This document shows positions 1-64,000 of a DNA stretch of 64,000 bases, piece after piece. The notes under the pieces are model-generated. The model was not told where the DNA came from. It made no database searches and saw only the letters and a program-made list of their open reading frames with translations. Numbering within the stretch: the stretch's first letter is position 1; the number at the start of each line of letters is the position of its first letter. The translations under genes were made by a program, and so were the position numbers. This DNA is from Promicromonospora thailandica (GTDB lineage Bacteria > Actinomycetota > Actinomycetes > Actinomycetales > Cellulomonadaceae), in NCBI RefSeq assembly GCF_024171955.1, contig NZ_JAMTCS010000009.1, forward strand, positions 62,001 through 126,000, given 5' to 3'.

Positions 1-614
1 GCGAACGCGAAGAACAGCACGGTGGCCGCGACGCCGACGCCCGACCACCCGTGCGGGGCGAACGGCGTGAACGACTCGGGGCGCACGTCGCCGAGCGAGA
101 CCGCGACGGTCACGACCAGGAGTGTCACCAGGACGCCGGCGGTCAGCACCTGGACGCGCCCGGTCGCGTGGAGGCCGACAGCGTTCAGGGCGAACGACGC
201 CGCGAGCAGCCCGAGGCCGACCCCCGTGGCGAACCCGGGACCAGCACCCAGGGCGGCGGCGACGTAGTGGCCGCCCATCAGCCCGGCCGCCGTGACGCCG
301 AGCGGCACGGCCGCCAGGAACCACCAGCTCGCCGCCGCGGCGATCCGTCCGTCGAAGGCGAGCGCCGCGAAGTGCGCCACGCCTCCACCGTCGGGATAGG
401 TGCCGCCGAGCGCCGCGAAGGTCGCCGCGACGGGCACGCCGGCGAGGAGGAGCAGGGCCCACGCCAGCAGCGACGCGGGCCCGGCGGCGTCGGCGGCCAG
501 CGTGGGCAGAGTCAGTGCTCCTGGCCCGAGGACGGCGCCGAGCAGCATGACCGATCCCGTCACGACGCCGAGCCCTCGGCGACCCTGCGGGCCCGGGCGA
601 GCGTTCTCTTCCAT
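1..614 (-). CDS. APC-family amino acid exporter, YjeH-like (3' end cut by window edge)
   Basis: This is an inner-membrane amino-acid transporter of the APC superfamily. The first 204 residues read as alternating hydrophobic helices, with GAVLGPGALTLP near residues 22-33 (the APC helix-1 break) and YPDGGGVAHF near 69-78. The latter closely resembles YPSAGGVAHF of E. coli YjeH, a methionine/branched-chain amino acid exporter. The remainder lies beyond the left edge. The ATG at 614 is preceded by AGAGGA. A divergent Lrp/AsnC regulator starts 109 bp away, a common arrangement for amino-acid exporters under feed-forward control. Substrate is inferred from homology only. Confidence 0.8.
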   Translation of the reverse strand, partial: MEENARPGPQGRRGLGVVTGSVMLLGAVLGPGALTLPTLAADAAGPASLLAWALLLLAGVPVAATFAALGGTYPDGGGVAHFAALAFDGRIAAAASWWFLAAVPLGVTAAGLMGGHYVAAALGAGPGFATGVGLGLLAASFALNAVGLHATGRVQVLTAGVLVTLLVVTVAVSLGDVRPESFTPFAPHGWSGVGVAATVLFFAF

Positions 615-710
615 GTACCGTCCTCTGTCGAATGGCCAAGCGATCGGCCTCAACGTAGGCAGAAGAACGGTGTGGCGGGACCTGTGCCGAACACTGTTCG
701 CCATCGTCGC

Positions 711-716
711 TAGGAT
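711..716 (+). promoter_or_regulatory. -10 box TAGGAT of the Lrp-type gene, leaderless
   Basis: TAGGAT ends 7 nt before the ATG at 724, so the transcript probably begins at or next to the start codon. Confidence 0.55.
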
Positions 717-723
717 CCCGATC

Positions 724-1185
724 ATGGACGAACTTGATTCGGCGATCGTGCAGGCGCTCCAGCGCGATGCGCGGCAGACCAACCGGGACCTCGCCCGCCA
801 GCTCGGCATCGCACCGTCCACCTGCCTGGAACGCGTGCGGCTCCTGCGGGCCCGCGGCGTCATCCGCGGGTACCACGCCGAGATCGACCCGGCGGCGCTG
901 AACCGCAAGGTCGAGGCGTTCGTCTCCATCCGGCTGCGCCCGCTCAACCGCGACGTGATCGACAGGTTCAAGGCCGCGCTGATCGAGCTGCCCGAGGTCA
1001 TCGCCGTCTACGTGCTGGCCGGTGACGAGGACCTGCTCGCCCACGTGACCGCCCGGGACCTCGACCACCTGCACGCGTTCCTCATCGACCGGCTCAGCCG
1101 GCCCCGGGAGGTGGTCACCTTCCGGAGCCAGATCGTCTTCCAGAGCGCGCAGAAGCGGGTGCGCGAGCGTCTGCCCGGGGAATGA
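724..1185 (+). CDS. Lrp/AsnC-family transcriptional regulator
   Basis: The 153-residue product has the usual length for a single Lrp/AsnC protein. Residues 1-50 form the winged helix-turn-helix (MDELDSAIVQALQRDAR, then IAPSTCLERVRLLRARGVI). Residues 65-150 form the RAM ligand-binding/oligomerisation domain, with the typical VYVLAGDEDLLAHV segment. Start chosen at 724 because this ATG opens the family's N-terminus and sits 7 nt after TAGGAT; in-frame upstream codons give no recognisable sequence. It is divergent from the YjeH-like exporter at 1-614, which it probably regulates in response to an amino acid (inference). Confidence 0.9.
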   Translation: MDELDSAIVQALQRDARQTNRDLARQLGIAPSTCLERVRLLRARGVIRGYHAEIDPAALNRKVEAFVSIRLRPLNRDVIDRFKAALIELPEVIAVYVLAGDEDLLAHVTARDLDHLHAFLIDRLSRPREVVTFRSQIVFQSAQKRVRERLPGE

Positions 1186-1197
1186 ACCGGGCGGGGG

Positions 1198-3972
1198 TCA
1201 CACGCCGTCGACCACGGCCCGGAGCTGCGCTCGCGCGGTGACTCCCAGGCGAGGGAAGGTCCGGTACAGGTGCGAGCCCACGGTGCGGGGGGAGATGAAG
1301 AGCCGCTCCCCGATCTCGCGGTTGGTGAGACCGCGGGCGGCGAGCCGGACGATCTCCTGCTGCTGGGGCGAGAGGTCGGCGAGCGCCTCGCTCGTCGCCG
1401 TGCCGACGTCGACGCCGGCGGCCCGTGACTCGGCCAGCGCCCGCTCGAGCCACGGCTCGGCGCCGAGGCGCCGGAAGGTCTCCAGCGCCTCGGCCAGCGG
1501 TGCCCGCGCCTCCGCCACGCGTCGCCGACGGCGGAGCCACTCGGCGAGGTCGAGCAGGGCCTGTGCGCGTTCGAACGGCCAGTGCTCGGTGACCGGTTCG
1601 GCCAGGGCGGCCCGGAGGTGCGGCTCGGCGCTCGCGGGTTCCGCCAGCAGCCCGCGAGCCCGGTGCAGGAGGGCGCGGAGCCGGGCCGAGGCGTCGTCGC
1701 CCAGCCGCCGCGCCGCGCTCTCGACGATCCCGGCGGCCTCCTGGCGGCTGCCGATACGCACCGCAGCGGCCGCGAAGTCGGCGAGGGCGGCGTAGGAGGC
1801 GTGGTAGTGCAAGGGGTCTCCGTGGGCGGTGAAGACGGTGCGCAGGTGGCGGTAGGCGGTCTCGTGATCGCCTTCCGCGGACGCGGCGGCGGCGAGCGCG
1901 CGCCGGGCGTAGACGGACACCGAACGGCTCTCGAGGGGATCGACGAGGGCGACGGCCCGCGCGGCCCGGGCCCGGGCGGCGCGGACGTCGCCGCGGAGTG
2001 CGAGCACCATGGCGTCCACGGCGGTGGCGCACGCCGCGGCGTGGTCGAGCCCGGCCGCGGTGCCCGAGGCGACGATGCGCGCGCTGACCTCGCGGGCCCG
2101 GTCCCAGCGGCCCCGCTCCAGGTAGGCCCAGGCCGCGGCGCCGCCCAGGCCGTTCGGCAGCGCGTCGCGGGCGGGCACGACGTCGAAGGCCAGGTCGAAC
2201 GCGTCGACCGCCTCCGGGGTCTGGTCCAGGAGCCACGCCGCGATGCCGAGGTACGTCAGCTGCTCCGGCCGGTCCCGGTCGCCGGCGGTCGGCTGCGCGC
2301 GCAGCGTGCGCAGGTCGGCGCGCCCGGCGTGCACCGGGTCGCAGACGATCCGCACCCAGGCACGCAGGCCCTCCTGCCCGGCGTGCTCGGGGATGCGCCG
2401 CAGCAGGTCGTGGATCGCGTGCAGCTCGGCCTCCCGCCCCGAGTAGAACCGGGCGACGGCGGCGTCCGCGAGGATGCGCAGCGCGCTCTCGGGCCGTGTC
2501 GTGGCGAACCGGGCGGCGAACTGGGTCAGCCGGGTGAACGCCGTGGTGTGCCGGGCGGTCAGCACGGTCAGCCGGCCCACGTGGACGGCCGCGGCGGCCG
2601 TGAGCGAGGCGTCGCCGGTCCGGGTGCGCACCGCGTGCGCCAGCTGCTCAACCCAGGCGAGGTCGCCGGTCGGCACGGCGCTCCGGGCGGCCTCGACGAG
2701 CAGCCGGCCGGCGTGCTCGGCGTGCGGTGTGAGCTCCGCCGCGCGGTGCAGCGCCTTCGCCGCGGCGGCGTGGCCGCCGCGCTGTCGTGCCTGCTCCGCG
2801 GTGCGCTCCAGCAGCTCGGCGGTCGCGGCGTCCTGTCCGGTGCGGGCCGCGGCGAGGTGCCAGGCGCGCCGGTCCGGCTCGTCGTGCAGCAGCTCCGCGA
2901 CCGCCTCGTGGGCCGCGCGGCGGTCGTCCGGAGCGGCCGTCTGGTAGATCGCAGCGCGGACGAGCGGGTGACGGAACCGCACGCGTCCGCCCGTGCGCAC
3001 GACGAGCCCTGCCCGTTCCGCGGGCTCCCAGACGTCGTGCGGCGCGCGTGCCGGCACGGGCGCGATCGCGGCGTCGACCGGGTCCGTCGCCGCGAGGCAC
3101 AGCAGTGCCTGCCGGGTGGCGTGCGGCAGCCCGTGTGCCCAGCCGCCGAACGTACGTGCCACCTGGTCGCCGACCGGGAGCGGACCGGCCGCGGTGCGGT
3201 GCCCCGCCGGGTCCTGGGCGGCAGCCCGGGACAGCTCGACGAGCGCGAGCGGACTGCCCGCCGCCTGCTCGAGGACGTCGGCGGCGAGGCGCGCCGCGGC
3301 CCGGACCGGCAGGCCCTCGAGCAGGTGGGCCGCCTCGGCGTCGTCGAGGGGCGCGAGGACCGTGACGGGCACGTCGCGCTCGAAGCCCCCGACCGTGTGG
3401 CCGGTCTCGGCGGCAAGCAGCAGCGTGACGTGCTCACCGCGCAGCCGCCGGGCGGCGAAGGCGAGGGCGTCCAGCGAGGACCGATCGCAGCGGTGCGCGT
3501 CGTCCAGGAGCACCAGGACCGGCTGCCGGGCAGCCAGGTCGGACAGCAGGCCGAGCACCGCGTCACCCGTGGCCATGACGTCCGGGCCCGCCGCGTCGGT
3601 GCCCGGTCCGGTACCCATCGCCGAGCGCAGCGCCGGCCGTTGGCGCTCGGGGAGCGTGTCGATCCGGTCCGTCACGGGCCGGAGCAGCTGGTGCAGCGTG
3701 GCGAACGCGAGCCCCCGCTCGGCCTCGCTTCCCCGGGCGCGCAGCACCAGGGACCCGCGGGCGTCGGCGTCGCGCGCCAGGGCGTCCAGCAGGGTGGACC
3801 GGCCGATCCCGGCGTCGCCCACGAGCAGCTGGACGGTGCCCGCGCGGCCGGGGTCGTCGATCGCCTGCAGCAGCCGGGCCACGCCGTCCGCCCTGACCGA
3901 CGGCGCGCTCCGCGAGCTCCTGAGCCGCGCGAGGTCCCAGGCCTGGTCCCGGCGGTCGTCCTGCGGCTCCAT
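1198..3972 (-). CDS. LuxR-family regulator of the large ATP-binding (LAL/MalT-like) type
   Basis: The 924-residue protein has an N-terminal AAA/NTPase module, a long helical TPR-like middle and a C-terminal LuxR helix-turn-helix (about residues 860-920: LSPQQQEIVRLAARGLTNREIG and following). The Walker B region reads VLVLLDDAHRCD. The P-loop reads GDAGIGRST at residues 52-60, with Arg58 where Lys is normally invariant, so nucleotide binding may be weak or altered. It is divergent from a metallo-hydrolase/carboxylesterase pair (155 bp between starts), the likely target of this regulator (inference from position). The downstream Lrp gene is convergent. Confidence 0.88.
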   Translation of the reverse strand: MEPQDDRRDQAWDLARLRSSRSAPSVRADGVARLLQAIDDPGRAGTVQLLVGDAGIGRSTLLDALARDADARGSLVLRARGSEAERGLAFATLHQLLRPVTDRIDTLPERQRPALRSAMGTGPGTDAAGPDVMATGDAVLGLLSDLAARQPVLVLLDDAHRCDRSSLDALAFAARRLRGEHVTLLLAAETGHTVGGFERDVPVTVLAPLDDAEAAHLLEGLPVRAAARLAADVLEQAAGSPLALVELSRAAAQDPAGHRTAAGPLPVGDQVARTFGGWAHGLPHATRQALLCLAATDPVDAAIAPVPARAPHDVWEPAERAGLVVRTGGRVRFRHPLVRAAIYQTAAPDDRRAAHEAVAELLHDEPDRRAWHLAAARTGQDAATAELLERTAEQARQRGGHAAAAKALHRAAELTPHAEHAGRLLVEAARSAVPTGDLAWVEQLAHAVRTRTGDASLTAAAAVHVGRLTVLTARHTTAFTRLTQFAARFATTRPESALRILADAAVARFYSGREAELHAIHDLLRRIPEHAGQEGLRAWVRIVCDPVHAGRADLRTLRAQPTAGDRDRPEQLTYLGIAAWLLDQTPEAVDAFDLAFDVVPARDALPNGLGGAAAWAYLERGRWDRAREVSARIVASGTAAGLDHAAACATAVDAMVLALRGDVRAARARAARAVALVDPLESRSVSVYARRALAAAASAEGDHETAYRHLRTVFTAHGDPLHYHASYAALADFAAAAVRIGSRQEAAGIVESAARRLGDDASARLRALLHRARGLLAEPASAEPHLRAALAEPVTEHWPFERAQALLDLAEWLRRRRRVAEARAPLAEALETFRRLGAEPWLERALAESRAAGVDVGTATSEALADLSPQQQEIVRLAARGLTNREIGERLFISPRTVGSHLYRTFPRLGVTARAQLRAVVDGV

Positions 3973-4087
3973 GGCGCCTCCTGAGATTGCGGGGGCCGCC
4001 CGCCATCCTACGAGCCGGGGGACAGCGGCGCGGGCCGGCCAGCAGGTGCAGTCGACTGACGGATACCGGCCTGGCGGGCCCGCTTCC

Positions 4088-4093
4088 TAGGGT
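4088..4093 (+). promoter_or_regulatory. candidate -10 box TAGGGT for the metallo-hydrolase gene
   Basis: TAGGGT sits in the spacer between the divergent LAL regulator and the hydrolase ATG at 4128, which would leave a leader of roughly 30 nt. No convincing -35 box was seen. Confidence 0.35.
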
Positions 4094-4127
4094 CGCGGAG
4101 CAGACCTCCGCAGAGACAAGGGCACAC

Positions 4128-5042
4128 ATGACGCAGATCACCCTCGGCGACGTCACCGTCACCCGGGTCCGGGAGTACTTCGGCTCCGTCGAGATGACTC
4201 CCCGGACGTTCTTCCCGGACAGCTCCACGGAGGTGTGGGACCAGACGCCGTGGCTGGCGCCCCACTTCGTGGACCCCACGACCGACGTCGTGAACTCGGC
4301 GGTCCAGACCTGGCTGCTGCGCAGCGAGGGCCGGACGATCCTCGTCGACACCGGCGTCGGGAACCACAAGGAACGGCCGTATTCCCCGGTGTGGAGCCAC
4401 CTGGAGACCGACTTCCTGCAGAACCTCGCGCGCGCCGGCGTGCAGCCCGAGGACGTCGACCTCGTGATCAACACGCACCTCCACGTCGACCACGTCGGCT
4501 GGAACACCTACCTCGACGGCCGCACCTGGGTCCCCACCTTCCCGAACGCCACCTATCTGATGCCGAAGGCCGACTTCGACTTCTGGAACCCGGCCAACGG
4601 CCACCAGCCCGTTCTCGGGCGCGGCAACCAGAACGTCTTCGAGGACAGCGTCGCCCCGGTGCACCAGGCCGGCCAGGTGCTGCTCTGGGAGCACGGCCAC
4701 CAGGTCGACGCGCACCTGCGGCTCGACGCGGCCCCGGGGCACACGCCCGGATCGTCCACGCTCACGCTGACCTCCGGCACCGATCGCGCCGTCTTCGTCG
4801 GCGACATGCTGCACAGCCCCGTGCAGTTCCTCGAACCCGACGCCAACAGCTGCTTCTGCGAGGACCCGGCGCTCGCCCGGGCCACCCGGCGCTCGGTGCT
4901 CGGCTGGGCGGCCGACAACAACGCGCTCGTCCTGCCGGCCCACCTCGGTGGCCACGGTGCGGCCGAGCTCTCCCGCGACGGCAGCGCCTTCGCGGTGAAG
5001 AGCTGGGCGCCGTTCTCCCCGTACCTCACCGAGCAGTCGTGA
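4128..5042 (+). CDS. MBL-fold metallo-hydrolase
   Basis: A 304-residue metallo-beta-lactamase-fold hydrolase. The zinc motif HxHxDH is at residues 117-122 (THLHVDHVGWN), and later ligands fit APGHTPGS and the FVGDML segment. The layout (strand LVDTGVGNHKE before the first motif) matches the family that includes quorum-quenching lactonases and methyl-parathion-hydrolase-like enzymes; the substrate cannot be read from sequence. The ATG at 4128 was chosen because the family N-terminus (MTQITLGDVTVTRV) begins there. It is followed after 65 bp by a carboxylesterase on the same strand, so the two hydrolases probably form an operon opposite the LAL regulator. Confidence 0.85.
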   Translation: MTQITLGDVTVTRVREYFGSVEMTPRTFFPDSSTEVWDQTPWLAPHFVDPTTDVVNSAVQTWLLRSEGRTILVDTGVGNHKERPYSPVWSHLETDFLQNLARAGVQPEDVDLVINTHLHVDHVGWNTYLDGRTWVPTFPNATYLMPKADFDFWNPANGHQPVLGRGNQNVFEDSVAPVHQAGQVLLWEHGHQVDAHLRLDAAPGHTPGSSTLTLTSGTDRAVFVGDMLHSPVQFLEPDANSCFCEDPALARATRRSVLGWAADNNALVLPAHLGGHGAAELSRDGSAFAVKSWAPFSPYLTEQS

Positions 5043-5070
5043 CCCCGGCGAACCCGACCCCGGCGAACCC
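5041..5070 (+). repeat. two tandem 15-bp repeats between hydrolase genes
   Basis: GACCCCGGCGAACCC occurs twice back to back, beginning within the stop codon of the metallo-hydrolase gene, followed by a partial third copy. Probably replication slippage in the operon spacer. Confidence 0.7.
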
Positions 5071-5107
5071 GACCCCGACCTACCAGCACCCCGTGAAGAG
5101 GCCACAG

Positions 5108-6625
5108 ATGAGCAGCGCCACCGACGTCGTCGTCACCACGGACCGGGGAGCCGTTCGCGGCACCCGCGGCCACACCGCGGCCGTGTTCCTCGGCGTCCCG
5201 TACGCCGCCGCACCCCGCGGCGGGGGGCGGTTCGAGCCGCCGCAGGAGCACGCGCCGTGGGACGGCGTCCGCGACGCCACCCGGCCCGGCCCCACCGCGC
5301 CCCAGGCCGAGCGTCGCCTCGGCAGCATCGACATGTCGCCCTACTTCGGCACCGGCTGGAGCAAGGGCGACGACTACCTGACCGTCGACGTCTGGGCGCC
5401 GCCAGGCTTGACCGGCGACCTCCCGGTCATGGTCTTCGTCCACGGGGGCGGCTTCGTCGCCGGGTCGACGCGCGCCGCCCTCTACGACGGCTCCGCGTTC
5501 GCCCGAGACGGCGTCGTGCTGGTGAGCGTCACCTACCGGCTGGGTATCGCCGGGTTTCTCGACGTCCCGGGGGCCCCCGCCAACCGCGGCCTGCTCGACG
5601 TCGTCGCGGCGCTGGGGTGGGTGCGGCGCAACATCGCGGCATTCGGGGGCGACCCGGGCAACGTCACCCTGTTCGGCCAGTCGGCCGGGGCGACGATCGT
5701 CGGTGGCATCCTCGCGCACCGCGCGGCGGCGGGACTCTTCCGCCGGGCGATCGTCCAGAGCGGCAGCGGGCTCGGCGCGTTCACCCCCGAGCAGGCGGCC
5801 CGGGTCACCGACGCGGCGGTGCGGCACCTCGGGATCGAACCTCGGGTGGACCAGCTCGCGCAGGTCTCGGACGAGCGGCTCGTCGAGGCCGCGTCCCGCC
5901 TGGGCGGCATCGACCTGCGGACCGGGACCCACCACGACCCGCTGATCGGGCTGAGCCCGTTCAGCCTGGTCCTCGACGAGCAGCCCGCCGTGTCGGTCGC
6001 CGCGGGAGTGGCCGCCGACGTCGACCTGCTCGTCGGGACCACCACGGAGGAGGGCAACCTCTACCTGGTCCCGGTGGGCACGTTCGCGACCTCCGAGGCG
6101 GCGGACGTCGCACGCGCCGCGGCCGCGTCCCACCCCGACCCGCTCCGGCTCGTCGAGACCTACCGTGCGTCCAGGCCGCGGGCGACCGAGGGCGAGCTGC
6201 GGTCCGCGATCATGGGCGACGCGTTGTTCGGCGCCGGTACCTGGGCGCTCGCGGAGGCCCACGCCGGCCACGGGCCGTCGGCCACGTTCGCCTACGAGTT
6301 CGCGTGGCGCTCCGGGGCGCTCGACGGACAGCTCGGCGCCGCGCACACGGTCGAGCTCCCCTTCGTCTTCGACACGGCGGACCTGCCGCAGCTGACCGGT
6401 GCGCTCGCGCTGCTCGGGTCCCGGGGCGCGCCCGACGGGCTCGCGGCGCGCGTGCACCAGGCATGGGTGCGGTTCGCCCGCACCGGCGACCCGGGGTGGG
6501 CCCGGTACGACGACCGGCGCCGGGCCACCCTGCGCATCGACACGGAGTGGGCCGAGGTGGAGGACCCGCGCGCCGCGGAGCGGCGGGCCTGGTCCGCCGA
6601 CCTCCTCAGCCCAGCCGGGCCGTGA
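5108..6625 (+). CDS. Carboxylesterase/lipase family alpha/beta hydrolase (type B carboxylesterase)
   Basis: A 505-residue type B carboxylesterase. The oxyanion-hole motif HGGGF is at residues 112-116 and the nucleophile elbow GQSAG places the catalytic Ser at 192. The acid is probably the Glu in TTTEEGNLY and the His that in AHTVELPFVF. Length is normal and no signal peptide is visible, so it is probably cytosolic. The ATG at 5108 follows GAAGAGG. It hydrolyses carboxylic esters in general; the natural substrate is unknown. It shares an operon with the preceding metallo-hydrolase and converges on a TetR gene, overlapping its stop region by about 20 bp. Confidence 0.88.
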   Translation: MSSATDVVVTTDRGAVRGTRGHTAAVFLGVPYAAAPRGGGRFEPPQEHAPWDGVRDATRPGPTAPQAERRLGSIDMSPYFGTGWSKGDDYLTVDVWAPPGLTGDLPVMVFVHGGGFVAGSTRAALYDGSAFARDGVVLVSVTYRLGIAGFLDVPGAPANRGLLDVVAALGWVRRNIAAFGGDPGNVTLFGQSAGATIVGGILAHRAAAGLFRRAIVQSGSGLGAFTPEQAARVTDAAVRHLGIEPRVDQLAQVSDERLVEAASRLGGIDLRTGTHHDPLIGLSPFSLVLDEQPAVSVAAGVAADVDLLVGTTTEEGNLYLVPVGTFATSEAADVARAAAASHPDPLRLVETYRASRPRATEGELRSAIMGDALFGAGTWALAEAHAGHGPSATFAYEFAWRSGALDGQLGAAHTVELPFVFDTADLPQLTGALALLGSRGAPDGLAARVHQAWVRFARTGDPGWARYDDRRRATLRIDTEWAEVEDPRAAERRAWSADLLSPAGP

Positions 6626-7241
6626 GCCCGTCCAGCAGGATCCCGAGGTGCCGCTCGAACCGCGCGTCGCCGTGGTCGCGCAGGTGGCCCGCCTCCGTGA
6701 CCAGCGGCACGTCCGGGCCGAGCCAGGCGTCCCGTTCGGTGACGGAGTAGCGCCCGGGATCGGTCTCGGCCGACTGCCGGTGCTCCTGCTCCTCGATGAC
6801 GAAGCCGACCACGAAGGCGACGACCAGGTCCGTGGCGTCGTCGGCCTCGGTGAGCGTCAGGCCCTGCTCGGTCCAGCGCGCGAACCACGGTTCGCGCGCC
6901 CGGACCACCTCGGGATCGGTGACGCGGGTGCCGCTGAACATGCGGGCGCCGTCCCGGTGGAGCAGGAACTCCGCGCGCAGGATGCGGGCGTGCGCGGCGA
7001 GGTCGTCACGCCAGCCGGCCCCGGGCGCGGTCTGCGCCAGGGCGGTGCTGACCCGCCGCATCACGGTGGTGCTCATCTCGTCGAGCAGCTCCTGCTTGTC
7101 GCGCAGGTGCCAGTACAGCGCAGGCGGCCGCACGTCGAGCCGGGCGGCGAGCGCACGGACCGTGATGCCGTCCATGCCCTTCTCGTCGAGCAGCTCGAGT
7201 GCGGCCGCGACGATCCGTTCGCGCGTGATGCCCTTGGCCAT
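6606..7241 (-). CDS. TetR-family repressor with tetracycline-repressor-type C-terminal domain
   Basis: A 211-residue TetR regulator. The HTH occupies residues 5-50 (GITRERIVAAALELLDEKG, then VRALAARLDVRPPALYWHL); the YWHLRDKQELLD signature is the TetR class-C type. Start placed at the ATG at 7241 because TAAGGT (7254-7249, minus strand) ends 7 nt upstream, giving a leaderless message; a longer frame exists but runs through the operator. The divergent spacer contains paired TTAAC-NNN-GTTCA-type sites. It most likely represses itself and the quinone-oxidoreductase/monooxygenase operon at 7311-9503. Confidence 0.88.
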   Translation of the reverse strand: MAKGITRERIVAAALELLDEKGMDGITVRALAARLDVRPPALYWHLRDKQELLDEMSTTVMRRVSTALAQTAPGAGWRDDLAAHARILRAEFLLHRDGARMFSGTRVTDPEVVRAREPWFARWTEQGLTLTEADDATDLVVAFVVGFVIEEQEHRQSAETDPGRYSVTERDAWLGPDVPLVTEAGHLRDHGDARFERHLGILLDGLTARLG

Positions 7242-7251
7242 GGTTGACACC

Positions 7252-7300
7252 TTAACAAAGTTCAGGCAGCCTGAGCACACCACGAATTGAACTTAGTTAA
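7252..7300. promoter_or_regulatory. Paired TetR operators in the divergent promoter
   Basis: TTAACAAAGTTCA at 7252-7264 and TGAACTTAGTTAA at 7288-7300 are inverted copies of each other with one mismatch, and each is itself an imperfect palindrome. The left copy overlaps the regulator's -10 box and the right copy abuts the AAGGAG ribosome-binding site of the gene at 7311. This is a classic autoregulated divergent operator pair. Confidence 0.75.
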
Positions 7301-7310
7301 GGAGAATCCG

Positions 7311-8270
7311 ATGCGCGCTGCCGTCGTCAACACCGCCGGGGAACCGCCTGTCTGCGCCGAGTTCGCCGATCCGGTGGCCCGGCCCGGCCAGGAGCCGCTG
7401 CACCTGGTCGGGGCGGGTCTGCACCATGTCGTGCGCGGGCTGGCCGCCGGCCGCCACTACGGCAGCGACCACACCTTTCCGCTGGTGCCGGGCGTCGATG
7501 CCGTGGCCCGGACCGGCGACGGGCGGCTGGTCTACACCGGATTCGCCCGCGCGCCGTGGGGCACGATGGCCGAGCGGATGGTCACCCCGTTCGAGCTCGA
7601 GCTGCCCGCGGGTGCGGACCCGCTCGAGGTGGCGGCCGGCATGAACCCGGGCCTGTCCGGCTGGATGGTCCTCTCTGCCCGGCGCAAGGAGGTCGGCCGG
7701 CTCGGCACGGTCCTGGTGCTCGGGGCCACGGGGGCGTCCGGCACCCTGGCGGTGCGGGCGGCGCAGGCGCTCGGCGCCGAGCGGGTGGTCGCCGCCGGCC
7801 GCGACCCGGAGTCGCTGGAGCGGCTGCGCGGCCTGGGTGCGGTGCCCGTCTCGCTCGGGCACGACGAGCCCGGCGCCGTGGCGCACGCGCTCGCCGCCGC
7901 CGTCGACGACGCTCCGCCCGCCCTCGTGCTCGACTTCGTGTGGGGCCCGGTCGCCGAGGCGGCGTTCGCCGCCCTGGGCCGCGGCGGCCCGGCCGCCGAC
8001 GGGCCGGAGATCGCCTACGTGCAGATCGGTTCGCTCGCCGGCTCCGAGGCGGCGCTGCCCGCGGCCCTGCTGCGCAGCCGTCGCATCCGGATCACAGGGA
8101 GCGGCATCGGCGCGTTCTCCCGGGCGGAGCTGCTCGCGGAGGCCCCCGCAGTCCTCGCCGCCTTCGCGGACGGCACGCTCCAGATGCCGTACACCGCGTA
8201 CCCGTTGAGCCGGGTGGGGGACGCCTGGGCGCACCGGGGGAGCGCCCGCGCCGTCGTCGTCCCGGACTGA
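7311..8270 (+). CDS. Quinone oxidoreductase-like / MDR-family NADP-dependent dehydrogenase
   Basis: A 319-residue medium-chain dehydrogenase/reductase without the zinc ligands of alcohol dehydrogenase. The nucleotide-binding motif is VLVLGATGASGTLAVRAAQALGAE near residues 140-163 (GATGASG), typical of NADPH quinone-reductase relatives. The ATG at 7311 follows AAGGAG (7299-7304). It is divergent from a TetR repressor and 33 bp upstream of an FAD monooxygenase, suggesting a repressible operon that handles a quinone-like or aromatic compound (inference). Confidence 0.85.
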   Translation: MRAAVVNTAGEPPVCAEFADPVARPGQEPLHLVGAGLHHVVRGLAAGRHYGSDHTFPLVPGVDAVARTGDGRLVYTGFARAPWGTMAERMVTPFELELPAGADPLEVAAGMNPGLSGWMVLSARRKEVGRLGTVLVLGATGASGTLAVRAAQALGAERVVAAGRDPESLERLRGLGAVPVSLGHDEPGAVAHALAAAVDDAPPALVLDFVWGPVAEAAFAALGRGGPAADGPEIAYVQIGSLAGSEAALPAALLRSRRIRITGSGIGAFSRAELLAEAPAVLAAFADGTLQMPYTAYPLSRVGDAWAHRGSARAVVVPD

Positions 8271-8303
8271 ACCGACGAAGGATCCGAGGAAGAGGAGAGC
8301 GTG

Positions 8304-9503
8304 ATGGCGAGACGAGCACTGGTCGTGGGGCTGGGGATCGCGGGCATGTCGGCGGCGATCGGGCTGCGGGAGGCCGGGTGGTCGCCGGTGGTCGTCGAAC
8401 GGGCGCCGGACCGGCGGCAGGGCGGGTACTTCGTCGGCCTGCTGCCCGACGGCAGGCGGGCGGCGGTGGATCTCGGCATCGCCGAGCATCTGCACACCCG
8501 CAACCCCGCCGGCGGTGGGACGGCCTGGGAGCTGGACCGACGCGGCAACCGTGCCCCCGGGCTGGGGTTCCTGCACCAGCCGGGCCGGCCCGCGGCGGTG
8601 GTCCGCGGCGACATCGAGGCCGCGCTCTGGCAGGGCCTCGGCCAGGAGGGGCGTGCGCGGATCGAGGTGCGGTTCGCCACGACGCCCGTCGAGATCAGCC
8701 ACGAGGACGGCGGCGTCCGGGTGCTGCTCCGGGACACCCGGACCGGGCAGGAGCACCACGAGGAGTACGACCTCGTCGTCGGCGCGGACGGGCTGCGGTC
8801 CGACGTGCGCCGCCTGGTCTTCGGTCCGCACGCGCGGTACGTCCGGGACTGGGACGCCATGATCTGTGCCTTCCAGCTGCCGGGCCAGGTGCCGGGCTAC
8901 GGCGACCAGGACAGCATCATCAGCGCCCGTGCGGGCCGGGCGGCCTGGGTGTTCGGCTTCGCCGACCGGGCGCCCACCGCCCTGCTGACCTACCGCACGG
9001 CGAACGTGCCCGAGCAGTTCGCGGGGGACCGGGTCGAGCGGCTGCGCTCCGTCTACTCCGGCATGGACGACCCGGTCGTGCGGTACGTCCTGGACGAGGT
9101 CGAACGAGCGCCGGAGTACCTGTTCGACTCGGTGCACCAGGTCAGGATGCCGCGGTGGAGCACGGGCCGGGTGGTGCTGGTGGGCGACGCGGCCTGGTGC
9201 CTGAACCTCTACTCGGGCATGGGCGCCACGAGCGCGCTCCGGGGCGGCGCGGAGCTGGGCAGGGCGCTGCGGGACGCGCCGGACGACGTCCGCGCCGCAC
9301 TGACCGCCTGGGAGTCGGCGCTGCGTCCGTCGATCGTGCGGCACCAGCGCGTCGCGCGCCTCAAGCAGCAGATGTTCGTGCCGTCGGGCCGGTGGGCGGA
9401 GGCGGTGCGGTCGGTCGTCCTCCGGCTCGGCGGTGCGGCCCGCAGGCGGCGGCTGGCCCGGGACCTCGTTGCCGCGCCGGCCGGGAGCGGCCGCGCGTCG
9501 TAG
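8304..9503 (+). CDS. FAD-dependent monooxygenase (PHBH/UbiH-like)
   Basis: A 399-residue flavoprotein of the aromatic-hydroxylase type. The N-terminal FAD motif VVGLGIAGMSAAIGLREAG gives GxGxxG at residues 9-14. The middle motif DLVVGADGLRSDVRR (DG type) and the C-terminal FAD-phosphate motif VLVGDAAWC are present. AGGAGAG precedes both GTG 8301 and ATG 8304; the ATG was chosen. It uses NAD(P)H and oxygen to hydroxylate an aromatic or polyketide-like substrate that cannot be named. It is second in the TetR-controlled operon. The convergent TetR gene ends 10 bp downstream. Confidence 0.87.
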   Translation: MARRALVVGLGIAGMSAAIGLREAGWSPVVVERAPDRRQGGYFVGLLPDGRRAAVDLGIAEHLHTRNPAGGGTAWELDRRGNRAPGLGFLHQPGRPAAVVRGDIEAALWQGLGQEGRARIEVRFATTPVEISHEDGGVRVLLRDTRTGQEHHEEYDLVVGADGLRSDVRRLVFGPHARYVRDWDAMICAFQLPGQVPGYGDQDSIISARAGRAAWVFGFADRAPTALLTYRTANVPEQFAGDRVERLRSVYSGMDDPVVRYVLDEVERAPEYLFDSVHQVRMPRWSTGRVVLVGDAAWCLNLYSGMGATSALRGGAELGRALRDAPDDVRAALTAWESALRPSIVRHQRVARLKQQMFVPSGRWAEAVRSVVLRLGGAARRRRLARDLVAAPAGSGRAS

Positions 9504-9512
9504 CGGGTGGTG

Positions 9513-10103
9513 TCACGCCCGGGGCGGACGGCCGTCGCCGTCCGCCAGCGCCGCCCGGAGCGTGTCGAGCACGGCGTGCAGACCGTCGGTGAAGCTCGCG
9601 TCGGCGGACTCGCTCCAGCGGCGGAAGGCCTGACCGATCGCCACGGAGGCCACCTGCGCGACGAGCGTCGCCGTCGCGGGGTCGGTGCCGCGCTCCCGCA
9701 GGGCCTCGTCGAGTGCCGCGCTCACCGCCGCGGACTTGGTGCGTTCGCGTTCCTGCAGCTCGGCGCTGCTGTCGATCACCGCCCGGCGCCGGGCGACGTG
9801 GTCGTGGCCCAGGGCCTCCGTGAGCTGCGTGCCCAGCCGGTCGCAGGCGTCGAGCACCGCGGCCAGCGGCGGCGCGGCCGGGTCCGCGCCGAGCACCGCC
9901 TCCCGCAGGACGGCGGGCAGCCGCTCCGAACCGGCGAACAGCACCTCGCGCTTGTCGGGGAAGTAGCGGAAGAACGAGCGGCGGGTGAGGCCGGCGCGCT
10001 CGGCGATGTCCGCGACTGTCACGTTCTCGTAGCCGTGCTCGAGGTAGAGGTCGAGCGCGGCGGTGGTCAGGCGCTCCTGCGCTCCGGGATCCCATCTCGC
10101 CAC
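9513..10103 (-). CDS. TetR-family transcriptional regulator
   Basis: A 196-residue TetR protein. The HTH spans about residues 8-55 (RLTTAALDLYLEHGYENVTV, AERAGLTRRSFFRYFPDKREVLF). Start is the GTG at 10103: TAGCCT on the minus strand (10115-10110) ends 6 nt upstream, so the transcript is probably leaderless. The C-terminal ligand domain gives no substrate clue. Two ACACTGTGTG-centred operator candidates lie in the divergent spacer, one near each promoter, so it likely represses itself and the reductase-like gene at 10219. Confidence 0.86.
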   Translation of the reverse strand: MARWDPGAQERLTTAALDLYLEHGYENVTVADIAERAGLTRRSFFRYFPDKREVLFAGSERLPAVLREAVLGADPAAPPLAAVLDACDRLGTQLTEALGHDHVARRRAVIDSSAELQERERTKSAAVSAALDEALRERGTDPATATLVAQVASVAIGQAFRRWSESADASFTDGLHAVLDTLRAALADGDGRPPRA

Positions 10104-10123
10104 CGTCCGAGGCTAACACCGAC

Positions 10124-10173
10124 GACACTGTGTGACATCGGTGCTAGCCTCCGTGATGACACTGTGTGTCATC
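10124..10173. promoter_or_regulatory. Two TetR operator candidates, ACACTGTGTG core
   Basis: GACACTGTGTGACATC (10124-10139) and the palindrome GATGACACTGTGTGTCATC (10155-10173, 8-bp perfect arms) share a core. Between them lies TAGCCT (10145-10150), a -10 box for the rightward gene; the second site covers its predicted transcription start. Confidence 0.65.
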
Positions 10174-10218
10174 ACGGACTGCCCGGGGAGGCCCGGGCAC
10201 GGCGAGCGGAGGGTTCAG

Positions 10219-11334
10219 ATGGAGCAGGGCAACCGGACGGACGAGGTATGGGTGCTCGGCGCGACGGGCCGAACCGGCCGGGCGGTCGCCGCCCGGCTGG
10301 CCGCGGACGGGGTGCCTCCCGTGCTCGTCGGCCGGAACCGCGGACGGCTCGAACGGGTCGGCGCCACGCTCGGCCTCACCCACGGGCCGAAGGCGGTGGT
10401 CGCCGGCACGCCCGAGGCCATCGCGGCCGAGATCTCCAGGCAGCGACCCGCGGTCGTGGTCAACACCCTCGGCGACTACGCCCGGACCGCGCTGCCGATC
10501 GCGCGCGCCTGCCTGCCCGGGGGTCACTACGTCGACCTCGCGGCGGACGTGCCCGCCATGCTGCGGCTGGCCGCGCTGCACCCGGAGGCGCAGGGCGCGG
10601 GCAGCACGCTGGTCACCGGCGCCGGATTCGGCGTGCTGGGTACGCAGGCCGTCGTGACGATGCTGGGAGAGGGGCGCCCGGCGCCCAGCCGGGTCCGGGT
10701 CGACGCCGTCCCCTCGGTGGCCGTCGAGGCCGGCCGTCTGGGGGAGGCGCTCGCGGCCAGCATCGTCGACGTCCTCACCACCGGCGGACGGCGCTACGTG
10801 GGTGGCCGGCTGGTGCGTCGCCGGCTCGGCTCCGACTCGTACCCCCTCACGCTGCCCGACGGCGAGACCGTGACGACCGTCGGCGTCCCGTCCGGTGAGC
10901 TGTACGCCGCGCAGGTCGCCAGCGGTGCGCCGGACGTCGTCGCCGCCTCGACGCTCGTCCCGTCCGCGCGCGTGGTCCGGGCCCTGCTGCCGGTCGCCGG
11001 CGCGCTGCTCGGCGTGCCCGCCCTGCGACGCCTGGCCGTCTCGTGGCTCGCCAGGGTCGAGGGCGAGGCCCGCCCCCGGCCCCGTGAGCACACGTGGGGG
11101 CACGCGGTCCTCACGTGGTCCGACGGCACCGTGCGGGAGGGCTGGCTGCGGGCCGGCGACGCCATGGACTTCACGGCCGCCGTCGCCGCGAGGGCGGCGG
11201 AACGCCTTCTTCGTGGCGAGGCCGCGCCGGGCGCCTGGACGCCCACCGCCGCCCTCGGGCCGGAGCTGGCGGTGGAGGCGGGCGCGACGCTCATCCCCGG
11301 CAGTCGAGAGCGCTCGATCGACTCTCGCGAATAA
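10219..11334 (+). CDS. Saccharopine dehydrogenase-like NAD(P)-binding protein
   Basis: A 371-residue protein with an N-terminal Rossmann motif VWVLGATGRTGRAVAARLA (GATGRTG, about residues 11-17), followed by VVVNTLGDYARTALPIARACL and HYVDLAADVP, the pattern of the saccharopine-dehydrogenase-like NADP-binding family (including trans-acting enoyl reductases). Function is an unspecified oxidoreductase. Start set at ATG 10219, preceded by GGAGGG with 6-nt spacing. An in-frame ATG at 10156, directly after the -10 box, would add 21 residues and cannot be excluded. It is divergent from, and probably repressed by, the adjacent TetR. Confidence 0.78.
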   Translation: MEQGNRTDEVWVLGATGRTGRAVAARLAADGVPPVLVGRNRGRLERVGATLGLTHGPKAVVAGTPEAIAAEISRQRPAVVVNTLGDYARTALPIARACLPGGHYVDLAADVPAMLRLAALHPEAQGAGSTLVTGAGFGVLGTQAVVTMLGEGRPAPSRVRVDAVPSVAVEAGRLGEALAASIVDVLTTGGRRYVGGRLVRRRLGSDSYPLTLPDGETVTTVGVPSGELYAAQVASGAPDVVAASTLVPSARVVRALLPVAGALLGVPALRRLAVSWLARVEGEARPRPREHTWGHAVLTWSDGTVREGWLRAGDAMDFTAAVAARAAERLLRGEAAPGAWTPTAALGPELAVEAGATLIPGSRERSIDSRE

Positions 11335-11340
11335 TCTATT

Positions 11341-11368
11341 GATTATCGAGCGATGTATGTCGATAATC
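11341..11368. promoter_or_regulatory. Inverted repeat GATTATCGA/TCGATAATC over a leaderless promoter
   Basis: GATTATCGA (11341-11349) and TCGATAATC (11360-11368) are perfect 9-bp inverted arms with a 10-nt spacer. A degenerate third copy (CGAATAATC, about 11328-11336) lies upstream. The right arm contains GATAAT (11362-11367), a -10 box ending 6 nt before the ATG at 11374. It is a likely autoregulatory site for the XRE protein encoded second in the operon. Confidence 0.6.
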
Positions 11369-11373
11369 GCTGC

Positions 11374-11868
11374 ATGACTCGCATCGTCTTCTTCATGCTC
11401 ACGTCGCTGATCCTCGGCGGCATCGCCATCGGGCTGTTCGCCCAGGCGGTGATCCTGCCGGGGATCGCCGCCGACGAGGTCCGGCACTTCCCCCCGTACG
11501 AGCCCTACCGGGTCCCGCTCCTGGCGGCCGGGATCGCGTTCATCGCATGCGCCCAGGTGGCGCTCGCGGCCCTCTGGGCCCTCGTGTTCCGCGCCCAGAC
11601 GGGCGTCTTCTTCCGGCCCGGCACGCAGCGCTGGGTGGTCACGATCGGCGCCGCGGTCGGCGTCGCGACGCTGCTCACCTGCGGCCTCTTCCTCTACGTG
11701 ACGTTCGTGGGGATCCCGATGCCCGGCGACATGGGGGACATCGGGCTGTGGATGGCGAGCGGCCTGGGCTGCCTGGTCGGCGCGGCGCTCCTCGGGGTCG
11801 TGTTCGTGACCCACCGGCTCATCGGGCGGGCGACCGATGCGCAGACCGAGCTGGACGGCGTGCTCTGA
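11374..11868 (+). CDS. DUF2975-family membrane protein
   Basis: A 164-residue integral membrane protein with four predicted helices, at about residues 5-28, 47-70, 88-112 and 124-147. It matches the DUF2975 pattern (YoaS-like in Bacillus). Function unknown. The ATG at 11374 is 6 nt after GATAAT, so the message is probably leaderless. The stop overlaps the start of the following XRE gene by one base (TGATG), so the two are translationally coupled. The DUF2975 plus small-HTH pairing is widespread (yoaS-yozG). Confidence 0.8.
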   Translation: MTRIVFFMLTSLILGGIAIGLFAQAVILPGIAADEVRHFPPYEPYRVPLLAAGIAFIACAQVALAALWALVFRAQTGVFFRPGTQRWVVTIGAAVGVATLLTCGLFLYVTFVGIPMPGDMGDIGLWMASGLGCLVGAALLGVVFVTHRLIGRATDAQTELDGVL

Positions 11869-12131
11869 TGGCGATCGTCGTCGAGATCGACGTGCTCCTG
11901 GCCAGACGGAAGATGTCGGTCGGCGACTTCGCCGACGCGATCGGCCTGAGTCCCGCCAACGTGTCGGTGCTGAAGAACGGCCGGGCGAAGGCGGTGCGGT
12001 TCTCGACGCTGAACGCGATCTGCGAGGTGCTGCAGTGTCAGCCGGGGGACGTGCTGCGGTGGGTGCCGGACGGCGGCGAGCCGGAGGGAGTGGCGGCGCG
12101 GCGAACGGCGACCGCCGACCGGCAGGAGTGA
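11868..12131 (+). CDS. Small XRE/YozG-like helix-turn-helix regulator
   Basis: An 87-residue protein made almost entirely of an XRE-type HTH (residues 5-65): KMSVGDFADAIGLSPANVSVLKNGRAKAV, then TLNAICEVLQCQPGDVLRW. The latter is the signature of the HTH_26/YozG group. It overlaps the DUF2975 gene by one base and probably binds the inverted repeat in front of the pair. The C-terminal 20 residues are a charged tail. The signal it senses is unknown. Confidence 0.85.
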   Translation: MAIVVEIDVLLARRKMSVGDFADAIGLSPANVSVLKNGRAKAVRFSTLNAICEVLQCQPGDVLRWVPDGGEPEGVAARRTATADRQE

Positions 12132-12170
12132 GGGCGTCCTGGGGTCGCGACGTCCGGTCGTGAGTGGTCC

Positions 12171-12190
12171 GTATCGACCCCGGTCGATAC
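12171..12190. promoter_or_regulatory. 20-bp near-perfect palindrome upstream of the PadR gene
   Basis: GTATCGACCCCGGTCGATAC has 9-bp perfect arms around CC. It lies upstream of the PadR promoter, about 40 bp before the start codon, and could be an additional operator. Confidence 0.5.
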
Positions 12191-12197
12191 CGAGCTA

Positions 12198-12212
12198 CCT
12201 TGCGATGCAAGG
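12198..12212. promoter_or_regulatory. PadR operator candidate CCTTGCGATGCAAGG with downstream -10 box
   Basis: Perfect 6-bp arms flank GAT. The site sits where the -35 element would be for the -10 box TATCGT (12220-12225), which ends 7 nt before the ATG at 12233. It fits autorepression by PadR. Confidence 0.6.
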
Positions 12213-12232
12213 GACCTGCTATCGTGTATCGC

Positions 12233-12568
12233 ATGGTACCGACACCGGACATCGTCCTGACGCAGCTGCGCAAAGGGGTCGTGGAGTACTGCGTCCTGGC
12301 CTGCCTGCGTTCGGGGCCGGCCTACGGGCTCGAGCTCGCCGACCGTCTCGGCTCCGACAGCTCCCTGCTGACCAGCGAGGGGACGCTGTACCCGCTGCTG
12401 TCGCGCGTGCGGCAGCAGGGCTGGGTGACCACGACCCAGGTGCCCTCCGCCGTGGGCCCGCCGCGCCGGTACTACGAGATCACCGACGAGGGCCGGGCGG
12501 CGTTGGAGACCTTCCTCGCGACCTGGTCCCGTTTCACGACCGACGTCCGCACGACCCTGGAGTCCTGA
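12233..12568 (+). CDS. PadR-family transcriptional regulator
   Basis: A 111-residue PadR protein. The winged helix contains LTQLRKGVVEYCVLACLRSG, YGLELADRL, SEGTLYPLLSRVRQQGWV and GPPRRYYEITDEGRAALE, all canonical. It lacks the C-terminal coiled-coil of long PadR proteins, so it belongs to the short PadR-s2 class. The ATG at 12233 follows a leaderless -10 box. Its stop codon overlaps the start of the HAAS-domain gene by one base, a standard PadR/HAAS pairing in which the regulator controls its own operon. Confidence 0.92.
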   Translation: MVPTPDIVLTQLRKGVVEYCVLACLRSGPAYGLELADRLGSDSSLLTSEGTLYPLLSRVRQQGWVTTTQVPSAVGPPRRYYEITDEGRAALETFLATWSRFTTDVRTTLES

Positions 12569-13029
12569 TGACCATAACGCCCGAGCTCCCGCCCCTGGTC
12601 GAGGCCTACCTCGCCGACCTGGACCGCGCCCTGGCCGGCACCGACCCGCGCGAGCGCGCCGACACGGTGGCGGCGGTGCGCGAGCACGCCGTCGAGTCGC
12701 TGGCCCGGCACGGCCGCAACGACGACGGGGCCCGCCGGGTGCTCGGCGAGCTGGGCCCCGTGGAGCACATCGCCGCCGAGGCGACGCCCGCCCCGGTCGC
12801 CGCCCCGGCGGCCCCGGCCGGAAAGGTCGAGCCGACGGACGTGGTGCTGGCCGCGCTCGCCGTCCTGCTCTGGCCGCTGGCTCCGGTCTTCCTCGTCTGG
12901 GCGACCGTGCGGCTGCGCGCCGGCGTCGGGAACCGTGCCCTGCAGTGGGTCACGATCGCGCTGAGTGCCGTCACCGTCGTCGCCGGTGTCGTGCTCGTCG
13001 TGACGCATCTCCTGAGCCGCGCCGCGTAG
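12568..13029 (+). CDS. HAAS-domain (DUF1700-like) membrane protein
   Basis: A 153-residue protein. Residues 1-65 form the HAAS module (LVEAYLADLDRALAG, ERADTVAAVREHAVESLAR, GARRVLGELGPVEHIAAE), after which an Ala/Pro-rich linker leads to two transmembrane helices (about 90-110 and 125-147). HAAS proteins are encoded next to PadR regulators and are thought to act in envelope sensing; the exact role is unknown. It starts at the ATG overlapping the PadR stop codon. Confidence 0.83.
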   Translation: MTITPELPPLVEAYLADLDRALAGTDPRERADTVAAVREHAVESLARHGRNDDGARRVLGELGPVEHIAAEATPAPVAAPAAPAGKVEPTDVVLAALAVLLWPLAPVFLVWATVRLRAGVGNRALQWVTIALSAVTVVAGVVLVVTHLLSRAA

Positions 13030-13224
13030 GGCGGACTCGGCCACGTTCTCCTCGGCCGCTGGTCGTCGAGATCGAACCCGTCCTCGTCGGCTGCGGCGAG
13101 CAGACCAGTGCGTCGACCACCGTCGTCCCGGCGTGCAGCAGCAACGAGTATCTTCCGGGAGTGGTCTCGAGGAGCGTGTGTACCGTCATGTGCCGAAACC
13201 TAGTACCTGTCACCGACACAGTCG

Positions 13225-13824
13225 TCAAGCTCTCTCGAGTGCCGTGGACAGGAGGTCAGCCACATCCACGGACGCCTCGCCACTCCCGCTGTGTGTGACC
13301 CCGACGCCGACGAGGCGCCCGTCCTCCGCCTCCGCGAACGCGATGCTGCCGACCTCGACGGGGTTCGACGACATGCTCGTGAAGGTGAATCCGACGGCCT
13401 CGTCGGGTAGGCCGTCGATCGGCTCCGCGGTCGCCTTGCCGTAGCTGCCCTTCTCGGCGTCGGTCGAGCACTCGTCGACAGCCGCCTCGACGGCCGCGAG
13501 CATCGACGCGGCATCGGGATAGGTCCCGCCCCCGGGGACGAACACGGTGGCGCCGACGACGTCGCCGTTCTCGAGCACGTACTGCTCGCCGGTCGTCCCG
13601 TCGGCGGCGTTCGACAGCCTCGACGTCTCCAGGTGGCCGAGCGCGTCGCACCAGCCGACCCCTGGTGCTCCCATGTCGCCGTCGGTGGTCTCCTGGACCG
13701 GGGGGAGCGCGTCGGTGTCCAGCAGTGCCGCCGCGGTGCCGCAGGCGGTCAGCAGCAGCGGGGCCGCGCACAGTGCGGCAAGCAGGGGGTACCTGCTACG
13801 TCGCGTCGTTGTCCGAGCACGCAT
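13225..13824 (-). CDS. Predicted lipoprotein of unknown function
   Basis: A 199-residue secreted lipoprotein. A lipoprotein signal peptide with Arg-rich n-region (MRARTTTRRSRYP), hydrophobic core and lipobox LLTACG places the modified Cys near residue 25. The mature part has two further Cys (GWCDALGH and DECSTD), likely a disulfide. I do not recognise the family; the small secreted fold may resemble actinobacterial sensor-type domains. The ATG at 13824 was chosen because it opens the signal peptide and follows a G-rich SD-like stretch; the longer in-frame extension reads through a metH-derived fragment (see 13900) and is not plausible. Confidence 0.7.
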   Translation of the reverse strand: MRARTTTRRSRYPLLAALCAAPLLLTACGTAAALLDTDALPPVQETTDGDMGAPGVGWCDALGHLETSRLSNAADGTTGEQYVLENGDVVGATVFVPGGGTYPDAASMLAAVEAAVDECSTDAEKGSYGKATAEPIDGLPDEAVGFTFTSMSSNPVEVGSIAFAEAEDGRLVGVGVTHSGSGEASVDVADLLSTALERA

Positions 13825-13899
13825 TCGTACAGCCCCCCATGACGTCGCCGGCAGCCGCATCTTCGTCGAAGTAGTTGTTCGCGTCGCGTGCTCGCGGTG

Positions 13900-13931
13900 C
13901 TCGCGGTACTTGTTGGCTTCGAACAGCCGAC
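13900..13931 (-). repeat. 32-bp copy of a metH 3'-region segment
   Basis: These 32 bases match metH at 14709-14740 in the same orientation with a single mismatch. On the minus strand they encode RLFEANKYRE, the conserved MetH activation-domain motif. Flanks do not match. It looks like a scar of a lost duplicate or of a recombination event between the lipoprotein and OsmC genes. Confidence 0.75.
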
Positions 13932-13957
13932 AGCCGGCGGTGCGCGGCCGGGACGGC

Positions 13958-14356
13958 TCAGCGTCGGGTCGAGCGCCGGACGTCCGTCCCGGCCCGCAGG
14001 GCCCGCGGGATCTCGGCGACGTCGTCGACACGCGCGACGAGGCGTTCGACGTCGTCGGCCGGTGCCGGGGAGTCGACGGTGAGCGTGTAGACGATGCCGG
14101 TGGAACGCCACGCGTCGTCGAAGGTGCCGTCGGCCGTCACGGCGACGCCGGTCACGTCGATGCCGAGCTCGCGTGCCTCGCGGAAGGTGTCGTTGAGCAC
14201 GCAGACCGCGACGGCGAGGTGGAGCATCTGCGCACCGTTGCTCGCCGGGTGAGCCACGATGCCGTCGGCCGTCCAGGTGTGGGGGAGGGCGACGCCGTCG
14301 GCGGGGCGGAGGCTACCGGCGCCGGCGGTGACGCCGAAGGATGACAGCGGGTCCAT
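13958..14356 (-). CDS. OsmC-like protein
   Basis: A 132-residue OsmC/Ohr-fold protein. The conserved helix HPASNGAQMLHLAVAVCVLN contains the single candidate peroxidatic Cys, followed by NDTFREARELGIDVTGVAVTADG. OsmC-family members act on organic hydroperoxides, but with only one obvious Cys the activity is uncertain. The ATG at 14356 is used; a GTG at 14371 would add five residues, and neither has a strong ribosome-binding site. It lies just downstream of metH on the same strand (31 bp). Confidence 0.75.
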   Translation of the reverse strand: MDPLSSFGVTAGAGSLRPADGVALPHTWTADGIVAHPASNGAQMLHLAVAVCVLNDTFREARELGIDVTGVAVTADGTFDDAWRSTGIVYTLTVDSPAPADDVERLVARVDDVAEIPRALRAGTDVRRSTRR

Positions 14357-14387
14357 ACCGGCAGCATGCACCCTCGGGCCCCGCTCC

Positions 14388-17300
14388 TCACACGGAGAAG
14401 TACTTCGCTTCTGGGTGATGGAACACGAACGCGTCCGTCGACTGCTCCGGGTGCAGCTGCAGCTCGTCCGACAGCGTGACCCCCACCCGCTCCGGCCGCA
14501 GCAGCTCCACCACCTTGTGCCGGTCCTCCATGTCGGGGCACGCGGGGTACCCGAGCGACATCCGCGCCCCGCGGTAGTCGAGCTTGAACAGACCCTCCAC
14601 CGACGTCGGCTCCTCCGCAGCGAACCCCAGCTCCGCCCGCACGCGCGCGTGCCAGAACTCCGCCAGTGCCTCGGTGAGCTGCACCGACAGCCCGTGCAGC
14701 TCCATGTACTCGCGGTACTTGTTGGCCTCGAACAGCCGACCGGTGTGCGCGGACACGGAGTCCCCGACCGTCACGAGCTGCACCGGCAGCACGTCGAACC
14801 GCCCGGTCTCCTCGACCCACGACCGCGGCCGGATGAAGTCCGCGAGGCACAGGTGCCGGTCGCGGCGCTGCCGCGGGAAGGTGAACCGCAGCCGCTCCGT
14901 CCCCACGGGACCGCCGGAGCCACCGTCGGGCGCGCCGATGCCGGCCAGGTCGCCGTGGTGGGCCACCACCACGGAGTCGCCCTCCGACCACACGGGGAAG
15001 TACCCGTAGACCACCGTGGGGTCCATGATCTGGTCGGTCCGGATCCGCTCCAGCCACTCGGCCAGGCGCGGCCGGCCCTCGGTCTCCACGAGCTCCTCGT
15101 AGGACGCGCCGTCGGCGGACCGCCCCGGCTTGAGCCCCCACTGGCCCATGAACGTCGCGCGCTCGTCGAGGAACGCCGCGTACTCCGAGAGCTGCACGCC
15201 CTTCACGATGCGCGTGCCCCAGAACGGCGGGTCGGGCACCTCGTTGTCCGTGGCGACGTCCGACCGGGCGGGCAGCTCCTCCACGGGCGTCTGCGTCACG
15301 GTCACCACGGAGTGCCGCCGCTTGCGCAGCGCCGGCAGCCCGACGTCGTCCGGGGCGGCGCCGCGCGCGATGCGCACGAGCGGCTCCATGAGCCGCAGGC
15401 CCTCGAAGGCGTCCTTCGCGTAGCGGACGACGCCGGGGAACGCACCGGCGAGGTCGTCCTCCACGTACGTGCGGGTCAGCGCCGCGCCGCCGAGCAGCAC
15501 GGGCCAGCGCTTCTCGAACCCGCGCGAGGCCAGCTCTTCGAGGTTCTCCTTCATCACCACCGTCGACTTCACGAGCAGGCCGGACATGCCGATGACGTCG
15601 GCGTCGTGCTCGATCGCGGCGTCGATCATGGCGCTCACCGGCTGCTTGATGCCGATGTTGACCACCCGGTAGCCGTTGTTCGTGAGGATGATGTCCACGA
15701 GGTTCTTGCCGATGTCGTGCACGTCGCCGCGCACCGTGGCCAGCACGATGGTGCCCTTGGACCCGGAGTCGCCCTCGACCCGCTCCATGTGCGGTTCCAG
15801 CAGCGCGACGGCGGCCTTCATCACCTCCGCCGACTGCAGCACGAACGGCAGCTGCATCTCGCCGCGCCCGAACAGGTCGCCCACCACCTTCATGCCCTCG
15901 AGCAGGTGGTCGTTGACGATGTCCAGCGCCTTCATCCCGGCGCCCAGCGCCTCGTCGACGTCGGCCTCCAGGCCCTTGCGGGCGCCGTCGACGATGCGCC
16001 GCGCCAGCCGCTCGCCGATCGGCAGCGCCGCGAGCTCCGCGGCCCGCTGGTCCCGGATCGCCGCGGCGTCCACGCCCTCGAACAGGTCCAGCAGCTTCGA
16101 GAGCGGGTCGTAGGTCAGGTTGCCGTCGGCGTCCCACTCGCGCTTGTCCCACACCAGGTCGAGGGCCGTCTGCCGCTGCTCGTCCGGGATGGAGGCCAGC
16201 GGCAGGATCTTCGCCGCGTGCACGATCGCCGAGTCCAGTCCCGCGGCGACCGCCTCGTGCAGGAACACCGAGTTGAGCACGGCCCGGGCCGCCGGGTTGA
16301 GGCCGAACGACACGTTCGACACGCCGAGCGTCGTGTGCACGCCCGGATAGGCCTGCGTGATGCGCCGGATCGCCTCGATGGTCTCGATCGCGTCGCGCCG
16401 CGTCTCCTCCTGTCCGGTCGCGATGGGGAAGGTCAGGGCGTCGACGATGATGTCGTCCACCCGCATGCCCCAGTCGCCCACCAGGGTGTCGATCAGGCGG
16501 GAGGCGATCGCGACCTTGTGGTCGGCGGTGCGGGCCTGCCCCTCCTCGTCGATCGTCAGGGCGACGACGGCGGCGCCGTGCTCCACCACCGCGGGCATGA
16601 TCCGGGCGAAGCGCGAGGTGGGCCCGTCGCCGTCCTCGAAGTTCACCGAGTTGACCACGCCGCGGCCGCCCAGCAGCTCCAGGCCCGCGCGGATCACGGC
16701 GGGCTCGGTGGAGTCGATCACGAGCGGCAGCGTGCTCGCGGAGGCCAGGCGGGACACGACGTCGCGCACGTCAGCGACGCCGTCGCGCCCCACGTAGTCC
16801 ACGCAGACGTCCAGCAGGTGCGCGCCGTCGCGCGTCTGGGCGCGCGCGATGTCGACGACGTCGTCCCAGCGGCCCTCCAGCATCGCCTCCCGGAACGCCT
16901 TCGACCCGTTCGCGTTGGTGCGCTCGCCGATGGCGAGGAAGCTCGTCTCCTGCCGCAGCTCCGTGGCCGAGTACAGCGAGGCGACGGCGTTCTCGCGCAC
17001 CGGCTCGCGCGGCGCCACCGGCTGCCCGCCCACGGCCTCGACCACGAGCCGCATGTGCTCCGGCGTGGTGCCGCAGCAGCCGCCCACCAGGCCGAGCCCG
17101 AACTCGCGCGCGAACTGCGTGTGCGCGGCGGCCAGCTCCTCGGGGGTGAGCGGGTAGGTGGCGCCGTCCGGCCCCAGCACCGGCAGGCCCGCGTTCGGCA
17201 TGCAGGCCACGGGCACCTCGGCGTGCTGCGACAGGTGCCGCAGGTGCTCGCTCATCTGCTCCGGGCCGGTGGCGCAGTTCATGCCGATCGCGTCGACGCC

Positions 17301-17981
17301 GAGCGCCTGCAGCGCCACCAGCGCCGCGCCGATCTCCGAGCCCATGAGCATGGTGCCCGTGGTCTCGACCGTCACCGACACGATGACCGCCACCCGCCGC
17401 CCGACCTCCGCCATCGCCTGCCGGCAGCCCGTCACCGCGGCCTTGGCCTGCAGCAGGTCCTGGCTGGTCTCGACGAGCAGCGCGTCCGCGCCGCCCTCGA
17501 TCAGGCCCGCAGCCTGCTCGGCGAACGTGTCCCGCAGGTGTGCGTACGTGGTGTGGCCCAGCGACGGCAGCTTGGTGCCCGGACCCATCGAGCCCAGCAC
17601 CCAGCGCGGCTTCTGCGGCGTCGCGTACGCGTCCGCGCGCTCGCGGGCCAGCGCGGCGCCCGCGCGGGCGAGCTCGCGGATGCGGTCGTCGATGCCGTAG
17701 TCCGACAGGTTGGACCAGTTGGCGCCGAAGGTGTTCGACTCGATCGCGTCCACGCCCACCTCGAGGAACGCGTCGTGGACGCCCGCGATCAGGTCGGGGC
17801 GCGAGACCGTGAGGATCTCGTTGCACCCCTCCAGGTCCTGGTAGTCCGCCAGCGTCGGGTTCGCCGCCTGGATCATGGTGCCCATGGCGCCGTCGGCCAC
17901 GACCACGCGCGTGCGCATGGCGTCCAGGAGGGCTGCGGAGCGGTCGCCCAGGGCGGGCAGGGTCGCGGCGAGTGCGTTCAC
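14388..17981 (-). CDS. metH: Methionine synthase, cobalamin-dependent
   Basis: This 1197-residue enzyme transfers the methyl group of 5-methyltetrahydrofolate to homocysteine through cobalamin. Domains in order: homocysteine-binding (about 1-330; zinc Cys in GMNCATGP and GGCCGTTPEHM), pterin-binding (about 345-640; FLAIGERTNANGSKAF), B12-binding (about 650-900; cap plus DVHDIGKNLVDI, the His being the lower cobalt ligand) and the activation/AdoMet domain (about 930-1197; RLFEANKYREYMELHG). Length is close to E. coli MetH (1227). The GTG at 17981 is supported by TACGCT (17993-17988 on the minus strand) ending 6 nt upstream, implying a leaderless message. There is no room for a cobalamin riboswitch. 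Confidence 0.96.
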   Translation of the reverse strand: MNALAATLPALGDRSAALLDAMRTRVVVADGAMGTMIQAANPTLADYQDLEGCNEILTVSRPDLIAGVHDAFLEVGVDAIESNTFGANWSNLSDYGIDDRIRELARAGAALARERADAYATPQKPRWVLGSMGPGTKLPSLGHTTYAHLRDTFAEQAAGLIEGGADALLVETSQDLLQAKAAVTGCRQAMAEVGRRVAVIVSVTVETTGTMLMGSEIGAALVALQALGVDAIGMNCATGPEQMSEHLRHLSQHAEVPVACMPNAGLPVLGPDGATYPLTPEELAAAHTQFAREFGLGLVGGCCGTTPEHMRLVVEAVGGQPVAPREPVRENAVASLYSATELRQETSFLAIGERTNANGSKAFREAMLEGRWDDVVDIARAQTRDGAHLLDVCVDYVGRDGVADVRDVVSRLASASTLPLVIDSTEPAVIRAGLELLGGRGVVNSVNFEDGDGPTSRFARIMPAVVEHGAAVVALTIDEEGQARTADHKVAIASRLIDTLVGDWGMRVDDIIVDALTFPIATGQEETRRDAIETIEAIRRITQAYPGVHTTLGVSNVSFGLNPAARAVLNSVFLHEAVAAGLDSAIVHAAKILPLASIPDEQRQTALDLVWDKREWDADGNLTYDPLSKLLDLFEGVDAAAIRDQRAAELAALPIGERLARRIVDGARKGLEADVDEALGAGMKALDIVNDHLLEGMKVVGDLFGRGEMQLPFVLQSAEVMKAAVALLEPHMERVEGDSGSKGTIVLATVRGDVHDIGKNLVDIILTNNGYRVVNIGIKQPVSAMIDAAIEHDADVIGMSGLLVKSTVVMKENLEELASRGFEKRWPVLLGGAALTRTYVEDDLAGAFPGVVRYAKDAFEGLRLMEPLVRIARGAAPDDVGLPALRKRRHSVVTVTQTPVEELPARSDVATDNEVPDPPFWGTRIVKGVQLSEYAAFLDERATFMGQWGLKPGRSADGASYEELVETEGRPRLAEWLERIRTDQIMDPTVVYGYFPVWSEGDSVVVAHHGDLAGIGAPDGGSGGPVGTERLRFTFPRQRRDRHLCLADFIRPRSWVEETGRFDVLPVQLVTVGDSVSAHTGRLFEANKYREYMELHGLSVQLTEALAEFWHARVRAELGFAAEEPTSVEGLFKLDYRGARMSLGYPACPDMEDRHKVVELLRPERVGVTLSDELQLHPEQSTDAFVFHHPEAKYFSV

Positions 17982-17987
17982 CCGGGC

Positions 17988-18053
17988 AGCGTAAGCCTTG
18001 GCCCGACGACGACGCCGTGGGTGCCCGGCGGGCGGACCGTCGCCCGCTACCGT
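17988..18053. promoter_or_regulatory. Divergent leaderless promoters of metH and the SDR gene
   Basis: TACGCT on the minus strand (17993-17988) ends 6 nt before the metH GTG, and TACCGT on the plus strand (18048-18053) ends 6 nt before the SDR ATG at 18060. The spacer between start codons is only 78 bp. Confidence 0.55.
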
Positions 18054-18059
18054 GCCTGC

Positions 18060-18839
18060 ATGACGACGTACGACTACCTGGCCTCCCTGTTCTCCCTGTC
18101 GGGCCGCACCGCCGTGGTGACCGGCGGCAGCTCCGGCATCGGCCGCGCCATCGCCGAGGCCCTCGCGCAGGCCGGGGCGCACACCGTGCTCGTGGCCCGC
18201 GGCGCCGACCGGCTGGAGTCGGTCGCCTCCGGCCTGCGGGAGCAGGGCTGTGACGTCTCGACGGTGGTCGCCGACCTCTCCACCCGCGCAGGCATCCACG
18301 CGGCCGCCGACGGTGTCGTCGCCGCGGCGGGGGAGCCGGACATCCTCGTCAACAGCGCCGGCATCAACCTGCGGCCGCACCTGGGCGACGTCGACGAGGC
18401 CACCTGGGACCTCACCCTCACCGTGAACCTGGAGGCCCCCTTCCTGCTGGGTCAGCGGTTCGCCCCCGGCATGGCCGCGCGGGGGTTCGGGCGGCTCATC
18501 CACATCTCCTCGCAGCAGGCGCACCGGTCGTTCGTCGACAGCGGCGTGTACGGCGTCTCCAAGGGCGGCCTCGAGTCGCTGGCCCGGTCGCAGTCCGAGG
18601 CGTGGTCGGCGCGCGGCGTCACCGCCAACACCCTCGTGCCGGGTTTCGTGCTCACCCCGCTGAACCAGCGCCTCCAGGACGACACCGAGCGTGTCGCCGC
18701 CCTGGCCGCGCGCACCACGGTGGGCCGCAACGGTCTGCCCGAGGACTTCGCCGGGGCCGCCGTGTTCCTGGCGAGCGCCTCCTCGGCGTACGTCACGGGG
18801 CACTCGCTGTTCGTGGACGGCGGCTTCTCGGTGCACTGA
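18060..18839 (+). CDS. SDR-family NAD(P)-dependent oxidoreductase
   Basis: A 259-residue classical short-chain dehydrogenase. The cofactor motif TGGSSGIGRAIAEAL is near residues 21-35, NSAGINLRP gives the NxAG motif, the catalytic Ser lies in HISSQQAH and the active site is YGVSK. The C-terminal FVDGGFSVH is typical. It resembles gluconate 5-dehydrogenase and 2-deoxygluconate dehydrogenase relatives, but the substrate is uncertain. The ATG at 18060 sits 6 nt after TACCGT. It is divergent from metH with no evident functional link. The 3' flank is a repeat array ending in a strong hairpin. Confidence 0.9.
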   Translation: MTTYDYLASLFSLSGRTAVVTGGSSGIGRAIAEALAQAGAHTVLVARGADRLESVASGLREQGCDVSTVVADLSTRAGIHAAADGVVAAAGEPDILVNSAGINLRPHLGDVDEATWDLTLTVNLEAPFLLGQRFAPGMAARGFGRLIHISSQQAHRSFVDSGVYGVSKGGLESLARSQSEAWSARGVTANTLVPGFVLTPLNQRLQDDTERVAALAARTTVGRNGLPEDFAGAAVFLASASSAYVTGHSLFVDGGFSVH

Positions 18840-18865
18840 CCGGCCACGAGCTGGGCTGCGCCCCT

Positions 18866-19050
18866 GAGATCGGTCGGTTGCCCGGTGGCGCGCTGTGAGT
18901 TCGGTCGGTTGCCCAGTCGCGCACCGTGAGTTCGGTCGGTTGCCCAGTCGCGCACCGTGAGTTCGGTCGGTTGCCCAGTCGCGCGCCGTCAGGTCGGTCG
19001 GTTGCCCCGAGATCGGTCCATCGGGGGACCGATCTCGAGGCAACCGACCG
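18866..19050. repeat. Five 31-bp tandem repeats ending in a long inverted repeat
   Basis: Units begin at 18866, 18897, 18928, 18959 and 18990, spaced exactly 31 bp, each with core GGTCGGTTGCC. The last unit runs into a hairpin: arm 18993-19019 pairs with roughly 19026-19050, the right arm reading GGCAACCGACCGAAC, an inverted copy of the core. It lies between the SDR stop and the next promoter, so the hairpin may stop transcription, although there is no T-tract. Confidence 0.85.
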
Positions 19051-19120
19051 AACTGCGACGGAGGGATGCCGCGAGCGACCGAAGCGTGGGCACGCCCCGT
19101 GGGCAGCGCCGGCGGCGCAG

Positions 19121-19126
19121 TAGGCT
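19121..19126 (+). promoter_or_regulatory. -10 box TAGGCT, leaderless start of the DUF554 gene
   Basis: TAGGCT ends 6 nt before the GTG at 19133 and lies about 70 bp beyond the repeat-array hairpin. Confidence 0.5.
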
Positions 19127-19132
19127 CCCGGC

Positions 19133-19939
19133 GTGAACGTCGACTTCCCCGGCCTGGGAACTCTCGTCAACGTCGGGACCATCGTCGTCGGCTCGCTGCT
19201 CGGCATGGCCGTGGGGCACCGGCTGCCCCAGCGCACCCACGCCGTCGTCACGGACATCCTCGGTCTCGTGACGCTCCTGGTGGCAGCGCTGTCAGCGATG
19301 TCCGTCACCGACGCCGCGTTCGTCGCGGCCACCGGCTCCGGCGCGCCCGTGCTCATCGTGCTCGGGTCGCTGCTGATCGGCGGCATCCTCGGCTCGCTGC
19401 TGCGTATCGAGGACCGCCTCGAAGGGCTCGCCGGCACCATCCAGGCGTGGTTCGCCCGCCGCGGCCGGGCGGCGCCCGGAGTGAAGGACCCGGCGCAGGA
19501 CGTCCCGGACGCCGACGACGCGTCCGCCCGCGAGCGGTTCATCGAGGGCTGGCTCACCGCATCGCTGCTGTTCTGCGTGGGCCCGCTCGCGATCCTCGGC
19601 TCGCTGTCGGACGGGCTCGGCCGCGGCATCGACCAGCTCCTGCTCAAGTCCGTGCTCGACGGGTTCGCGGCGCTCGCGTTCGCGTCGTCGTTCGGCGTGG
19701 GGGTGCTGCTGTCGGCGGTGTCGGTCGCCGTTGTCCAGGGCCTGGTGACGCTGGCCGGCGTGGTGCTCGGGTCCGTGCTGCCGGACGCGCACATCGCCGC
19801 GCTGACGGCCGCGGGCGGCCTGATGCTGGTGGGGATCGCGCTGCGGCTGCTGCGCATCAAGCAGATCCCCGTGGGCGACCTGCTGCCCGCGCTCGTCGTA
19901 GCACCCCTGCTGACGCAGCTCGTGATCGTGCTGCGCTGA
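19133..19939 (+). CDS. DUF554-family membrane protein
   Basis: A 268-residue polytopic membrane protein of the DUF554 (YdfK-like) family. It opens with LGTLVNVGTIVVGSLLG, the family's GT(L/I)xN...GxxxG signature, and has about seven hydrophobic helices separated by a charged loop near residues 95-140. The segment EGWLTASLLFCVGPLAILGS is diagnostic. Function is unknown; transport has been suggested for the family. The GTG at 19133 is favoured by the leaderless -10 box. It is monocistronic, between a repeat array and the GNAT pair. Confidence 0.87.
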   Translation: MNVDFPGLGTLVNVGTIVVGSLLGMAVGHRLPQRTHAVVTDILGLVTLLVAALSAMSVTDAAFVAATGSGAPVLIVLGSLLIGGILGSLLRIEDRLEGLAGTIQAWFARRGRAAPGVKDPAQDVPDADDASARERFIEGWLTASLLFCVGPLAILGSLSDGLGRGIDQLLLKSVLDGFAALAFASSFGVGVLLSAVSVAVVQGLVTLAGVVLGSVLPDAHIAALTAAGGLMLVGIALRLLRIKQIPVGDLLPALVVAPLLTQLVIVLR

Positions 19940-20009
19940 CCCCACCCCCGGGCCGGGAACGCATCGGGTGAGGTCCCGAAATCCCGTGGCCGCCGCGGGG
20001 CCGTGAGCC

Positions 20010-20015
20010 TAGCGT
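20010..20015 (+). promoter_or_regulatory. -10 box TAGCGT, leaderless start of the first double-GNAT gene
   Basis: TAGCGT ends 7 nt before the ATG at 20023. Confidence 0.45.
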
Positions 20016-20022
20016 GGACGGC

Positions 20023-21153
20023 ATGAGCACCCTCCGCGCCGTCCCCGAGCCCGCGCCCGCCGCCGCACCCATCGCGGTGCGGGCCGCCGCGCCCGCCGCG
20101 CCGCCCGTCCCGACGGCGGGCGGCCTGACCTGGCGCGCCTGGACGCGCGACGACGTCCCGGCCCTCGCCGCGCTCATGCGCACCGTCGAGGAGGCGGACG
20201 GCCGCGACTGGTTCATGTCTCCGGAGGAGGTGGCCGAGCTGCTCGCCGCCCCGCACGGCGACCCCGCCACCGACACGCTCGTCGGCCTGGACGCCGACGG
20301 CGCACTGGTCGCGCACGCCTACGTCGAGCGGTCCGCCACGGACGGCGTCGACACGCTGCGCGCCGAGCTCGGCGGCGGCGTGCACCCCGGGCGGCGTGGT
20401 GAGGGCATCGGGACCGAGCTGCTCGCGTGGGCGGTCGGCCGCGCGCGGCAGGTGCTCGCGGCGTCGGGCACGGACGACCGGCTGGCGGCCCTGCCCGGGC
20501 GCATCGCCCTGCACCTCGAGGACTCCGACCCGGCCGAGCGTGTCGAGCTGGCGCGCGCGGCGGGGTTCACGCCCATCCGCTTCTACGCCAACCTCGTGCG
20601 CGACCTCGCCGAGCCGATCCCGGCGATCGGCGTGGAGCCGCCGCTGCGGATCGTGCCGTGGTCCGACGCGCTGGAGGACGCCGTCCGCCTGGCCCGCAAC
20701 GACGCGTTCCGCGACCACTGGGGCAGCCAGCCGCGCACCCCGGAGTCGTGGCGCGCGTACCGCAGCATGTTCGCCCCGCAGTGGTCGTTCGTCGTGGTCG
20801 ACGACTCGGTGGACTACCCCGGGTCGGCGACCGAGCTCCCGGGCGACGAGTCGGTCCCGCCGGGCACGCCCTACGTCGTCGGCCTGCACCGGGCCGAGCG
20901 CTACGAGCACGACTGGGAGACCCAGGGCTACACCGCCGGCTACACGGGCCTGCTGGGTGTACGCCGCGCCTACCGCGGCCGCCGCGTCGCGGCCGCCCTG
21001 CTCACGCACGCCATGCGCGTGTACGCCGCCGACGGCATGCAGAAGGCCGAGCTCGACGTCGACACCGCCAACCCCACCGGCGCGACCGGGCTCTACGCCC
21101 GGCTGGGCTACACCAAGAACGACGGCTCGACGCTGTACACGATCGAGCTCTGA
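20023..21153 (+). CDS. Double-domain GNAT acetyltransferase (paralogue 1)
   Basis: A 376-residue protein with two GNAT folds in tandem. The N-terminal one (about 35-190) carries the acetyl-CoA loop as HPGRRGEGIGTELLAWAVGRA; the C-terminal one (about 205-376) has GVRRAYRGRRVAAALLTHAMR and ends LDVDTANPTGATGLYARLGYTK. The double-GNAT layout recalls mycothiol synthase MshD, but the sequence is not close enough to call it that. The ATG at 20023 is used. Its tandem neighbour at 21180 is a clear paralogue, 26 bp downstream, so the pair arose by duplication and is co-transcribed. Confidence 0.85.
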   Translation: MSTLRAVPEPAPAAAPIAVRAAAPAAPPVPTAGGLTWRAWTRDDVPALAALMRTVEEADGRDWFMSPEEVAELLAAPHGDPATDTLVGLDADGALVAHAYVERSATDGVDTLRAELGGGVHPGRRGEGIGTELLAWAVGRARQVLAASGTDDRLAALPGRIALHLEDSDPAERVELARAAGFTPIRFYANLVRDLAEPIPAIGVEPPLRIVPWSDALEDAVRLARNDAFRDHWGSQPRTPESWRAYRSMFAPQWSFVVVDDSVDYPGSATELPGDESVPPGTPYVVGLHRAERYEHDWETQGYTAGYTGLLGVRRAYRGRRVAAALLTHAMRVYAADGMQKAELDVDTANPTGATGLYARLGYTKNDGSTLYTIEL

Positions 21154-21179
21154 CCCACCGGTCCGCACGAGGGAGCACC

Positions 21180-22304
21180 ATGACCGCCGAGACCCACCTC
21201 GCCCCCATCGCGGAGCGCGCCGCCGCGCCCGCGACCCTGGTCCTGCCCACGGCGGGCGGCCTGTCCTGGCGGCCCGCCGCCCGCGACGACGTGCCCGCCT
21301 GGCTGCTGCTGCGCCACCACATCTCCCGCGCCGACGGCGAGCCGTTCCTCGCGACCCTGGAGGAGCTGGAGGAGCTGTTCGACGCCGACTGGCGCGACAT
21401 GTCCGCCGACTCGCTGCTCGGCTTCTCCACGTCCCCGGCCGACGACGGCGCGCTCGTCGCCTGGGCGCACGTCGACGCCCCGCCCGGCGACGTCTCCCAG
21501 GTGCGGGCCTTCACCTGGGGCGGCGTGCACCCCGACCGGCGCGGCGAGGGCATCGGCCGCGAGCTGCTCGCCTGGGCGATCGGGCGGGCGCGGCAGAAGC
21601 TCGCGGCCTCGGGCAAGGACGTGCCCGGCCGGATCGCCGTCTTCGCCGAGGACAACGCGCCCGCGGCCACCCTGCGCCTCTACGAGCGCGCCGGCCTGAC
21701 ACCGCGGCGCTACTACACCGACCTCGCCCGCCCGCTGACCGGCCCCGACGCCGCACCCGTGCCCGAGGTCGAGCTGTCCGGCCCGCTGCGCCTGGTGCCC
21801 TGGTCGCCCGACCTCGACGAGGCCACCCGCCTCGCGCACAACGACGCGTTCCGCGACCACTGGGGCAGCCAGCCCCAGGCCCCGCAGCAGTGGGCGCAGC
21901 GCGCGGGCTTCGCCCCCGAGTGGTCGTTCGTCGTGGTCGACGACGCGCCCGACGTCGACACGCTGCTCGCCTCGCCCGACACCGACGACGACACCGCGGC
22001 CGCGCTGCGCGCCGGCGAGCCGTTCGTCGTGGGCTACCAGCTCGCCGGCCGGTACCCCGACGACTTCGCGGTGCGCGGGTACTCGTTCGGGTACACCGAC
22101 GTGCTCGGCGCGCGGCGCGCCTACCGGGGCCGCAAGATCGCGCTGGCGGCGCTCGCCGCGGGCATGCGGGCGTTCGCGGCCGACGGCATGCAGTACGCGG
22201 CGCTCGACGTCGACACCGCCAACCCGAGCGGCGCCCACGGCCTGTACGCGAGCCTGGGCTACGTGCGCCAGAGCAGCTCGCGGATGCTCTCCATCGAGCT
22301 GTAG
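21180..22304 (+). CDS. Double-domain GNAT acetyltransferase (paralogue 2)
   Basis: A 374-residue paralogue of the preceding gene. It keeps both CoA loops (HPDRRGEGIGRELLAWAIGRA and GARRAYRGRKIALAALAAGM), shares the segment NDAFRDHWGSQP and ends in the same LDVDTANPSGAHGLYASLGY module. The start ATG at 21180 follows GGGAG (21170-21174). The substrate is unknown; paired retention of two divergent copies suggests different acceptor substrates. No terminator is obvious before the convergent rRNA methyltransferase gene 27 bp downstream. Confidence 0.85.
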   Translation: MTAETHLAPIAERAAAPATLVLPTAGGLSWRPAARDDVPAWLLLRHHISRADGEPFLATLEELEELFDADWRDMSADSLLGFSTSPADDGALVAWAHVDAPPGDVSQVRAFTWGGVHPDRRGEGIGRELLAWAIGRARQKLAASGKDVPGRIAVFAEDNAPAATLRLYERAGLTPRRYYTDLARPLTGPDAAPVPEVELSGPLRLVPWSPDLDEATRLAHNDAFRDHWGSQPQAPQQWAQRAGFAPEWSFVVVDDAPDVDTLLASPDTDDDTAAALRAGEPFVVGYQLAGRYPDDFAVRGYSFGYTDVLGARRAYRGRKIALAALAAGMRAFAADGMQYAALDVDTANPSGAHGLYASLGYVRQSSSRMLSIEL

Positions 22305-22331
22305 CCGGTCCGCTCCGCACCCGGCCCGGGG

Positions 22332-23144
22332 TCAGCGCGCCAGGCGCTGGCGCCGGGCCTCGTACAGCACCACCGTCGCGGCGTTGGCCGCGTTGAGCGA
22401 GCTGGCCGAGCCGGTCATCGGGATGCTCAGGGTCACGTCGGCGGCGTCCAGCCACGCCCGGGTCAGGCCCGCGGTCTCGCTGCCGACCAGCAGCAGCACC
22501 GGCTGCGTGAGGTCGAACGCGGACACCTCCGCGTCCCCGTGCTCGTCCGTCGCGGCGACCACGACGGGCACGCCCGCGGCCCGGCGCCGCTCGACCCAGG
22601 CCATGACCTCGGCCGTGGACGGCGCCCGCACCACCGGCGTCGCGAAGAACGACCCGGTCGTGGCGCGCACCGCCTTGGGGTCGTAGGCGTCGGCCGCGTG
22701 CCCCGTGGTGATCACGCCGTGCGCGCCGAACGCGTCCGCGGACCGCACCACCGCGCCGATGTTGCCGGGCTGGGAGGGCCGGTCGAACACGACGCCCAGG
22801 AAGTCGGGGCCGGTCTCGATGCGGTCCAGGTCGTCCGGCCGCATCGCCACCACGGCGAGCAGCTCCGCCTCGTCCTTCTCGGCGAGCTCGGCCAGCAGGT
22901 CGGGGGCCATCCGCACGTGCTCCACGTCCGGGTGCGCCGCGAGCAGGTCCCGGGCCCACTGCGAGAGCCGGCGCTCGCCGTCGTACAGCAGGGCGCGGAC
23001 CTCCCAGCCGTGCTCCACCGCCATGGTGACCGGCCGCACGCCCTGCACCAGGAACTCGCCGGCGCGGTGCCGCTTGTTGCGGTTGGTGAGCAGGGTCTGG
23101 AGCTGCTGGAAGCGGGCGTTGCGCTGGGAGATCCGGGTGGCCAC
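22332..23144 (-). CDS. TrmH/SpoU-family RNA 2'-O-methyltransferase
   Basis: A 270-residue SPOUT methyltransferase. The N-terminal substrate-binding region contains RHRAGEFLVQGVRPVTMAVEHG. The C-terminal trefoil-knot domain has all three SpoU motifs: NIGAVVRSADAFGAHGV, LLVGSETAGL and IPMTGSASSLNAANAATVVLYEARR. It uses S-adenosylmethionine to methylate a ribose in rRNA or tRNA; the exact nucleotide cannot be assigned. The GTG at 23144 is used; TTGGAT ends 6 nt upstream, suggesting a leaderless message. Confidence 0.9.
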   Translation of the reverse strand: MATRISQRNARFQQLQTLLTNRNKRHRAGEFLVQGVRPVTMAVEHGWEVRALLYDGERRLSQWARDLLAAHPDVEHVRMAPDLLAELAEKDEAELLAVVAMRPDDLDRIETGPDFLGVVFDRPSQPGNIGAVVRSADAFGAHGVITTGHAADAYDPKAVRATTGSFFATPVVRAPSTAEVMAWVERRRAAGVPVVVAATDEHGDAEVSAFDLTQPVLLLVGSETAGLTRAWLDAADVTLSIPMTGSASSLNAANAATVVLYEARRQRLAR

Positions 23145-23212
23145 GGACCCATCCAACCATCCGGGCCCGCCGGGCCGCCGCGCGCCGCCCGGCCGCCCCG
23201 CCCTGCCCGCGC

Positions 23213-23980
23213 TCAGCGGCGCAGCAGGCGTTGCATCGCCGTGCGGGCCGGTTCCGAGGCGAACAGCCCGGCCGAGGCGGCGACGACGTCGTCCACGTGC
23301 GCGTCGAAGCGGTCGAGCAGGTCGGTGTTGAGCAGGGCCTTGGTGGCCGCCAGCCCCTGCGGGTGCGCCGCGGCGAGGTCGGCGAGCACGGCGTCGACCG
23401 CGTCGTCGAGCGTCTCCGGGGGCACCGCGTCCGTGACCAGGCCGTGCGCGGCCGCCTCGGCGGCGGTGAACGGCGCCCCGGTGAGGAAGGTGCGCGACGC
23501 CGCGCGGGGTGTCATCCGGGGCAGCACCGCGAGCGAGATGACCGCGGGCGCGAGCGCGAGCCGGGCCTCGGTGAACGCGTAGCCGATGGTGTCGGCGCTG
23601 ATCGCGACGTCGCACGCCGCCACGAGGCCGATGCCGCCGGCCCGCACCGGCCCGTGCACGCGCGCGACGACGGGCAGAGGTGTGGCGAGGATCGCGCGCA
23701 GCACCTCGGCCAGGCGCCGGGCGGACGACTCCATGCCGACGTCGAGCGCCTCGGTGAGGTCGGCCCCCGAGCAGAACGCCGGGCCGGCGGCGGCGAGCAG
23801 CACGGCGTGCACGTCGTCGTGCGCCGCGCGGTCCAGGGCGGCCTCGAGCTGGTCGAGCAGGGCACCGGAGAGCGCGTTGCGCCGGGGGCCGTCGAGCGTG
23901 AGGCGCGCGTAGGGCGTCGGCTCGCCGTCGGGCGGGGTGACCGTGGCGACCTCGTAGGCGACGAGGGTCTGGGTGGGCAT
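23213..23980 (-). CDS. Enoyl-CoA hydratase/isomerase, probable methylglutaconyl-CoA hydratase (LiuC/GnyH type)
   Basis: A 255-residue crotonase. The oxyanion-hole strand is FCSGADLTEAL, and GPVRAGGIGLVAACDVAIS followed by FTEARLALAPAVIS is the pattern of the LiuC group, which lacks the classical first Glu but keeps the second (FTEARL). In leucine breakdown this step hydrates 3-methylglutaconyl-CoA to HMG-CoA. Preceded by AGGA before ATG 23980. It is divergent from an acyl-CoA dehydrogenase gene, and a TetR-type operator lies between them, so it probably belongs to the same regulon as the carboxylase and HMG-CoA lyase genes. Confidence 0.83.
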   Translation of the reverse strand: MPTQTLVAYEVATVTPPDGEPTPYARLTLDGPRRNALSGALLDQLEAALDRAAHDDVHAVLLAAAGPAFCSGADLTEALDVGMESSARRLAEVLRAILATPLPVVARVHGPVRAGGIGLVAACDVAISADTIGYAFTEARLALAPAVISLAVLPRMTPRAASRTFLTGAPFTAAEAAAHGLVTDAVPPETLDDAVDAVLADLAAAHPQGLAATKALLNTDLLDRFDAHVDDVVAASAGLFASEPARTAMQRLLRR

Positions 23981-24032
23981 GGGAAGAATTCCTCCGGTCG
24001 GGCGTAGGTCGCGCGTGGGTATGGCGCCGTGG

Positions 24033-24050
24033 GGTTAATGGTGGTTAACC
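24033..24050. promoter_or_regulatory. Operator 1 of the liu-type regulon
   Basis: GGTTAATGGTGGTTAACC is an imperfect palindrome closely matching operator 2 at 25950. It contains most of the -10 box TAACCT (24046-24051), which ends 7 nt before the ATG at 24059, so a bound repressor would directly block the promoter. Confidence 0.72.
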
Positions 24051-24058
24051 TCTGTGGC

Positions 24059-25234
24059 ATGCGCAACATGCATCCACCAGAGAACCCGGAGCACACCAAG
24101 CTCCGGGACGCGGTCCGAGACTTCGCCGACCGCGAGATCGCGCCCCACATCGCCTCCTGGGACCGGCAGAGCCGCCTGCCCGTGGACGTGGTGCACCAGA
24201 TGGGGGAGCTGGGCCTGTTCGGCCTGACCGCCCCGGAGGAATTCGGCGGGTCCGACCTCGGGCTCACCGGGCTCAGCATCGCCGTCGAGGAGATCGGCCG
24301 CGTGGACCAGTCCGTCGGCATCACGCTCGCCGCCGGCGTGGGTCTCGGCGTCGGCACGCTCCTGGCCTACGGCACGCAGGAGCAGAAGGAGACCTGGCTG
24401 CCGGACCTCGTGGCGGGCCGCGCGCTCGGCGCGTTCGGCCTCACCGAACCCGGCGCTGGCAGCGACGCCAACGCCATGGCCACCACGGCGGAGCTCGTCG
24501 ACGGCCAGTGGGTCGTCAACGGCGCCAAGCAGTTCATCACCAACTCGGGCACGCCGATCACCAGCGTCTGCACGGTCGCGGCGCGCACCGGTACCGCGGC
24601 GGACGGCAGCCCGGAGCTCAGTGCCATCATCGTGCCGACCGACACGCCGGGGTACGTCGTCGAACCCCTGCACGACAAGATGAGCTGGCGCGCGTGCGAC
24701 ACCCACCCGCTGCGCTTCGAGGACGTGCGCGTGCCCGAGGCGAACCTGCTGGGCGTGCGCGGCAACGGGTTCAAGCAGCTCATGACCTGCCTGAACACCG
24801 GGCGCGTGGCCGTGGCGGCGCTCGCGACGGGCTGCATCCAGGCGATGCTCGAGCTCACCGTGGAGCACGCGGGCGTGCGCCCCACGTTCGGCGGGCCGAT
24901 CGGCCGCAAGCAGGGTGTCGCGTTCCAGATCGCCGACCTCGAGGTCATGCTGCAGGCGAGCCGGGCGCTCACCTACCGGGCGGCCATGCTCAAGGACACC
25001 GGCGCCCCGCTGGACGAGTTCCGGCGCGCGTCGTCGGTGGCCAAGCTCTACGCGACCGAGTCCGCCGTGACGGCCACGCGCATCGCGGCGCAGGTCTTCG
25101 GCGGCTACGGCGTCATGGAGGACGGCCCGATCGCGCGCTTCTACCGGGACGCGAAGGTCCTGGAGATCGGCGAGGGCACCTCGGAGCTGCAGCGCATGCT
25201 CATCGCGAGAGGCCTGGGCCTCCCGGTGGAGTAG
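24059..25234 (+). CDS. Acyl-CoA dehydrogenase (leucine/isovalerate cluster)
   Basis: A 391-residue FAD acyl-CoA dehydrogenase. Signature 1 is FGLTEPGAGSDA; the C-terminal motif is LEIGEGTSELQRM. The context (carboxylase, hydratase, HMG-CoA lyase) suggests isovaleryl-CoA dehydrogenase. However, Glu372 in GEGTSE occupies the medium/short-chain catalytic position, whereas isovaleryl-CoA dehydrogenases usually have Gly there and a base in an earlier helix, where this protein reads LNTGRVA. A short/branched-chain specificity is therefore possible. The ATG at 24059 (leaderless) is preferred to the ATG at 24068. It overlaps nothing and ends before a long hairpin. Confidence 0.88.
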   Translation: MRNMHPPENPEHTKLRDAVRDFADREIAPHIASWDRQSRLPVDVVHQMGELGLFGLTAPEEFGGSDLGLTGLSIAVEEIGRVDQSVGITLAAGVGLGVGTLLAYGTQEQKETWLPDLVAGRALGAFGLTEPGAGSDANAMATTAELVDGQWVVNGAKQFITNSGTPITSVCTVAARTGTAADGSPELSAIIVPTDTPGYVVEPLHDKMSWRACDTHPLRFEDVRVPEANLLGVRGNGFKQLMTCLNTGRVAVAALATGCIQAMLELTVEHAGVRPTFGGPIGRKQGVAFQIADLEVMLQASRALTYRAAMLKDTGAPLDEFRRASSVAKLYATESAVTATRIAAQVFGGYGVMEDGPIARFYRDAKVLEIGEGTSELQRMLIARGLGLPVE

Positions 25235-25237
25235 CCC

Positions 25238-25304
25238 CTCGCCGAGTGCGGGATCTTCGCCCCCCTGGGGCCCGAAAAAGGGCGAAGATCCCGCACTCAG
25301 CGAG
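25238..25304. terminator. Long hairpin between convergent genes (bidirectional terminator or palindromic element)
   Basis: 25-bp arms (25238-25262 and 25280-25304) pair with one mismatch around a 17-nt loop containing GAAAAA. The core is GCGGGATCTTCGCCC. The right arm covers the last codons of the convergent TetR gene. It lies between two convergent stops, so it could terminate both transcripts; its length also suits a dispersed palindromic element. Confidence 0.7.
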
Positions 25305-25854
25305 CTGGAGCGGACAGGGCCTGGTTCGCCATCGTCGTCAGCAGGGCGTGCATCGTCGCGCGGTTGATACGGGCGCTGTGCGGCGTCGAGTTCAGCAGGC
25401 CGAAGGCGGCCTGGACCGCCGCGCGGGCCTCCGTGGCGCCGAGGTCCGGGCGCAGGGGGCGCAGCGCGTCGGTCCAGACGTCGATGTAGGCGAGCTGGTG
25501 CTTGCGCACCTGGGCGCGCGCCTCGGTGCCGAGCGCGTCCCACTCGCGCTCCTGGACGACGATGAGCGCGGGGTTGTCGAGCGCGAAGTCGGCGTGGCGC
25601 GCCACGAGGGCGTGCAGCGCGGCCTGCGGCGACGCCGCTCCCGACAGCAGCTCGCGGGCGCCCGCGAGGAGCTGGTCCGAGGCGTGCAGGAGGCACTGCC
25701 CGAGGATGTCCTCCTTGCTCGCGAAGTGCTTGTAGAGCGCCGGGCCGGAGATGCCGACGGCCGCACCGATGTCGCCCATGGACACGCCGTGGAAGCCGCG
25801 TGCCGCGAACAGGTCGGCGGCCGTGTCCAGGATCTGCTGCCTGCGCGGGGTCAC
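25297..25854 (-). CDS. TetR-family regulator of the leucine/isovalerate genes
   Basis: A 185-residue TetR protein. The HTH is at residues 5-50 (RRQQILDTAADLFAARGFHGV, IGAAVGISGPALYKHFASKEDIL) and the C-terminal ligand-binding domain contains the VQEREWDALG segment common in TetR regulators of acyl-CoA catabolism. Start is the GTG at 25854, 7 nt after TAGACT (25867-25862, minus strand), a leaderless promoter. It lies within the catabolic cluster, and matching GGTTAA-type operators precede both flanking transcription units, so a repressor responding to a branched-chain acyl-CoA is the natural inference. Confidence 0.86.
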   Translation of the reverse strand: MTPRRQQILDTAADLFAARGFHGVSMGDIGAAVGISGPALYKHFASKEDILGQCLLHASDQLLAGARELLSGAASPQAALHALVARHADFALDNPALIVVQEREWDALGTEARAQVRKHQLAYIDVWTDALRPLRPDLGATEARAAVQAAFGLLNSTPHSARINRATMHALLTTMANQALSAPAR

Positions 25855-25949
25855 GTGGAGCAGTCTAGGGAGGTCGGCCGGAGGGTGGCCGGTCGTGTCC
25901 ACCACCCGGCGTCCGCCGCGGTGGGTCGACGCAAGGGGTCGACGCAACG

Positions 25950-25967
25950 GGTTAACGAGCGTTAACC
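25950..25967. promoter_or_regulatory. Operator 2 of the liu-type regulon
   Basis: GGTTAACGAGCGTTAACC has perfect 8-bp arms around AG. It ends 9 bp before the carboxylase beta-subunit start and is the same motif as at 24033. Confidence 0.75.
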
Positions 25968-25976
25968 GGGAGGGAT

Positions 25977-27551
25977 ATGCTGCCGCACATGGCCACCGAC
26001 ACGGGTGTGGGAACGGATCAGCGGGCCGACCTGCGCGGCCTGACCGCGCAGCTCCGCGAGCGCACGGCACGGGTGCGGGAGGGCGGCTCGGCCGCCGCCC
26101 GGGAGAAGCACACGGCGCGCGGCAAGCTGCTCGCACGCGACCGCGTGGACCGGCTGCTGGACCCCGGTTCACCCTTCCTGGAGATCGGCGCGCTGGCCGC
26201 GTACGACATGTACGGGGACGAGTGGGCCGTGCCCAGCGCGGGCATCGTCACGGGGATCGGCCGCATCGCGGGCCGCGAGTGCGTGGTGGTCGCCAACGAC
26301 GCCACGGTCAAGGGCGGCACGTACTACCCGATGACGGTCAAGAAGCACCTGCGCGCCCAGCAGGTCGCCGCCGAGAACCACCTGCCGTGCGTGTACCTCG
26401 TGGACTCCGGCGGCGCCTACCTGCCCATGCAGGACGAGGTGTTCCCCGACCGCGAGCACTTCGGCCGCATCTTCTACAACCAGGCGAACCTGTCGGCGCG
26501 CGGCATCCCGCAGGTCGCGGCCGTCATGGGCTCGTGCACGGCGGGTGGCGCGTACGTGCCGGCCATGAGCGACGAGGCCGTCATCGTGCGCGACCAGGGC
26601 ACCATCTTCCTCGGCGGCCCGCCCCTGGTGCAGGCCGCCACGGGCGAGGTGGTCACGGCGGAGGAGCTGGGCGGCGGCGTCGTGCACACGACCACCTCGG
26701 GCGTCGCGGACCACCTGGCCGACGACGACGCGCACGCCCTGCGCATCGTGCGCGAGATCATCGCGACCACCCCCGCGCCGACGCCGGTGCTGGACCGGGT
26801 GGCGCCCGAGGAGCCCGAGCTGGACCCCGACGGGCTCTACGACGTGCCTGCCGACACCCGCACGCCCTACGACGTGCGGGACGTGATCGGCCGCATCGTC
26901 GACGGGTCGAGGTTCACCGAGTTCAAGGCCCGGTACGGCGAGACGCTCGTGTGCGGGTTCGCGCGCATCGACGGCTACCAGGTGGGCATCGTGGCGAACA
27001 ACGGCATCCTGTTCTCCGAGTCGGCGCTCAAGGGCGCCCACTTCGTGCAGCTCTGCGACCAGCGCCGCATCCCGCTGGTGTTCCTGCAGAACATCGCCGG
27101 GTTCATGGTGGGCAAGGAGTACGAGCACCGCGGCATCGCCAAGGACGGCGCCAAGCTCGTGACCGCCGTGGCCTGCACCTCGGTGCCCCGGTTCACCGTG
27201 GTGCTGGGCGGCTCGTTCGGCGCCGGCAACTACGGCATGAGCGGCCGTGCCTACGACCCGCGGTTCCTGTGGATGTGGCCGAACGCGCGCATCTCCGTCA
27301 TGGGCGGGGAGCAGGCCGCCTCGGTGCTGGCCACGGTGCGCAAGGACCTCGCACCCGAGGACGTCGAGGCGTTCAAGGCACCGATCCGTGCCCAGTACGA
27401 GGCGCAGGGCAACCCGTACTACGCCACCGCCCGGCTCTGGGACGACGGCGTGATCGACCCCGCCGACACCCGCCGCGTGCTCGCGCTCAGCCTGGCCGCG
27501 ACCGCCGCCGCCCCGATCGCCGCGCCGTCCTACGGCATCTTCCGGATGTGA
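25977..27551 (+). CDS. Acyl-CoA carboxylase carboxyltransferase (beta) subunit, probable methylcrotonyl-CoA carboxylase
   Basis: A 524-residue carboxyltransferase of the AccD/PccB/MccB family, with N- and C-terminal crotonase-like halves. Diagnostic segments include [47 protein letters not shown] and [17 protein letters not shown]. The last is the biotin/acyl-CoA site of the methylcrotonyl-CoA carboxylase group rather than propionyl-CoA carboxylase. It transfers CO2 from biotin to 3-methylcrotonyl-CoA. GGAGG at 25969-25973 supports ATG 25977; ATG 25989 is a plausible alternative. It lies directly under operator 2 and 7 bp upstream of the biotin-carrying subunit. Confidence 0.92.
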
Positions 27552-27558
27552 GGCACCC

Positions 27559-29532
27559 GTGATCCGAACCCTCCTGGTCGCCAACCGCGGCGAGATCGCC
27601 CTGCGGATCGTCCGCACCGCCCGCCGCCTCGGCCTGCGCACCGTCGCCGTCTACTCCGACGCCGACGCCGGCGCGCCGCACACCCGGGCCGCCGACGTCG
27701 CCGTCCGGCTCGGCCCGACGCCGCCCGCCGAGTCCTACCTGTCCGTGCCCGCCCTGCTGGCCGCCGCCAAGGAGTCCGGCGCCGATGCCGTGCACCCCGG
27801 CTACGGGTTCTTGTCCGAGCAGGCCGACTTCGCGCGCGCCGTCGTCGGCGCCGGGCTCACGTGGGTGGGCCCGCCGCCCGCGGCGATGGACGCGATGGCG
27901 CGCAAGGACGCGGCCCGCGAGGTCGCCGAGCGCGCGGGCGTCCCGATGCTGGACTCGATCGGTGTCGTCCGCGACGGCTGGTTCGCCCGGCCCGGGGACG
28001 CGCCCTACCCGCTGCTGGTCAAGGCCGCGGCGGGCGGCGGCGGCAAGGGCATGCGCGTGGTGCGCACCGAGGACGAGCTCGCCCCCGCCGTCGCCGCCGC
28101 CCAGCGCGAGGCGGCCGCGGCGTTCGGGGACGGCACCGTGCTGCTCGAACGTTTCGTCGAGCGCGGCAGGCACATCGAGGTGCAGGTGCTCGCCGACGAG
28201 CACGGCACCGTGCTGCACCTGCACGAGCGCGACTGCTCCGCCCAGCGCCGCCACCAGAAGGTGCTCGAGGAGGCCCCCGCGCCCGACCTCGACCCCACGC
28301 TGCGCGGCTGGCTCCACACCTGGGCCGTGAACCTGGCCCGCGAGGTCGGGTACACGGGGGTCGGCACCGTCGAGTTCCTCGTCGAGGACGCCGCGGCGCC
28401 GCGGGCCGACGAAGCCCGCCGTGACGTCGGCGCCTGGTTCCTCGAGATGAACACCCGCCTGCAGGTGGAGCACCCCGTCACCGAGGAGGTCGTCACCGTG
28501 CGCGGCGAGCGCCTCGACCTCGTCGAGCAGCAGCTGCGCGTCGCGGCCGGCCTGGAGCTCGGCTTCACGCAGGACGACGTCGCCGTCGTCGGCCACGCGA
28601 TCGAGGCCCGTCTCTACGCCGAGGACGCCTTCGGCGGGTTCCTGCCCCAGGCCGGCACCGCCGGCCGCGTGCGCTGGCCCGAGCACGCCCGCGTCGAGGC
28701 GGGCCTCGAGGACGGCACCGTCGTCCCCGCCGCCTACGACCCCATGGTCGGCAAGATCATCACGCGCGGCCCCGACCGCGAGACCGCCCGGCACGCCCTG
28801 GTCGACGCCCTCGACGCGACCGTGGTCGCCGGGCTCGTCACCAACACCGGGTTCGTGCGGGCGCTCGCGGACTCCGCCGCGTTCCGCGACGGCGAGGTGC
28901 ACACCGCCTGGCTCGACACGCATCCTCTGACCCCGCCGGACCCCGGCACGGCGCTCGCGGCCGCGGCGTGGGGCGTGGCCGCCGCGGCGGCCCGCGCGGG
29001 GGGCGACGGCTGGCGGCCGGCCGGCCCGCCCGCCGACACCTGGGTCGAGCTCGACGAGGAGGTGCTCCGCGTCAGCCTCGCCCGCGGCGAGGTGCGGCGC
29101 GACGGCGAGCCTCCGGTCCGGGTCCGGGCGGCCGGGCCGCTCCCCGGCGGCGCGGGCCGCCTCGTCGGCGGATGCCTGCTGGAGGTCGACGGCACCACGG
29201 CGTGGTTCGACCTCGACGTGCGGCAGTGGTCCGTGGACGTCACCACGCGCGGGCACACCGTCCGCTTCGTGCGCCCGGGCGCGGCGCGCCCCGCGCGCGC
29301 CGACCTGTCCGACGGCGTCGTGGCCGCTGCGATGCCCGGCTCGCTCACCCGCGTCGAGGTGCACGACGGCGACCACGTCACCGCCGGGCAGCCGCTCGGC
29401 GTGCTGGAGGCGATGAAGATGGAGCTGGCGCTGGCGGCGCCCTCCGACGGCGTGGTGCGCGTGCGCGCGGCGGCGGGGGACCAGGTGGCGGCGCGGCAGG
29501 TGCTCTTCGAGGTGGAGGCGTCCGATGACTGA
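27559..29532 (+). CDS. Biotin carboxylase/BCCP (alpha) subunit of acyl-CoA carboxylase
   Basis: A 657-residue protein with biotin carboxylase (about 1-450: LVANRGEIALRIVRTARRLG, ATP-grasp loop KAAAGGGGKGMRVV, MNTRLQVEHPVTE), a linker domain and a C-terminal biotin-carrier domain with EAMKM, Lys620 being the biotinylation site. It carboxylates its biotin using ATP and bicarbonate and hands CO2 to the beta subunit encoded 7 bp upstream. It starts at GTG 27559. The stop overlaps the HMG-CoA lyase start by 8 bp. Methylcrotonyl-CoA is the inferred substrate from context. Confidence 0.93.
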   Translation: MIRTLLVANRGEIALRIVRTARRLGLRTVAVYSDADAGAPHTRAADVAVRLGPTPPAESYLSVPALLAAAKESGADAVHPGYGFLSEQADFARAVVGAGLTWVGPPPAAMDAMARKDAAREVAERAGVPMLDSIGVVRDGWFARPGDAPYPLLVKAAAGGGGKGMRVVRTEDELAPAVAAAQREAAAAFGDGTVLLERFVERGRHIEVQVLADEHGTVLHLHERDCSAQRRHQKVLEEAPAPDLDPTLRGWLHTWAVNLAREVGYTGVGTVEFLVEDAAAPRADEARRDVGAWFLEMNTRLQVEHPVTEEVVTVRGERLDLVEQQLRVAAGLELGFTQDDVAVVGHAIEARLYAEDAFGGFLPQAGTAGRVRWPEHARVEAGLEDGTVVPAAYDPMVGKIITRGPDRETARHALVDALDATVVAGLVTNTGFVRALADSAAFRDGEVHTAWLDTHPLTPPDPGTALAAAAWGVAAAAARAGGDGWRPAGPPADTWVELDEEVLRVSLARGEVRRDGEPPVRVRAAGPLPGGAGRLVGGCLLEVDGTTAWFDLDVRQWSVDVTTRGHTVRFVRPGAARPARADLSDGVVAAAMPGSLTRVEVHDGDHVTAGQPLGVLEAMKMELALAAPSDGVVRVRAAAGDQVAARQVLFEVEASDD

Positions 29533-30478
29533 ACCGACCGGTGCGCAGAGGGGTCCGCAGGTGGTGCGCGAGCCGGGACTGCCGGACCGCGTCACGGTCT
29601 ACGAGGTGGGCCCGCGCGACGGGCTGCAGAACGAGGACGCCGTGGTCCCGGCCGCGGTCAAGGTCGGCCTGGTCGAGCGCCTGCTCGACGCCGGGCTGCC
29701 GTACGTCGAGGCCACGAGCCTGGTGCACCCGCGCTGGGTGCCGCAGCTCGCCGACGCCGCCGAGGTGCTGGGGGCGCTCGTGGACCGGCTCGGCGACCGC
29801 GCCCGCGACCTGCCCGTGCTGGTGCCGAACGAGCGCGGCCTGGACCGTGCCGAGGAGCTGGGGCTGCGTCACGTCGCCGTGTTCGCCAGCGCCACGGAGA
29901 CGTTCGCGCGGCGCAACCTGAACCGGTCGCTGGACGAGCAGTACGCGATGTTCGAGCCGGTCGTCGCGCGGGCCCGCGCCGCGGGGATGCGCGTGCGCGC
30001 GTACGTGTCCATGTGCTTCGGCGACCCGTGGGAGGGGCACGTGCCCGTCGAGCAGGTCGTCGCGGCCGGCCGGCGGCTCATGGACCTGGGCGCCGACCAG
30101 CTCTCGCTCGGGGACACGATCGGCGTCGGCACGCCGGGCCACGTCATCGCACTCCTGGACGCGCTCAACGCGGCGGGCCTGCCCGACGACGTGCTCGCGC
30201 TGCACGCCCACGACACCTACGGGCAGGCCCTGGCGAACGTGTCGGCCGCGCTGCGGCACGGGGTCACCACGTTCGACACGTCGGCGGGCGGGCTCGGCGG
30301 CTGCCCGTACGCGGAGTCGGCCACTGGCAACCTCGCCACGGAAGACCTGGTGTGGATGCTCGACGGGCTCGGCATCGACACCGGGGTGTCGCTGCCGGCC
30401 GTGGTGGCCACCAGCGCGTGGCTGGAGCCGCACCTGGACCACGAGCTGACCAGCCGCACGTACCGGGCGCTGCGCTGA
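29525..30478 (+). CDS. Hydroxymethylglutaryl-CoA lyase
   Basis: A 317-residue HMGL-like TIM-barrel enzyme. VYEVGPRDGLQNE near residues 25-37 is the N-terminal signature; the metal and catalytic segments include FASATETFARRN, HAHDTYGQAL and AGGLGGCPYAESATGN, with the active-site Cys. It cleaves HMG-CoA to acetyl-CoA and acetoacetate, the last step of leucine degradation. It overlaps the carboxylase alpha gene by 8 bp and is the last gene of the operon. Confidence 0.93.
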   Translation: MTEPTGAQRGPQVVREPGLPDRVTVYEVGPRDGLQNEDAVVPAAVKVGLVERLLDAGLPYVEATSLVHPRWVPQLADAAEVLGALVDRLGDRARDLPVLVPNERGLDRAEELGLRHVAVFASATETFARRNLNRSLDEQYAMFEPVVARARAAGMRVRAYVSMCFGDPWEGHVPVEQVVAAGRRLMDLGADQLSLGDTIGVGTPGHVIALLDALNAAGLPDDVLALHAHDTYGQALANVSAALRHGVTTFDTSAGGLGGCPYAESATGNLATEDLVWMLDGLGIDTGVSLPAVVATSAWLEPHLDHELTSRTYRALR

Positions 30479-30554
30479 TTCCGCTGTGAGCAGCAGCTGA
30501 GCAGCACCGATGTGACGTGCGCGACGCCGGGGTTCGCGCCCGGGCGAACGAGCG

Positions 30555-30560
30555 TAGGGT
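30555..30560 (+). promoter_or_regulatory. -10 box TAGGGT, leaderless start of fgd
   Basis: TAGGGT ends 7 nt before the GTG at 30568, giving fgd its own promoter downstream of the catabolic operon. Confidence 0.55.
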
Positions 30561-30567
30561 CACAGCT

Positions 30568-31569
30568 GTGACTCTGAAGATCGGTTACAAGGCGTCCGCC
30601 GAGCAGTTCGGGCCGCGCGAGCTGGTTGAGCTCGCAGTACGCGCCGAGGAGGTGGGACTGGACAGCGCGATGGTCTCCGACCACTTCCTGCCGTGGCGGC
30701 ACGAGGGAGGTCACGCGCCGTCGGCCCTCGCCTGGCTCGCCGCGGCGGGTGAACGCACCTCGCGCATCCAGCTCGGCACGAGCGTGCTGACCCCCACCTT
30801 CCGGTACAACCCCGCGGTGATCGCGCAGCAGTTCGCCACCCTGGCGCTGCTCACCGAGAACCGGGTCATCCTCGGCGTCGGCACGGGCGAGGCGCTCAAC
30901 GAGACCGCCGTCTCCGGCCGCGAGTGGCCCGAGTTCAAGGAGCGCTTCGCGCGCCTGCGCGAGGCCGTGCAGCTCATGCGGGCCCTGTGGACCGAGGACA
31001 CCGTGGACTTCAAGGGCGACTACTACGAGCTGGTCGGCGCCAACATCTACGACCGGCCCGAGAACCCGGTGCCCGTCTACGTCGCGGCCGGCGGGCCGCT
31101 CGTGGCGAAGTACGCGGGGCGCGCGGGCGACGGCTTCATCTGCACCTCCGGCAAGGGCATGGACCTGTACACGGAGAAGCTGCTGCCCGCCGTCGCCGAG
31201 GGCGCCGAGAAGGCGGAGCGCGACGCCGCCGGCATCGACAAGATGATCGAGATCAAGATCTCCTACGACCGCGACGCCGACGCCGCGCTGGAGAACACGC
31301 GCTTCTGGGCGCCGCTGTCGCTCACGCCCGAGCAGAAGCACAGCGTCCACTCCGCCACCGAGATGGAGCGCCTGGCCGACGAGCTGCCGATCGAGCAGGT
31401 CGCCAAGCGCTGGATCGTCGCGTCCGACCCCGAGGAGGCCGTCGCGATGATCAAGCCCTACGTCGACGCCGGGCTGAACCACCTCGTGGTGCACGGGCCG
31501 GGGCACGACCAGGAGCGGTTCCTCACCCAGTTCAGCGAGGACGTGCTGCCGCGCCTCAAGGAGCTGTGA
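30568..31569 (+). CDS. fgd: F420-dependent glucose-6-phosphate dehydrogenase
   Basis: A 333-residue luciferase-like (bacterial LLM) enzyme, nearly the length of mycobacterial FGD. Recognisable segments: [20 protein letters not shown] at the N-terminus, [20 protein letters not shown] (F420-binding region), [29 protein letters not shown] and [14 protein letters not shown]. It oxidises glucose-6-phosphate while reducing cofactor F420, supplying F420H2 to the cell, and so implies that the organism makes F420. The GTG at 30568 is supported by the leaderless -10 box. Confidence 0.95.
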
Positions 31570-31572
31570 GCC

Positions 31573-32229
31573 TCAGGGCGTGACCAGCCCCGTCTCGTAG
31601 GCGAGGATCACCAGCGCGGCCCGGTCCCGCGCGCCGAGCTTGGCCAGCAGCCGGCTCACGTAGGTGCGCGCGGTGGCCGGGCTGAGGTACAGCTCGCGGG
31701 CGATCTCGTCGTTCGTGAGCCCCCGGCCCAGCTCCCGCAGCACCTCGCGCTCGCGGTCGGTGAGCACCGCGAGGCGGCCGTCGGCGCCGGTCCGCGGCGC
31801 CGGACCCGCGGCGACGGCGCGCAGCACGGTCGCGGTCACCGCCGGGTCGAGCAGCGCGTCGCCCGCGGCCACCACCCGCAGGGCGCGCCGCAGCTCGGCG
31901 GGCGCCACGTCCTTGAGCAGGTAGCCCGCGGCACCCGAGCGGACGGCCTCGACCACGTGCTCGTCCTCGTCGAACGTGGTCAGCACCAGCACGCGGGTGC
32001 CCGCCAGGGCGTCGTCCGCCACGATCTCCCGCGTCGCGGCCAGGCCGTCCAGGACGGGCATGCGGATGTCCATGAGCACCACGTCGGGCCGCAGCTCGCG
32101 CACCCGGGCCACGCCCGCCCGGCCGTCCGCGGCCTCGCCGACGACGGCGATGTCGCCGTCGCTCTCGGCCAGCGCCCGCAGCCCGGCACGCACGAGCTCC
32201 TGGTCGTCCACCAGCACGACGCGGATCAC
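31573..32229 (-). CDS. NarL/FixJ-family response regulator
   Basis: A 218-residue response regulator. The receiver domain (1-120) has the acidic pair VDDQ, the phosphoacceptor Asp in VVLMDIRMP, the conserved Thr in VLTTFDEDEH and Lys in YLLKDVAP. The LuxR-type HTH (about 150-215) reads LTDREREVLRELGRGLTNDE followed by LYLSPATARTYVSRLLAKL. The start GTG at 32229 overlaps the histidine-kinase stop by 4 bases, so the pair is translationally coupled. It probably controls the divergent membrane protein/multicopper oxidase genes. Confidence 0.93.
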   Translation of the reverse strand: MIRVVLVDDQELVRAGLRALAESDGDIAVVGEAADGRAGVARVRELRPDVVLMDIRMPVLDGLAATREIVADDALAGTRVLVLTTFDEDEHVVEAVRSGAAGYLLKDVAPAELRRALRVVAAGDALLDPAVTATVLRAVAAGPAPRTGADGRLAVLTDREREVLRELGRGLTNDEIARELYLSPATARTYVSRLLAKLGARDRAALVILAYETGLVTP

Positions 32230-33416
32230 GGTGCTCCCCCCTCCAGCCGGGCGGGCAGGTCGGCCCGCACCGCGAAGCCGCCGCCCGGCTCGTCCGTCGT
32301 GGTCAGGACGCCGCCGAGCAGCGCGGCCCGCTCGCGCATCCCCGCGATCCCCGAACCCGGCACCAGGGCGCCGGCGCCCCTGCCGTCGTCGGCCACCCGG
32401 AGCGCGAGGCGGCCGTCCGTCACGCGGGCCGCCACCGTGACGCGGGTCGCGGACGCGTGCCGCAGCACGTTGGTCAGCGCCTCCTGCACGATGCGGTAGG
32501 CGGCCGCGTCGATGGTGCCGTCGAGCGCGCCGTCGGGCACGTCGAGACGCACGTCCACGGCCAGGCCCGCGGCGCGGGCGGGCTCCGCGAGGGCGGCGAC
32601 CCCCGCCAGACCCGTGGGGTGGGTCCCGTCCGGTGGTCGCACGGCGCCGCCGGTGCCGTCGGGGGCCGCGCCGCCCACCGGGCCGCGCAGCACCCGCACC
32701 GTCGAGCGCAGCTCGTGCAGCGTGCCCGACGTCGCCTCCCGCACGTGCTCCAGCGCGCCCCGCGCCGCGTCGTCGTCCCGGCCCACGGCCTCGGCCGCCA
32801 CCCCCGAGTGCAGGGCGATCACCGACAGGTTGTGGCCCACCACGTCGTGCAGGTCGCGGGCGATGCGCAGCCGCTCGGCCTGCAGCCGCTGCTCGGCGGC
32901 CCGCGCCTCGTGCACGCGGGCCTCCCGGGACAGCCGCACCGCGACCCCCAGCGCGATCGCCGCCGCGACCAGAGCGATGTTCGTGACCAGGTCGTACGGC
33001 GTCAGGTACTCCTCGGCATCGGTACCCGTGACCCGGTAGTAGGTCGCCACCGCCACCAGCACCACGCCGCCCCCGACCGCCCAGCCGGTGCGCCGCACCT
33101 CCGCCGCCGAGTACAGCGCCGCGACGGCGGGCAGCGCCATGCCGATGGGCGCGAACCGGAACGTGTAGTAGACGAACACCGTCAGCACCGTGACCACCAC
33201 CATCGTGCGCGGCAGCCGGCGACGCAGCAGCACCAGCGCCCCGAACCCCGCCGCGAACAGGTACGCGCCCGGGCCCGCGTGGCGGGCCGCGTCGGCATCG
33301 GCCGCGATGACCACCGCGACCACGAGCGCCATCGCGATCGCCAGGACGACGTCGGTCACGCGCGGGTCCACCCCGCTCGTCGGTCGGGCGTCCGGTGGGG
33401 CGGTCTGCTCGGGCAC
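32226..33416 (-). CDS. Two-component sensor histidine kinase (HisKA_3 type)
   Basis: A 396-residue NarL-partner kinase. It has five or six N-terminal transmembrane helices (about 20-165) with short loops, so it has no large sensor domain. The HisKA_3 dimerisation box ARDLHDVVGHNLSVIALHSG carries the phospho-His, and the HATPase domain has EALTNVLRHA and VADDGRGAG. Start is GTG 33416, 6 nt after TAGGGT (33428-33423, minus strand), a leaderless promoter. The signal is unknown; its divergent neighbour is a multicopper oxidase, so metal or redox stress is a reasonable guess. Confidence 0.92.
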   Translation of the reverse strand: MPEQTAPPDARPTSGVDPRVTDVVLAIAMALVVAVVIAADADAARHAGPGAYLFAAGFGALVLLRRRLPRTMVVVTVLTVFVYYTFRFAPIGMALPAVAALYSAAEVRRTGWAVGGGVVLVAVATYYRVTGTDAEEYLTPYDLVTNIALVAAAIALGVAVRLSREARVHEARAAEQRLQAERLRIARDLHDVVGHNLSVIALHSGVAAEAVGRDDDAARGALEHVREATSGTLHELRSTVRVLRGPVGGAAPDGTGGAVRPPDGTHPTGLAGVAALAEPARAAGLAVDVRLDVPDGALDGTIDAAAYRIVQEALTNVLRHASATRVTVAARVTDGRLALRVADDGRGAGALVPGSGIAGMRERAALLGGVLTTTDEPGGGFAVRADLPARLEGGAP

Positions 33417-33471
33417 ACCGACACCCTACGGACACCGCGACCCCGAGGCATCAGCCCGCGGGAGTCAGGGT

Positions 33472-33493
33472 GGTGTCGCCCCGGAGCGACACC
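33472..33493. promoter_or_regulatory. Inverted repeat GGTGTCGC/GCGACACC in the divergent spacer
   Basis: Perfect 8-bp arms with a 6-nt spacer lie between the kinase promoter and the ATG at 33549. It is a candidate binding site for the NarL-type response regulator. Confidence 0.5.
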
Positions 33494-33548
33494 AGGAGAT
33501 GATCCAGGGCCGATGTGGCCGGCGGGTGCCGGGCGGCACCGTCGAGGC

Positions 33549-33965
33549 ATGACAGCACAGCACCCTCCCGCCCGTCCGGCGCCCGCCCCGATCCCGTGGG
33601 GCGTCGTCGGCGGCCTCGCCGCACTCTCCCTGCTCTGGCCGCTCACCGGGCTCACCGGCCTGTTCGGCACCGGCGCACCCCGCGCCTTCCTGATCATCGG
33701 CGTCACCGCAGCCGTGTGGATCGGCGTGGTCGGCCTCGGCCGCGTGCCCCGCCCCGTGCTCACCCTGACGCTCACCGGCGTGGCCTACGGCCTGGTCGCG
33801 GCCCTGATCGCCGCCGTCGTGCCCGCCCTCAGCGGCTTCGGCGGACCGGGAGCCGCCGGAGCGCCCGCCTGGACCCTGGTCCCGGCCCTGGTCGTCGACG
33901 GCCTGTGGGGCGCCCTCGCGGGCGTCGTCGCCGCCGGCGTGCAGCGGCTGGGCGGCCGGCGATGA
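33549..33965 (+). CDS. Small four-helix membrane protein, function unknown
   Basis: A 138-residue hydrophobic protein with four predicted transmembrane segments (about 17-37, 43-63, 70-95 and 110-132) after a Pro/Ala-rich N-terminus. No family is recognised. The ATG at 33549 is used. Its stop overlaps the start of the multicopper oxidase gene (ATGA), so the two are coupled. It may assist the oxidase at the membrane, but nothing in the sequence shows this. Confidence 0.75.
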   Translation: MTAQHPPARPAPAPIPWGVVGGLAALSLLWPLTGLTGLFGTGAPRAFLIIGVTAAVWIGVVGLGRVPRPVLTLTLTGVAYGLVAALIAAVVPALSGFGGPGAAGAPAWTLVPALVVDGLWGALAGVVAAGVQRLGGRR

Positions 33966-35470
33966 GCGGCGTGCCGCGTCCGCCGCGCGGCCTGCCCGTC
34001 CGGGTCGCCGCGGGACTGGCGGTGCTGGCGCTCGCGGGCTGCGCCCTGGTCCCCGGCTCGGTGAGCCCCGTCGACGAGGTCGAGTTCACGCACGAGCTGC
34101 CGGTGCCACCGCTCGCACCCTCCCGGGTCGTGGACGGCACGCGGGTCTTCTCGCTCACCGCGCAGGAGGGCACCTCCGAGCTCGTCCCAGGCGTGCAGAC
34201 CCCGACGTGGGGCTTCGACGGCCCCTACCTCGGCCCCACCCTGCGGGCCGAGCGCGGCGAGCGCGTGGCCGTCGAGGTGACCAACGACCTGCCCGAGCCC
34301 ACCAGCGTGCACTGGCACGGCATGCACCTGCCCGCCGCGATGGACGGCGGCCCGCACCAGGAGGTCGAGCCGGGCGGCACCTGGCGCCCCACGTGGCGCA
34401 TCGACCAGCCCGCCGCCACCCTCTGGTACCACCCCCACCCGCACGGCCAGACCGAGAAGCACGTCTACCGCGGCCTCGCGGGCCTCTTCCTCCTGGACGA
34501 CGACGCCTCGGTCGCGGCCGACCTGCCGCATGACTACGGCGTCGACGACGTACCCGTGATCGTGCAGGACAAGGTGCTGGACGACGACGGCACGCTCGAG
34601 CTCGACGACAGCGGCGCGGAACCCGGCACGCTCGGCGACGTCGTGCTCACCAACGGCGCCACGGGCGCCTACCACGACGTGACCAGCGAGCGCGTCCGGC
34701 TGCGGCTGCTCAACGGGTCGACGGCACGCACCTACCAGCTCGGCTTCCCGGACCGCCGTATGGACCTCGTGGCCACCGACGGCGGGCTGCTGGAGGCGCC
34801 GGTCGAGGTCGACGACGTGCGGCTCGCCCCGGGGGAGCGCGCCGAGGTCGTGGTACGCCTGGAGCCCGGCGAGACCACGCGGCTGCACTCGTTCGAGGCC
34901 GAGCTGGGCGGCGTCGTCGTGCCGTTCGCGATGGGCGGCAACGACGCGTTCGACGTGCTCGAGCTGCGGGCCGCTGACCGGCTGACGCCCTCGCCCGAGC
35001 CGGCCTGGACGCCGTCGGCCCACGCCGCCGCCGACGCCCTCCACGCGGACGACGCCACCGTGACCCGGACGTTCCAGCTCGACGACCGCCAGATCAACGG
35101 GCGGCGCATGGACATGGGCCGCATCGACGAGACCGCCACCGTCGGCACCACCGAGGTGTGGGAGGTGCGCAGCACCGTCCCGATGCCGCACAGCTTCCAC
35201 GTGCACGACGTCCAGTTCCGCATCCTGTCGGTCGACGGCGACCCGCCGCCCCCGGCGCTGGCGGGACCCAAGGACACCGTCTACCTGGAGCCGAACCGCA
35301 CCTACCGGCTGCTGATGCGGTTCGAGGACTACACCGACCCCGACGTGCCCTACATGTTCCACTGCCACATGCTGTGGCACGAGGACCAGGGGATGATGGG
35401 CCAGTTCGTGGTGGTGGAGCCGGGTCAGGAGGCGGGCACGGACGTGGACGGGCACGCGGGGCACCACTGA
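33962..35470 (+). CDS. Multicopper oxidase lipoprotein (CueO/CotA-like)
   Basis: A 502-residue three-cupredoxin oxidase. A lipoprotein signal with LALAGC puts the anchored Cys at residue 27. All four copper motifs are present: HWHG, HPHPHG, HSFHVH and the C-terminal HCHMLWHEDQGMM that includes the type-1 Cys and axial Met. It oxidises a metal ion or phenolic donor while reducing oxygen to water at the outer face of the membrane. It overlaps the preceding small membrane-protein gene by 4 bp and sits opposite a two-component system. A His-rich tail (GHAGHH) ends the protein. Confidence 0.92.
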   Translation: MSGVPRPPRGLPVRVAAGLAVLALAGCALVPGSVSPVDEVEFTHELPVPPLAPSRVVDGTRVFSLTAQEGTSELVPGVQTPTWGFDGPYLGPTLRAERGERVAVEVTNDLPEPTSVHWHGMHLPAAMDGGPHQEVEPGGTWRPTWRIDQPAATLWYHPHPHGQTEKHVYRGLAGLFLLDDDASVAADLPHDYGVDDVPVIVQDKVLDDDGTLELDDSGAEPGTLGDVVLTNGATGAYHDVTSERVRLRLLNGSTARTYQLGFPDRRMDLVATDGGLLEAPVEVDDVRLAPGERAEVVVRLEPGETTRLHSFEAELGGVVVPFAMGGNDAFDVLELRAADRLTPSPEPAWTPSAHAAADALHADDATVTRTFQLDDRQINGRRMDMGRIDETATVGTTEVWEVRSTVPMPHSFHVHDVQFRILSVDGDPPPPALAGPKDTVYLEPNRTYRLLMRFEDYTDPDVPYMFHCHMLWHEDQGMMGQFVVVEPGQEAGTDVDGHAGHH

Positions 35471-35490
35471 AGGTGTGGCACGCTCGACGC

Positions 35491-36180
35491 GTGACCCTCA
35501 CTCTCCCCACCCGCACCACGCACGTCCTGCTCGACCTCGACGGCACCCTCACCGACTCCGCGCCCGGCATCGTCGCGTCCCTGCGCACCGGCTTCGCCGA
35601 CGCGGGGTTCGCCGTCCCCGCCGACGACGTGCTGCGCACCTTCGTGGGTCCGCCGCTGGGGGCGAGCATGGCGGGCGTCGGCCTCACGGGCGCCGACGCC
35701 GCGGCCGCGATCGCCGCCTACCGCCGGGACTTCGAGGCGCGCGGCATGTTCGACAACTCGGTGTTCCCCGGCATCCCCGAGGCGCTCACCGAGCTGCGGC
35801 AGGCCGGGCTGACCCTCCTGGTCGCGACCGCGAAGCCGGAGCACTACGCCCGGCAGATCGTCGAGCACTTCGGCCTGGACACGTACCTGACCGGCGGGCT
35901 CGACGGCGTGTACGGCGCCAACCCCGAGGCCTTCACCGAGGTGGAGGGCAAGGAGGTGGTGGTCGAGCGCGCGCTGGCCGGCGCCGTCGCGCTCGGCGCG
36001 GACGCCACGCAGGTGGTCATGGTGGGCGACCGCGAGCACGACGTGCACGCCGCCGCCCACCACGGCGTTCCGACCGTCGGCGTGGCGTGGGGCTACGGCG
36101 GGCCGGGAGAGCTGGAGGCGGCCGGCGCCGCCGCGATCGCCCGGACCCCGGGTGAGCTGCGCAAGCTGCTCACGAGCTGA
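35491..36180 (+). CDS. HAD-family phosphatase (Gph/YjjG-like)
   Basis: A 229-residue HAD hydrolase. Motif I is LLDLDGTLTDS (Asp nucleophile), motif II LLVATAKPEHYAR, motif III Lys in EGKEVVVERAL and motif IV MVGDREHDVHAA. A C1 helical cap lies between motifs I and II, as in phosphoglycolate phosphatases. The substrate is unknown. The GTG at 35491 is used; CACGCT ends 6 nt upstream. Its 3' end overlaps the convergent macro-domain gene by 11 bp. Confidence 0.88.
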   Translation: MTLTLPTRTTHVLLDLDGTLTDSAPGIVASLRTGFADAGFAVPADDVLRTFVGPPLGASMAGVGLTGADAAAAIAAYRRDFEARGMFDNSVFPGIPEALTELRQAGLTLLVATAKPEHYARQIVEHFGLDTYLTGGLDGVYGANPEAFTEVEGKEVVVERALAGAVALGADATQVVMVGDREHDVHAAAHHGVPTVGVAWGYGGPGELEAAGAAAIARTPGELRKLLTS

Positions 36181-36715
36181 GGCCCCCGTCGTTCAGCACG
36201 GTCTCGAACACCGCGCGGGGGCGCTCGTCCAGCACCACGAAGCGCACCTCGCGCGGGCTGCCGTCCGGGTGCCCGGCGAGCCACGCCCGGCACGCGGCGA
36301 CCGCGATCCGGGCGACGTCGGGCATGGGCCAGCCGTAGGCTCCGGCGCTGACCGCGGGGAAGGCGATGGTCCGTACGTCGAGCAGGGCGGCCACGTCGAG
36401 CGACCGCGTGAAGCACGAGCCCAGCAGCGCCGGGTCGTCCTGCCCGCGGTGCAGGTTCGGCCCCACCGTGTGGATCACCCACGAGGCGGGCAGGTCGAAC
36501 GCCGGCGTCGCCACGGCGTCGCCGACCGCGAGCCCGTCCGGGTGGGTCGTCTTCCGCAGCCGGCGGCAGGCCTCCAGCAGGCGTGGCCCGGCGGCGGCGT
36601 GCAGCGCGCCGTCGACCCCGCCGCCGCCCAGCAGCGTCGAGTTGGCGGCGTTGACGACGGCGTCGGCGGCGATGCGGGTCAAATCGCCGACCTCGACGGT
36701 CAGGGTGCCGCTCAT
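36170..36715 (-). CDS. Macro-domain protein (O-acetyl-ADP-ribose deacetylase family)
   Basis: A 181-residue single macro domain. DAVVNAANSTLLGGGGVDGALH contains the Asn and Gly-rich loop of MacroD/YmdB enzymes, and FPAVSAGAYGWPM forms the second substrate loop. Such enzymes remove ADP-ribose-linked groups from O-acetyl-ADP-ribose or mono-ADP-ribosylated targets. The ATG at 36715 overlaps the stop of an upstream GNAT gene by 4 bp, so the two are coupled. Confidence 0.92.
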   Translation of the reverse strand: MSGTLTVEVGDLTRIAADAVVNAANSTLLGGGGVDGALHAAAGPRLLEACRRLRKTTHPDGLAVGDAVATPAFDLPASWVIHTVGPNLHRGQDDPALLGSCFTRSLDVAALLDVRTIAFPAVSAGAYGWPMPDVARIAVAACRAWLAGHPDGSPREVRFVVLDERPRAVFETVLNDGGLSS

Positions 36716-37170
36716 GCGACCGACCCCTGGTCCTGCGGACCCGCGCCCGAGCCCGGGCGCTCCATCCACCGGTACCCGTCGTCGACCGGCCGCCAGCCGT
36801 ACCGCTCGTAGAGGCCGTGCGCGTCCGCGGTCGCCAGGAGCGTGCGACGCAGGCCGAGCGGCTCGACGTCGGCCACGACGCCCTCCACGAGGAGCTTGCC
36901 GACGCCCTGACCGCGCACGGCCGGGTCGACGATCACGTCCGCGAGCCAGGCGAAGGTCGCGCCGTCGGTCACGATGCGCGCGAAGCCCACCTGCTCGCCC
37001 GTGGCGCGCCGGTAGACGCCGTAGGGCCGGGAACCGGCGATGGCGGCGTCCATCACGTGCCGCGGGCGCCCCTCGGCCCAGTAGGTGTGCCGGGAGATGA
37101 GCGCGTGCACGCGGGCGGCGTCGATGCGGGCAGGGTCGGCGGAGAACTCGAACGGCGGCTCGTCGGTCAT
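36712..37170 (-). CDS. GNAT-family N-acetyltransferase
   Basis: A 152-residue single-domain GNAT. The acetyl-CoA loop reads DPAVRGQGVGKLLVEG and the C-terminal motif LLATADAHGLYERYGW. The region HTYWAEGRPRHVMDAAIAGS near residues 27-46 matches the family that begins with a YW(A/S)xxR motif. The ATG at 37170 follows a G-rich stretch that partly resembles a ribosome-binding site. It is coupled by a 4-bp overlap to the macro-domain gene. The substrate is unknown. Confidence 0.88.
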   Translation of the reverse strand: MTDEPPFEFSADPARIDAARVHALISRHTYWAEGRPRHVMDAAIAGSRPYGVYRRATGEQVGFARIVTDGATFAWLADVIVDPAVRGQGVGKLLVEGVVADVEPLGLRRTLLATADAHGLYERYGWRPVDDGYRWMERPGSGAGPQDQGSVA

Positions 37171-37232
37171 GGGGGGAGTCAACCACCGGACACTGACACG
37201 CACCGCCGGAGCAAAGCACTCAGGCGAGAGGG

Positions 37233-38462
37233 TCACGGGGCGTACCGGCGGCAGAACTCGCGGAGCGGGCCCTCGGGCACCACGTCCAGGAGCTCCCGGT
37301 AGCGGCCGGCGGCCTCCTCGGTGCGGCCGGTGCGGCGGGCGAGGTCGGCCAGGGCGAGGCTCGCGTCGCGCGCGGCGTACGGCGGGCCGTCGGCCACCAG
37401 GCCCTCCAGGTCGCGCTCGATCCGGTCGAGGTCCGGTGCGCGATCGCCGGTCAGCGCCAGCCGGCCCAGCACCACCAGCCGCGCCACCCGCACGGCCGGC
37501 GAGGGCCAGACCGCCAGCAGCGCGTCGTAGAGCTGGGCGAGGCGCTGCCAGTCGGTCAGCTCGGCCGAGCCCGCAGAGGCGTGCACGCCGGAGATCGCGG
37601 CCTCCAGCGTGAACCGGCCCGGCCGCCCGGGGGTGCGGGCGACCGCGGCGGAGGCGTCGTCCAGGCCGGCCGCCAGCAGGCGCCGGTCCCACGCGGTGCG
37701 GTCCACCTCGTCCAGGGGCAGCGCCACACCGTCCCGTACTCGGCCCGGACGCCGTGCGAGGCCGAGGCGGCACACCGCCCGCAGGCCGAGCACCTCCGGG
37801 TCTGCCGGGTAGCGGGCGACCAGCGCCTCCGCGAGCGTCAGCGCATCGCGCGCCGGGTCCTGGGTGGCGTCGGCGGGCTGGAGCTCGTCGCGCTGGCCCA
37901 CGGTGAACAGACCGGCCACGCACGCGAGCACGATCGGGAGGCGGGCGTCCCGGGCCGCGCCGTCGGGCACCGCGAACTCGCCGCGGGCGCGGGCGAGCGT
38001 GGCCTTGGCACGCGTGAGGCGGGCCGCCGCGGTCGCCTCAGGGATGCCAAGGTGCGCCGCGATCTGCCGGACCGTGAGTCCGCAGACCACGCGCATCGCG
38101 AGGACGAGCTGGGCGCCCGGCGCGATCGCGTCGTCGCACGCGACGAAGAGCAGGGCGAGCCGGTCGTCGAGGTCCTCGCCGGGTTCCGGCGACACGTCCA
38201 CGGGAGCCACCTCCGGCCGGGCGAGCTGGGGCTGGATGCGGGCGAGCACCGCCTGATGACGCAGGGCGTCGAGCCAGGACCGGCGGCCCACCTGGACGCA
38301 CCAGCCCACCAGGTCGGTGATCGCGCCGTCCGGCTGGGCCGCGGCGCGCGCGAACGCCTCGGCGGCGAACTCCTCGCCGTGGTCGAGGCTGCGCGTGGTC
38401 ACCGCGAGCGACCGCACCACCTGGGGCCAGGCGGTGCGGAACGCCGCGGGATCGATCGGCAC
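37233..38462 (-). CDS. ECF sigma factor with C-terminal extension (ECF42-like, DUF6596)
   Basis: A 409-residue sigma-70 ECF factor. Residues 1-80 form region 2 (EEFAAEAFARAAAQPDGAI), residues 110-165 region 4 (VCGLTVRQIAAHLGIPEATA, ARLTRAKATLAR), and residues 180-409 a TPR-like extension (DUF6596) typical of the ECF42 group. No anti-sigma factor is encoded nearby. The DGPF/YCII gene 21 bp upstream on the same strand is the hallmark partner of this group. Start is GTG 38462. The extension is thought to modulate activity. Confidence 0.9.
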   Translation of the reverse strand: MPIDPAAFRTAWPQVVRSLAVTTRSLDHGEEFAAEAFARAAAQPDGAITDLVGWCVQVGRRSWLDALRHQAVLARIQPQLARPEVAPVDVSPEPGEDLDDRLALLFVACDDAIAPGAQLVLAMRVVCGLTVRQIAAHLGIPEATAAARLTRAKATLARARGEFAVPDGAARDARLPIVLACVAGLFTVGQRDELQPADATQDPARDALTLAEALVARYPADPEVLGLRAVCRLGLARRPGRVRDGVALPLDEVDRTAWDRRLLAAGLDDASAAVARTPGRPGRFTLEAAISGVHASAGSAELTDWQRLAQLYDALLAVWPSPAVRVARLVVLGRLALTGDRAPDLDRIERDLEGLVADGPPYAARDASLALADLARRTGRTEEAAGRYRELLDVVPEGPLREFCRRYAP

Positions 38463-38483
38463 ACCGGGTTCCGGAGGGCCGGG

Positions 38484-38867
38484 TCAGGAGCCGAAGCGCA
38501 TGACCTTGCGCCACTCGACCACGTTCGTGCTCGGGACCATCGCGGCGATCCTGCGCGCCGTGGCCTCGTCGCACTCGACCTCGTAGAAGCCCGTGATCAC
38601 CTCGTTGGTGTCCGTGAACGGCGCGTCCGTGTACACGGGCTCCGCGCCGTCCCGGCCCGGGACCACCCAGCCGCCGTACCGCGCGTTCTGCAGGGCGTCG
38701 CTGCCGGTGATCTTGACGCCGAGCTCGGCCACGGCCTCGGCGAACCGCTGGTGCGCCGCCATGTCCTCGTCGAAGTCGTCGCGCGCGCCGTCCTTCAGGT
38801 TCTCCGGGAGGTACCGGTCCGAGTCCCAGTCGTTCTCACGGATCAGGAAGATCCAGGTGTCGGTCAT
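38484..38867 (-). CDS. DGPF/YCII-related protein, partner of ECF42 sigma factor
   Basis: A 127-residue YCII-like protein. ARYGGWVVPG and the variant signature DAPFTDTNEVITGFYEVEC (DAPF rather than DGPF) mark the family, which is encoded next to ECF42 sigma factors and is usually their target. The fold is dimeric alpha-beta; catalytic activity is unproven. The ATG at 38867 follows AGGAG. It precedes the sigma-factor gene, from which it is separated by 21 bp. Confidence 0.87.
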   Translation of the reverse strand: MTDTWIFLIRENDWDSDRYLPENLKDGARDDFDEDMAAHQRFAEAVAELGVKITGSDALQNARYGGWVVPGRDGAEPVYTDAPFTDTNEVITGFYEVECDEATARRIAAMVPSTNVVEWRKVMRFGS

Positions 38868-38946
38868 GTCGAGCTCCTCTTTCGCTGGATGGTGACACGT
38901 CTTGGACGTGCGAGCGACGCCGGATTCGACACCTCGACGAGACCGG

Positions 38947-41424
38947 TCAGCCGATCACCGCGACCGGCACCGCGATCGGCGTGCCGGAGCCGTCCCGGCG
39001 CTCGTCCACCTCGGGCAGGTCGACGGGCTGTCCGCCGGCCCCGAGCGCCCGCGGGGGAGTGGGGCCCACCCAGGCCATGATGAGCCCGTCCTCGCCCTTG
39101 AGCAGCCGCTGCGACCGCACACCGCCGGTCGCCCGGCCCTTGCCCGGGTACAGCGCGAACGGCGTCACCTTGCCCGCGCCGGGCTCGATACCGGGCAGGG
39201 CGTCACCGGCGCCGGCGATGGTCACCACGGACGCCTCGGTGCCGGCCGGGACCGCGCCGAAGAAGACGACCTGCTTGCCCTCGGCCAGCTTGATGCCCGC
39301 CATGCCGCCCGCGGCGCGGCCCTGGGGCCGCACGGATGAGGCGGGGAAGTGCAGCAGCGAGGAGTCGTCGGCCACGAAGACCAGCTCGTCGTCATCGGCG
39401 ACCACGGCGGCGCCCACCACGGTGTCGCCGTCCTTGAGCGCGATCACCGGCCACTCGTCGCCCTTGGCCGGGGCGTCGGACGGTGCCACACGCTTGACGA
39501 CGCCCTGTGCCGTGCCGAGGGCGACGGTCGGGGCGTCGGCGCCGAGCCCGGTCACGGTGCGCACCGTCTCGCCGCGCTCCAGCTCGACCAGCTCGCTGAC
39601 CGGGATGCCGCCCGAGAGCGACGGCGCGCCGTCGGTGGGCGGCAGCGCGGGCAGGTCGAGCACGGAGACACGCAGCATGCGCCCCGCCGACGTCACGAGG
39701 CCCACGTGACCGCGGGTGGTCGCGGCGGCGTCGCCCCGCAGGGCGTCGTGCGCCGCGCGGTTGCCGTCCCGCGGCACCGGGGAGTCGTCGGGGAGCCGGG
39801 CCAGCAGCCCGGTCGCGGACAGCACCACGCGGGTGGGCAGGTCCTTGATCTGGAGGTCCAGCGGGTCGGCCGGCGCGCGGCGTCCGCCGGTCTGGGGCGC
39901 GGCCACCGACCCGACGGAACCGCCCGCGGCGTCGAGCAGGACGGTGCGGCGCGGCGTGCCGTAGGTCTTGGCCACCTCGCCCATCTCGGTGCTGACCAGG
40001 CGGCGCAGCAGCTTCTCGTCGCCCAGGATCTGCTCCAGCTCCGCGATCTCGCGGCGCAGCTCCTCGGCCTCCTTCTCCAGCTCGATGCGGGAGAACTTGG
40101 TCAGGCGGCGCAGCTGCAGGTCGAGGATGTAGGAGGCCTGCGGCTCGGACAGGTCGAAGATCTCGCGCAGGCGGTCGCGGGCGATCGCGGCGTCGTCGGA
40201 CGAGCGGATCACCTGGATCACCTCGTCGATGTCGACGATCGCGACCAGCAGGCCGTCCACGAGGTGCAGCCGCTCCAGGCGCTTGTCCAGGCGGTGCTGC
40301 GAGCGGCGCCGGACCACCGAGATGCGGTGGTCCACCCACACGCGCAGCATCTCGACGAGGCCGAGCGTGCGCGGCTGGCCGTCGACCAGGGCCACGTTGT
40401 TGATGCCGAAGGAGTCCTCCAGCGGCGTCACCCGGTAGAGCTGCTCCAGCACGGCGTCCGGGTCGAACCCGGTCTTGACCTCGATGACCAGGCGCAGGCC
40501 GTGGGTGCGGTCCGTGAGGTCCTGCACGTTGTTGACGCCCTGGATGCGCTTGGCCTTGACGCCGTCGGCGATCTTCTCGATCACCTTCTCCGGGCCCACG
40601 AGGTAGGGCAGCTCGGTGACGACGATGCCCTTGCGGCGCGGCGTCACGTTCTCGACCCGGGCCGTGGCGCGGGTGCGGAACGTGCCGCGGCCCGTGCGGT
40701 ACGCGTCGCGCACGCCGTCGAGCCCCACGATCTTGCCGCCCGTGGGCAGGTCCGGACCCGGCACGAACCGCTGCAGGTCCTCCAGCGTGGCGTCCGGGTT
40801 CTTGATGAGGTGCTGCGCCGCCGAGACGACCTCGACCAAGTTGTGCGGCGCCATGTTGGTGGCCATGCCGACCGCGATGCCGGACGCGCCGTTGACCAGC
40901 AGGTTCGGGATCGCCGACGGCAGCACCTCGGGCTGGGTGAGCTTGTTGTCGTAGTTCGGGACGAAGTCGACGACGTTCTCGTCCAGGCCCGTGGTCATCG
41001 CCATCGACGGCGCGGCCAGGCGGGCCTCGGTGTACCGGGGGGCGGCGGGGCCGTCGTCGAGCGAGCCGAAGTTGCCGTGGCCGTCCACGAGGGGCAGGCG
41101 CAGCGAGAAGTCCTGCGCGAGCCGCACCAGCGCGTCGTAGATGGGGGCGTCACCGTGCGGGTGGAGCTTTCCCATCACCTCGCCGACGACGCGCGACGAC
41201 TTCACGTGCGCGCGGTCGGGGCGCAGGCCCATGTCCGACATCATGTAGAGGATGCGGCGCTGCACGGGCTTGAGGCCGTCGCGCGCGTCGGGGAGGGCCC
41301 GCGAGTAGATGACGGAGTAGGCGTACTCGAGGAACGAGGTCTCCATCTCCGAGGCGACGTCGATGTCCACGACCTTCTCGTGGATCTCGCTCTCGTCGAG
41401 CGGCTGCGACGGCTTGCGCGCCAT
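38947..41424 (-). CDS. parC: DNA topoisomerase IV subunit A
   Basis: An 825-residue type IIA topoisomerase A subunit that, with ParE, decatenates and relaxes DNA. The winged helix/tower region has the catalytic Tyr131 in [11 protein letters not shown] and the quinolone-region motif [14 protein letters not shown], where Ala93 and Asp97 match E. coli GyrA Ser83 and Asp87. A coiled-coil stretch (about 430-490) and a C-terminal beta-pinwheel follow. The GyrA box is degenerate ([14 protein letters not shown]), supporting topo IV over gyrase. The ATG at 41424 follows AGGAG. The upstream spacer carries the AGATCT array. ParE is not in the window. Confidence 0.92.
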
Positions 41425-41517
41425 GGTTCGTGGGGCTCCTGGACTCTGGGGCTGACGGGACAGGCAAACGGTACCCCGCGCCACCGACGCTGCTGACGCT
41501 CCCACACCCACCACCAG

Positions 41518-41772
41518 CGAGATCTGGTGTCCTGCCACCCGCCGAGATCTGGCGTCCCGGCTGCGAGATCTGGTGGCTGCGTCGAGATCTGGCAGTGCGC
41601 CACCAGATCTCGGCGCGGACACCAGATCTCGGTGGGGAACCACCAGATCTCGGCGGGGTAGCCACCACCAGTCAGCAGCCGGCAGCCACCAGATCTCGGC
41701 GCGGTGGCCGCCAGATCTTCGGGCGGGTGACAGGCGGTGACCGGGGTGTGGATTCACCCTCACCAGATCTCG
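41518..41772. repeat. Phased array of ten CCAGATCTCG elements, orientation flips midway
   Basis: Starts at 41518, 41543, 41564 and 41583 read CGAGATCTGG. Those at 41603, 41622, 41643, 41689, 41711 (CCAGATCTTCG) and 41763 read CCAGATCTCG. The first seven are spaced 19-25 bp, close to two helical turns. Each element is centred on the palindrome AGATCT. The array fills the 406-bp divergent spacer between parC and the membrane-protein gene at 41831, with no coding potential, and could be a binding region or a dispersed-repeat cluster. Confidence 0.9.
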
Positions 41773-41818
41773 ACGTGTTCGACAGGTCGCGTGGGTGCAG
41801 GCAGGGTCCCTCACCTGG

Positions 41819-41824
41819 CAGGAT
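41819..41824 (+). promoter_or_regulatory. -10 box CAGGAT, leaderless start of the membrane-protein gene
   Basis: CAGGAT ends 6 nt before the ATG at 41831. The nearest array element (41763-41772) lies 46 bp upstream of this box. Confidence 0.4.
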
Positions 41825-41830
41825 TGGGGC

Positions 41831-42286
41831 ATGCCCGAATCGCCGCTGGTCAGCAGGTCAGCCACCGTGCCGGGCTGGTTGGCCCGGGTCGGACTCGCCT
41901 ACGGCGTCGTGGGGCTGAGCGTGGTGCCCGTGCTCGTGGTCGGCGCCCTCGTCACGTGGTGGATGCAGTCGTGGACCTGCGCCGAGCAGGAGTGGGGCTG
42001 CCTGGAGCAGGGCATCACCATGTGGGCCGGTCTGGCGATCCTCGCCGCGGTGCTGCACATCGTCGTCGCGATGCGGGCCGGGCTGGGTGTCGTGCACGGC
42101 CTCGTGGTGGTCGCCGTCGCCGCCGTCGCGGCCAACGTCGCGCCCGCGCTGGGCGCCTGGCTCCTGCTCGCGGTGGGACCGGCGGTGGCCGCCATCCTGA
42201 CCGCGTCCGGCCCGAGCCGGCGGCAGCGGCTGGTGCTGGTCGGCTTCGGCGTGATGCTGCTCGTGGGCACCGTGCTGGTGCGCTGA
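41831..42286 (+). CDS. Four-helix membrane protein, function unknown
   Basis: A 151-residue integral membrane protein. Hydrophobic helices occupy about 18-43, 63-85, 90-112 and 120-148; [15 protein letters not shown] precedes the first and a short RRQR loop precedes the last. The loop [15 protein letters not shown] has two Cys that could form a disulfide outside. The family is not recognised. It is separated from parC by the AGATCT array and shares a strand with the Pat gene 76 bp downstream. Confidence 0.75.
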
Positions 42287-42349
42287 GCCGGGGGCCCGCC
42301 GCTCCGGTGCCCGGGCGTCGTCTCCCGGCCCGGTGTCGGTGCCGGTCGT

Positions 42350-42355
42350 TAGCCT
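42350..42355 (+). promoter_or_regulatory. -10 box TAGCCT, leaderless start of the Pat-type gene
   Basis: TAGCCT ends 7 nt before the GTG at 42363. Confidence 0.5.
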
Positions 42356-42362
42356 TGGTGCC

Positions 42363-45230
42363 GTGGATCAGCCAGAAGCGGTCGGGACGGTGCGCCTGCC
42401 CTATCCGACCGGGTACCCGGTCGAGTGGGAGGCCGACGTCGTGCTGCGCGACGGGACCACCACCCACGTGCGTCCCATCCGGCCCGAGGACGCGGACGCG
42501 CTCCAGCGCTTCCAGATGGCCCAGTCGGAGCGCTCCACCTATCTCCGGTTCTTCGCGGCGCTGCAGCGCATCCCGGACCGCATGCTCACCCAGCTCGTCA
42601 CGGTCGACCACGTGCGGCGCGTGGCCCTGGTCGCGGTCCGGCCCACGGGCCCGGGCGCGGCCCGTGAGGCGGGCCGAACAGACGAGCCCGCTGCAACAGC
42701 CGCCGCCGGCGAGGACATCGTCGGCGTCGCCCGCTACGACGTGATCGACGACCGCCCCGGGCAGCGGACCGCGGAGGTCGCCTTCAACATCGCGGACGCC
42801 ATCCAGGGTCAGGGCCTCGGGTCGGTACTGCTGGAGCACATCGCCGCCGCCGCGCGCGAGCGGGGCGTACACCGGTTCGTCGCCGAGGTGCTGCCCCAGA
42901 ACCGCGCCATGCTGGGCGTGTTCCGCGAGGCGGGCTACGCCGTCGAGCAGCACCTGGACGACGGCGTGGTGACGGTCGCCGTCGACCTCGACCCCACCGA
43001 CCGGTCACGGGAGGTCATGGCCGACCGCGAGCACCGCACCGAGGCCCGGTCGATGCAGGCGCTGCTCTCGGCCCGGCGGGTGCTCCTCGTCGGGCCCGCG
43101 ACCGGCGGCGGCATCGACGAGCTGCTGGCCGCGCGCGTCCGCGAGGCGCACGCCGCCGACCCCGGCGACACCGAGCTCCTGGTGCTGGGCGAGCACCTGA
43201 CCTGGGCGGACCTCACCGGCGCCGACCCAGGCGCCCAGAACCAGACCCAGAACCAGAACCAGGCCCAGACCCCGTCCACCGTCGACCTCGCCGTCGTCGC
43301 CGCCCCGCCGGACGAGGTGATCGACGTCGTCGGCCGGCTGCGCGGCACGGGGGCGCGGGGCGTCGTCGTCCTCTCGGCGGGCTTCGCCGAGGCGGGGCCC
43401 GACGGCGTCGCGCGCCGCCGCGAGCTGCTGCGCACCGCGCACGGCGCAGGCATGCGGGTCGTGGGACCGGCCAGCTACGGCCTGCTCACCACCGTGCCGG
43501 GGGCGAGCCTGCGCGCGAGCCTCGCCCTCACCGCCCCGCGACCGGGGCGGGTGGGCCTGTTCAGCCAGAGCGCGCCCGCCACGGTCACGGCCGTCGAGAC
43601 CGTCAAGCGCCGCGGCCTGGGCCTGTCCACGCTCGTCTCCGCGGGGCACCGGGCCGACGTGTCCGGCAACGACGTCATGCAGTACTGGCAGGACGACCCG
43701 CACACGGACGTGGCCCTCCTCTACCTCGAGACCCTCGGCAACCCGCGCAAGTTCTCGCGCATCGCGCGGCGGCTGGCCCAGGTCAAGCCGGTGGCCGTGG
43801 TCGTGGCGGGCAAGCACGGCCGCGTGGTGCCGCCCGGGCACACCGTGCGCACCACGCGCGCGCCGCGTCGGATGCTCGACGAGGTGCTCCGGCAGTCCGG
43901 CGTGATCCGCGCCCGGAACACGCACCAGCTCATGGACGTCGCCCAGGTGCTGGCCCACCAGCCGCTGCCGTCCGGCAGCCGGGTGGGCATCCTCGCCGGC
44001 TCGCCGTCGCTCGCGGCCCTAGTCACCGACGCGGTGGCCGCCGCCGGCCTGACGGTCGGCGCCGTCGAGTCGCTCTCCCCGGGCGCACCCGACGCCGAGG
44101 TCGCGGCCGCCGTGGACGCCCTCTACGGGCCCGACGTGTGCGACGCCGTCGTGGTCGTCTCCGTACCCGTGGTGCTGCCGCGTACCGACGCCATCGCCCG
44201 CGCGGTCACGCAGGCCGCCGCACGCACCGGCCGCACCACGGTGGTGAGCGCGCTCGGCCTGCACGGGCTGCCCGACGAGCTCGCCGACGGCGACGTCCGC
44301 GTCCCCGCCTTCTCCACGCCCGAGGACGCCGTCTGGGCCCTGGGCGCGGTCGTGCGCTACGCGCAGTGGAGCGCGCAGGACCACGGCAGCCCCGTGCGCC
44401 CGCCCCTGCGGGAGGGGCTGTCGGACGGCGCCGCGCGCGCCCAGGCGCGCACGCTCGTCGAGTCCCTGCTCACCGAGGCCGCGCAGCGCCCCACGGCCGA
44501 GGAGGGCGCGACGCCGGAGGGCGACCCGCCCGACGACGGGCTCCTCCTGGACCAGACCGCCGCCGCCGAGCTGCTGGCCTGCTACGGCCTGACCCTGTGG
44601 CGCTCGATCAGCGTGCGTACGGCCGCCGAGGCCGTGGCCGCCGCCGACGAGCTCGGCTGGCCGGTGGCCCTCAAGATCGCCGCCCCCGCCCTGCGCCATC
44701 GGGCCGACCTGGGCGGCGTGCGCCTCGACATCGCCGACGCCGAGGACCTCGTCGAGGACGCCGAGCGCATGCTCGCCGCGGCGTCGGCCCTGCTGCCCGC
44801 GCCCGACCCCGTGCTGGAGGTGCAGGCCATGGCACCCGCCGGCGTGGCGTGCGTGGTGCGCTCGGTCGAGGACGAGCTCTTCGGCCCCGTGGTGTCGTTC
44901 GGCCTGGCGGGCGACGCCGTCGACCTGCTCGACGACGTCACCCACGGCGTGCCGCCGCTCACCGACGTGGACGTGGCCCGCATGGTGCGCGGGGTCCGGG
45001 CCGCGCCCCGGCTGTTCGGCTACCAGGGCGCACCCGCGGCCGACGTCGCGGCGCTGGAGGACGTGCTCGCCCGCGTGTCCGTCATGGCCGACGACCTGCC
45101 CGAGCTCGCCTCCCTCGAGCTGTACCCGGTGGCGGTCGCCGAGCACGGCGCGTCCGTGCTGCACGCGACGATCCGCCTGCGCCCGGCCGAGCGCCGCACC
45201 GACGCCCCGCGCCGCGCCCTCCAGGTCTGA
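42363..45230 (+). CDS. GNAT/NDP-forming acyl-CoA synthetase fusion, Pat-type protein acetyltransferase
   Basis: A 955-residue fusion. Residues 20-215 form a GNAT domain (DGTTTHVRPIRPEDADALQ; CoA loop region AFNIADAIQGQGLGSVLLEH). Residues 225-700 match the CoA-binding and CoA-ligase parts of NDP-forming acyl-CoA synthetases (GLFSQSAPATVTAVE, STLVSAGHRADVSGNDVMQYW). Residues 720-950 are an ATP-grasp domain (GWPVALKIAAPALRHRADLGG). The GNAT-first order is known from Streptomyces PatA, the reverse of E. coli PatZ. It probably acetylates lysines of acyl-CoA synthetases; the His of the phospho-His loop could not be confirmed. A Q/N/T-rich insert (NQTQNQNQAQ) interrupts the CoA-binding domain near residue 300. 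Confidence 0.85.
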   Translation: MDQPEAVGTVRLPYPTGYPVEWEADVVLRDGTTTHVRPIRPEDADALQRFQMAQSERSTYLRFFAALQRIPDRMLTQLVTVDHVRRVALVAVRPTGPGAAREAGRTDEPAATAAAGEDIVGVARYDVIDDRPGQRTAEVAFNIADAIQGQGLGSVLLEHIAAAARERGVHRFVAEVLPQNRAMLGVFREAGYAVEQHLDDGVVTVAVDLDPTDRSREVMADREHRTEARSMQALLSARRVLLVGPATGGGIDELLAARVREAHAADPGDTELLVLGEHLTWADLTGADPGAQNQTQNQNQAQTPSTVDLAVVAAPPDEVIDVVGRLRGTGARGVVVLSAGFAEAGPDGVARRRELLRTAHGAGMRVVGPASYGLLTTVPGASLRASLALTAPRPGRVGLFSQSAPATVTAVETVKRRGLGLSTLVSAGHRADVSGNDVMQYWQDDPHTDVALLYLETLGNPRKFSRIARRLAQVKPVAVVVAGKHGRVVPPGHTVRTTRAPRRMLDEVLRQSGVIRARNTHQLMDVAQVLAHQPLPSGSRVGILAGSPSLAALVTDAVAAAGLTVGAVESLSPGAPDAEVAAAVDALYGPDVCDAVVVVSVPVVLPRTDAIARAVTQAAARTGRTTVVSALGLHGLPDELADGDVRVPAFSTPEDAVWALGAVVRYAQWSAQDHGSPVRPPLREGLSDGAARAQARTLVESLLTEAAQRPTAEEGATPEGDPPDDGLLLDQTAAAELLACYGLTLWRSISVRTAAEAVAAADELGWPVALKIAAPALRHRADLGGVRLDIADAEDLVEDAERMLAAASALLPAPDPVLEVQAMAPAGVACVVRSVEDELFGPVVSFGLAGDAVDLLDDVTHGVPPLTDVDVARMVRGVRAAPRLFGYQGAPAADVAALEDVLARVSVMADDLPELASLELYPVAVAEHGASVLHATIRLRPAERRTDAPRRALQV

Positions 45231-45262
45231 ACGTCAGGTCTGAACGCCAGGGCTGACCGTCA
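45222..45262. repeat. 13-bp tandem repeats across convergent stop codons
   Basis: CAGGTCTGAACGT, CAGGTCTGAACGC and CAGGGCTGACCGT follow one another, then a partial fourth copy. They span the stop of the Pat-type gene and reach the stop of the convergent VWA gene. No hairpin terminator was seen here. Confidence 0.65.
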
Positions 45263-47770
45263 GGACTGCGCCGGGTCACCGCCGAAGGCGGCGAACACGT
45301 CGGTCATGACCTCGCCGATGTCCTCCGCGCTCGTGGCGTCGTAGAACGCGCCGCCCGAGGCCGTGGCGATCTCCTCGAGCGCCCCCGTGGCCGAGGCCGC
45401 GTCGGCCCCGTACGCCACCGTGTACACCTGCACGCGGTGGTCGTCGTTGTTCAGCGCGGGATCACGCAGGTGCGTCAGCACGTCACGCAGGCCGCCCGGG
45501 TCCTTGGTCTCCTCGCCGTCGCTCAGCACCACCACGGCGTTGATCCGGTCGGCCTCGTGCAGGTCGTGCGCCTGGTCGAAGGCGGTGGTCACCGCGTCGT
45601 ACAGCGCGGTGTCGCCGTCCGCCCGCAGCGCGCCGACCACGCATCCGCGCAGCTCGGCGGCCGGCACCTGCGCACAGTCCGGGTCGACGCACCCGTCGGT
45701 CTGTCCCGCCGCGCAGGCGGGCAGCTCGCCGGCCTCGGCCAGGTCGGTCGCGGGCAGCGCGCCGCGCACCTCGTCGGAGAACACCGTGATCCCGAGCCGG
45801 TCCTGCGGGGTCAGCATGCCGATCCCGAGGTTCGCGGCGTCCTGCGCGAGCTCCAGCTTGCTGGCACCGCCCGTCCCCGCGGAGTCGCCCATCGAGCCGG
45901 AGACGTCGACCACCAGCGTCACGCTCGCGCGCCGCTGGATGCCCACCCAGGCATCCAGCATCCGGTCGAGCACGTCGGCGGGCGGCGCGGGCAGCAGCTG
46001 CTGCTCCTGGCCGGGCCGCACACCGAGCGTGCCCTCGAGCACGTCGGTGGGGTGGGCGGCGTCGTCGGGGTGGCGGAAGCCGAGCTCGACGAACTTCTCC
46101 TGGGCGTCGTCCTCGCGCAGGTACGCGTAGAAGTCCTCGGCGGCCGCCCTTACCTCGCCGTCCGGCTGCCCGAGCACGACGAAGGGGTGGTCCAGCGCGA
46201 GGGACCCCTCCGTCGGGTACACGGCGGTCAGGGGGAGGTCCGGCGGGTCGGTGCAGCGCAGCTCCTCGATCTGCCCGCCCTCGGGCGCGTTGCAGTTGTA
46301 CAGGTGGATGAGCTGCTCCTGGACCACGACGGCGTTCAGCGGGCGCTCGCCGTCGACGCCGTTCGCCTGCCCCTCGTCGTAGATCTCCCGCATGAAGCCG
46401 GTCGCCTCGAGCCCGTAGCGCTGGACCGACTGCTCGATGCCGTGCACGAAGCGCCCCACCGCGGGGTCGGCCACGAGGCCGTCGACCTCCGCCCAGTCGG
46501 GCTCGCCGGCGAGCGCCTCGCCGTGCCCTGCCGCCGACATGGCCGCGTAGTAGGCGGCGACGGTGGCGGCGAGGCCGGACGACGAGTTGTGCGGGTTGTC
46601 GCGACCGAGCACGAACGCGGTGTCGGTGGACAGCTCGCGCAGGCGTGCCCAGTCCTCGGCGCCCTCGGGGAACAGCTCGGCCCGGTCCGCCGTCGGGACG
46701 GCGATCGCGAGGACGCTGCTGGTCACGGGGCCGAGCCGGCCGCTGTCCGGCACCGTCTCCGGGTGGTCGGCGGACACCTGGTCCACGGACATGCTCGACG
46801 TCGGCAGCCAGACGTCGGGCCGGTTCTCGACGGTGACCGCGGGATCGACGCCCCGCCAGCCGGCGGCGAGGGCGGCGGCTGCTACCCCCGAGGTCAGCCC
46901 GGTGACCTGCACGTCCACGCAGCGTTGGCCCACGCCACGGCCGGCCTCGAAGTCCTGGGCCAGCTCGGCGACGAGCTCGTCCTTCTCCGTGGACACCGTG
47001 ACGTCCAGGACCACGCAGTCCCCGGGGGCCGCGAGCCACGGCAGTGCCCCGCCCCGCAGCCCCAGGACGGCCAGCACGCCGACCACCGACGCGAGGGCGA
47101 GCACCGTGACCGGCTTCCAGCGGCGGCCGACCAGCCCGGAGAGCGCGGCACCGACCGCCCGCAGCCGGGGTTCGGCGCGGTCCAGCAGCGAGGGGGCCGG
47201 GAGCAGGGCACGGATCGTGTCGGAGGGCACAGCGACGGCGTCGCGGTGCTCGCCCGTGTCCGTGGTCTTCAGGAGCATCCCCATGGCGTCGCTCGTGCCC
47301 GACTCGATGAGGGGGCTGCCGCTGAAGCCGGGCTGGAGGGGCACGCCCCCGGTGGAGTCGATCTGCAGGTTGCCGGACGCGACCTCGTGGGCCACGACGG
47401 AGTGGTTCCACGCCCCTTCGGCACGGTCCGGGGGGTAGCCGTAGACGTCGACCTGGGCCTGGACGCGCGGGTCGACCAGGCGCAGCACGGTGAGGTCGCG
47501 CGGCGGCGCCGCGGTGCGCGGGACGCGGAGCACGGCGACGTCCGCGCCGGCGTCGTCGACGACGACGCGGGCGACGCGGGTGCGGCCGTCCGCGCGGAAC
47601 GTCAGGGCCACCTGGGAGCCCTCCGCGATCACCTCGTTCCCGCGCGCCTCGCCCAGCCTGCGCAGCACGTGGTGGCAGGTCACCACCGTCCGCGGCCCGA
47701 CGGCGAAACCCACGCCGGCCGGCCTGTTCCCGTCACCGACGTCGACCAGGGCGAAGCCGGGGCCGCTCAT
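45260..47770 (-). CDS. Trypsin-like protease / transmembrane / solute-binding-like / VWA fusion
   Basis: An 836-residue protein. Residues 1-195 form a trypsin-like fold with a readable triad: His34 (TCHHVL), Asp77 (AGADVAV) and Ser150 (PGFSGSP). It lacks a signal peptide. One transmembrane helix lies at about 221-240, preceded by GRRWK, so the protease faces the cytoplasm and the rest is outside. Residues 250-600 resemble an extracellular solute-binding domain; residues 618-830 are a VWA domain with MIDAS DVSGSMG (Asp622). Eight Cys, all beyond the helix, suggest disulfides. The gene overlaps a Trypco1 gene by 4 bp. I know of no characterised homologue with this domain order. Confidence 0.88.
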   Translation of the reverse strand: MSGPGFALVDVGDGNRPAGVGFAVGPRTVVTCHHVLRRLGEARGNEVIAEGSQVALTFRADGRTRVARVVVDDAGADVAVLRVPRTAAPPRDLTVLRLVDPRVQAQVDVYGYPPDRAEGAWNHSVVAHEVASGNLQIDSTGGVPLQPGFSGSPLIESGTSDAMGMLLKTTDTGEHRDAVAVPSDTIRALLPAPSLLDRAEPRLRAVGAALSGLVGRRWKPVTVLALASVVGVLAVLGLRGGALPWLAAPGDCVVLDVTVSTEKDELVAELAQDFEAGRGVGQRCVDVQVTGLTSGVAAAALAAGWRGVDPAVTVENRPDVWLPTSSMSVDQVSADHPETVPDSGRLGPVTSSVLAIAVPTADRAELFPEGAEDWARLRELSTDTAFVLGRDNPHNSSSGLAATVAAYYAAMSAAGHGEALAGEPDWAEVDGLVADPAVGRFVHGIEQSVQRYGLEATGFMREIYDEGQANGVDGERPLNAVVVQEQLIHLYNCNAPEGGQIEELRCTDPPDLPLTAVYPTEGSLALDHPFVVLGQPDGEVRAAAEDFYAYLREDDAQEKFVELGFRHPDDAAHPTDVLEGTLGVRPGQEQQLLPAPPADVLDRMLDAWVGIQRRASVTLVVDVSGSMGDSAGTGGASKLELAQDAANLGIGMLTPQDRLGITVFSDEVRGALPATDLAEAGELPACAAGQTDGCVDPDCAQVPAAELRGCVVGALRADGDTALYDAVTTAFDQAHDLHEADRINAVVVLSDGEETKDPGGLRDVLTHLRDPALNNDDHRVQVYTVAYGADAASATGALEEIATASGGAFYDATSAEDIGEVMTDVFAAFGGDPAQS

Positions 47771-48096
47771 CGGTCCCCGGCCGACCACGTGAGCCGGACG
47801 GTGAAGTTGACCTCGGCCGACCCGCTGGAGACGACGACGGACGTGCCCGCGGTGAGCTTGAGACCGAACTCGACCTCCGCGGTGTCCGGCCCGGCCGACC
47901 GTGCCCAGTCCGCGAGCGTCCCCAGCACCGGCCGCAGGTCGTCCAGCGCCGCGTCGAGGGTCGCTCCGGCGCGGCCGACGACCGATCCGGTCCGGGCCGC
48001 GGGCACGAGCTCCCCGGACAGCGGCCGGGAGACCTCGACGAGGAAGGAGTCGCCGTCGTCCAACGGCATCTCGATGACCTGGATCTGACTCGACAT
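47767..48096 (-). CDS. Trypco1-domain protein (trypsin co-occurring domain 1)
   Basis: A 109-residue protein filled by one Trypco1 domain: VIEMPLDDGDSFLVEV at the start, then VGRAGATLDAALDDLRPVLG and the diagnostic C-terminal VEFGLKLTAGTS plus AEVNFTVRLTW. The domain is named for its frequent linkage to trypsin-like proteases in predicted signalling or conflict systems; its biochemical role is not established. It has no signal peptide or membrane segment, so it would share the cytoplasm with the partner protease. The ATG at 48096 follows GGAGG. Its stop overlaps the protease fusion start (ATGA). TACAGT on the minus strand (48137-48132) is a candidate -10 box. Confidence 0.87.
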   Translation of the reverse strand: MSSQIQVIEMPLDDGDSFLVEVSRPLSGELVPAARTGSVVGRAGATLDAALDDLRPVLGTLADWARSAGPDTAEVEFGLKLTAGTSVVVSSGSAEVNFTVRLTWSAGDR

Positions 48097-48215
48097 GTCC
48101 GATTTGCCTCCACGGCCGGGTTTTTCCTGAAACTGTAGTGGGGGCCACAGCGCGCGTCTCGTCCACCTGTGCGTCATGTGGACCCGACCTCCGCGCGGAT
48201 GGGAGGATTCTCCCC

Positions 48216-48794
48216 GTGCCCCAAGCCCCTACCGATTCCCGTGCAGACCTGACAGCCCACCTCCACCGGGCCGGCTACTACCCCGAGCTCGTCGCCGACG
48301 TGCTCGACGTGGCGCTCGCCGACGAGCAGGTGGTGTCCCACCTCGTCCAGGCCGAGACGACGTTCGACTCCGAGGTGCGCCGGCACCTGACGGTGCTGGT
48401 GCTCACGCCGACCCGCCTGGTCACCGCCCACGTGGACGACCACGCGGGCGCCGACCCCGCCACGCCCGGCTCGGCGTCCGCCACGACCGAGGTGGTGCCC
48501 CTGCGCGAGATCCGCTCCGTGGCGCTCACGCACGTGATCGCGGGCCCGGAGCGCTACCCGCACGCGGGCGGCACCCGCGAGGTCACGCTCGCGGTCGGCT
48601 GGGGGGCCGTGTCCCGCGTGGACCTGGAGCCGGCCACCTGCGTGGACCCGAACTGCACCGCCGACCACGGCCTGACCGGCCAGGTGACGCCCGACGACGT
48701 GGTGGTGCGGGTCTCCGGCGAGGCCGAGGGCGACGCCGCGGTCCGCGCCGCCGTGGACTTCGCCCGCGCCCTGTCCCGGGCCACGTCGGCGTGA
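48216..48794 (+). CDS. DUF5998-family protein
   Basis: A 192-residue soluble actinobacterial protein. It begins LTAHLHRAGYYPELVADVLDVALADE, has a beta-rich core (HLTVLVLTPTRLVTAHVDDH) resembling a PH-like fold, a short motif DPNCTADHG with one Cys, and a helical end. Function is unknown. Start is GTG 48216, with GGGAGG at 48201-48206. It precedes the phosphodiesterase gene by 7 bp; this neighbour pair is conserved in related actinobacteria as far as I recall. Confidence 0.8.
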   Translation: MPQAPTDSRADLTAHLHRAGYYPELVADVLDVALADEQVVSHLVQAETTFDSEVRRHLTVLVLTPTRLVTAHVDDHAGADPATPGSASATTEVVPLREIRSVALTHVIAGPERYPHAGGTREVTLAVGWGAVSRVDLEPATCVDPNCTADHGLTGQVTPDDVVVRVSGEAEGDAAVRAAVDFARALSRATSA

Positions 48795-48801
48795 GGGCTG
48801 C

Positions 48802-49995
48802 GTGAGCGCACCGCACCTGCCCGCCGGCCTGGTCGCGCCGACCTACGACACGACGAGCCTGGCCGCCGTGCTGCCCGCCGTCGCCGGGGCGCTGGGCCAC
48901 GACCTCGCCACGGCCACGGGTCTGACCGCAGCGGGCAGCCGGGCGGCGCTCGGCCTGCCCGAGGCCGACCGCGCCGTCGTGGTGCTCGTGGACGGCCTCG
49001 GCATCCGCAACCTCGCCGAGCGCGGGGGGCACGCGCCGTTCCTGCGCGGCCTGCTGCGGGAGCGGGACGCCGACGCCGCGACGCTCACCTCCAGCTTCCC
49101 GTCCACCACCGCCGCCGGCCTGAGCATCCTCGGTACCGGCACCGCGCCCGGGCGCACGGGCATGCTCGGCTACACCCAGCGCGACCCGGCGACCGGGCGG
49201 CTGGCCGCCGTGGTGCAGTGGAAGGACCTCGGCGACCCGGCCGACGTGCAGCGGGAGCCGACCGTCCTGGAGACCCTCGCCGCGGCCGGCGTGGCGGTCT
49301 CCGCCCCGGGGCCCCGGAAGTTCGCCGGGTCCGGGATGTCGCAGGCCGCGCTGCGCGGCCCGGTGCACGTGGCGGCCGAGACGTTCGAGCAGCGGGTCGA
49401 CGCGACGGCCGCCGCGCTGCGCGGGCCCGGCCCGGAGCGCCGCCTCGTCTACCTGTACCAGGGCGACGTCGACAAGACGGGCCACGGCTTCGGCTGGGAC
49501 TCGTGGCAGTGGGGCGACGCGCTGGAGGCGACCGACCGCGAGCTGCGCCGGCTGCTGCGCAGCGTGCCCCGCGGCACGCTCGTGGTCGTCACGGCGGACC
49601 ACGGCCAGATCCGGGCCGACCTGGGCACGCAGTGGGACGTCGCCACCGACCCGGAGCTGCGGCCCGGGGTCGCCCTGGTGGGCGGGGAGCCGCGCGCGCT
49701 GCACGTCTACGCCGAGCCCGGCACCGACCCGGCCGACGTCGCGGCGCGGTGGACGGGCCGGCTGGGCGACCACGCCGTCGTCCTGCTGCGCGAGCAGGCC
49801 GTGTCCGGCGGATGGTTCGGGCCCGTGGCCGAGCACGTGCTGCCCGCGGTCGGCGACGTCGTGGTGGCGATGACCGGTGCGGCGACCGTCGTCGACTCGC
49901 GCGTGCACTCGCCCGCCGCCCGGGCCCTGCCCGGCGTGCACGGCTCGCTGACCCCGCACGAGATGCTCGTGCCCCTTCTCGTGGCCGTCGCGTAG
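48802..49995 (+). CDS. Alkaline phosphatase-superfamily nucleotide pyrophosphatase/phosphodiesterase
   Basis: A 397-residue metalloenzyme. The metal Asp lies in VVVLVDGLGIRNL, the Thr nucleophile in SSFPSTTAAGLSILGTG, and further ligands in YLYQGDVDKTGHGFGWDS and VVVTADHGQI. This fits the type I phosphodiesterase/nucleotide pyrophosphatase family. No signal peptide is seen, so it is probably cytosolic. Start is GTG 48802. It is followed 25 bp later by thymidine kinase, with which it likely forms an operon. Confidence 0.87.
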   Translation: MSAPHLPAGLVAPTYDTTSLAAVLPAVAGALGHDLATATGLTAAGSRAALGLPEADRAVVVLVDGLGIRNLAERGGHAPFLRGLLRERDADAATLTSSFPSTTAAGLSILGTGTAPGRTGMLGYTQRDPATGRLAAVVQWKDLGDPADVQREPTVLETLAAAGVAVSAPGPRKFAGSGMSQAALRGPVHVAAETFEQRVDATAAALRGPGPERRLVYLYQGDVDKTGHGFGWDSWQWGDALEATDRELRRLLRSVPRGTLVVVTADHGQIRADLGTQWDVATDPELRPGVALVGGEPRALHVYAEPGTDPADVAARWTGRLGDHAVVLLREQAVSGGWFGPVAEHVLPAVGDVVVAMTGAATVVDSRVHSPAARALPGVHGSLTPHEMLVPLLVAVA

Positions 49996-50020
49996 ACCCC
50001 GTCATCCAAGGAGCGCCACC

Positions 50021-50674
50021 GTGGCCGAGCTCGTCTTCTTCTCCGGGACCATGGACTCCGGAAAGTCCACCCTCGCCCTGCAGACCGACCACAACTACCG
50101 GGCCCGCGGCCGGGAGGGGCTGATCTTCAGCCGCGGCGACCGGGCGGGCGAGGCGCGCGTGTCCAGCCGCCTCGGGCTGGCCGTCGCGGCCCACGAGGTC
50201 ACCGACGACACCGACTTCTGGGTCGAGATCGCCGCGCTGCGCGCGTCCGGCCAGGCCGTGGACTACCTGGTGTGCGACGAGGCGCAGTTCTACTCGCCCG
50301 GGCAGGTGGAGCAGCTCGCGCGCCTGGTGGACGAGATGGAGATCGACATCTTCGCCTTCGGCATCACCACCGACTTCCGCACGCGGCTGTTCCCCGGGTC
50401 GGCCCGCCTCATCGAGCTGGCCGACCGCATCGAGGTGCTGCAGGTGCAGTCGCTGTGCTGGTGCGGTGCGCGCGCCACGCACAACGCACGCACCGTCGAC
50501 GGCGTCATGGTCACCGAGGGCGAGCAGGTCGTCATCGGCGACGTGGGCGAGCGCGAGCCCGCCGAGGTGGCCTACGAGGTGCTGTGCCGCAGGCACCACA
50601 TGCGGCGCATGACGGCGCTCACGGCCCGGCGCCGCTCCGTGCAGGACTCGCTGCAGGACTCGCTCTGGGGCTGA
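50021..50674 (+). CDS. tdk: Thymidine kinase
   Basis: A 217-residue type II thymidine kinase. The P-loop is GTMDSGKST (residues 9-17), the lid is RLIELADRIEVL and the flap/zinc region has CWCG and CRRHHM. It phosphorylates thymidine using ATP in nucleotide salvage. Start is GTG 50021 with AAGGAG at 50009-50014. A short direct repeat (CAGGACTCGCTG) occurs at the 3' end. It is convergent with sepH. Confidence 0.93.
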   Translation: MAELVFFSGTMDSGKSTLALQTDHNYRARGREGLIFSRGDRAGEARVSSRLGLAVAAHEVTDDTDFWVEIAALRASGQAVDYLVCDEAQFYSPGQVEQLARLVDEMEIDIFAFGITTDFRTRLFPGSARLIELADRIEVLQVQSLCWCGARATHNARTVDGVMVTEGEQVVIGDVGEREPAEVAYEVLCRRHHMRRMTALTARRRSVQDSLQDSLWG

Positions 50675-50690
50675 GCGCCGGACCCTCCGG

Positions 50691-51899
50691 TCAGATCTCG
50701 GGACGCGACCCGAAGACGATCTCGTCCCAGCTCGGCACCTGCGCGCGCGACTTGCGGCCGCGCTTGGGCGCCGGCCGTCTGGACGGCGCCTGCTCGGCCG
50801 GCGGTTTCTCGGGCGCGGGGGCCGGGTCGTCCGCGGGCGGCTGAGCGGTGTCGGCCGCAGGGTCGGACGACGTCCGGTCTGCGGAGCTCGGCGCATCCCC
50901 GGCGTCAGGGCCGACGGCGTCGTCCTGCGGCGCGTCGGCCCGCCCGGTCCGGGCGCCGGACGGCGCACCGCCCGCCGGCGCGGGGATCTCCCACTGGCTC
51001 GGCGCCTCCCACTCCAGGTCGGCGGGGGAGTCCGGCACCCGCACGGGCGGCATCGTGGCGCGCGCGCCGCCGCGGCGTGCGCCGATGTCGACCACGGCGG
51101 CGGACTGCTCTGCCGGCTCGTCGTCCGCGGGCGCGCCGGGGCCGTCCGGCTCCAGCAGGTCGGGCAGGTCGAGGCCGGGGTCCGAGCGCCGGGCCGGGCG
51201 GTGGCCGCGCCGCTCCGAGAGGTTGTCGAGCAGCAGGTCGGTGTCGTCCGGCTCGGGCGGTACCGGGCGCGACGGCTGCCCCGGTCGGTGAGGCGGCAGC
51301 GCGGACACGCCGGCCAGGGCCGGGCGGTCCTCGTCCTGCGGCAGGCCGAGCCAGCGCGCCTCGTCGTCGAGCGGCTCGACGAACCCGCCGCGCGGCTCGA
51401 GCGACCAGCGCGCCACCCGCGGTCGGTCGGCCGCCGTGAACTCGACCTGCACGATCCACGGGTGGGTGCCCTCGCGGGTGGCGGTCCACACCGCGTCGTC
51501 GGGCCGCACGCCGCGCGACCTCAGCCGCTCGTCGGCGACCTCGCCGAGGGTGGTCGCGGCGTCGTCGTCCGTGCGCACGGCCTTGGCGCGCACGCGGGAG
51601 ACGGAGTGCTCGCGCTCCGAGATCACGGGGTACTCGAAGCGCCGCACGTGCTCGACGGGCAGGCCGGAGGCCTCCGCGAGCTGCTCGACGGTCTCGCCCG
51701 CACGCAGGCGCGCCTGGATCTCGCGGGGGCGCAGCGCCGACTCCTCCTGGGCCCGGATCGACTCCATGCGCGGCCGGTCGCCTCGGACGGCGGCGCGCAG
51801 GGCATCGGTGATGGGCAGGGTGCTCTGGGCGCCGTCGCGCGCGACGAGGACGAGCCGCTCGCCGTCCTCGTGCAGCCGTACCAGCTCCAGCTCGTCCAT
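50691..51899 (-). CDS. sepH: Septation protein SepH (DUF3071)
   Basis: A 402-residue FtsZ regulator of actinobacteria. The N-terminal DUF3071 domain (1-170) begins MDELELVRLHEDGERLVLVA and includes a helix-turn-helix-like unit (RPREIQARLRAGETVEQLAE). A long disordered Pro/Asp-rich linker (about 190-380) leads to the conserved tail RAQVPSWDEIVFGS. SepH assists Z-ring assembly at cell division. The ATG at 51899 follows AGGACTGGC. The 3' end converges on tdk. Confidence 0.93.
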   Translation of the reverse strand: MDELELVRLHEDGERLVLVARDGAQSTLPITDALRAAVRGDRPRMESIRAQEESALRPREIQARLRAGETVEQLAEASGLPVEHVRRFEYPVISEREHSVSRVRAKAVRTDDDAATTLGEVADERLRSRGVRPDDAVWTATREGTHPWIVQVEFTAADRPRVARWSLEPRGGFVEPLDDEARWLGLPQDEDRPALAGVSALPPHRPGQPSRPVPPEPDDTDLLLDNLSERRGHRPARRSDPGLDLPDLLEPDGPGAPADDEPAEQSAAVVDIGARRGGARATMPPVRVPDSPADLEWEAPSQWEIPAPAGGAPSGARTGRADAPQDDAVGPDAGDAPSSADRTSSDPAADTAQPPADDPAPAPEKPPAEQAPSRRPAPKRGRKSRAQVPSWDEIVFGSRPEI

Positions 51900-52019
51900 G
51901 CCAGTCCTCCCGGGGTAGTCCTGTGGGCCGAGCCTGCCACCGCGGGCCCGCCCCGCGGCGCAGGCGCGTCGGTGTGCCGCGGGATAGTGGCCCGCGGCGG
52001 GGTGCGGCAGGATGGACGG

Positions 52020-52907
52020 GTGATCGCACCCGTACCGCCCGCTCTGCCCGACGGCGTCACCGTCACCGCCCTCCGCGACCTCGCCGTCCGCCTCGCGACG
52101 GCGGCGGGCGCCCTGGTCCGCGAGGGCAGACCGGAGCGGGTGGTCGTGGCGGCGACCAAGTCGAGCGTCGTGGACCCGGTCACCGTCATGGACCGCGCCT
52201 CGGAGGACCTGCTGCGCGAGATGCTCGCGGCCGAGCGGCCCGACGACGCGATCATGGGCGAGGAGGGCGACGACCGCCCCGGCACCAGCGGCCTGACCTG
52301 GGTGCTCGACCCCATCGACGGCACGGTGAACTACCTGTACGGGGTGGCGTCGTGGGCGGTGTCGGTGGCCGTGGTGGCGGGCCCGCCCGACCCGGCCTCC
52401 TGGACGGTGCTGGCCGGCTGCGTGCACAGCGTGACCGACGGGCGCACGTGGTCGGCGGGGCTTGGCGAGGGGGCCACGCGCGACGGCGAGCCGGTCCGCG
52501 TGGGCTCCGCCGCGTCGCTGGCCACCGCCCTCGTGGGCACGGGCTTCGGGTACGACGCCGGCCGCCGGGCCCAGCAGGCCCAGGTGCTGGCCCAGGTGCT
52601 GCCGCGGATCCGCGACATCCGCCGGCTCGGCTCCGCGGCGATCGACCTGTGCCTGCTGGCGGACGGCTCGCTCGACCTCTACTACGAGCGCGGCCTGAAC
52701 CCGTGGGACATGGCGGCGGGCGCCGTCGTGGCGACCGAGGCGGGCGCGACGGTCGCCGGCCTGCGCGGCGCGCCGGCGGGCACCGCGATGCTCGTCGCGG
52801 GCGCCGAGCACCTCGTCGCCGAGCTCACCCCGATCCTCGAGGAGGCCGACGCCGACGGGGGCGCGGACGGGGGCACGAAGGGGTCTTCGGCGCCCGGATT
52901 CGGGTGA
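52020..52907 (+). CDS. Inositol monophosphatase-family protein
   Basis: A 295-residue FIG-superfamily phosphatase. Metal motifs are MGEEGDD, VLDPIDGTVNYLYG and LNPWDMAAG. The family includes inositol-1-phosphatase and histidinol-phosphatase HisN. Start is GTG 52020; CAGGAT (52008-52013) ends 6 nt upstream, a leaderless promoter. The C-terminal tail (GGADGGTKGSS) is low-complexity. It is divergent from sepH. Candidate roles are inositol synthesis or histidinol phosphate hydrolysis. Confidence 0.88.
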   Translation: MIAPVPPALPDGVTVTALRDLAVRLATAAGALVREGRPERVVVAATKSSVVDPVTVMDRASEDLLREMLAAERPDDAIMGEEGDDRPGTSGLTWVLDPIDGTVNYLYGVASWAVSVAVVAGPPDPASWTVLAGCVHSVTDGRTWSAGLGEGATRDGEPVRVGSAASLATALVGTGFGYDAGRRAQQAQVLAQVLPRIRDIRRLGSAAIDLCLLADGSLDLYYERGLNPWDMAAGAVVATEAGATVAGLRGAPAGTAMLVAGAEHLVAELTPILEEADADGGADGGTKGSSAPGFG

Positions 52908-53212
52908 TCTTTTTCTGACACGGACTGTGACGTGCGCCCGCCCCGGGCGGCGTCCGGATACCGGTCTGAAAGGCGTCGATGCAGGTCAGAGCGTGCGTGA
53001 CCGGGGTTACACCGGTACATGTAGCGCGCCTGACAGAAATGGTGCACAATCCGTGGGCCGACTCGGGAACAAATCCGGGGCCGCATGCATTATCAGCGCG
53101 TACACCCGCTGAGGGCGCCGTCCCGCGGCGCTGTGCGGAGTCCCGGCCGGGGCGGCGTCGACCCCGGATGGTCCGAAGTCCGGCGCGACCACCTACCGAC
53201 GGAGAACACCAC
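52908..53212. other. 305-bp spacer upstream of the DUF4193 gene
   Basis: No open frame in this spacer looks like a gene. CACAAT (53045-53050) could be a -10 box, though no -35 element at proper spacing was found. The stretch around 53001-53017 contains an imperfect ACCGG/CCGGT inverted repeat. I see no terminator for the upstream gene. Confidence 0.5.
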
Positions 53213-53512
53213 ATGGCAACTGACTACGACGCCCCACGCAAGACCGATGAGGATGTCGAGCAGGACTCGATCCAGGAGCTGCAGGCACGTCGTTCTGACA
53301 AGTCCTCGGGCGTTGTGGACGAGGACGAGACCGAGGCGGCCGAGGGCTTCGAGCTCCCGGGTGCCGACCTGTCGGGCGAGGAGCTCGCCGTACGTGTGCT
53401 GCCGCGTCAGGCGGACGAGTTCACGTGCTCCAGCTGTTTCCTCGTGCACCACCGCAGCCAGCTGGCCTACGAGAAGGCCGGTCAGATGATCTGCACGGAG
53501 TGCGCCGCCTGA
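53213..53512 (+). CDS. DUF4193-family zinc-ribbon-like protein
   Basis: A 99-residue actinobacterial protein. The N-terminal half is acidic (EDVEQDSIQELQARRSDKS, then VDEDETEAAEGFELPGADLSG). The C-terminal part has CSSC ... CTEC, a four-Cys zinc ribbon, next to the conserved FLVHHRSQLA. Function is unknown; size and composition resemble RNA-polymerase-binding or RNA-associated small proteins, but that is speculation. The ATG at 53213 follows GGAGA. It is convergent with the DUF3093 gene. Confidence 0.9.
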   Translation: MATDYDAPRKTDEDVEQDSIQELQARRSDKSSGVVDEDETEAAEGFELPGADLSGEELAVRVLPRQADEFTCSSCFLVHHRSQLAYEKAGQMICTECAA

Positions 53513-53568
53513 TCCACCAGGCAACGGCGTACCCCGTCGAGCACAGGCGGGTACTGACGACACGACCG

Positions 53569-53593
53569 GGCTGTCATGCGAAGCGTGGCAGCC
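53569..53593. terminator. Stem-loop between convergent genes
   Basis: GGCTGTCA and TGGCAGCC pair with one G-U around a 9-nt loop between the DUF4193 stop and the DUF3093 stop. There is no T-tract, so terminator function is uncertain. Confidence 0.35.
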
Positions 53594-53625
53594 TTCGTCG
53601 TACCCGGGGGCGGGCCGGTGCCCGC

Positions 53626-54069
53626 TCAGCCCTCCAGCGCCCGGACCAGCAGCTCCGGCCGGCGGGTGGAGACCAGCCAGTACGGGGTCGGGTCCGCGGG
53701 GTCATCGAGCGCGACCCGCACCCCGGTGCGGGCCCACGCCCGCAGGCACACGTAGGCGCGCGCGTCGAGGCCCGGTCCGAGCTCGTGCCGCATCGCGGTC
53801 ACGTCCAGGGCCTGCGCGGCGCCGAGCAGCGCGACCGGGATGCGGGCGCTCCCGGCGCGCAGGACGCCGTCGGACACCTCGACCACCGGCGAGGTCGCCG
53901 CCAGGGCGGCCGCCGAGCCGAGGCACACCACGAGGCCGGTGACCGCCGCGGCCACGGCGTGCACGGGCCACAGCGCGATCGCCACGATGACGCCCAGACC
54001 GACCGTGCCGAGCCAGCCGCCGGGACCGGGCAGGAGACGCTCGTGGAAGGTGAGGGTGGTCGCCGTCAT
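53626..54069 (-). CDS. DUF3093-family membrane protein
   Basis: A 147-residue protein. FHERLLPGPGGWLG opens the family pattern, followed by two transmembrane helices (about 20-40 and 45-68) and a cytoplasmic-type domain with PYWLVSTRRPELLVRAL at the end. Function is unknown. The gene is divergent from dut in this window (91 bp between starts), a conserved actinobacterial arrangement. The ATG at 54069 is preferred to an upstream extension that reads through the promoter region. Confidence 0.87.
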   Translation of the reverse strand: MTATTLTFHERLLPGPGGWLGTVGLGVIVAIALWPVHAVAAAVTGLVVCLGSAAALAATSPVVEVSDGVLRAGSARIPVALLGAAQALDVTAMRHELGPGLDARAYVCLRAWARTGVRVALDDPADPTPYWLVSTRRPELLVRALEG

Positions 54070-54148
54070 GTGCACATCATCCCAGCCCCGGGGGGCCGCC
54101 CCGACACCTCGCGCGACACCTCTCGCGGCGGCGCGCCCCGAGGTGGCG

Positions 54149-54154
54149 TACTCT
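54149..54154 (+). promoter_or_regulatory. -10 box TACTCT, leaderless start of dut
   Basis: TACTCT ends 6 nt before the GTG at 54161. Confidence 0.5.
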
Positions 54155-54160
54155 TCCGGC

Positions 54161-54637
54161 GTGCCCACCCCCGAGACCACCGCTGACGGCAGCACGGTCG
54201 ACGTGCTCATCCGGCTCCTCGACGACGTCCCCGTCCCGTCCTACGCGCACCCCGGCGACGCCGGGGCCGACCTGGTGACGACGATCGACGTCGAGATCCC
54301 GCCCCAGGGGCGGGTGATGGTCCCCACGGGCGTCTCGATAGCGCTGCCCGACGGCTATGCGGCGTTCGTGCACCCCCGGTCCGGTCTGGCGGCGAAGCAC
54401 GGCGTGACGATCGTGAACGCTCCGGGCACCGTGGACGCGGGGTACCGCGGCGAGATCAAGGTCACGCTGCTCAACACCGACGCCACACAGGCCGTGAAGC
54501 TGGCCCGCGGCGACCGGGTGGCGCAGCTCGTGGTCCAGCGGGTCGAGCGCGCGAGGTTCCTGCAGGCCGAGACGCTGCCGGGCTCGCACCGCGGCGACGG
54601 CGGCTTCGGCTCGAGCGGCGGTTTCGCCGGACGCTGA
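54161..54637 (+). CDS. dut: Deoxyuridine 5'-triphosphate nucleotidohydrolase
   Basis: A 158-residue trimeric dUTPase. All five motifs are recognisable: motif 1 HPGDAGADL, motif 2 HPRSGLAAKHG, motif 3 NAPGTVDAGYRGEIKV, motif 4 GDRVAQLVVQRV and motif 5 RGDGGFGSSG. It hydrolyses dUTP to dUMP, preventing uracil incorporation. Start is GTG 54161, 6 nt after a -10 box, so the message is probably leaderless. A hairpin at 54646-54660 lies just after the stop. Confidence 0.95.
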   Translation: MPTPETTADGSTVDVLIRLLDDVPVPSYAHPGDAGADLVTTIDVEIPPQGRVMVPTGVSIALPDGYAAFVHPRSGLAAKHGVTIVNAPGTVDAGYRGEIKVTLLNTDATQAVKLARGDRVAQLVVQRVERARFLQAETLPGSHRGDGGFGSSGGFAGR

Positions 54638-54645
54638 CTTCCGTA

Positions 54646-54660
54646 CCGGCCGCGGGCCGG
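54646..54660 (+). terminator. Short GC stem-loop after dut
   Basis: CCGGCC-GCG-GGCCGG forms a 6-bp stem with a 3-nt loop. No T-tract follows, so it is only a weak terminator candidate. Confidence 0.3.
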
Positions 54661-54797
54661 ACGGGTCTAGGCTGTAGGTAACGAGCGGATAACAACGCGT
54701 GGGGCGCCGTCGTGTGCGGCTGACCGTGCACGCAGGTGAGCGGCCCGGGCGTGGGATCCGCCGCACTGAGACGAACGAACGACGAAGGAGCGTGGCT

Positions 54798-55520
54798 GTG
54801 GGTCTGTTCAGCCGACGGGGCACGGCGAGCGAGCCTGCCCCGGTCGAGTGGGCTTCCGTGGAGGCCGAGCAGCAGAAGCGGCCGCACGGCCCGTTCGACC
54901 GGTCGCAGGTGGACGAGATGGGTCCCCGGGTCGACCTGGGTGCCATCTGGCTGCCGGTGATGCCGGGCCTCGAGCTGCGCATGGAGATCGACAAGAAGAC
55001 GCAGAAGGTGACGGGGGTGACGGCCGCGCTGGAGGGGTCGAACCTGCAGATCCAGGCGTTCGCCGCCCCGCGCACCGAGGGCATCTGGGACGAGATCCGG
55101 CACGAGATCGCCCAGTCGGTGAGCGGCCAGGGCGGTGTGGTCGACGACGTGCCCGGGGTGTTCGGGCGCGAACTGCTGGTGCGCATGCCGGTGACCGGCC
55201 CGGACGGGCAGCCGGCGCAGCGCCCGGCGCGCTTCGTCGGCGTGGACGGCCCGCGCTGGTTCGTGCGCGGCGTGCTCGCGGGCCGGGCGGCCCTGGACGC
55301 CGAGGCGGCCAAGCCGCTCGAGTCCGTGTTCGCCAACATCGTCGTGGTGCGCGACCAGAGCCCCCGGCCGCCGCGCGACCTGCTGCCCCTGGCGCTGCCC
55401 AAGTCGGCGCGCAAGGACGGCGCGCAGCCGCCGGCGCAGGCCGCCCCCGAGAACGCGGCGCCGCAGGCGTCGGACTTCAACCCGCTGCGCCGCGGTCCTG
55501 AGATCACCCAGATCGGCTGA
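54798..55520 (+). CDS. DUF3710-family protein
   Basis: A 240-residue actinobacterial protein. MGLFSRRG opens it; GPFDRSQVDE and VDLGAIWLPVMPGLELRME are the DUF3710 signature, followed by a beta-rich core and a Pro/Ala-rich tail ending FNPLRRGPEITQIG. Function is unknown; it is conserved next to dut and an OB-fold protein. Two GTG codons, 54792 and 54798, compete; AAGGAG at 54785-54790 gives proper 7-nt spacing only to 54798. TAGGCT at 54668-54673 could be the -10 box. Confidence 0.87.
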   Translation: MGLFSRRGTASEPAPVEWASVEAEQQKRPHGPFDRSQVDEMGPRVDLGAIWLPVMPGLELRMEIDKKTQKVTGVTAALEGSNLQIQAFAAPRTEGIWDEIRHEIAQSVSGQGGVVDDVPGVFGRELLVRMPVTGPDGQPAQRPARFVGVDGPRWFVRGVLAGRAALDAEAAKPLESVFANIVVVRDQSPRPPRDLLPLALPKSARKDGAQPPAQAAPENAAPQASDFNPLRRGPEITQIG

Positions 55521-55537
55521 CCCGAGGTGAGGTACTG

Positions 55538-55924
55538 ATGTCCCTGCGTTCGGCGCTCGCGTCGCGGGTGGCGCGGACGCTCGCGTCCAACGAGCAGGTG
55601 TCGGACACCGAGGAGCGGGCCGACGCCTCGCGCAACGCGGGCTGCGCCCCGGTCGCCGCGGTGCCCCCGCGCACCCGCGGCAAGGTCGCGGGCGTGCTGC
55701 GCTGCGTGGTGCTGCACCCTCGCGAGGGCGTGCGCACGCTGGAGGCGGAGCTGTTCGACGGGTCCGGCGCGCTGAACCTGGTGTGGCTCGGCCGCCGGAC
55801 GATCGACGGCATCGAGCCCGGCCGCCGCATCCGCGTCGAGGGCATGGTGAGCGAGGTCGACGGGCGCCGCACCATGTTCAACCCGCGCTACGAGCTCCGG
55901 CCCCGGCCGGGGGAGTGCGGGTGA
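55538..55924 (+). CDS. OB-fold nucleic-acid-binding protein
   Basis: A 128-residue protein with a single OB-fold (about 45-125): GKVAGVLRCVVLHPREGVRTLEAEL, FDGSGALNLVWLGRRTI, IEPGRRIRVEGMV and NPRYEL. It resembles tRNA-anticodon/RecG-type OB domains and is conserved between DUF3710 and DUF3159 genes. The role is unknown; single-stranded nucleic acid binding is likely. It starts 17 bp after the DUF3710 stop. Its stop overlaps the GTG of the next gene (GTGA). Confidence 0.87.
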   Translation: MSLRSALASRVARTLASNEQVSDTEERADASRNAGCAPVAAVPPRTRGKVAGVLRCVVLHPREGVRTLEAELFDGSGALNLVWLGRRTIDGIEPGRRIRVEGMVSEVDGRRTMFNPRYELRPRPGECG

Positions 55925-56727
55925 ATCAGCACCCCGCCGAGCACGGCACAATGGGGCCCATGAGCGAACCCGCACGTGGCGACGTGCCCCCGCAGTCAGA
56001 GCCGCAGTCCCCGCAGCAGGGGCAGGCCCCGGCGCGGGGCGTGCGCGCCCTCACCGGCGACGAGTTCTCGGCGGCGCAGGCCGTGGGCGGCGTGCGCGGC
56101 CTGGTCGAGGCGGTGCTGCCCGGCCTGGTGTTCGTGGTCGCCTTCGTGATCGTCAACGACCTGATGGTCCCGCTGATCGCGTCGGTGGTCGCCGCCGTGG
56201 TGCTGGTCGCGGCCCGGCTCGTGCAGCGCACGCCCGTCACGCAGGCCCTGGGCGGCCTGCTCGGCATCGCGATCGGCGTCGTCTGGGCGTGGACGTCCGG
56301 CGAGGCGGAGAACTACTACGCGGGCGGTCTCCTGCTCAACGCCGCGTACCTCGTCGTGCTGCTGGGCACGATCCTCGCCCGGCGCCCCGCCGTCGGCTAC
56401 GTCGTCGAGGGGCTGCGGGCCGGCCTCACGCCGGACGCGGTGCGGGCCGAGGCGAACCGGGACCCTGACAGCGACGCGCCGTCGCCCTTCGCCGCCCTGA
56501 CCGCCTGGCGGCAGGACCCGGGCCTGGTGCGCACCTACACGATCGCCACCTGGCTCTGGGTCGGGCTGTTCGCCCTGCGCCTGGCGGTCAAGACGCCGCT
56601 CTACCTGGCCGGCGACATCGCGTGGCTGGGCACGTTCCACCTGCTGCTCGGCGTGCCGCTCTGGGCGCTCGTGCTGTACCTGACCTGGTACGTCGTGCGA
56701 CGCCCGAAGGCACCGGCGGCCCGGTAG
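55921..56727 (+). CDS. DUF3159-family membrane protein
   Basis: A 268-residue integral membrane protein with six predicted helices. ALTGDEFSAAQAVGGVRGLVEAVLPGLVFVV begins the family pattern (shown in the first third), followed by RLVQRTPVTQALGG and a C-terminal WLWVGLFALRLAVKTPLYLAG. Function is unknown. Three starts are possible: GTG 55921 (overlapping the preceding stop, with GGGGGAG upstream) and ATG 55951 or 55960. The coupled GTG was chosen. It closes the DUF3710-OB-DUF3159 operon. Confidence 0.85.
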   Translation: MNQHPAEHGTMGPMSEPARGDVPPQSEPQSPQQGQAPARGVRALTGDEFSAAQAVGGVRGLVEAVLPGLVFVVAFVIVNDLMVPLIASVVAAVVLVAARLVQRTPVTQALGGLLGIAIGVVWAWTSGEAENYYAGGLLLNAAYLVVLLGTILARRPAVGYVVEGLRAGLTPDAVRAEANRDPDSDAPSPFAALTAWRQDPGLVRTYTIATWLWVGLFALRLAVKTPLYLAGDIAWLGTFHLLLGVPLWALVLYLTWYVVRRPKAPAAR

Positions 56728-56748
56728 GGCCCGGCGGGCCCGGCCCGG

Positions 56749-57210
56749 TCACCGCCGGCGCCACAGCAGCACCACCGTCACGGCCCCCGCGACGCAGGGC
56801 AGCGCCTGGAGCCAGCCCAGCGCGGGCGCGAGGCCGACGTCCCCGGACGTGTCGGTCACGGTGAGGGCCGCGACGCTCCAGCAGACCGCCCCGGCCAGAG
56901 CCAGCGCGGCTGCCCACGGTGCCCACCGCTTCCCGGCGCGCGCGGCGCCGGCGACCACGAGCCACGTGGCGACACCGAGCACGCCGACGGTGGTCAGGAT
57001 CGCCAGGTAGGCGGTCACCGCGGCGTCGACCTCCGCGCCGCCGTAGGCCGGGTAGGACGCCGCGACGTGCCGGGCGAGCAGCCCCGTCGTGGCCCGGTCG
57101 ACGTACGGGTAGACCGTGGCCAGCACCGTCAGGACCAGCCCGGCCACCAGGGCGCCGAGCGCGGCGCGGTGCCGGTCGGCGGGGCGGGTGGTGGTCAGGG
57201 ACTCGGACAT
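56749..57210 (-). CDS. Four-helix membrane protein beside a TetR gene
   Basis: A 153-residue membrane protein with four hydrophobic helices (about 18-40, 65-88, 95-115 and 125-150). No family is recognised. The ATG at 57210 follows AGGAGG with good spacing. It is divergent from a TetR regulator with a long inverted repeat in the spacer, so it is probably the regulator's target. The 3' end is convergent with the DUF3159 gene. Confidence 0.75.
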   Translation of the reverse strand: MSESLTTTRPADRHRAALGALVAGLVLTVLATVYPYVDRATTGLLARHVAASYPAYGGAEVDAAVTAYLAILTTVGVLGVATWLVVAGAARAGKRWAPWAAALALAGAVCWSVAALTVTDTSGDVGLAPALGWLQALPCVAGAVTVVLLWRRR

Positions 57211-57230
57211 GATGCCTCCTGCGTCTGTCG

Positions 57231-57308
57231 TTCTGAGAGTGACTGTCTGTACGAATGTCGCTCCCAACAACCGCGAAGTCAAGGCGTTTCTGGAAGTCAC
57301 TGTCAGAA
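57231..57308. promoter_or_regulatory. Inverted operator pair in the TetR/membrane-protein spacer
   Basis: TTCTGAGAGTGACT (57231-57244) and AGTCACTGTCAGAA (57295-57308) are inverted copies with 13 of 14 matches, 50 bp apart. The right copy lies just before the -10 box TACGCT (57313-57318) of the TetR gene. Both divergent genes could be controlled by the encoded TetR. Confidence 0.6.
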
Positions 57309-57324
57309 CCGCTACGCTCACCGC

Positions 57325-57906
57325 ATGGCAGGACTTCGTGAGCAGTGGCGGCGCACCGCGATGCGCACCATCCAGGAGCGCGCGCTCGACCTGTTCGACG
57401 AGCGGGGTTTCGGGGCGGTCACCATCGAGGAGATCGCCGCGGCGGCCGAGGTCTCGGCGTCGTCGGTGTACCGGTACTTCGGCACCAAGGAGGGCCTGCT
57501 CGTTGCCGACGAGCTCGACACCATGAGCCCCGCCGGGCTGGCGGACCTGGTGGACCCCGCCGACCCGGTGACCAGCCTGGTCGAGGCCGTGCGCCGCTAC
57601 GAGGCGCCGCAGGAGCCGGCCGGCGAGGGCCCCTGGCGCCGGGTGCGGTACTTCTTCACCGAGCCGTCCGTGCGCTCGGCCGCTCTCGCGGCCATGGACC
57701 GCGCCGCCCGCCGGATCGCCCCGCACCTCACCGACGGCCCGGCCGGGCTGGACGCCGCGCAGGCGCGCGTCGCGGCCCAGGCGCTCGCGTTCGGGTACTT
57801 CGCGGCGCTCGAGACCTGGTACGACGACGGCGGCGCGCGCCCCATCGCCGGGTACGTCGAGGACGGCCTGCGCCCGCTGCGCGCCGTCTGGGGGCGGGGC
57901 GACTAG
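57325..57906 (+). CDS. TetR-family transcriptional regulator
   Basis: A 193-residue TetR protein. The HTH spans residues 8-55 (MRTIQERALDLFDERGFGAV, IAAAAEVSASSVYRYFGTKEGLL). The ligand domain has no recognisable substrate. The ATG at 57325 sits 6 nt after TACGCT, so the message is probably leaderless. It overlaps the convergent TrkA gene by 4 bp. The target is probably the divergent membrane-protein gene at 56749. Confidence 0.87.
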   Translation: MAGLREQWRRTAMRTIQERALDLFDERGFGAVTIEEIAAAAEVSASSVYRYFGTKEGLLVADELDTMSPAGLADLVDPADPVTSLVEAVRRYEAPQEPAGEGPWRRVRYFFTEPSVRSAALAAMDRAARRIAPHLTDGPAGLDAAQARVAAQALAFGYFAALETWYDDGGARPIAGYVEDGLRPLRAVWGRGD

Positions 57907-58568
57907 TCCTTCGGCACCAGCAGCCGCTGCAGGGCGTCGGTGTCGGCGTCGGCGCCGGCCACGAGCAGCAGCTCGTCGCCCGCCTCCAGGGTGTCGTCGC
58001 CGCTGGGCGCGAGCGGCCGGCCGTCGCGCACGATGGTCGCGAGCGTCACGTCGGCGGGCCACACCACCTGGCCCACGCGCGTCCCGGCCACGCGCGAGTC
58101 GGCGGGCAGCGTGAGCTCCAGGATGTCGGCCCGCGACTGGTGGAAGCTGAAGATGCGCACCAGGTCGCCCACCGCGACCGCCTCCTCGACCATGGCCGTC
58201 ATGATGCGCGGCGTGGACACCGCGACGTCCACGCCCCACGACTGGTCGAACATCCACTCGTTCTTCGGGTTGTTCACGCGCGCCACGGTGCGCGGCACCC
58301 CGAACTCCGTCTTGGCCAGCAGGGAGAACACCAGGTTCACCTTGTCGTCGCCGGTCGCGCCCACCACGACGTCGGCCTGCTCCGTCCCGGACTTCTCCAG
58401 GGCGGGCAGCTCGCACGCGTCCGCGAGCAGCCACTCCGCCTCGGGCACCTGCGAGACCCGCATGGCCGCGGCGCTCTTGTCGATGAGCGTGACCTCGTGG
58501 TCGTGGCTGAGCAGCTCCCGCGCGATGGACCGGCCCACCGAGCCCGCACCCGCGATGACGACGCGCAT
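57903..58568 (-). CDS. TrkA-family potassium uptake regulatory protein (copy 2)
   Basis: A 221-residue protein with RCK_N (1-120: VVIAGAGSVGRSIARELLSH, NAD(H)-type Rossmann) and RCK_C (about 140-215: GTRVGQVVWPADVTLATIVRDGR). It binds nucleotides and gates or regulates a potassium transporter. The stop of the other TrkA gene overlaps its start by one base, so both TrkA proteins are co-made. The KimA-like permease at 59305 lies divergently beside them. Confidence 0.93.
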   Translation of the reverse strand: MRVVIAGAGSVGRSIARELLSHDHEVTLIDKSAAAMRVSQVPEAEWLLADACELPALEKSGTEQADVVVGATGDDKVNLVFSLLAKTEFGVPRTVARVNNPKNEWMFDQSWGVDVAVSTPRIMTAMVEEAVAVGDLVRIFSFHQSRADILELTLPADSRVAGTRVGQVVWPADVTLATIVRDGRPLAPSGDDTLEAGDELLLVAGADADTDALQRLLVPKD

Positions 58569-59236
58569 CAGTCCTCCTCGGCGGGCGGGGCGGCGGTGAG
58601 GATGCGCTCGACGTCGGCCGACGCGTCCGCCGTCATGAGCAGGTGCAGCGCGTCGTTCTCCTGGAGCACGACGTCCGGCGTCGGGAGCACCGCCGCGGTG
58701 TAGCGGGTCACGAACGCGACCCGGGCGCCCGTCGCGGCCTCGACCGCGAGCACGGGGCGGCCCACCCACCGCCGGTGGTAGTCGATCTGCGCCAGGCGCA
58801 CCGTGCCGGAGGGGTCCACGTACTCGTCGGTCGAGCCCAGCGGGAGCATGCGGCGCAGCACCTGGTCGGCCGTCCAGCGCACGGTCGCGACCGTGGGGAT
58901 GCCGAGCCGCTGGTAGATCTCGGCGCGGTGCGGGTCGTAGATGCGCGCCACGACGTTGTCCACGCCGTACGTCTCGCGCACCACCCGCGCCGACAGGATG
59001 TTGGAGTTGTCGCCGTCCGACACCGCGGCGAACGCGTACGTGTCCTCGATCCCCGCCTGCACGAGCGTGTCCCGGTCGAAGCCCACGCCCGTCACCTTCT
59101 TGCCGGAGAACTCCGCGGGCAGGCGCCGGAACGCGTCCGGGTTCTGGTCGATGACGGCCACGGAGTGCCCGCGGCCCTCGATCTCCTGGGCGAGGCTGGA
59201 GCCCACGCGGCCGCAGCCCATGATGACGAAGTGCAC
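58568..59236 (-). CDS. TrkA-family potassium uptake regulatory protein (copy 1)
   Basis: A 222-residue RCK protein. MHFVIMGCGRVGSSLAQEIEGRGH is the nucleotide-binding start (GxGxxG at 8-13) and VLVQAGIEDTYAF-type sequence follows; RCK_C covers about 140-220 (AVEAATGARVAFVTRYTAA). It pairs with the next gene, as in the mycobacterial ceoB-ceoC arrangement. Divergent from the permease by 68 bp. Such pairs regulate potassium flux in response to nucleotides or second messengers. Confidence 0.93.
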   Translation of the reverse strand: MHFVIMGCGRVGSSLAQEIEGRGHSVAVIDQNPDAFRRLPAEFSGKKVTGVGFDRDTLVQAGIEDTYAFAAVSDGDNSNILSARVVRETYGVDNVVARIYDPHRAEIYQRLGIPTVATVRWTADQVLRRMLPLGSTDEYVDPSGTVRLAQIDYHRRWVGRPVLAVEAATGARVAFVTRYTAAVLPTPDVVLQENDALHLLMTADASADVERILTAAPPAEED

Positions 59237-59290
59237 GGACGGAACGCTACCGCGCCCGCGGGCACTGCGGCGGGCGGGTCGCGACGGGCA

Positions 59291-59296
59291 TAGAGT
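59291..59296 (+). promoter_or_regulatory. -10 box TAGAGT, leaderless start of the permease gene
   Basis: TAGAGT ends 8 nt before the GTG at 59305. Confidence 0.45.
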
Positions 59297-59304
59297 CGTC
59301 CAAC

Positions 59305-61302
59305 GTGTCGGACATCGTCGATGCGGCCAAACGCCTCCTGGTCGGCCGCCCCATGCGCAGCGAGAGCCTGGGGCACACGCTGCTGCCCAAACGGATCGCC
59401 CTGCCGGTGTTCGCCTCGGACGCGCTGTCGTCCGTGGCCTACGCGCCGGACGAGATCCTCCTGACCCTCTCGCTGGCCGGGATCGCCGCGCTCGCGTTCT
59501 CGCCGTGGGTCGGTCTCGTGGTGGTCGTGGTGCTGCTCATCGTGGTCGCCTCCTACCGCCAGAACGTGCGCGCCTACCCTTCCGGCGGCGGCGACTACGA
59601 GGTGGCCACCACCAACCTCGGGCCGACGGCGGGCATCGGCGTGGCCTCGGCCCTGCTCGTGGACTACGTGCTCACCGTCGCGGTGTCGATCTCGTCCGCT
59701 GCCCAGTACGCGTCGGCCGCCCTGCCGGGCCTGCGCGGGCACGAGACGCTCGCCGCCGTCGTCGCCGTCGCGCTGCTCACCCTCGTGAACCTGCGCGGCG
59801 TGCGGGAGTCGGGCACCGCCTTCGCCATCCCGACCTACTGCTACATGGCCGCCATCGGCGCGCTCGTGGTCACCGGCGCGTTCCGCTACTTCTCCGGCAC
59901 CCTGCCGCGGGCCACCAGCGCCGAGTTCGAGCTGTCCGGCGAGGCGGCGTTCGACCAGGGCCTGGTGGGCCTCGCCGGCGCCTTCCTCCTGGCCCGCGCG
60001 TTCGCGTCCGGCTGCGCCGCGCTGACCGGCGTCGAGGCCATCAGCAACGGCGTGCCCGCCTTCCGCCGCCCCAAGTCGCGCAACGCCGCCACCACGCTCC
60101 TGCTGCTGGGCGCGATCTCGTCCACGATGATCATCTCGATCCTCCTGCTGGCCCAGGCCACCGGCGTGCAGTTCGCCGAGGACCCGCACGAGCAGCTCAC
60201 GCTGGACGGCCAGCCGGTCTCGGACCACTACGTCCAGATCCCGGTGATCGGCCAGCTCGCGGAGGCCGTGTTCTCCGGCTTCCCGCCGGCGTTCTACGCG
60301 GTCTCCGCCGTCACCGGCCTCATCCTCGTGCTCGCCGCCAACACGGCCTTCAACGGGTTCCCCGTGCTCGGCTCGATCCTGGGCCGCGACGGCTACCTGC
60401 CGCGCCAGCTGCACACCCGCGGCGACCGCCTCGCCTTCTCCAACGGCATCATCACCCTGGCCGTCGCGGCCATCGTGCTCGTCGTCCTGTTCGACGCCGA
60501 GGTCACCCGCCTCATCCAGCTCTACATCGTCGGCGTGTTCGTGTCGTTCACGCTGTCCCAGCTCGGCATGCTGCGGCACTGGACGCGCGAGCTGCGCACC
60601 CAGCACGACCCCGTGGTGCGCAGCCGCATGCGGCGCTCGCGGCTGGTCAACGGCGTCGGGTTCGGCCTCACGGGCGCCGTCCTGGTCATCGTGCTGGTCA
60701 CCAAGTTCACGCACGGCGCGTGGATCACGCTGCTCGCGATGGGCGTGCTGTTCGTGTTCATGCGGTCCATCCGCCGGCACTACGACCGGGTGCGCGACGA
60801 GCTCGCGCTGGACGACGTCTCCGCGGCCCGCGCGCTGCCCAGCCGGGTGCACGCCGTGGTGCTGGTCTCCAAGGTGCACAAGCCGACCCTGCGGGCGCTG
60901 TCCTACGCGCGCGCCGCCCGGCCCAACGTGCTGGAGGCGGTCACGGTGGGCGTGGACCGCGAGGACGTCGACGGCCTCGTGGCCGAGTGGGACGCCCTGG
61001 ACCTGCCCGTGCCGCTGCGCATCCTCGACTCGCCGTTCCGCGAGATCACGCGGCCCGTGGTCAAGTACGTGCGCTCGCTGCACCGGGAGTCGCCGCGCGA
61101 CCTGGTCATCGTCTACATCCCCGAGTACGTGGTGGGCCACTGGTGGGAGCAGCTGCTGCACAACCAGTCGGCGCTGCGGCTCAAGGGCAGCCTGCTGTTC
61201 ACGCCGGGCGTCGTGGTCGCGTCGGTGCCCTGGCAGCTCGCCTCGTCGCGCGGGCACACGGGTCTGGAGGGCGACACCTTCCTGCGCGGGCGGCGCATGT
61301 AG
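59305..61302 (+). CDS. KimA-like APC-family permease, probable potassium importer
   Basis: A 665-residue APC transporter with about 12 transmembrane helices (20-480) and a cytoplasmic C-terminal domain (about 500-665). Segments matching Bacillus KimA (YdaO) include SSVAYAPDEILL, SYRQNVRAYPSGGGDYEV, LLVDYVLTVAVSIS, GCAALTGVEAISNGVPAF and, near the end, LLHNQSALRL. KimA is a high-affinity potassium importer regulated by c-di-AMP. The divergent TrkA pair supports a potassium role. Start is GTG 59305. A c-di-AMP link here is inference. Confidence 0.87.
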   Translation: MSDIVDAAKRLLVGRPMRSESLGHTLLPKRIALPVFASDALSSVAYAPDEILLTLSLAGIAALAFSPWVGLVVVVVLLIVVASYRQNVRAYPSGGGDYEVATTNLGPTAGIGVASALLVDYVLTVAVSISSAAQYASAALPGLRGHETLAAVVAVALLTLVNLRGVRESGTAFAIPTYCYMAAIGALVVTGAFRYFSGTLPRATSAEFELSGEAAFDQGLVGLAGAFLLARAFASGCAALTGVEAISNGVPAFRRPKSRNAATTLLLLGAISSTMIISILLLAQATGVQFAEDPHEQLTLDGQPVSDHYVQIPVIGQLAEAVFSGFPPAFYAVSAVTGLILVLAANTAFNGFPVLGSILGRDGYLPRQLHTRGDRLAFSNGIITLAVAAIVLVVLFDAEVTRLIQLYIVGVFVSFTLSQLGMLRHWTRELRTQHDPVVRSRMRRSRLVNGVGFGLTGAVLVIVLVTKFTHGAWITLLAMGVLFVFMRSIRRHYDRVRDELALDDVSAARALPSRVHAVVLVSKVHKPTLRALSYARAARPNVLEAVTVGVDREDVDGLVAEWDALDLPVPLRILDSPFREITRPVVKYVRSLHRESPRDLVIVYIPEYVVGHWWEQLLHNQSALRLKGSLLFTPGVVVASVPWQLASSRGHTGLEGDTFLRGRRM

Positions 61303-61365
61303 GGCGGCGGACGTCACGGCGCCGGCGGTCGGTGCGGGAGGGGGCCGTGGGAGATACTTGGGCAC

Positions 61366-62748
61366 ATGCCCCGCAACCCCGACCGCCGCACCGCGCCCGC
61401 CGACCCGGAGTCGGGCGGCCGCCCGCGCCGCCGTCCGCAGCGTTCCCCGCGGCCGGGCCGCGCCCGTCGCGTGAGCGACGTCCCGGACCCCGCGGTGGGC
61501 CGCGAGGTCGAGCTGGAGGTCGGCCCCGTGGCGCACGGCGGCCACTGCGTCGCGCGCCTGGACGGCCGGGTGGTCTTCGTCCGCCACGCCCTGCCGGGCG
61601 AGCGGGTGCGCGCCCGCGTCACCGAGGGCGGACCCACGTTCTGGCGGGCCGACGCCGTCGAGGTGCTCGAGGCGTCCGGCGACCGCGTCGAGCCCGCGTG
61701 GCCCGCGGCCGGGCCGGACGGTGCGGGCGGCGGCGAGCTGTCGCACGTCGCGATGGCCGCCCAGCGGCACTGGAAGCGCACCGTGCTGATCGAGCAGCTC
61801 CAGCGGCTGGCCCGCATCGACCCCGAGTGGCTCGAGCGCGAGGTCACGGTGGAGGCGGCGCCGGGCGACGACGAGCGCCGCGGGCTGCACTACCGCACCC
61901 GCATCGAGCTCGTGGCGGACGCCGACGGCCACGCCGGCATGCGCGCGCACCGCGGCCACCGGGTCGTGGCGCTGAAGAAGATGCCGCTCGCCACGACCGA
62001 GCTCTCGGAGTTCGCGGTGGCGGAGGACGTGTTCACGCGCCTCTGGACGCCGGGCGCGCACCTGCGGCTCGTGGCGCCGTCCGAGGGCGACCCGCTGCTG
62101 CTGGTGGACGGCGCGCCGTGGCGCCGCGGCCGTCCGGACCCGCGGGCCAACGCCCGCCGCTCGGTGTCCGAGGTCGTGTCCGGGCCGTGGGGTACGCACC
62201 GCTACCGCGTGGCGGCCGACGGCTTCTGGCAGGTGCACCGCGCCGCGCCGGCCCTGCTGACGGGCGCCGTGCTCGACGCGACCGGCGCGACGGCGGGGGA
62301 GCTCGCCGGGGCGACCGTGCTGGACCTGTACTCCGGAGCGGGGCTGTTCACGCTCCCGCTCGCGGACGCCGTCGGCCCGCAGGGGCGGGTGATCGCCGTC
62401 GAGGGCGACGAGCGCGCCGTGAAGGACGCGCGCCGCAACGCGCACGCGTTCGACCAGGTGCGGCTCGAGGTGGGCGCCGTGGAGCAGGTGCTGGCCGGGG
62501 ACGTCCCCGCGGCCGACGTCGTCGTGCTGGACCCGCCGCGCACGGGTGCCGGCCGCGCGGTGGTCGACGCGATCGCCGCGCGCGACCCGCGCCGGATCGT
62601 GTACGTGGCCTGCGACCCGGCCGCCCTGGCGCGCGACGTGGGCTACCTCGCGGCGCACGGGTACACGTTGTCCGGCGTACGCGGGTTCGACCTCTTCCCG
62701 CACACGCACCACGTCGAGGCCGTGGCCGTGCTGGACCGGCGGGGCTGA
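61366..62748 (+). CDS. TRAM-domain class I SAM-dependent RNA methyltransferase (RumA/TrmA-like)
   Basis: A 460-residue RNA 5-methyluridine-type methyltransferase. TRAM domain about 40-105 (GREVELEVGPVAHGGHCVARLDG, shown in part as GPVAHGGHCVARL), then the catalytic domain with LDLYSGAGLFTLPLADAVG, VLDPPRTGAG and the nucleophile Cys in YVACDPAALARD. The CxxC-type Fe-S cysteines of RumA are absent: GGGELSHVAMAAQ occupies that site. A basic disordered N-terminus (RRRPQRSPRPGRARR) precedes TRAM. The ATG at 61366 is probably leaderless, GATACT ending 7 nt upstream. Confidence 0.9.
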   Translation: MPRNPDRRTAPADPESGGRPRRRPQRSPRPGRARRVSDVPDPAVGREVELEVGPVAHGGHCVARLDGRVVFVRHALPGERVRARVTEGGPTFWRADAVEVLEASGDRVEPAWPAAGPDGAGGGELSHVAMAAQRHWKRTVLIEQLQRLARIDPEWLEREVTVEAAPGDDERRGLHYRTRIELVADADGHAGMRAHRGHRVVALKKMPLATTELSEFAVAEDVFTRLWTPGAHLRLVAPSEGDPLLLVDGAPWRRGRPDPRANARRSVSEVVSGPWGTHRYRVAADGFWQVHRAAPALLTGAVLDATGATAGELAGATVLDLYSGAGLFTLPLADAVGPQGRVIAVEGDERAVKDARRNAHAFDQVRLEVGAVEQVLAGDVPAADVVVLDPPRTGAGRAVVDAIAARDPRRIVYVACDPAALARDVGYLAAHGYTLSGVRGFDLFPHTHHVEAVAVLDRRG

Positions 62749-62784
62749 CGGGCAATATGGACAAAACACCCCCGTCGAGGCGCA

Positions 62785-62790
62785 TAGGAT
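62785..62790 (+). promoter_or_regulatory. -10 box TAGGAT, leaderless start of the SGNH hydrolase gene
   Basis: TAGGAT ends 7 nt before the GTG at 62798. The box overlaps an ATG at 62789 that would otherwise be the start. Confidence 0.5.
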
Positions 62791-62797
62791 GCGGGTC

Positions 62798-63625
62798 GTG
62801 CGGACAGGCATCGTGAAGCGGTGGGTGGTGGGCGGCGCGCTGGCCGTCGGGGTGGCGGCGGCGTTCGTGCTGGCCGTGGTGGTGGGCATGTTCCTCGGCG
62901 GCGGCAGCTACGTCGCGGGCGACACGGCGGTGGCGGTGCCCACGGCGATGCCGGCCGCGGCGGTCTCGCCCACGCCCGGCTCCACGCCCGACCGGGTGGC
63001 CACGGGGGAGACGGCGCTGCCCACCCCGCTGCCGACCCCGACGGCGCCGCTGCCCCGGACCGGGGCCAAGCCGGCGATCGCCCTGTTCGTGGGCGACTCC
63101 TACACGGCCGGCCAGCGGGCCTCCACGCCGGACGCCCGGTGGAGCTCGCTCGTGGCCGGCACCATGCACTGGACCGAGCGCAACGTCGCCGACGGCGGCA
63201 CCGGGTTCGTGACCCGGTACCCGGGCCGCGGCCTGCTGTCCTACGCCGAGCAGCTGCGGTCCGTGAAGTACCCGAAGCGCATCGACGTGGTGGTGATCGC
63301 GGGCGGGCAGAACGACTTCGACGAGCTGCGCACCGAGCCGGGCACCGTGTTCAGGGCGGTCGACGAGACCTACGCGCTCGCCGCGCGGCGCTTCCCGGAC
63401 GCGCGGATTATCGCCGTCGGCCCCTCCACGCCCTGGGCGGTGGGGCTGGAGGCCCGTGCCCTGGACAGCGCGGTGCGGGCGGCGGCCGAGCGCTACGGCG
63501 CCACGTACGTGTCCCTCATCGACCCGAACGTGGTGCGCCGCGACCACCTCGACGCCGACGGGATCCACGTGACCGACGAGGGCTACGCCGCGATCGCGCG
63601 CCGGGTCGTCACGCAGATATCTTGA
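62798..63625 (+). CDS. Membrane-anchored SGNH/GDSL hydrolase
   Basis: A 275-residue protein. An N-terminal membrane helix (about 10-34) follows KR; a Pro/Thr/Ala-rich linker (about 45-90) leads to an SGNH domain with block I FVGDSYTAG, the Asn/Gly motif GGQNDF and the catalytic pair in DGIHVTDEGY. It is an extracytoplasmic esterase or acetylhydrolase of unknown substrate. Start GTG 62798 is preferred because the ATG at 62789 overlaps the -10 box. The stop lies inside the palindrome upstream of the aconitase gene. Confidence 0.83.
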   Translation: MRTGIVKRWVVGGALAVGVAAAFVLAVVVGMFLGGGSYVAGDTAVAVPTAMPAAAVSPTPGSTPDRVATGETALPTPLPTPTAPLPRTGAKPAIALFVGDSYTAGQRASTPDARWSSLVAGTMHWTERNVADGGTGFVTRYPGRGLLSYAEQLRSVKYPKRIDVVVIAGGQNDFDELRTEPGTVFRAVDETYALAARRFPDARIIAVGPSTPWAVGLEARALDSAVRAAAERYGATYVSLIDPNVVRRDHLDADGIHVTDEGYAAIARRVVTQIS

Positions 63626-63635
63626 CGTCAAGATA
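63618..63635. promoter_or_regulatory. 18-bp perfect palindrome TATCTTGACGTCAAGATA upstream of acnA
   Basis: The palindrome contains TTGACG (63622-63627), a possible -35 element, and TATGCT (63643-63648) follows after 15 nt as a -10 box. A repressor binding here would cover the aconitase promoter. The stop codon of the upstream gene lies inside it. Confidence 0.65.
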
Positions 63636-63767
63636 AATGCGTTATGCTGGGCGGAGCAGCCCGGCCTAGGCTGGGTGAAGCCCCCTGGAACCCCCGCGAC
63701 GGCTCCATCGCGCGACGACAGCGCCTCGTGAGAGCCGACGCACCGTCAGCCCCGCAAAGGAGCCAGA

Positions 63768-64000
63768 GTGAGCACCGTGGACACGTTCGGATCAAAGGGA
63801 ACGCTGGAGGTCTCCGGCAAGTCCTACGAGATCTTCCGGCTCAGCGCGGTCGAGGGCACCGAGCGCCTCCCGTACTCGCTGAAGATCCTCGCCGAGAACC
63901 TGCTGCGCACCGAGGACGGCGCGAACATCACCGCCGACCACGTGCGCGCCCTCGCGTCCTGGGACCCGGACGCGCAGCCCGACACCGAGATCCAGTTCAC
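63768..64000 (+). CDS. acnA: Aconitate hydratase (5' part; cut by window edge)
   Basis: The first 77 codons of aconitase [21 protein letters not shown] and [18 protein letters not shown] match the AcnA N-terminus. Aconitase converts citrate to isocitrate in the TCA cycle using a 4Fe-4S cluster. Start is GTG 63768 with AAAGGAG at 63756-63762. The untranslated leader of roughly 110-120 nt begins near the promoter at 63643. The remainder is beyond the right edge. Confidence 0.92.

Follow-up and report, generated by a model that had tools for sequence, protein, structure and literature searches.

A predicted trypsin-SBP-VWA membrane protein encoded with Trypco1 in Promicromonospora: a candidate outside-in receptor-protease

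Kaur et al. 2020 (eLife, PMC7159879) describe caspase proteins in which transmembrane (TM) helices are followed by an extracellular PBP domain. Their System 4, which combines EACC1 with a caspase, is described from actinobacteria as two genes with the small gene in the 5' position. Its peptidase is N-terminal and is followed in some cases by TM helices and an extracellular PBP, and its C-terminal modules vary and include a MoxR-independent vWA. In the ternary VMAP systems described in the same paper, Trypco1 adjoins an N-terminal trypsin, and VWA domains occur. Two papers carry the name Trypco1, and their passages on it call it an adapter and give no tested function. Bacterial STING fusions with trypsin are mentioned in PMC10732462. 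Actinomycete proteins given the name 'substrate-binding and VWA domain-containing' in plasmid annotation combine SBP_bac_11 with VWA and are mostly anchored at the N-terminus.

The locus examined here lies in a 64,000-nucleotide window of the soil actinobacterium Promicromonospora thailandica and is made of known modules in a new combination. It resembles System 4 in the features listed above, the extracellular placement of its SBP being a prediction, but the peptidase is a trypsin instead of the caspase that System 4 calls for, Trypco1 has no hydrophobic segment where EACC1 has one conserved TM helix, and SBP and VWA lie within one ectodomain. As in the VMAP ternary systems, Trypco1 adjoins an N-terminal trypsin; here, however, the VWA domain belongs to the same polypeptide and is predicted to lie outside the cell. 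VMAP-C is absent from the protein (Pfam, E 0.1) and had no match in the genome, in a search whose 14 control genomes were equally silent, although the profile does match a class-level locus (L152). The MoxR-type profile PF07726 had no match on the window's contig (C9), leaving no MoxR ATPase gene adjacent to the unit; its matches in the genome (five above the cut-off, one below) were on contigs C1, C3, C8, C11, C21 and C10. Like the STING-trypsin fusions, the protein couples a sensor to a peptidase of trypsin type, and in four relatives (L034-L037) Trypco1 adjoins such a STING fusion as well, but the sensor is a membrane-spanning SBP-VWA here and a STING domain there. The 'substrate-binding and VWA domain-containing' proteins differ in that most gene models examined lack a cytoplasmic head and a few bear a PNP or HTH head in place of trypsin. 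The initial annotation had called the system a candidate undescribed one. A trypsin-SBP-VWA protein did not turn up in the literature searched, and to that extent the description stands, whereas the caspase-TM-extracellular PBP arrangement in PMC7159879 is a published parallel.

The two-gene unit occupies positions 45260-48096 of the window, with all its features on the minus strand. The Trypco1 gene is first in the unit (47767-48096, 109 aa; PF19493, NF041216) and is followed by the trypsin-TM-SBP-VWA gene (45260-47770, 836 aa), defined by translation and Pfam, whose P. soli orthologue is 71% identical. The genes overlap by 4 bp (47767-47770), as had been reported, and the P. soli pair overlaps by 1 bp in our own gene calls. 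The surrounding accessory stretch (45231-48215) is flanked by a Pat/acyl-CoA-synthetase-like gene ending at 45230 and a DUF5998 gene starting at 48216. P. soli carries the same gene pair at the corresponding site, which was empty in 10 of the 11 other congeners examined and rearranged in the eleventh. Values of dS were 0.48 in the large gene and 0.64 in Trypco1, overlapping or slightly exceeding those of five flanking genes (0.32-0.47). In a congener tree of 12 rows (the truncated L108 was left out of 13), L100, the congener closest to the window by two neighbouring genes, lacked the unit, and P. soli was placed elsewhere. Weighed against a recent transfer into the site, this pattern suggests either old presence with losses or transfer along with the flanks, with no choice between them. 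A plasmid search returned seven matching records, none spanning 80% of the query, and plasmid carriage was not supported. No sigma-70-type promoter or terminator was detected in 47900-48400, and no Rfam family reached its gathering score in 42000-51000. Gene models beyond the window came from a home-made caller. Together, the domain E-values and the purifying selection between the two species rule out chance as an explanation of the unit.

The head of the large protein is a trypsin-like domain. Pfam places Trypsin_2 (PF13365) at residues 19-156 (47303-47716; E 8.2e-15, 56.2 bits against a curated cut-off of 27.6, which it passes), and the fold reaches approximately residue 190. The predicted catalytic residues named in the initial annotation, His34 (47669-47671), Asp77 (47540-47542) and Ser150 within PGFSGSP (47321-47323), were confirmed: their alignment columns also hold the H, D and S in 54 other trypsins adjacent to Trypco1. 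Compared with P. soli, the trypsin head was the fastest-diverging part of the protein (58% identity, dN/dS 0.65). The modelled domain (pLDDT block means of 62-84 over residues 1-190) resembled DegS/HtrA structures in Foldseek, with DegS as the best match (best E 9.8e-10). The likeness to DegS/HtrA concerns the fold of the protease domain as modelled; the protein differs in its approximately 20% sequence identity, its predicted cytoplasmic side and the absence of a PDZ match in the Pfam scan. Beyond the trypsin domain the model was poor (mean pLDDT 52), and the SBP part, mostly under 50, was uninterpretable. PADLOC returned trypsin-type hits only, the best to RT-Protease_XI (1.4e-07), and assigned no system to the unit; the hits were read as reflecting the shared trypsin domain rather than membership.

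A single TM helix is predicted at residues 220-238 (47057-47113; mean hydropathy 2.41 over 19 residues), after GRRWK and close to the 221-240 first proposed. It is followed by an SBP_bac_11 domain at residues 255-566 (46073-47008; Pfam E 7.6e-15, 55.7 bits, passing the curated cut-off of 25) and a VWA domain at approximately residues 613-826 (45293-45934), both predicted outside. The limits of the VWA domain were taken from the secondary structure of the model, and Pfam matches within it were VWA at 720-822 (4e-09) and VWA_2 at 618-676 (4.7e-08). The MIDAS motif DVSGSMG (residues 622-628; 45887-45907) had been called intact, and with T721 and D751 added to D622, S624 and S626 it is complete, all five residues being invariant across six aligned homologues. 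Against P. soli the SBP and VWA domains showed 78% identity and dN/dS of 0.31-0.34, the whole large protein a dN/dS of 0.44, and Trypco1 84% identity and a dN/dS of about 0.16. Judged from these comparisons, the unit is under purifying selection.

Relatives of the SBP-VWA part were then compared across the window's family (221 genomes) and samples of its order (297 genomes) and class (394 genomes). P0002 matches at E 1e-20 in 101 of the 394 sampled class genomes. In other class members the ectodomain bears PNP or HTH heads (L223-L226, L231); heads were inspected in selected loci of the 101 matching genomes, and their counts are not frequencies. A tree was built from 98 SBP-VWA segments, taken from the 104 hits in a pool of 125 proteins, by a quick search in which several long branches were flagged. 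The seven trypsin-headed segments clustered with an SH-aLRT of 93, under the 95 at which the tool gives its star, while the PNP- and HTH-headed ones clustered elsewhere (support 100), and a minimum of three head changes was needed. This suggests that SBP-VWA is a receptor module swapped among putative cytoplasmic heads. Such a receptor may report envelope or nutrient status through regulated proteolysis rather than serve conflict or defence, a reading with real standing that we nevertheless hold at well short of even. It draws on how common SBP-VWA relatives are in the class, on one group of them lying near TelA, on HTH heads that resemble gene regulation, and on the top Foldseek match, which is to the envelope-stress protease DegS (fold only). 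It sits less well with the patchy presence of the unit at an otherwise empty site, or with the conflict-type partners of Trypco1-trypsin pairs (prok_STING, CHAT, VMAP-C and nSTAND1), and PNP domains are listed in conflict systems too (PMC7159879, PMC8195603, in their passages on such systems).

Trypco1 itself matched PF19493 with E 7.4e-23 (81.4 bits against a curated cut-off of 24.6) and corresponds to the NCBIfam CU044_2847 family; through the 4-bp overlap it adjoins a trypsin-like peptidase gene. A structure model from two sequences (pLDDT 50) was too poor for interpretation. The H-D-S triad was present in 56 of 56 aligned Trypco1-adjacent trypsins, which are mutually related. Five proteins of the same trypsin-like-TM-SBP-VWA architecture have no Trypco1 nearby: none had an intact triad (such dead heads occur in Antribacter and Nocardioides), and the Trypco1 profile had zero matches in the 13-16 kb surrounding them, while detecting 4/4 positive controls. 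Since the triad is intact beside Trypco1 and lost without it, Trypco1 pairs with the predicted active trypsin and not with the SBP-VWA sensor, to which the initial annotation had coupled it. Within the genus and family Trypco1 accompanies other trypsin fusions, which is the independent occurrence in close relatives that the initial annotation had named as evidence against its proposal. The modules joined to Trypco1-trypsin in the window's family include TM-SBP-VWA, C-terminal TM segments, prok_STING and CHAT; in the class they include VMAP-C, encoded at L152 next to a gene for an AAA/MoxR-like ATPase, and nSTAND1 in one open frame with the trypsin (L143). Within the trypsin-SBP-VWA architecture, the association between triad and Trypco1 is backed by a very small number of independent cases, as the predicted live form is one orthologous locus in two species. 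The passages of Kaur et al. (PMC7159879) on this subject report that nearly all trypsins in vWA-effector position are inactive, unlike VMAP-associated ones, and the triad pattern may thus follow from effector position, not from Trypco1.

A class-level census gave 112 Trypco1 matches. It covered the top 84 by score, without the 28 weakest, and 80 of these loci were fetched; the window's own copy, G723:C71, G660:C45 and G709:C65 make up the difference. A trypsin lay directly downstream of Trypco1 in 47 of the 80 loci, and in the other 33 none was detected by our own profile in the 700 bp downstream on that strand. A gene model was recovered by our Trypco1 profile in 64 of these loci, and census positions were taken from the class-level matches instead. 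Two Trypco1 matches in G013 fall under the cut-off, and a Trypco1 remnant with no trypsin after it (L033) is outside the triad count. The 33 loci indicate that the role of Trypco1 is not solely protease regulation, and the claim that it is known only as a trypsin-linked domain proved too narrow. Conversely, two fetched class loci (L151, L219) have intact-looking trypsin motifs with no adjacent Trypco1, which indicates that this neighbour is not always required by a live trypsin.

If Trypco1 were a substrate, cut by the activated protease and so carrying the signal, gene overlap would be natural and association with triad-intact trypsins equally expected. We consider this unlikely, as Trypco1 also occurs where no downstream trypsin was detected, for example after an NB-ARC-TPR gene (L196), and its higher conservation (84%, compared with 58% in the protease domain) is at least as well explained by a role as interaction partner. 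Less likely still is a unit that acts as a peptide-binding scaffold without need of catalysis. The five same-architecture relatives without Trypco1, all with broken triads, lend themselves to this idea, the fold there serving something else or nothing; against it, both Promicromonospora copies keep the complete His-Asp-Ser triad although the trypsin domain diverges fast.

The favoured receptor-protease reading places the ectodomain outside and the protease head inside, as first proposed. Four features point to this topology. Residues 205-219, ahead of the helix, contain three K/R and no D/E. Cys32 alone precedes the helix and eight cysteines follow it, as had been noted earlier, with the identical nine in P. 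soli. A hydrophobic segment (Kyte-Doolittle scan, as throughout) lies ahead of SBP-VWA in 39 of 54 gene models from order- and class-level relatives, with lipobox-like starts in 4 of the remaining 15, and headless homologues (L028 is an example counted among the anchored or lipobox-like ones) look exported. Finally, the HTH and PNP heads that replace the trypsin are expected to stay cytoplasmic. The reverse topology, with the trypsin exported and SBP-VWA cytoplasmic, is very improbable: HtrA-fold proteases frequently act outside the cytoplasm, the protein has a weak MarP-family match (E 0.00045, 19.4 bits where the cut-off is 250), and relatives without Trypco1 carry hydrophobic N-terminal segments ahead of the trypsin-like domain, but in the window neither the trypsin protein nor Trypco1 showed such a segment in the scan, and the positive charges ahead of the helix, the exported-looking headless proteins and the HTH and PNP heads all oppose it.

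On balance we favour an outside-in single-pass receptor-protease in which Trypco1 partners and regulates the protease. SBP and VWA would lie outside the cell, where they would recognize a small ligand, a protein or envelope component, or both, with VWA binding through its MIDAS metal site. Binding would alter how the receptor is assembled or positioned, its one helix would relay this change to the cytoplasmic trypsin-like (HtrA-fold) protease, and the activated protease would cut one or more internal proteins. Trypco1 would be a cytosolic regulatory partner, for which a holding (inhibitory) or assembly role is favoured over that of substrate. Relatives combine the Trypco1-trypsin head, as a cassette, with different modules, and they place the SBP-VWA ectodomain, as a receptor module, on other putatively cytoplasmic heads. 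More tentatively, and at somewhat less than even confidence, the unit may belong to an actinomycete receptor class in which an SBP-VWA ectodomain with swappable heads (trypsin with Trypco1, PNP-type nucleosidase or HTH) acts as an outside-in effector switch and Trypco1 is the safety partner of the live protease. The association of Trypco1 with intact triads turns its role into a question of whether it restrains, assembles or feeds a live protease. An ectodomain shared among trypsin, PNP and HTH heads points to modular receptors through which a signal from outside could reach effectors within the cell.

The Trypco1 gene (47767-48096) and the gene encoding the 836-aa protein (45260-47770) overlap by 4 bp on the minus strand, between two plus-strand genes, a Pat/acyl-CoA-synthetase-like gene ending at 45230 and a DUF5998 gene starting at 48216 in our gene call. 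Pfam matched the 109-aa Trypco1 protein to PF19493 (7.4e-23) and identified Trypsin_2, SBP_bac_11 and VWA domains, from the N to the C terminus of the large protein, all exceeding the cut-off. The catalytic residues His34, Asp77 and Ser150 and the MIDAS residues described in the initial annotation were all present, and the cysteines were distributed as stated there, with the same nine occurring in P. soli. The helix following the GRRWK motif was located at 220-238. An AlphaFold2 model of the large protein, usable for the trypsin part only, matched DegS/HtrA structures in that part. The observation of the two-gene unit is sound. Elsewhere in the window, at 14259-19043, each strand carries a very long open frame (1526 and 1551 aa), and the two overlap.

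The unit was present at the same site in two of 13 Promicromonospora genomes, those of the window's host (5.38 Mb) and P. soli. The Pat and DUF5998 genes directly adjoined one another, with the unit absent, in 10 of the 13, and in one (locus L104) the Pat gene was inverted. Synonymous divergence between the window and P. soli copies was close to that of the flanking genes. In the same comparison, both Trypco1 (dN/dS 0.157) and the large protein as a whole (dN/dS 0.44) were under purifying selection. The trypsin domain (58% identity, dN/dS 0.65) has diverged faster than the SBP and VWA domains, and the linker-helix part gave a dN/dS of 1.07 over 56 codons.

Searches with the 836-aa protein (query P0002) matched 9/221 family genomes (E 1e-15), 30/297 order-sample genomes and 101/394 class-sample genomes (both E 1e-20), and most matches covered the SBP-VWA part alone. 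Among 54 SBP-VWA gene models surveyed in relatives' loci L038-L092, 39 had a hydrophobic segment N-terminal to the SBP-VWA part, with more than one segment in two models. The 15 without a segment include truncated models, and four of these 15 (L048, L049, L058 and L075) have lipobox-like starts. The homologues lend good support to the predicted topology proposed earlier, with the protease inside and the ectodomain outside. Two further gene arrangements were observed: in L028:6906-11131, a lipoprotein-like SBP-VWA gene precedes a Pfam-unmatched gene and a TelA gene, and in L066:1510-4755 an SBP-VWA gene lies directly downstream of one for a protein kinase (Pkinase E 2.9e-38).

One of the 39 anchored models, L091, is PNP-headed, and its ectodomain was matched in seven of 179 sampled genomes (E 1e-40) of the genus of genome G528, which we infer to be Streptomyces. 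Three of these seven proteins carry PNP_UDP_1 heads (E 9.3e-20, 3.2e-19 and 2.1e-13) before the helix, SBP and VWA (L223:289-3384, L224:1498-4125, L225:658-3369), one carries an HTH_31 head (L226:1498-4232), two are headless, and one model is too short for its head to be assessed (L227). A second HTH_31 head occurs in the same arrangement in L231:1296-3629, and a third, in the split L232:1205-3739, fell below the cut-off (22.7 vs. 27 bits; 27.3 and 27.5 bits for the other two). A similar gene lies downstream of each PNP-headed gene, identified by Pfam as an M48 peptidase in L225. Just upstream of the HTH-headed gene, L226 and L232 encode a 73-74 aa protein, which in L226 contains a single hydrophobic segment and is unmatched by Pfam.

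A trypsin-like head precedes the helix and SBP-VWA in seven proteins, those of the window, P. soli, Antribacter gilvus, Antribacter soli, Nocardioides turkmenicus and family members L025 and L029, which form one group in the tree (SH-aLRT 93). The triad columns read H-D-S in the two heads paired with Trypco1 (window and P. soli) and D-D-C, D-D-C, H-M-V, E-G-G and R-D-E in the five without it. No Trypco1 profile match (E up to 10) was found in the 13-16 kb around these five, and 4/4 positive controls matched. Two of their genomes (G068, G054) encode Trypco1 elsewhere, beside a trypsin-STING gene. The heads of L023, L025, L029 and L096, the four scanned, were unmatched by Pfam at 0.01 and are called trypsin-like because of alignment. 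A hydrophobic N-terminal segment is clear in L023, L096 and L029 and weaker in L025; in L024, although a near-copy of L023, a hydrophobicity scan at 1.6 flagged none before the trypsin-like domain.

Trypco1 exceeded the cut-off in 10/150 family-sample genomes. Its neighbor was trypsin-TM-SBP-VWA in two cases, a trypsin with C-terminal hydrophobic segments in two, trypsin-CHAT in one, and in four a protein combining trypsin, a nucleoside-deoxyribosyltransferase-like part and prok_STING (L034:4941-6986, L035:5092-7136, L036:4612-6657, L037:5057-7187; PF20300 2.5e-15, 1.9e-15, 2.2e-14 and 1.2e-12). The tenth looks like a remnant without trypsin (L033:6708-6959); here Trypco1 is apparently fused to sequence similar to the end of L032's TPR-type gene.

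The class sample yielded 112 Trypco1 matches in 70/394 genomes, and in 47 of the 80 loci fetched a trypsin domain lay directly downstream. All 54 aligned trypsins, these 47 and seven from the family's other cassettes, retain H-D-S. Two more trypsins in these loci, in L151 and L219, do not adjoin Trypco1 on its downstream side and also have intact-looking motifs, indicating that a live trypsin need not have Trypco1 beside it. A hydrophobic segment follows the trypsin in 16 of the 47, which suggests a membrane-spanning form of Trypco1-linked trypsins; in one of these (L143:3816-7520), the same frame holds nSTAND1 and weak beta-propeller matches. Trypco1 also occurs, with no trypsin detected, downstream of an NB-ARC-TPR gene (L196:47-3316, Pfam-checked), and L178, L185, L190, L199, L202 and L210 look similar, the Pfam check covering L196 only. 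In L192-L195 the gene immediately preceding it encodes an SBP (SBP_bac_1 E 9e-14 for L193), again with no trypsin detected; this is a second link of Trypco1 to solute-binding proteins.

Kaur et al. (2020; PMC7159879) named Trypco1, reported its co-occurrence with trypsin in VMAP systems, noted VMAP-linked trypsins as active and nearly all those in the vWA effector position as inactive, and described an EACC1 system in which caspase proteins carry TM helices and, downstream of these, an extracellular PBP domain. Other papers term Trypco1 an adapter (PMC10907252) and mention trypsin-STING fusions (PMC10732462). We found no published description of the trypsin-SBP-VWA architecture, which is weak evidence of absence given poor coverage of subscription papers. 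The unit is a new variant put together from known modules.

Whereas the initial annotation assigned Trypco1 to the SBP-VWA sensor, it is better assigned to the live trypsin. That one ectodomain carries varying heads, and one Trypco1-trypsin cassette varying partner modules, supports regarding sensor and output as separable modules. Most likely, and as the simplest reading, the unit would be an outside-in receptor, with Trypco1 restraining or assembling its live protease head. The association of Trypco1 with an intact triad, drawn from trypsins related to one another and, inside the SBP-VWA architecture, from one locus in two species, may be the best clue here to the job of Trypco1, and the unit makes the function of Trypco1 testable.
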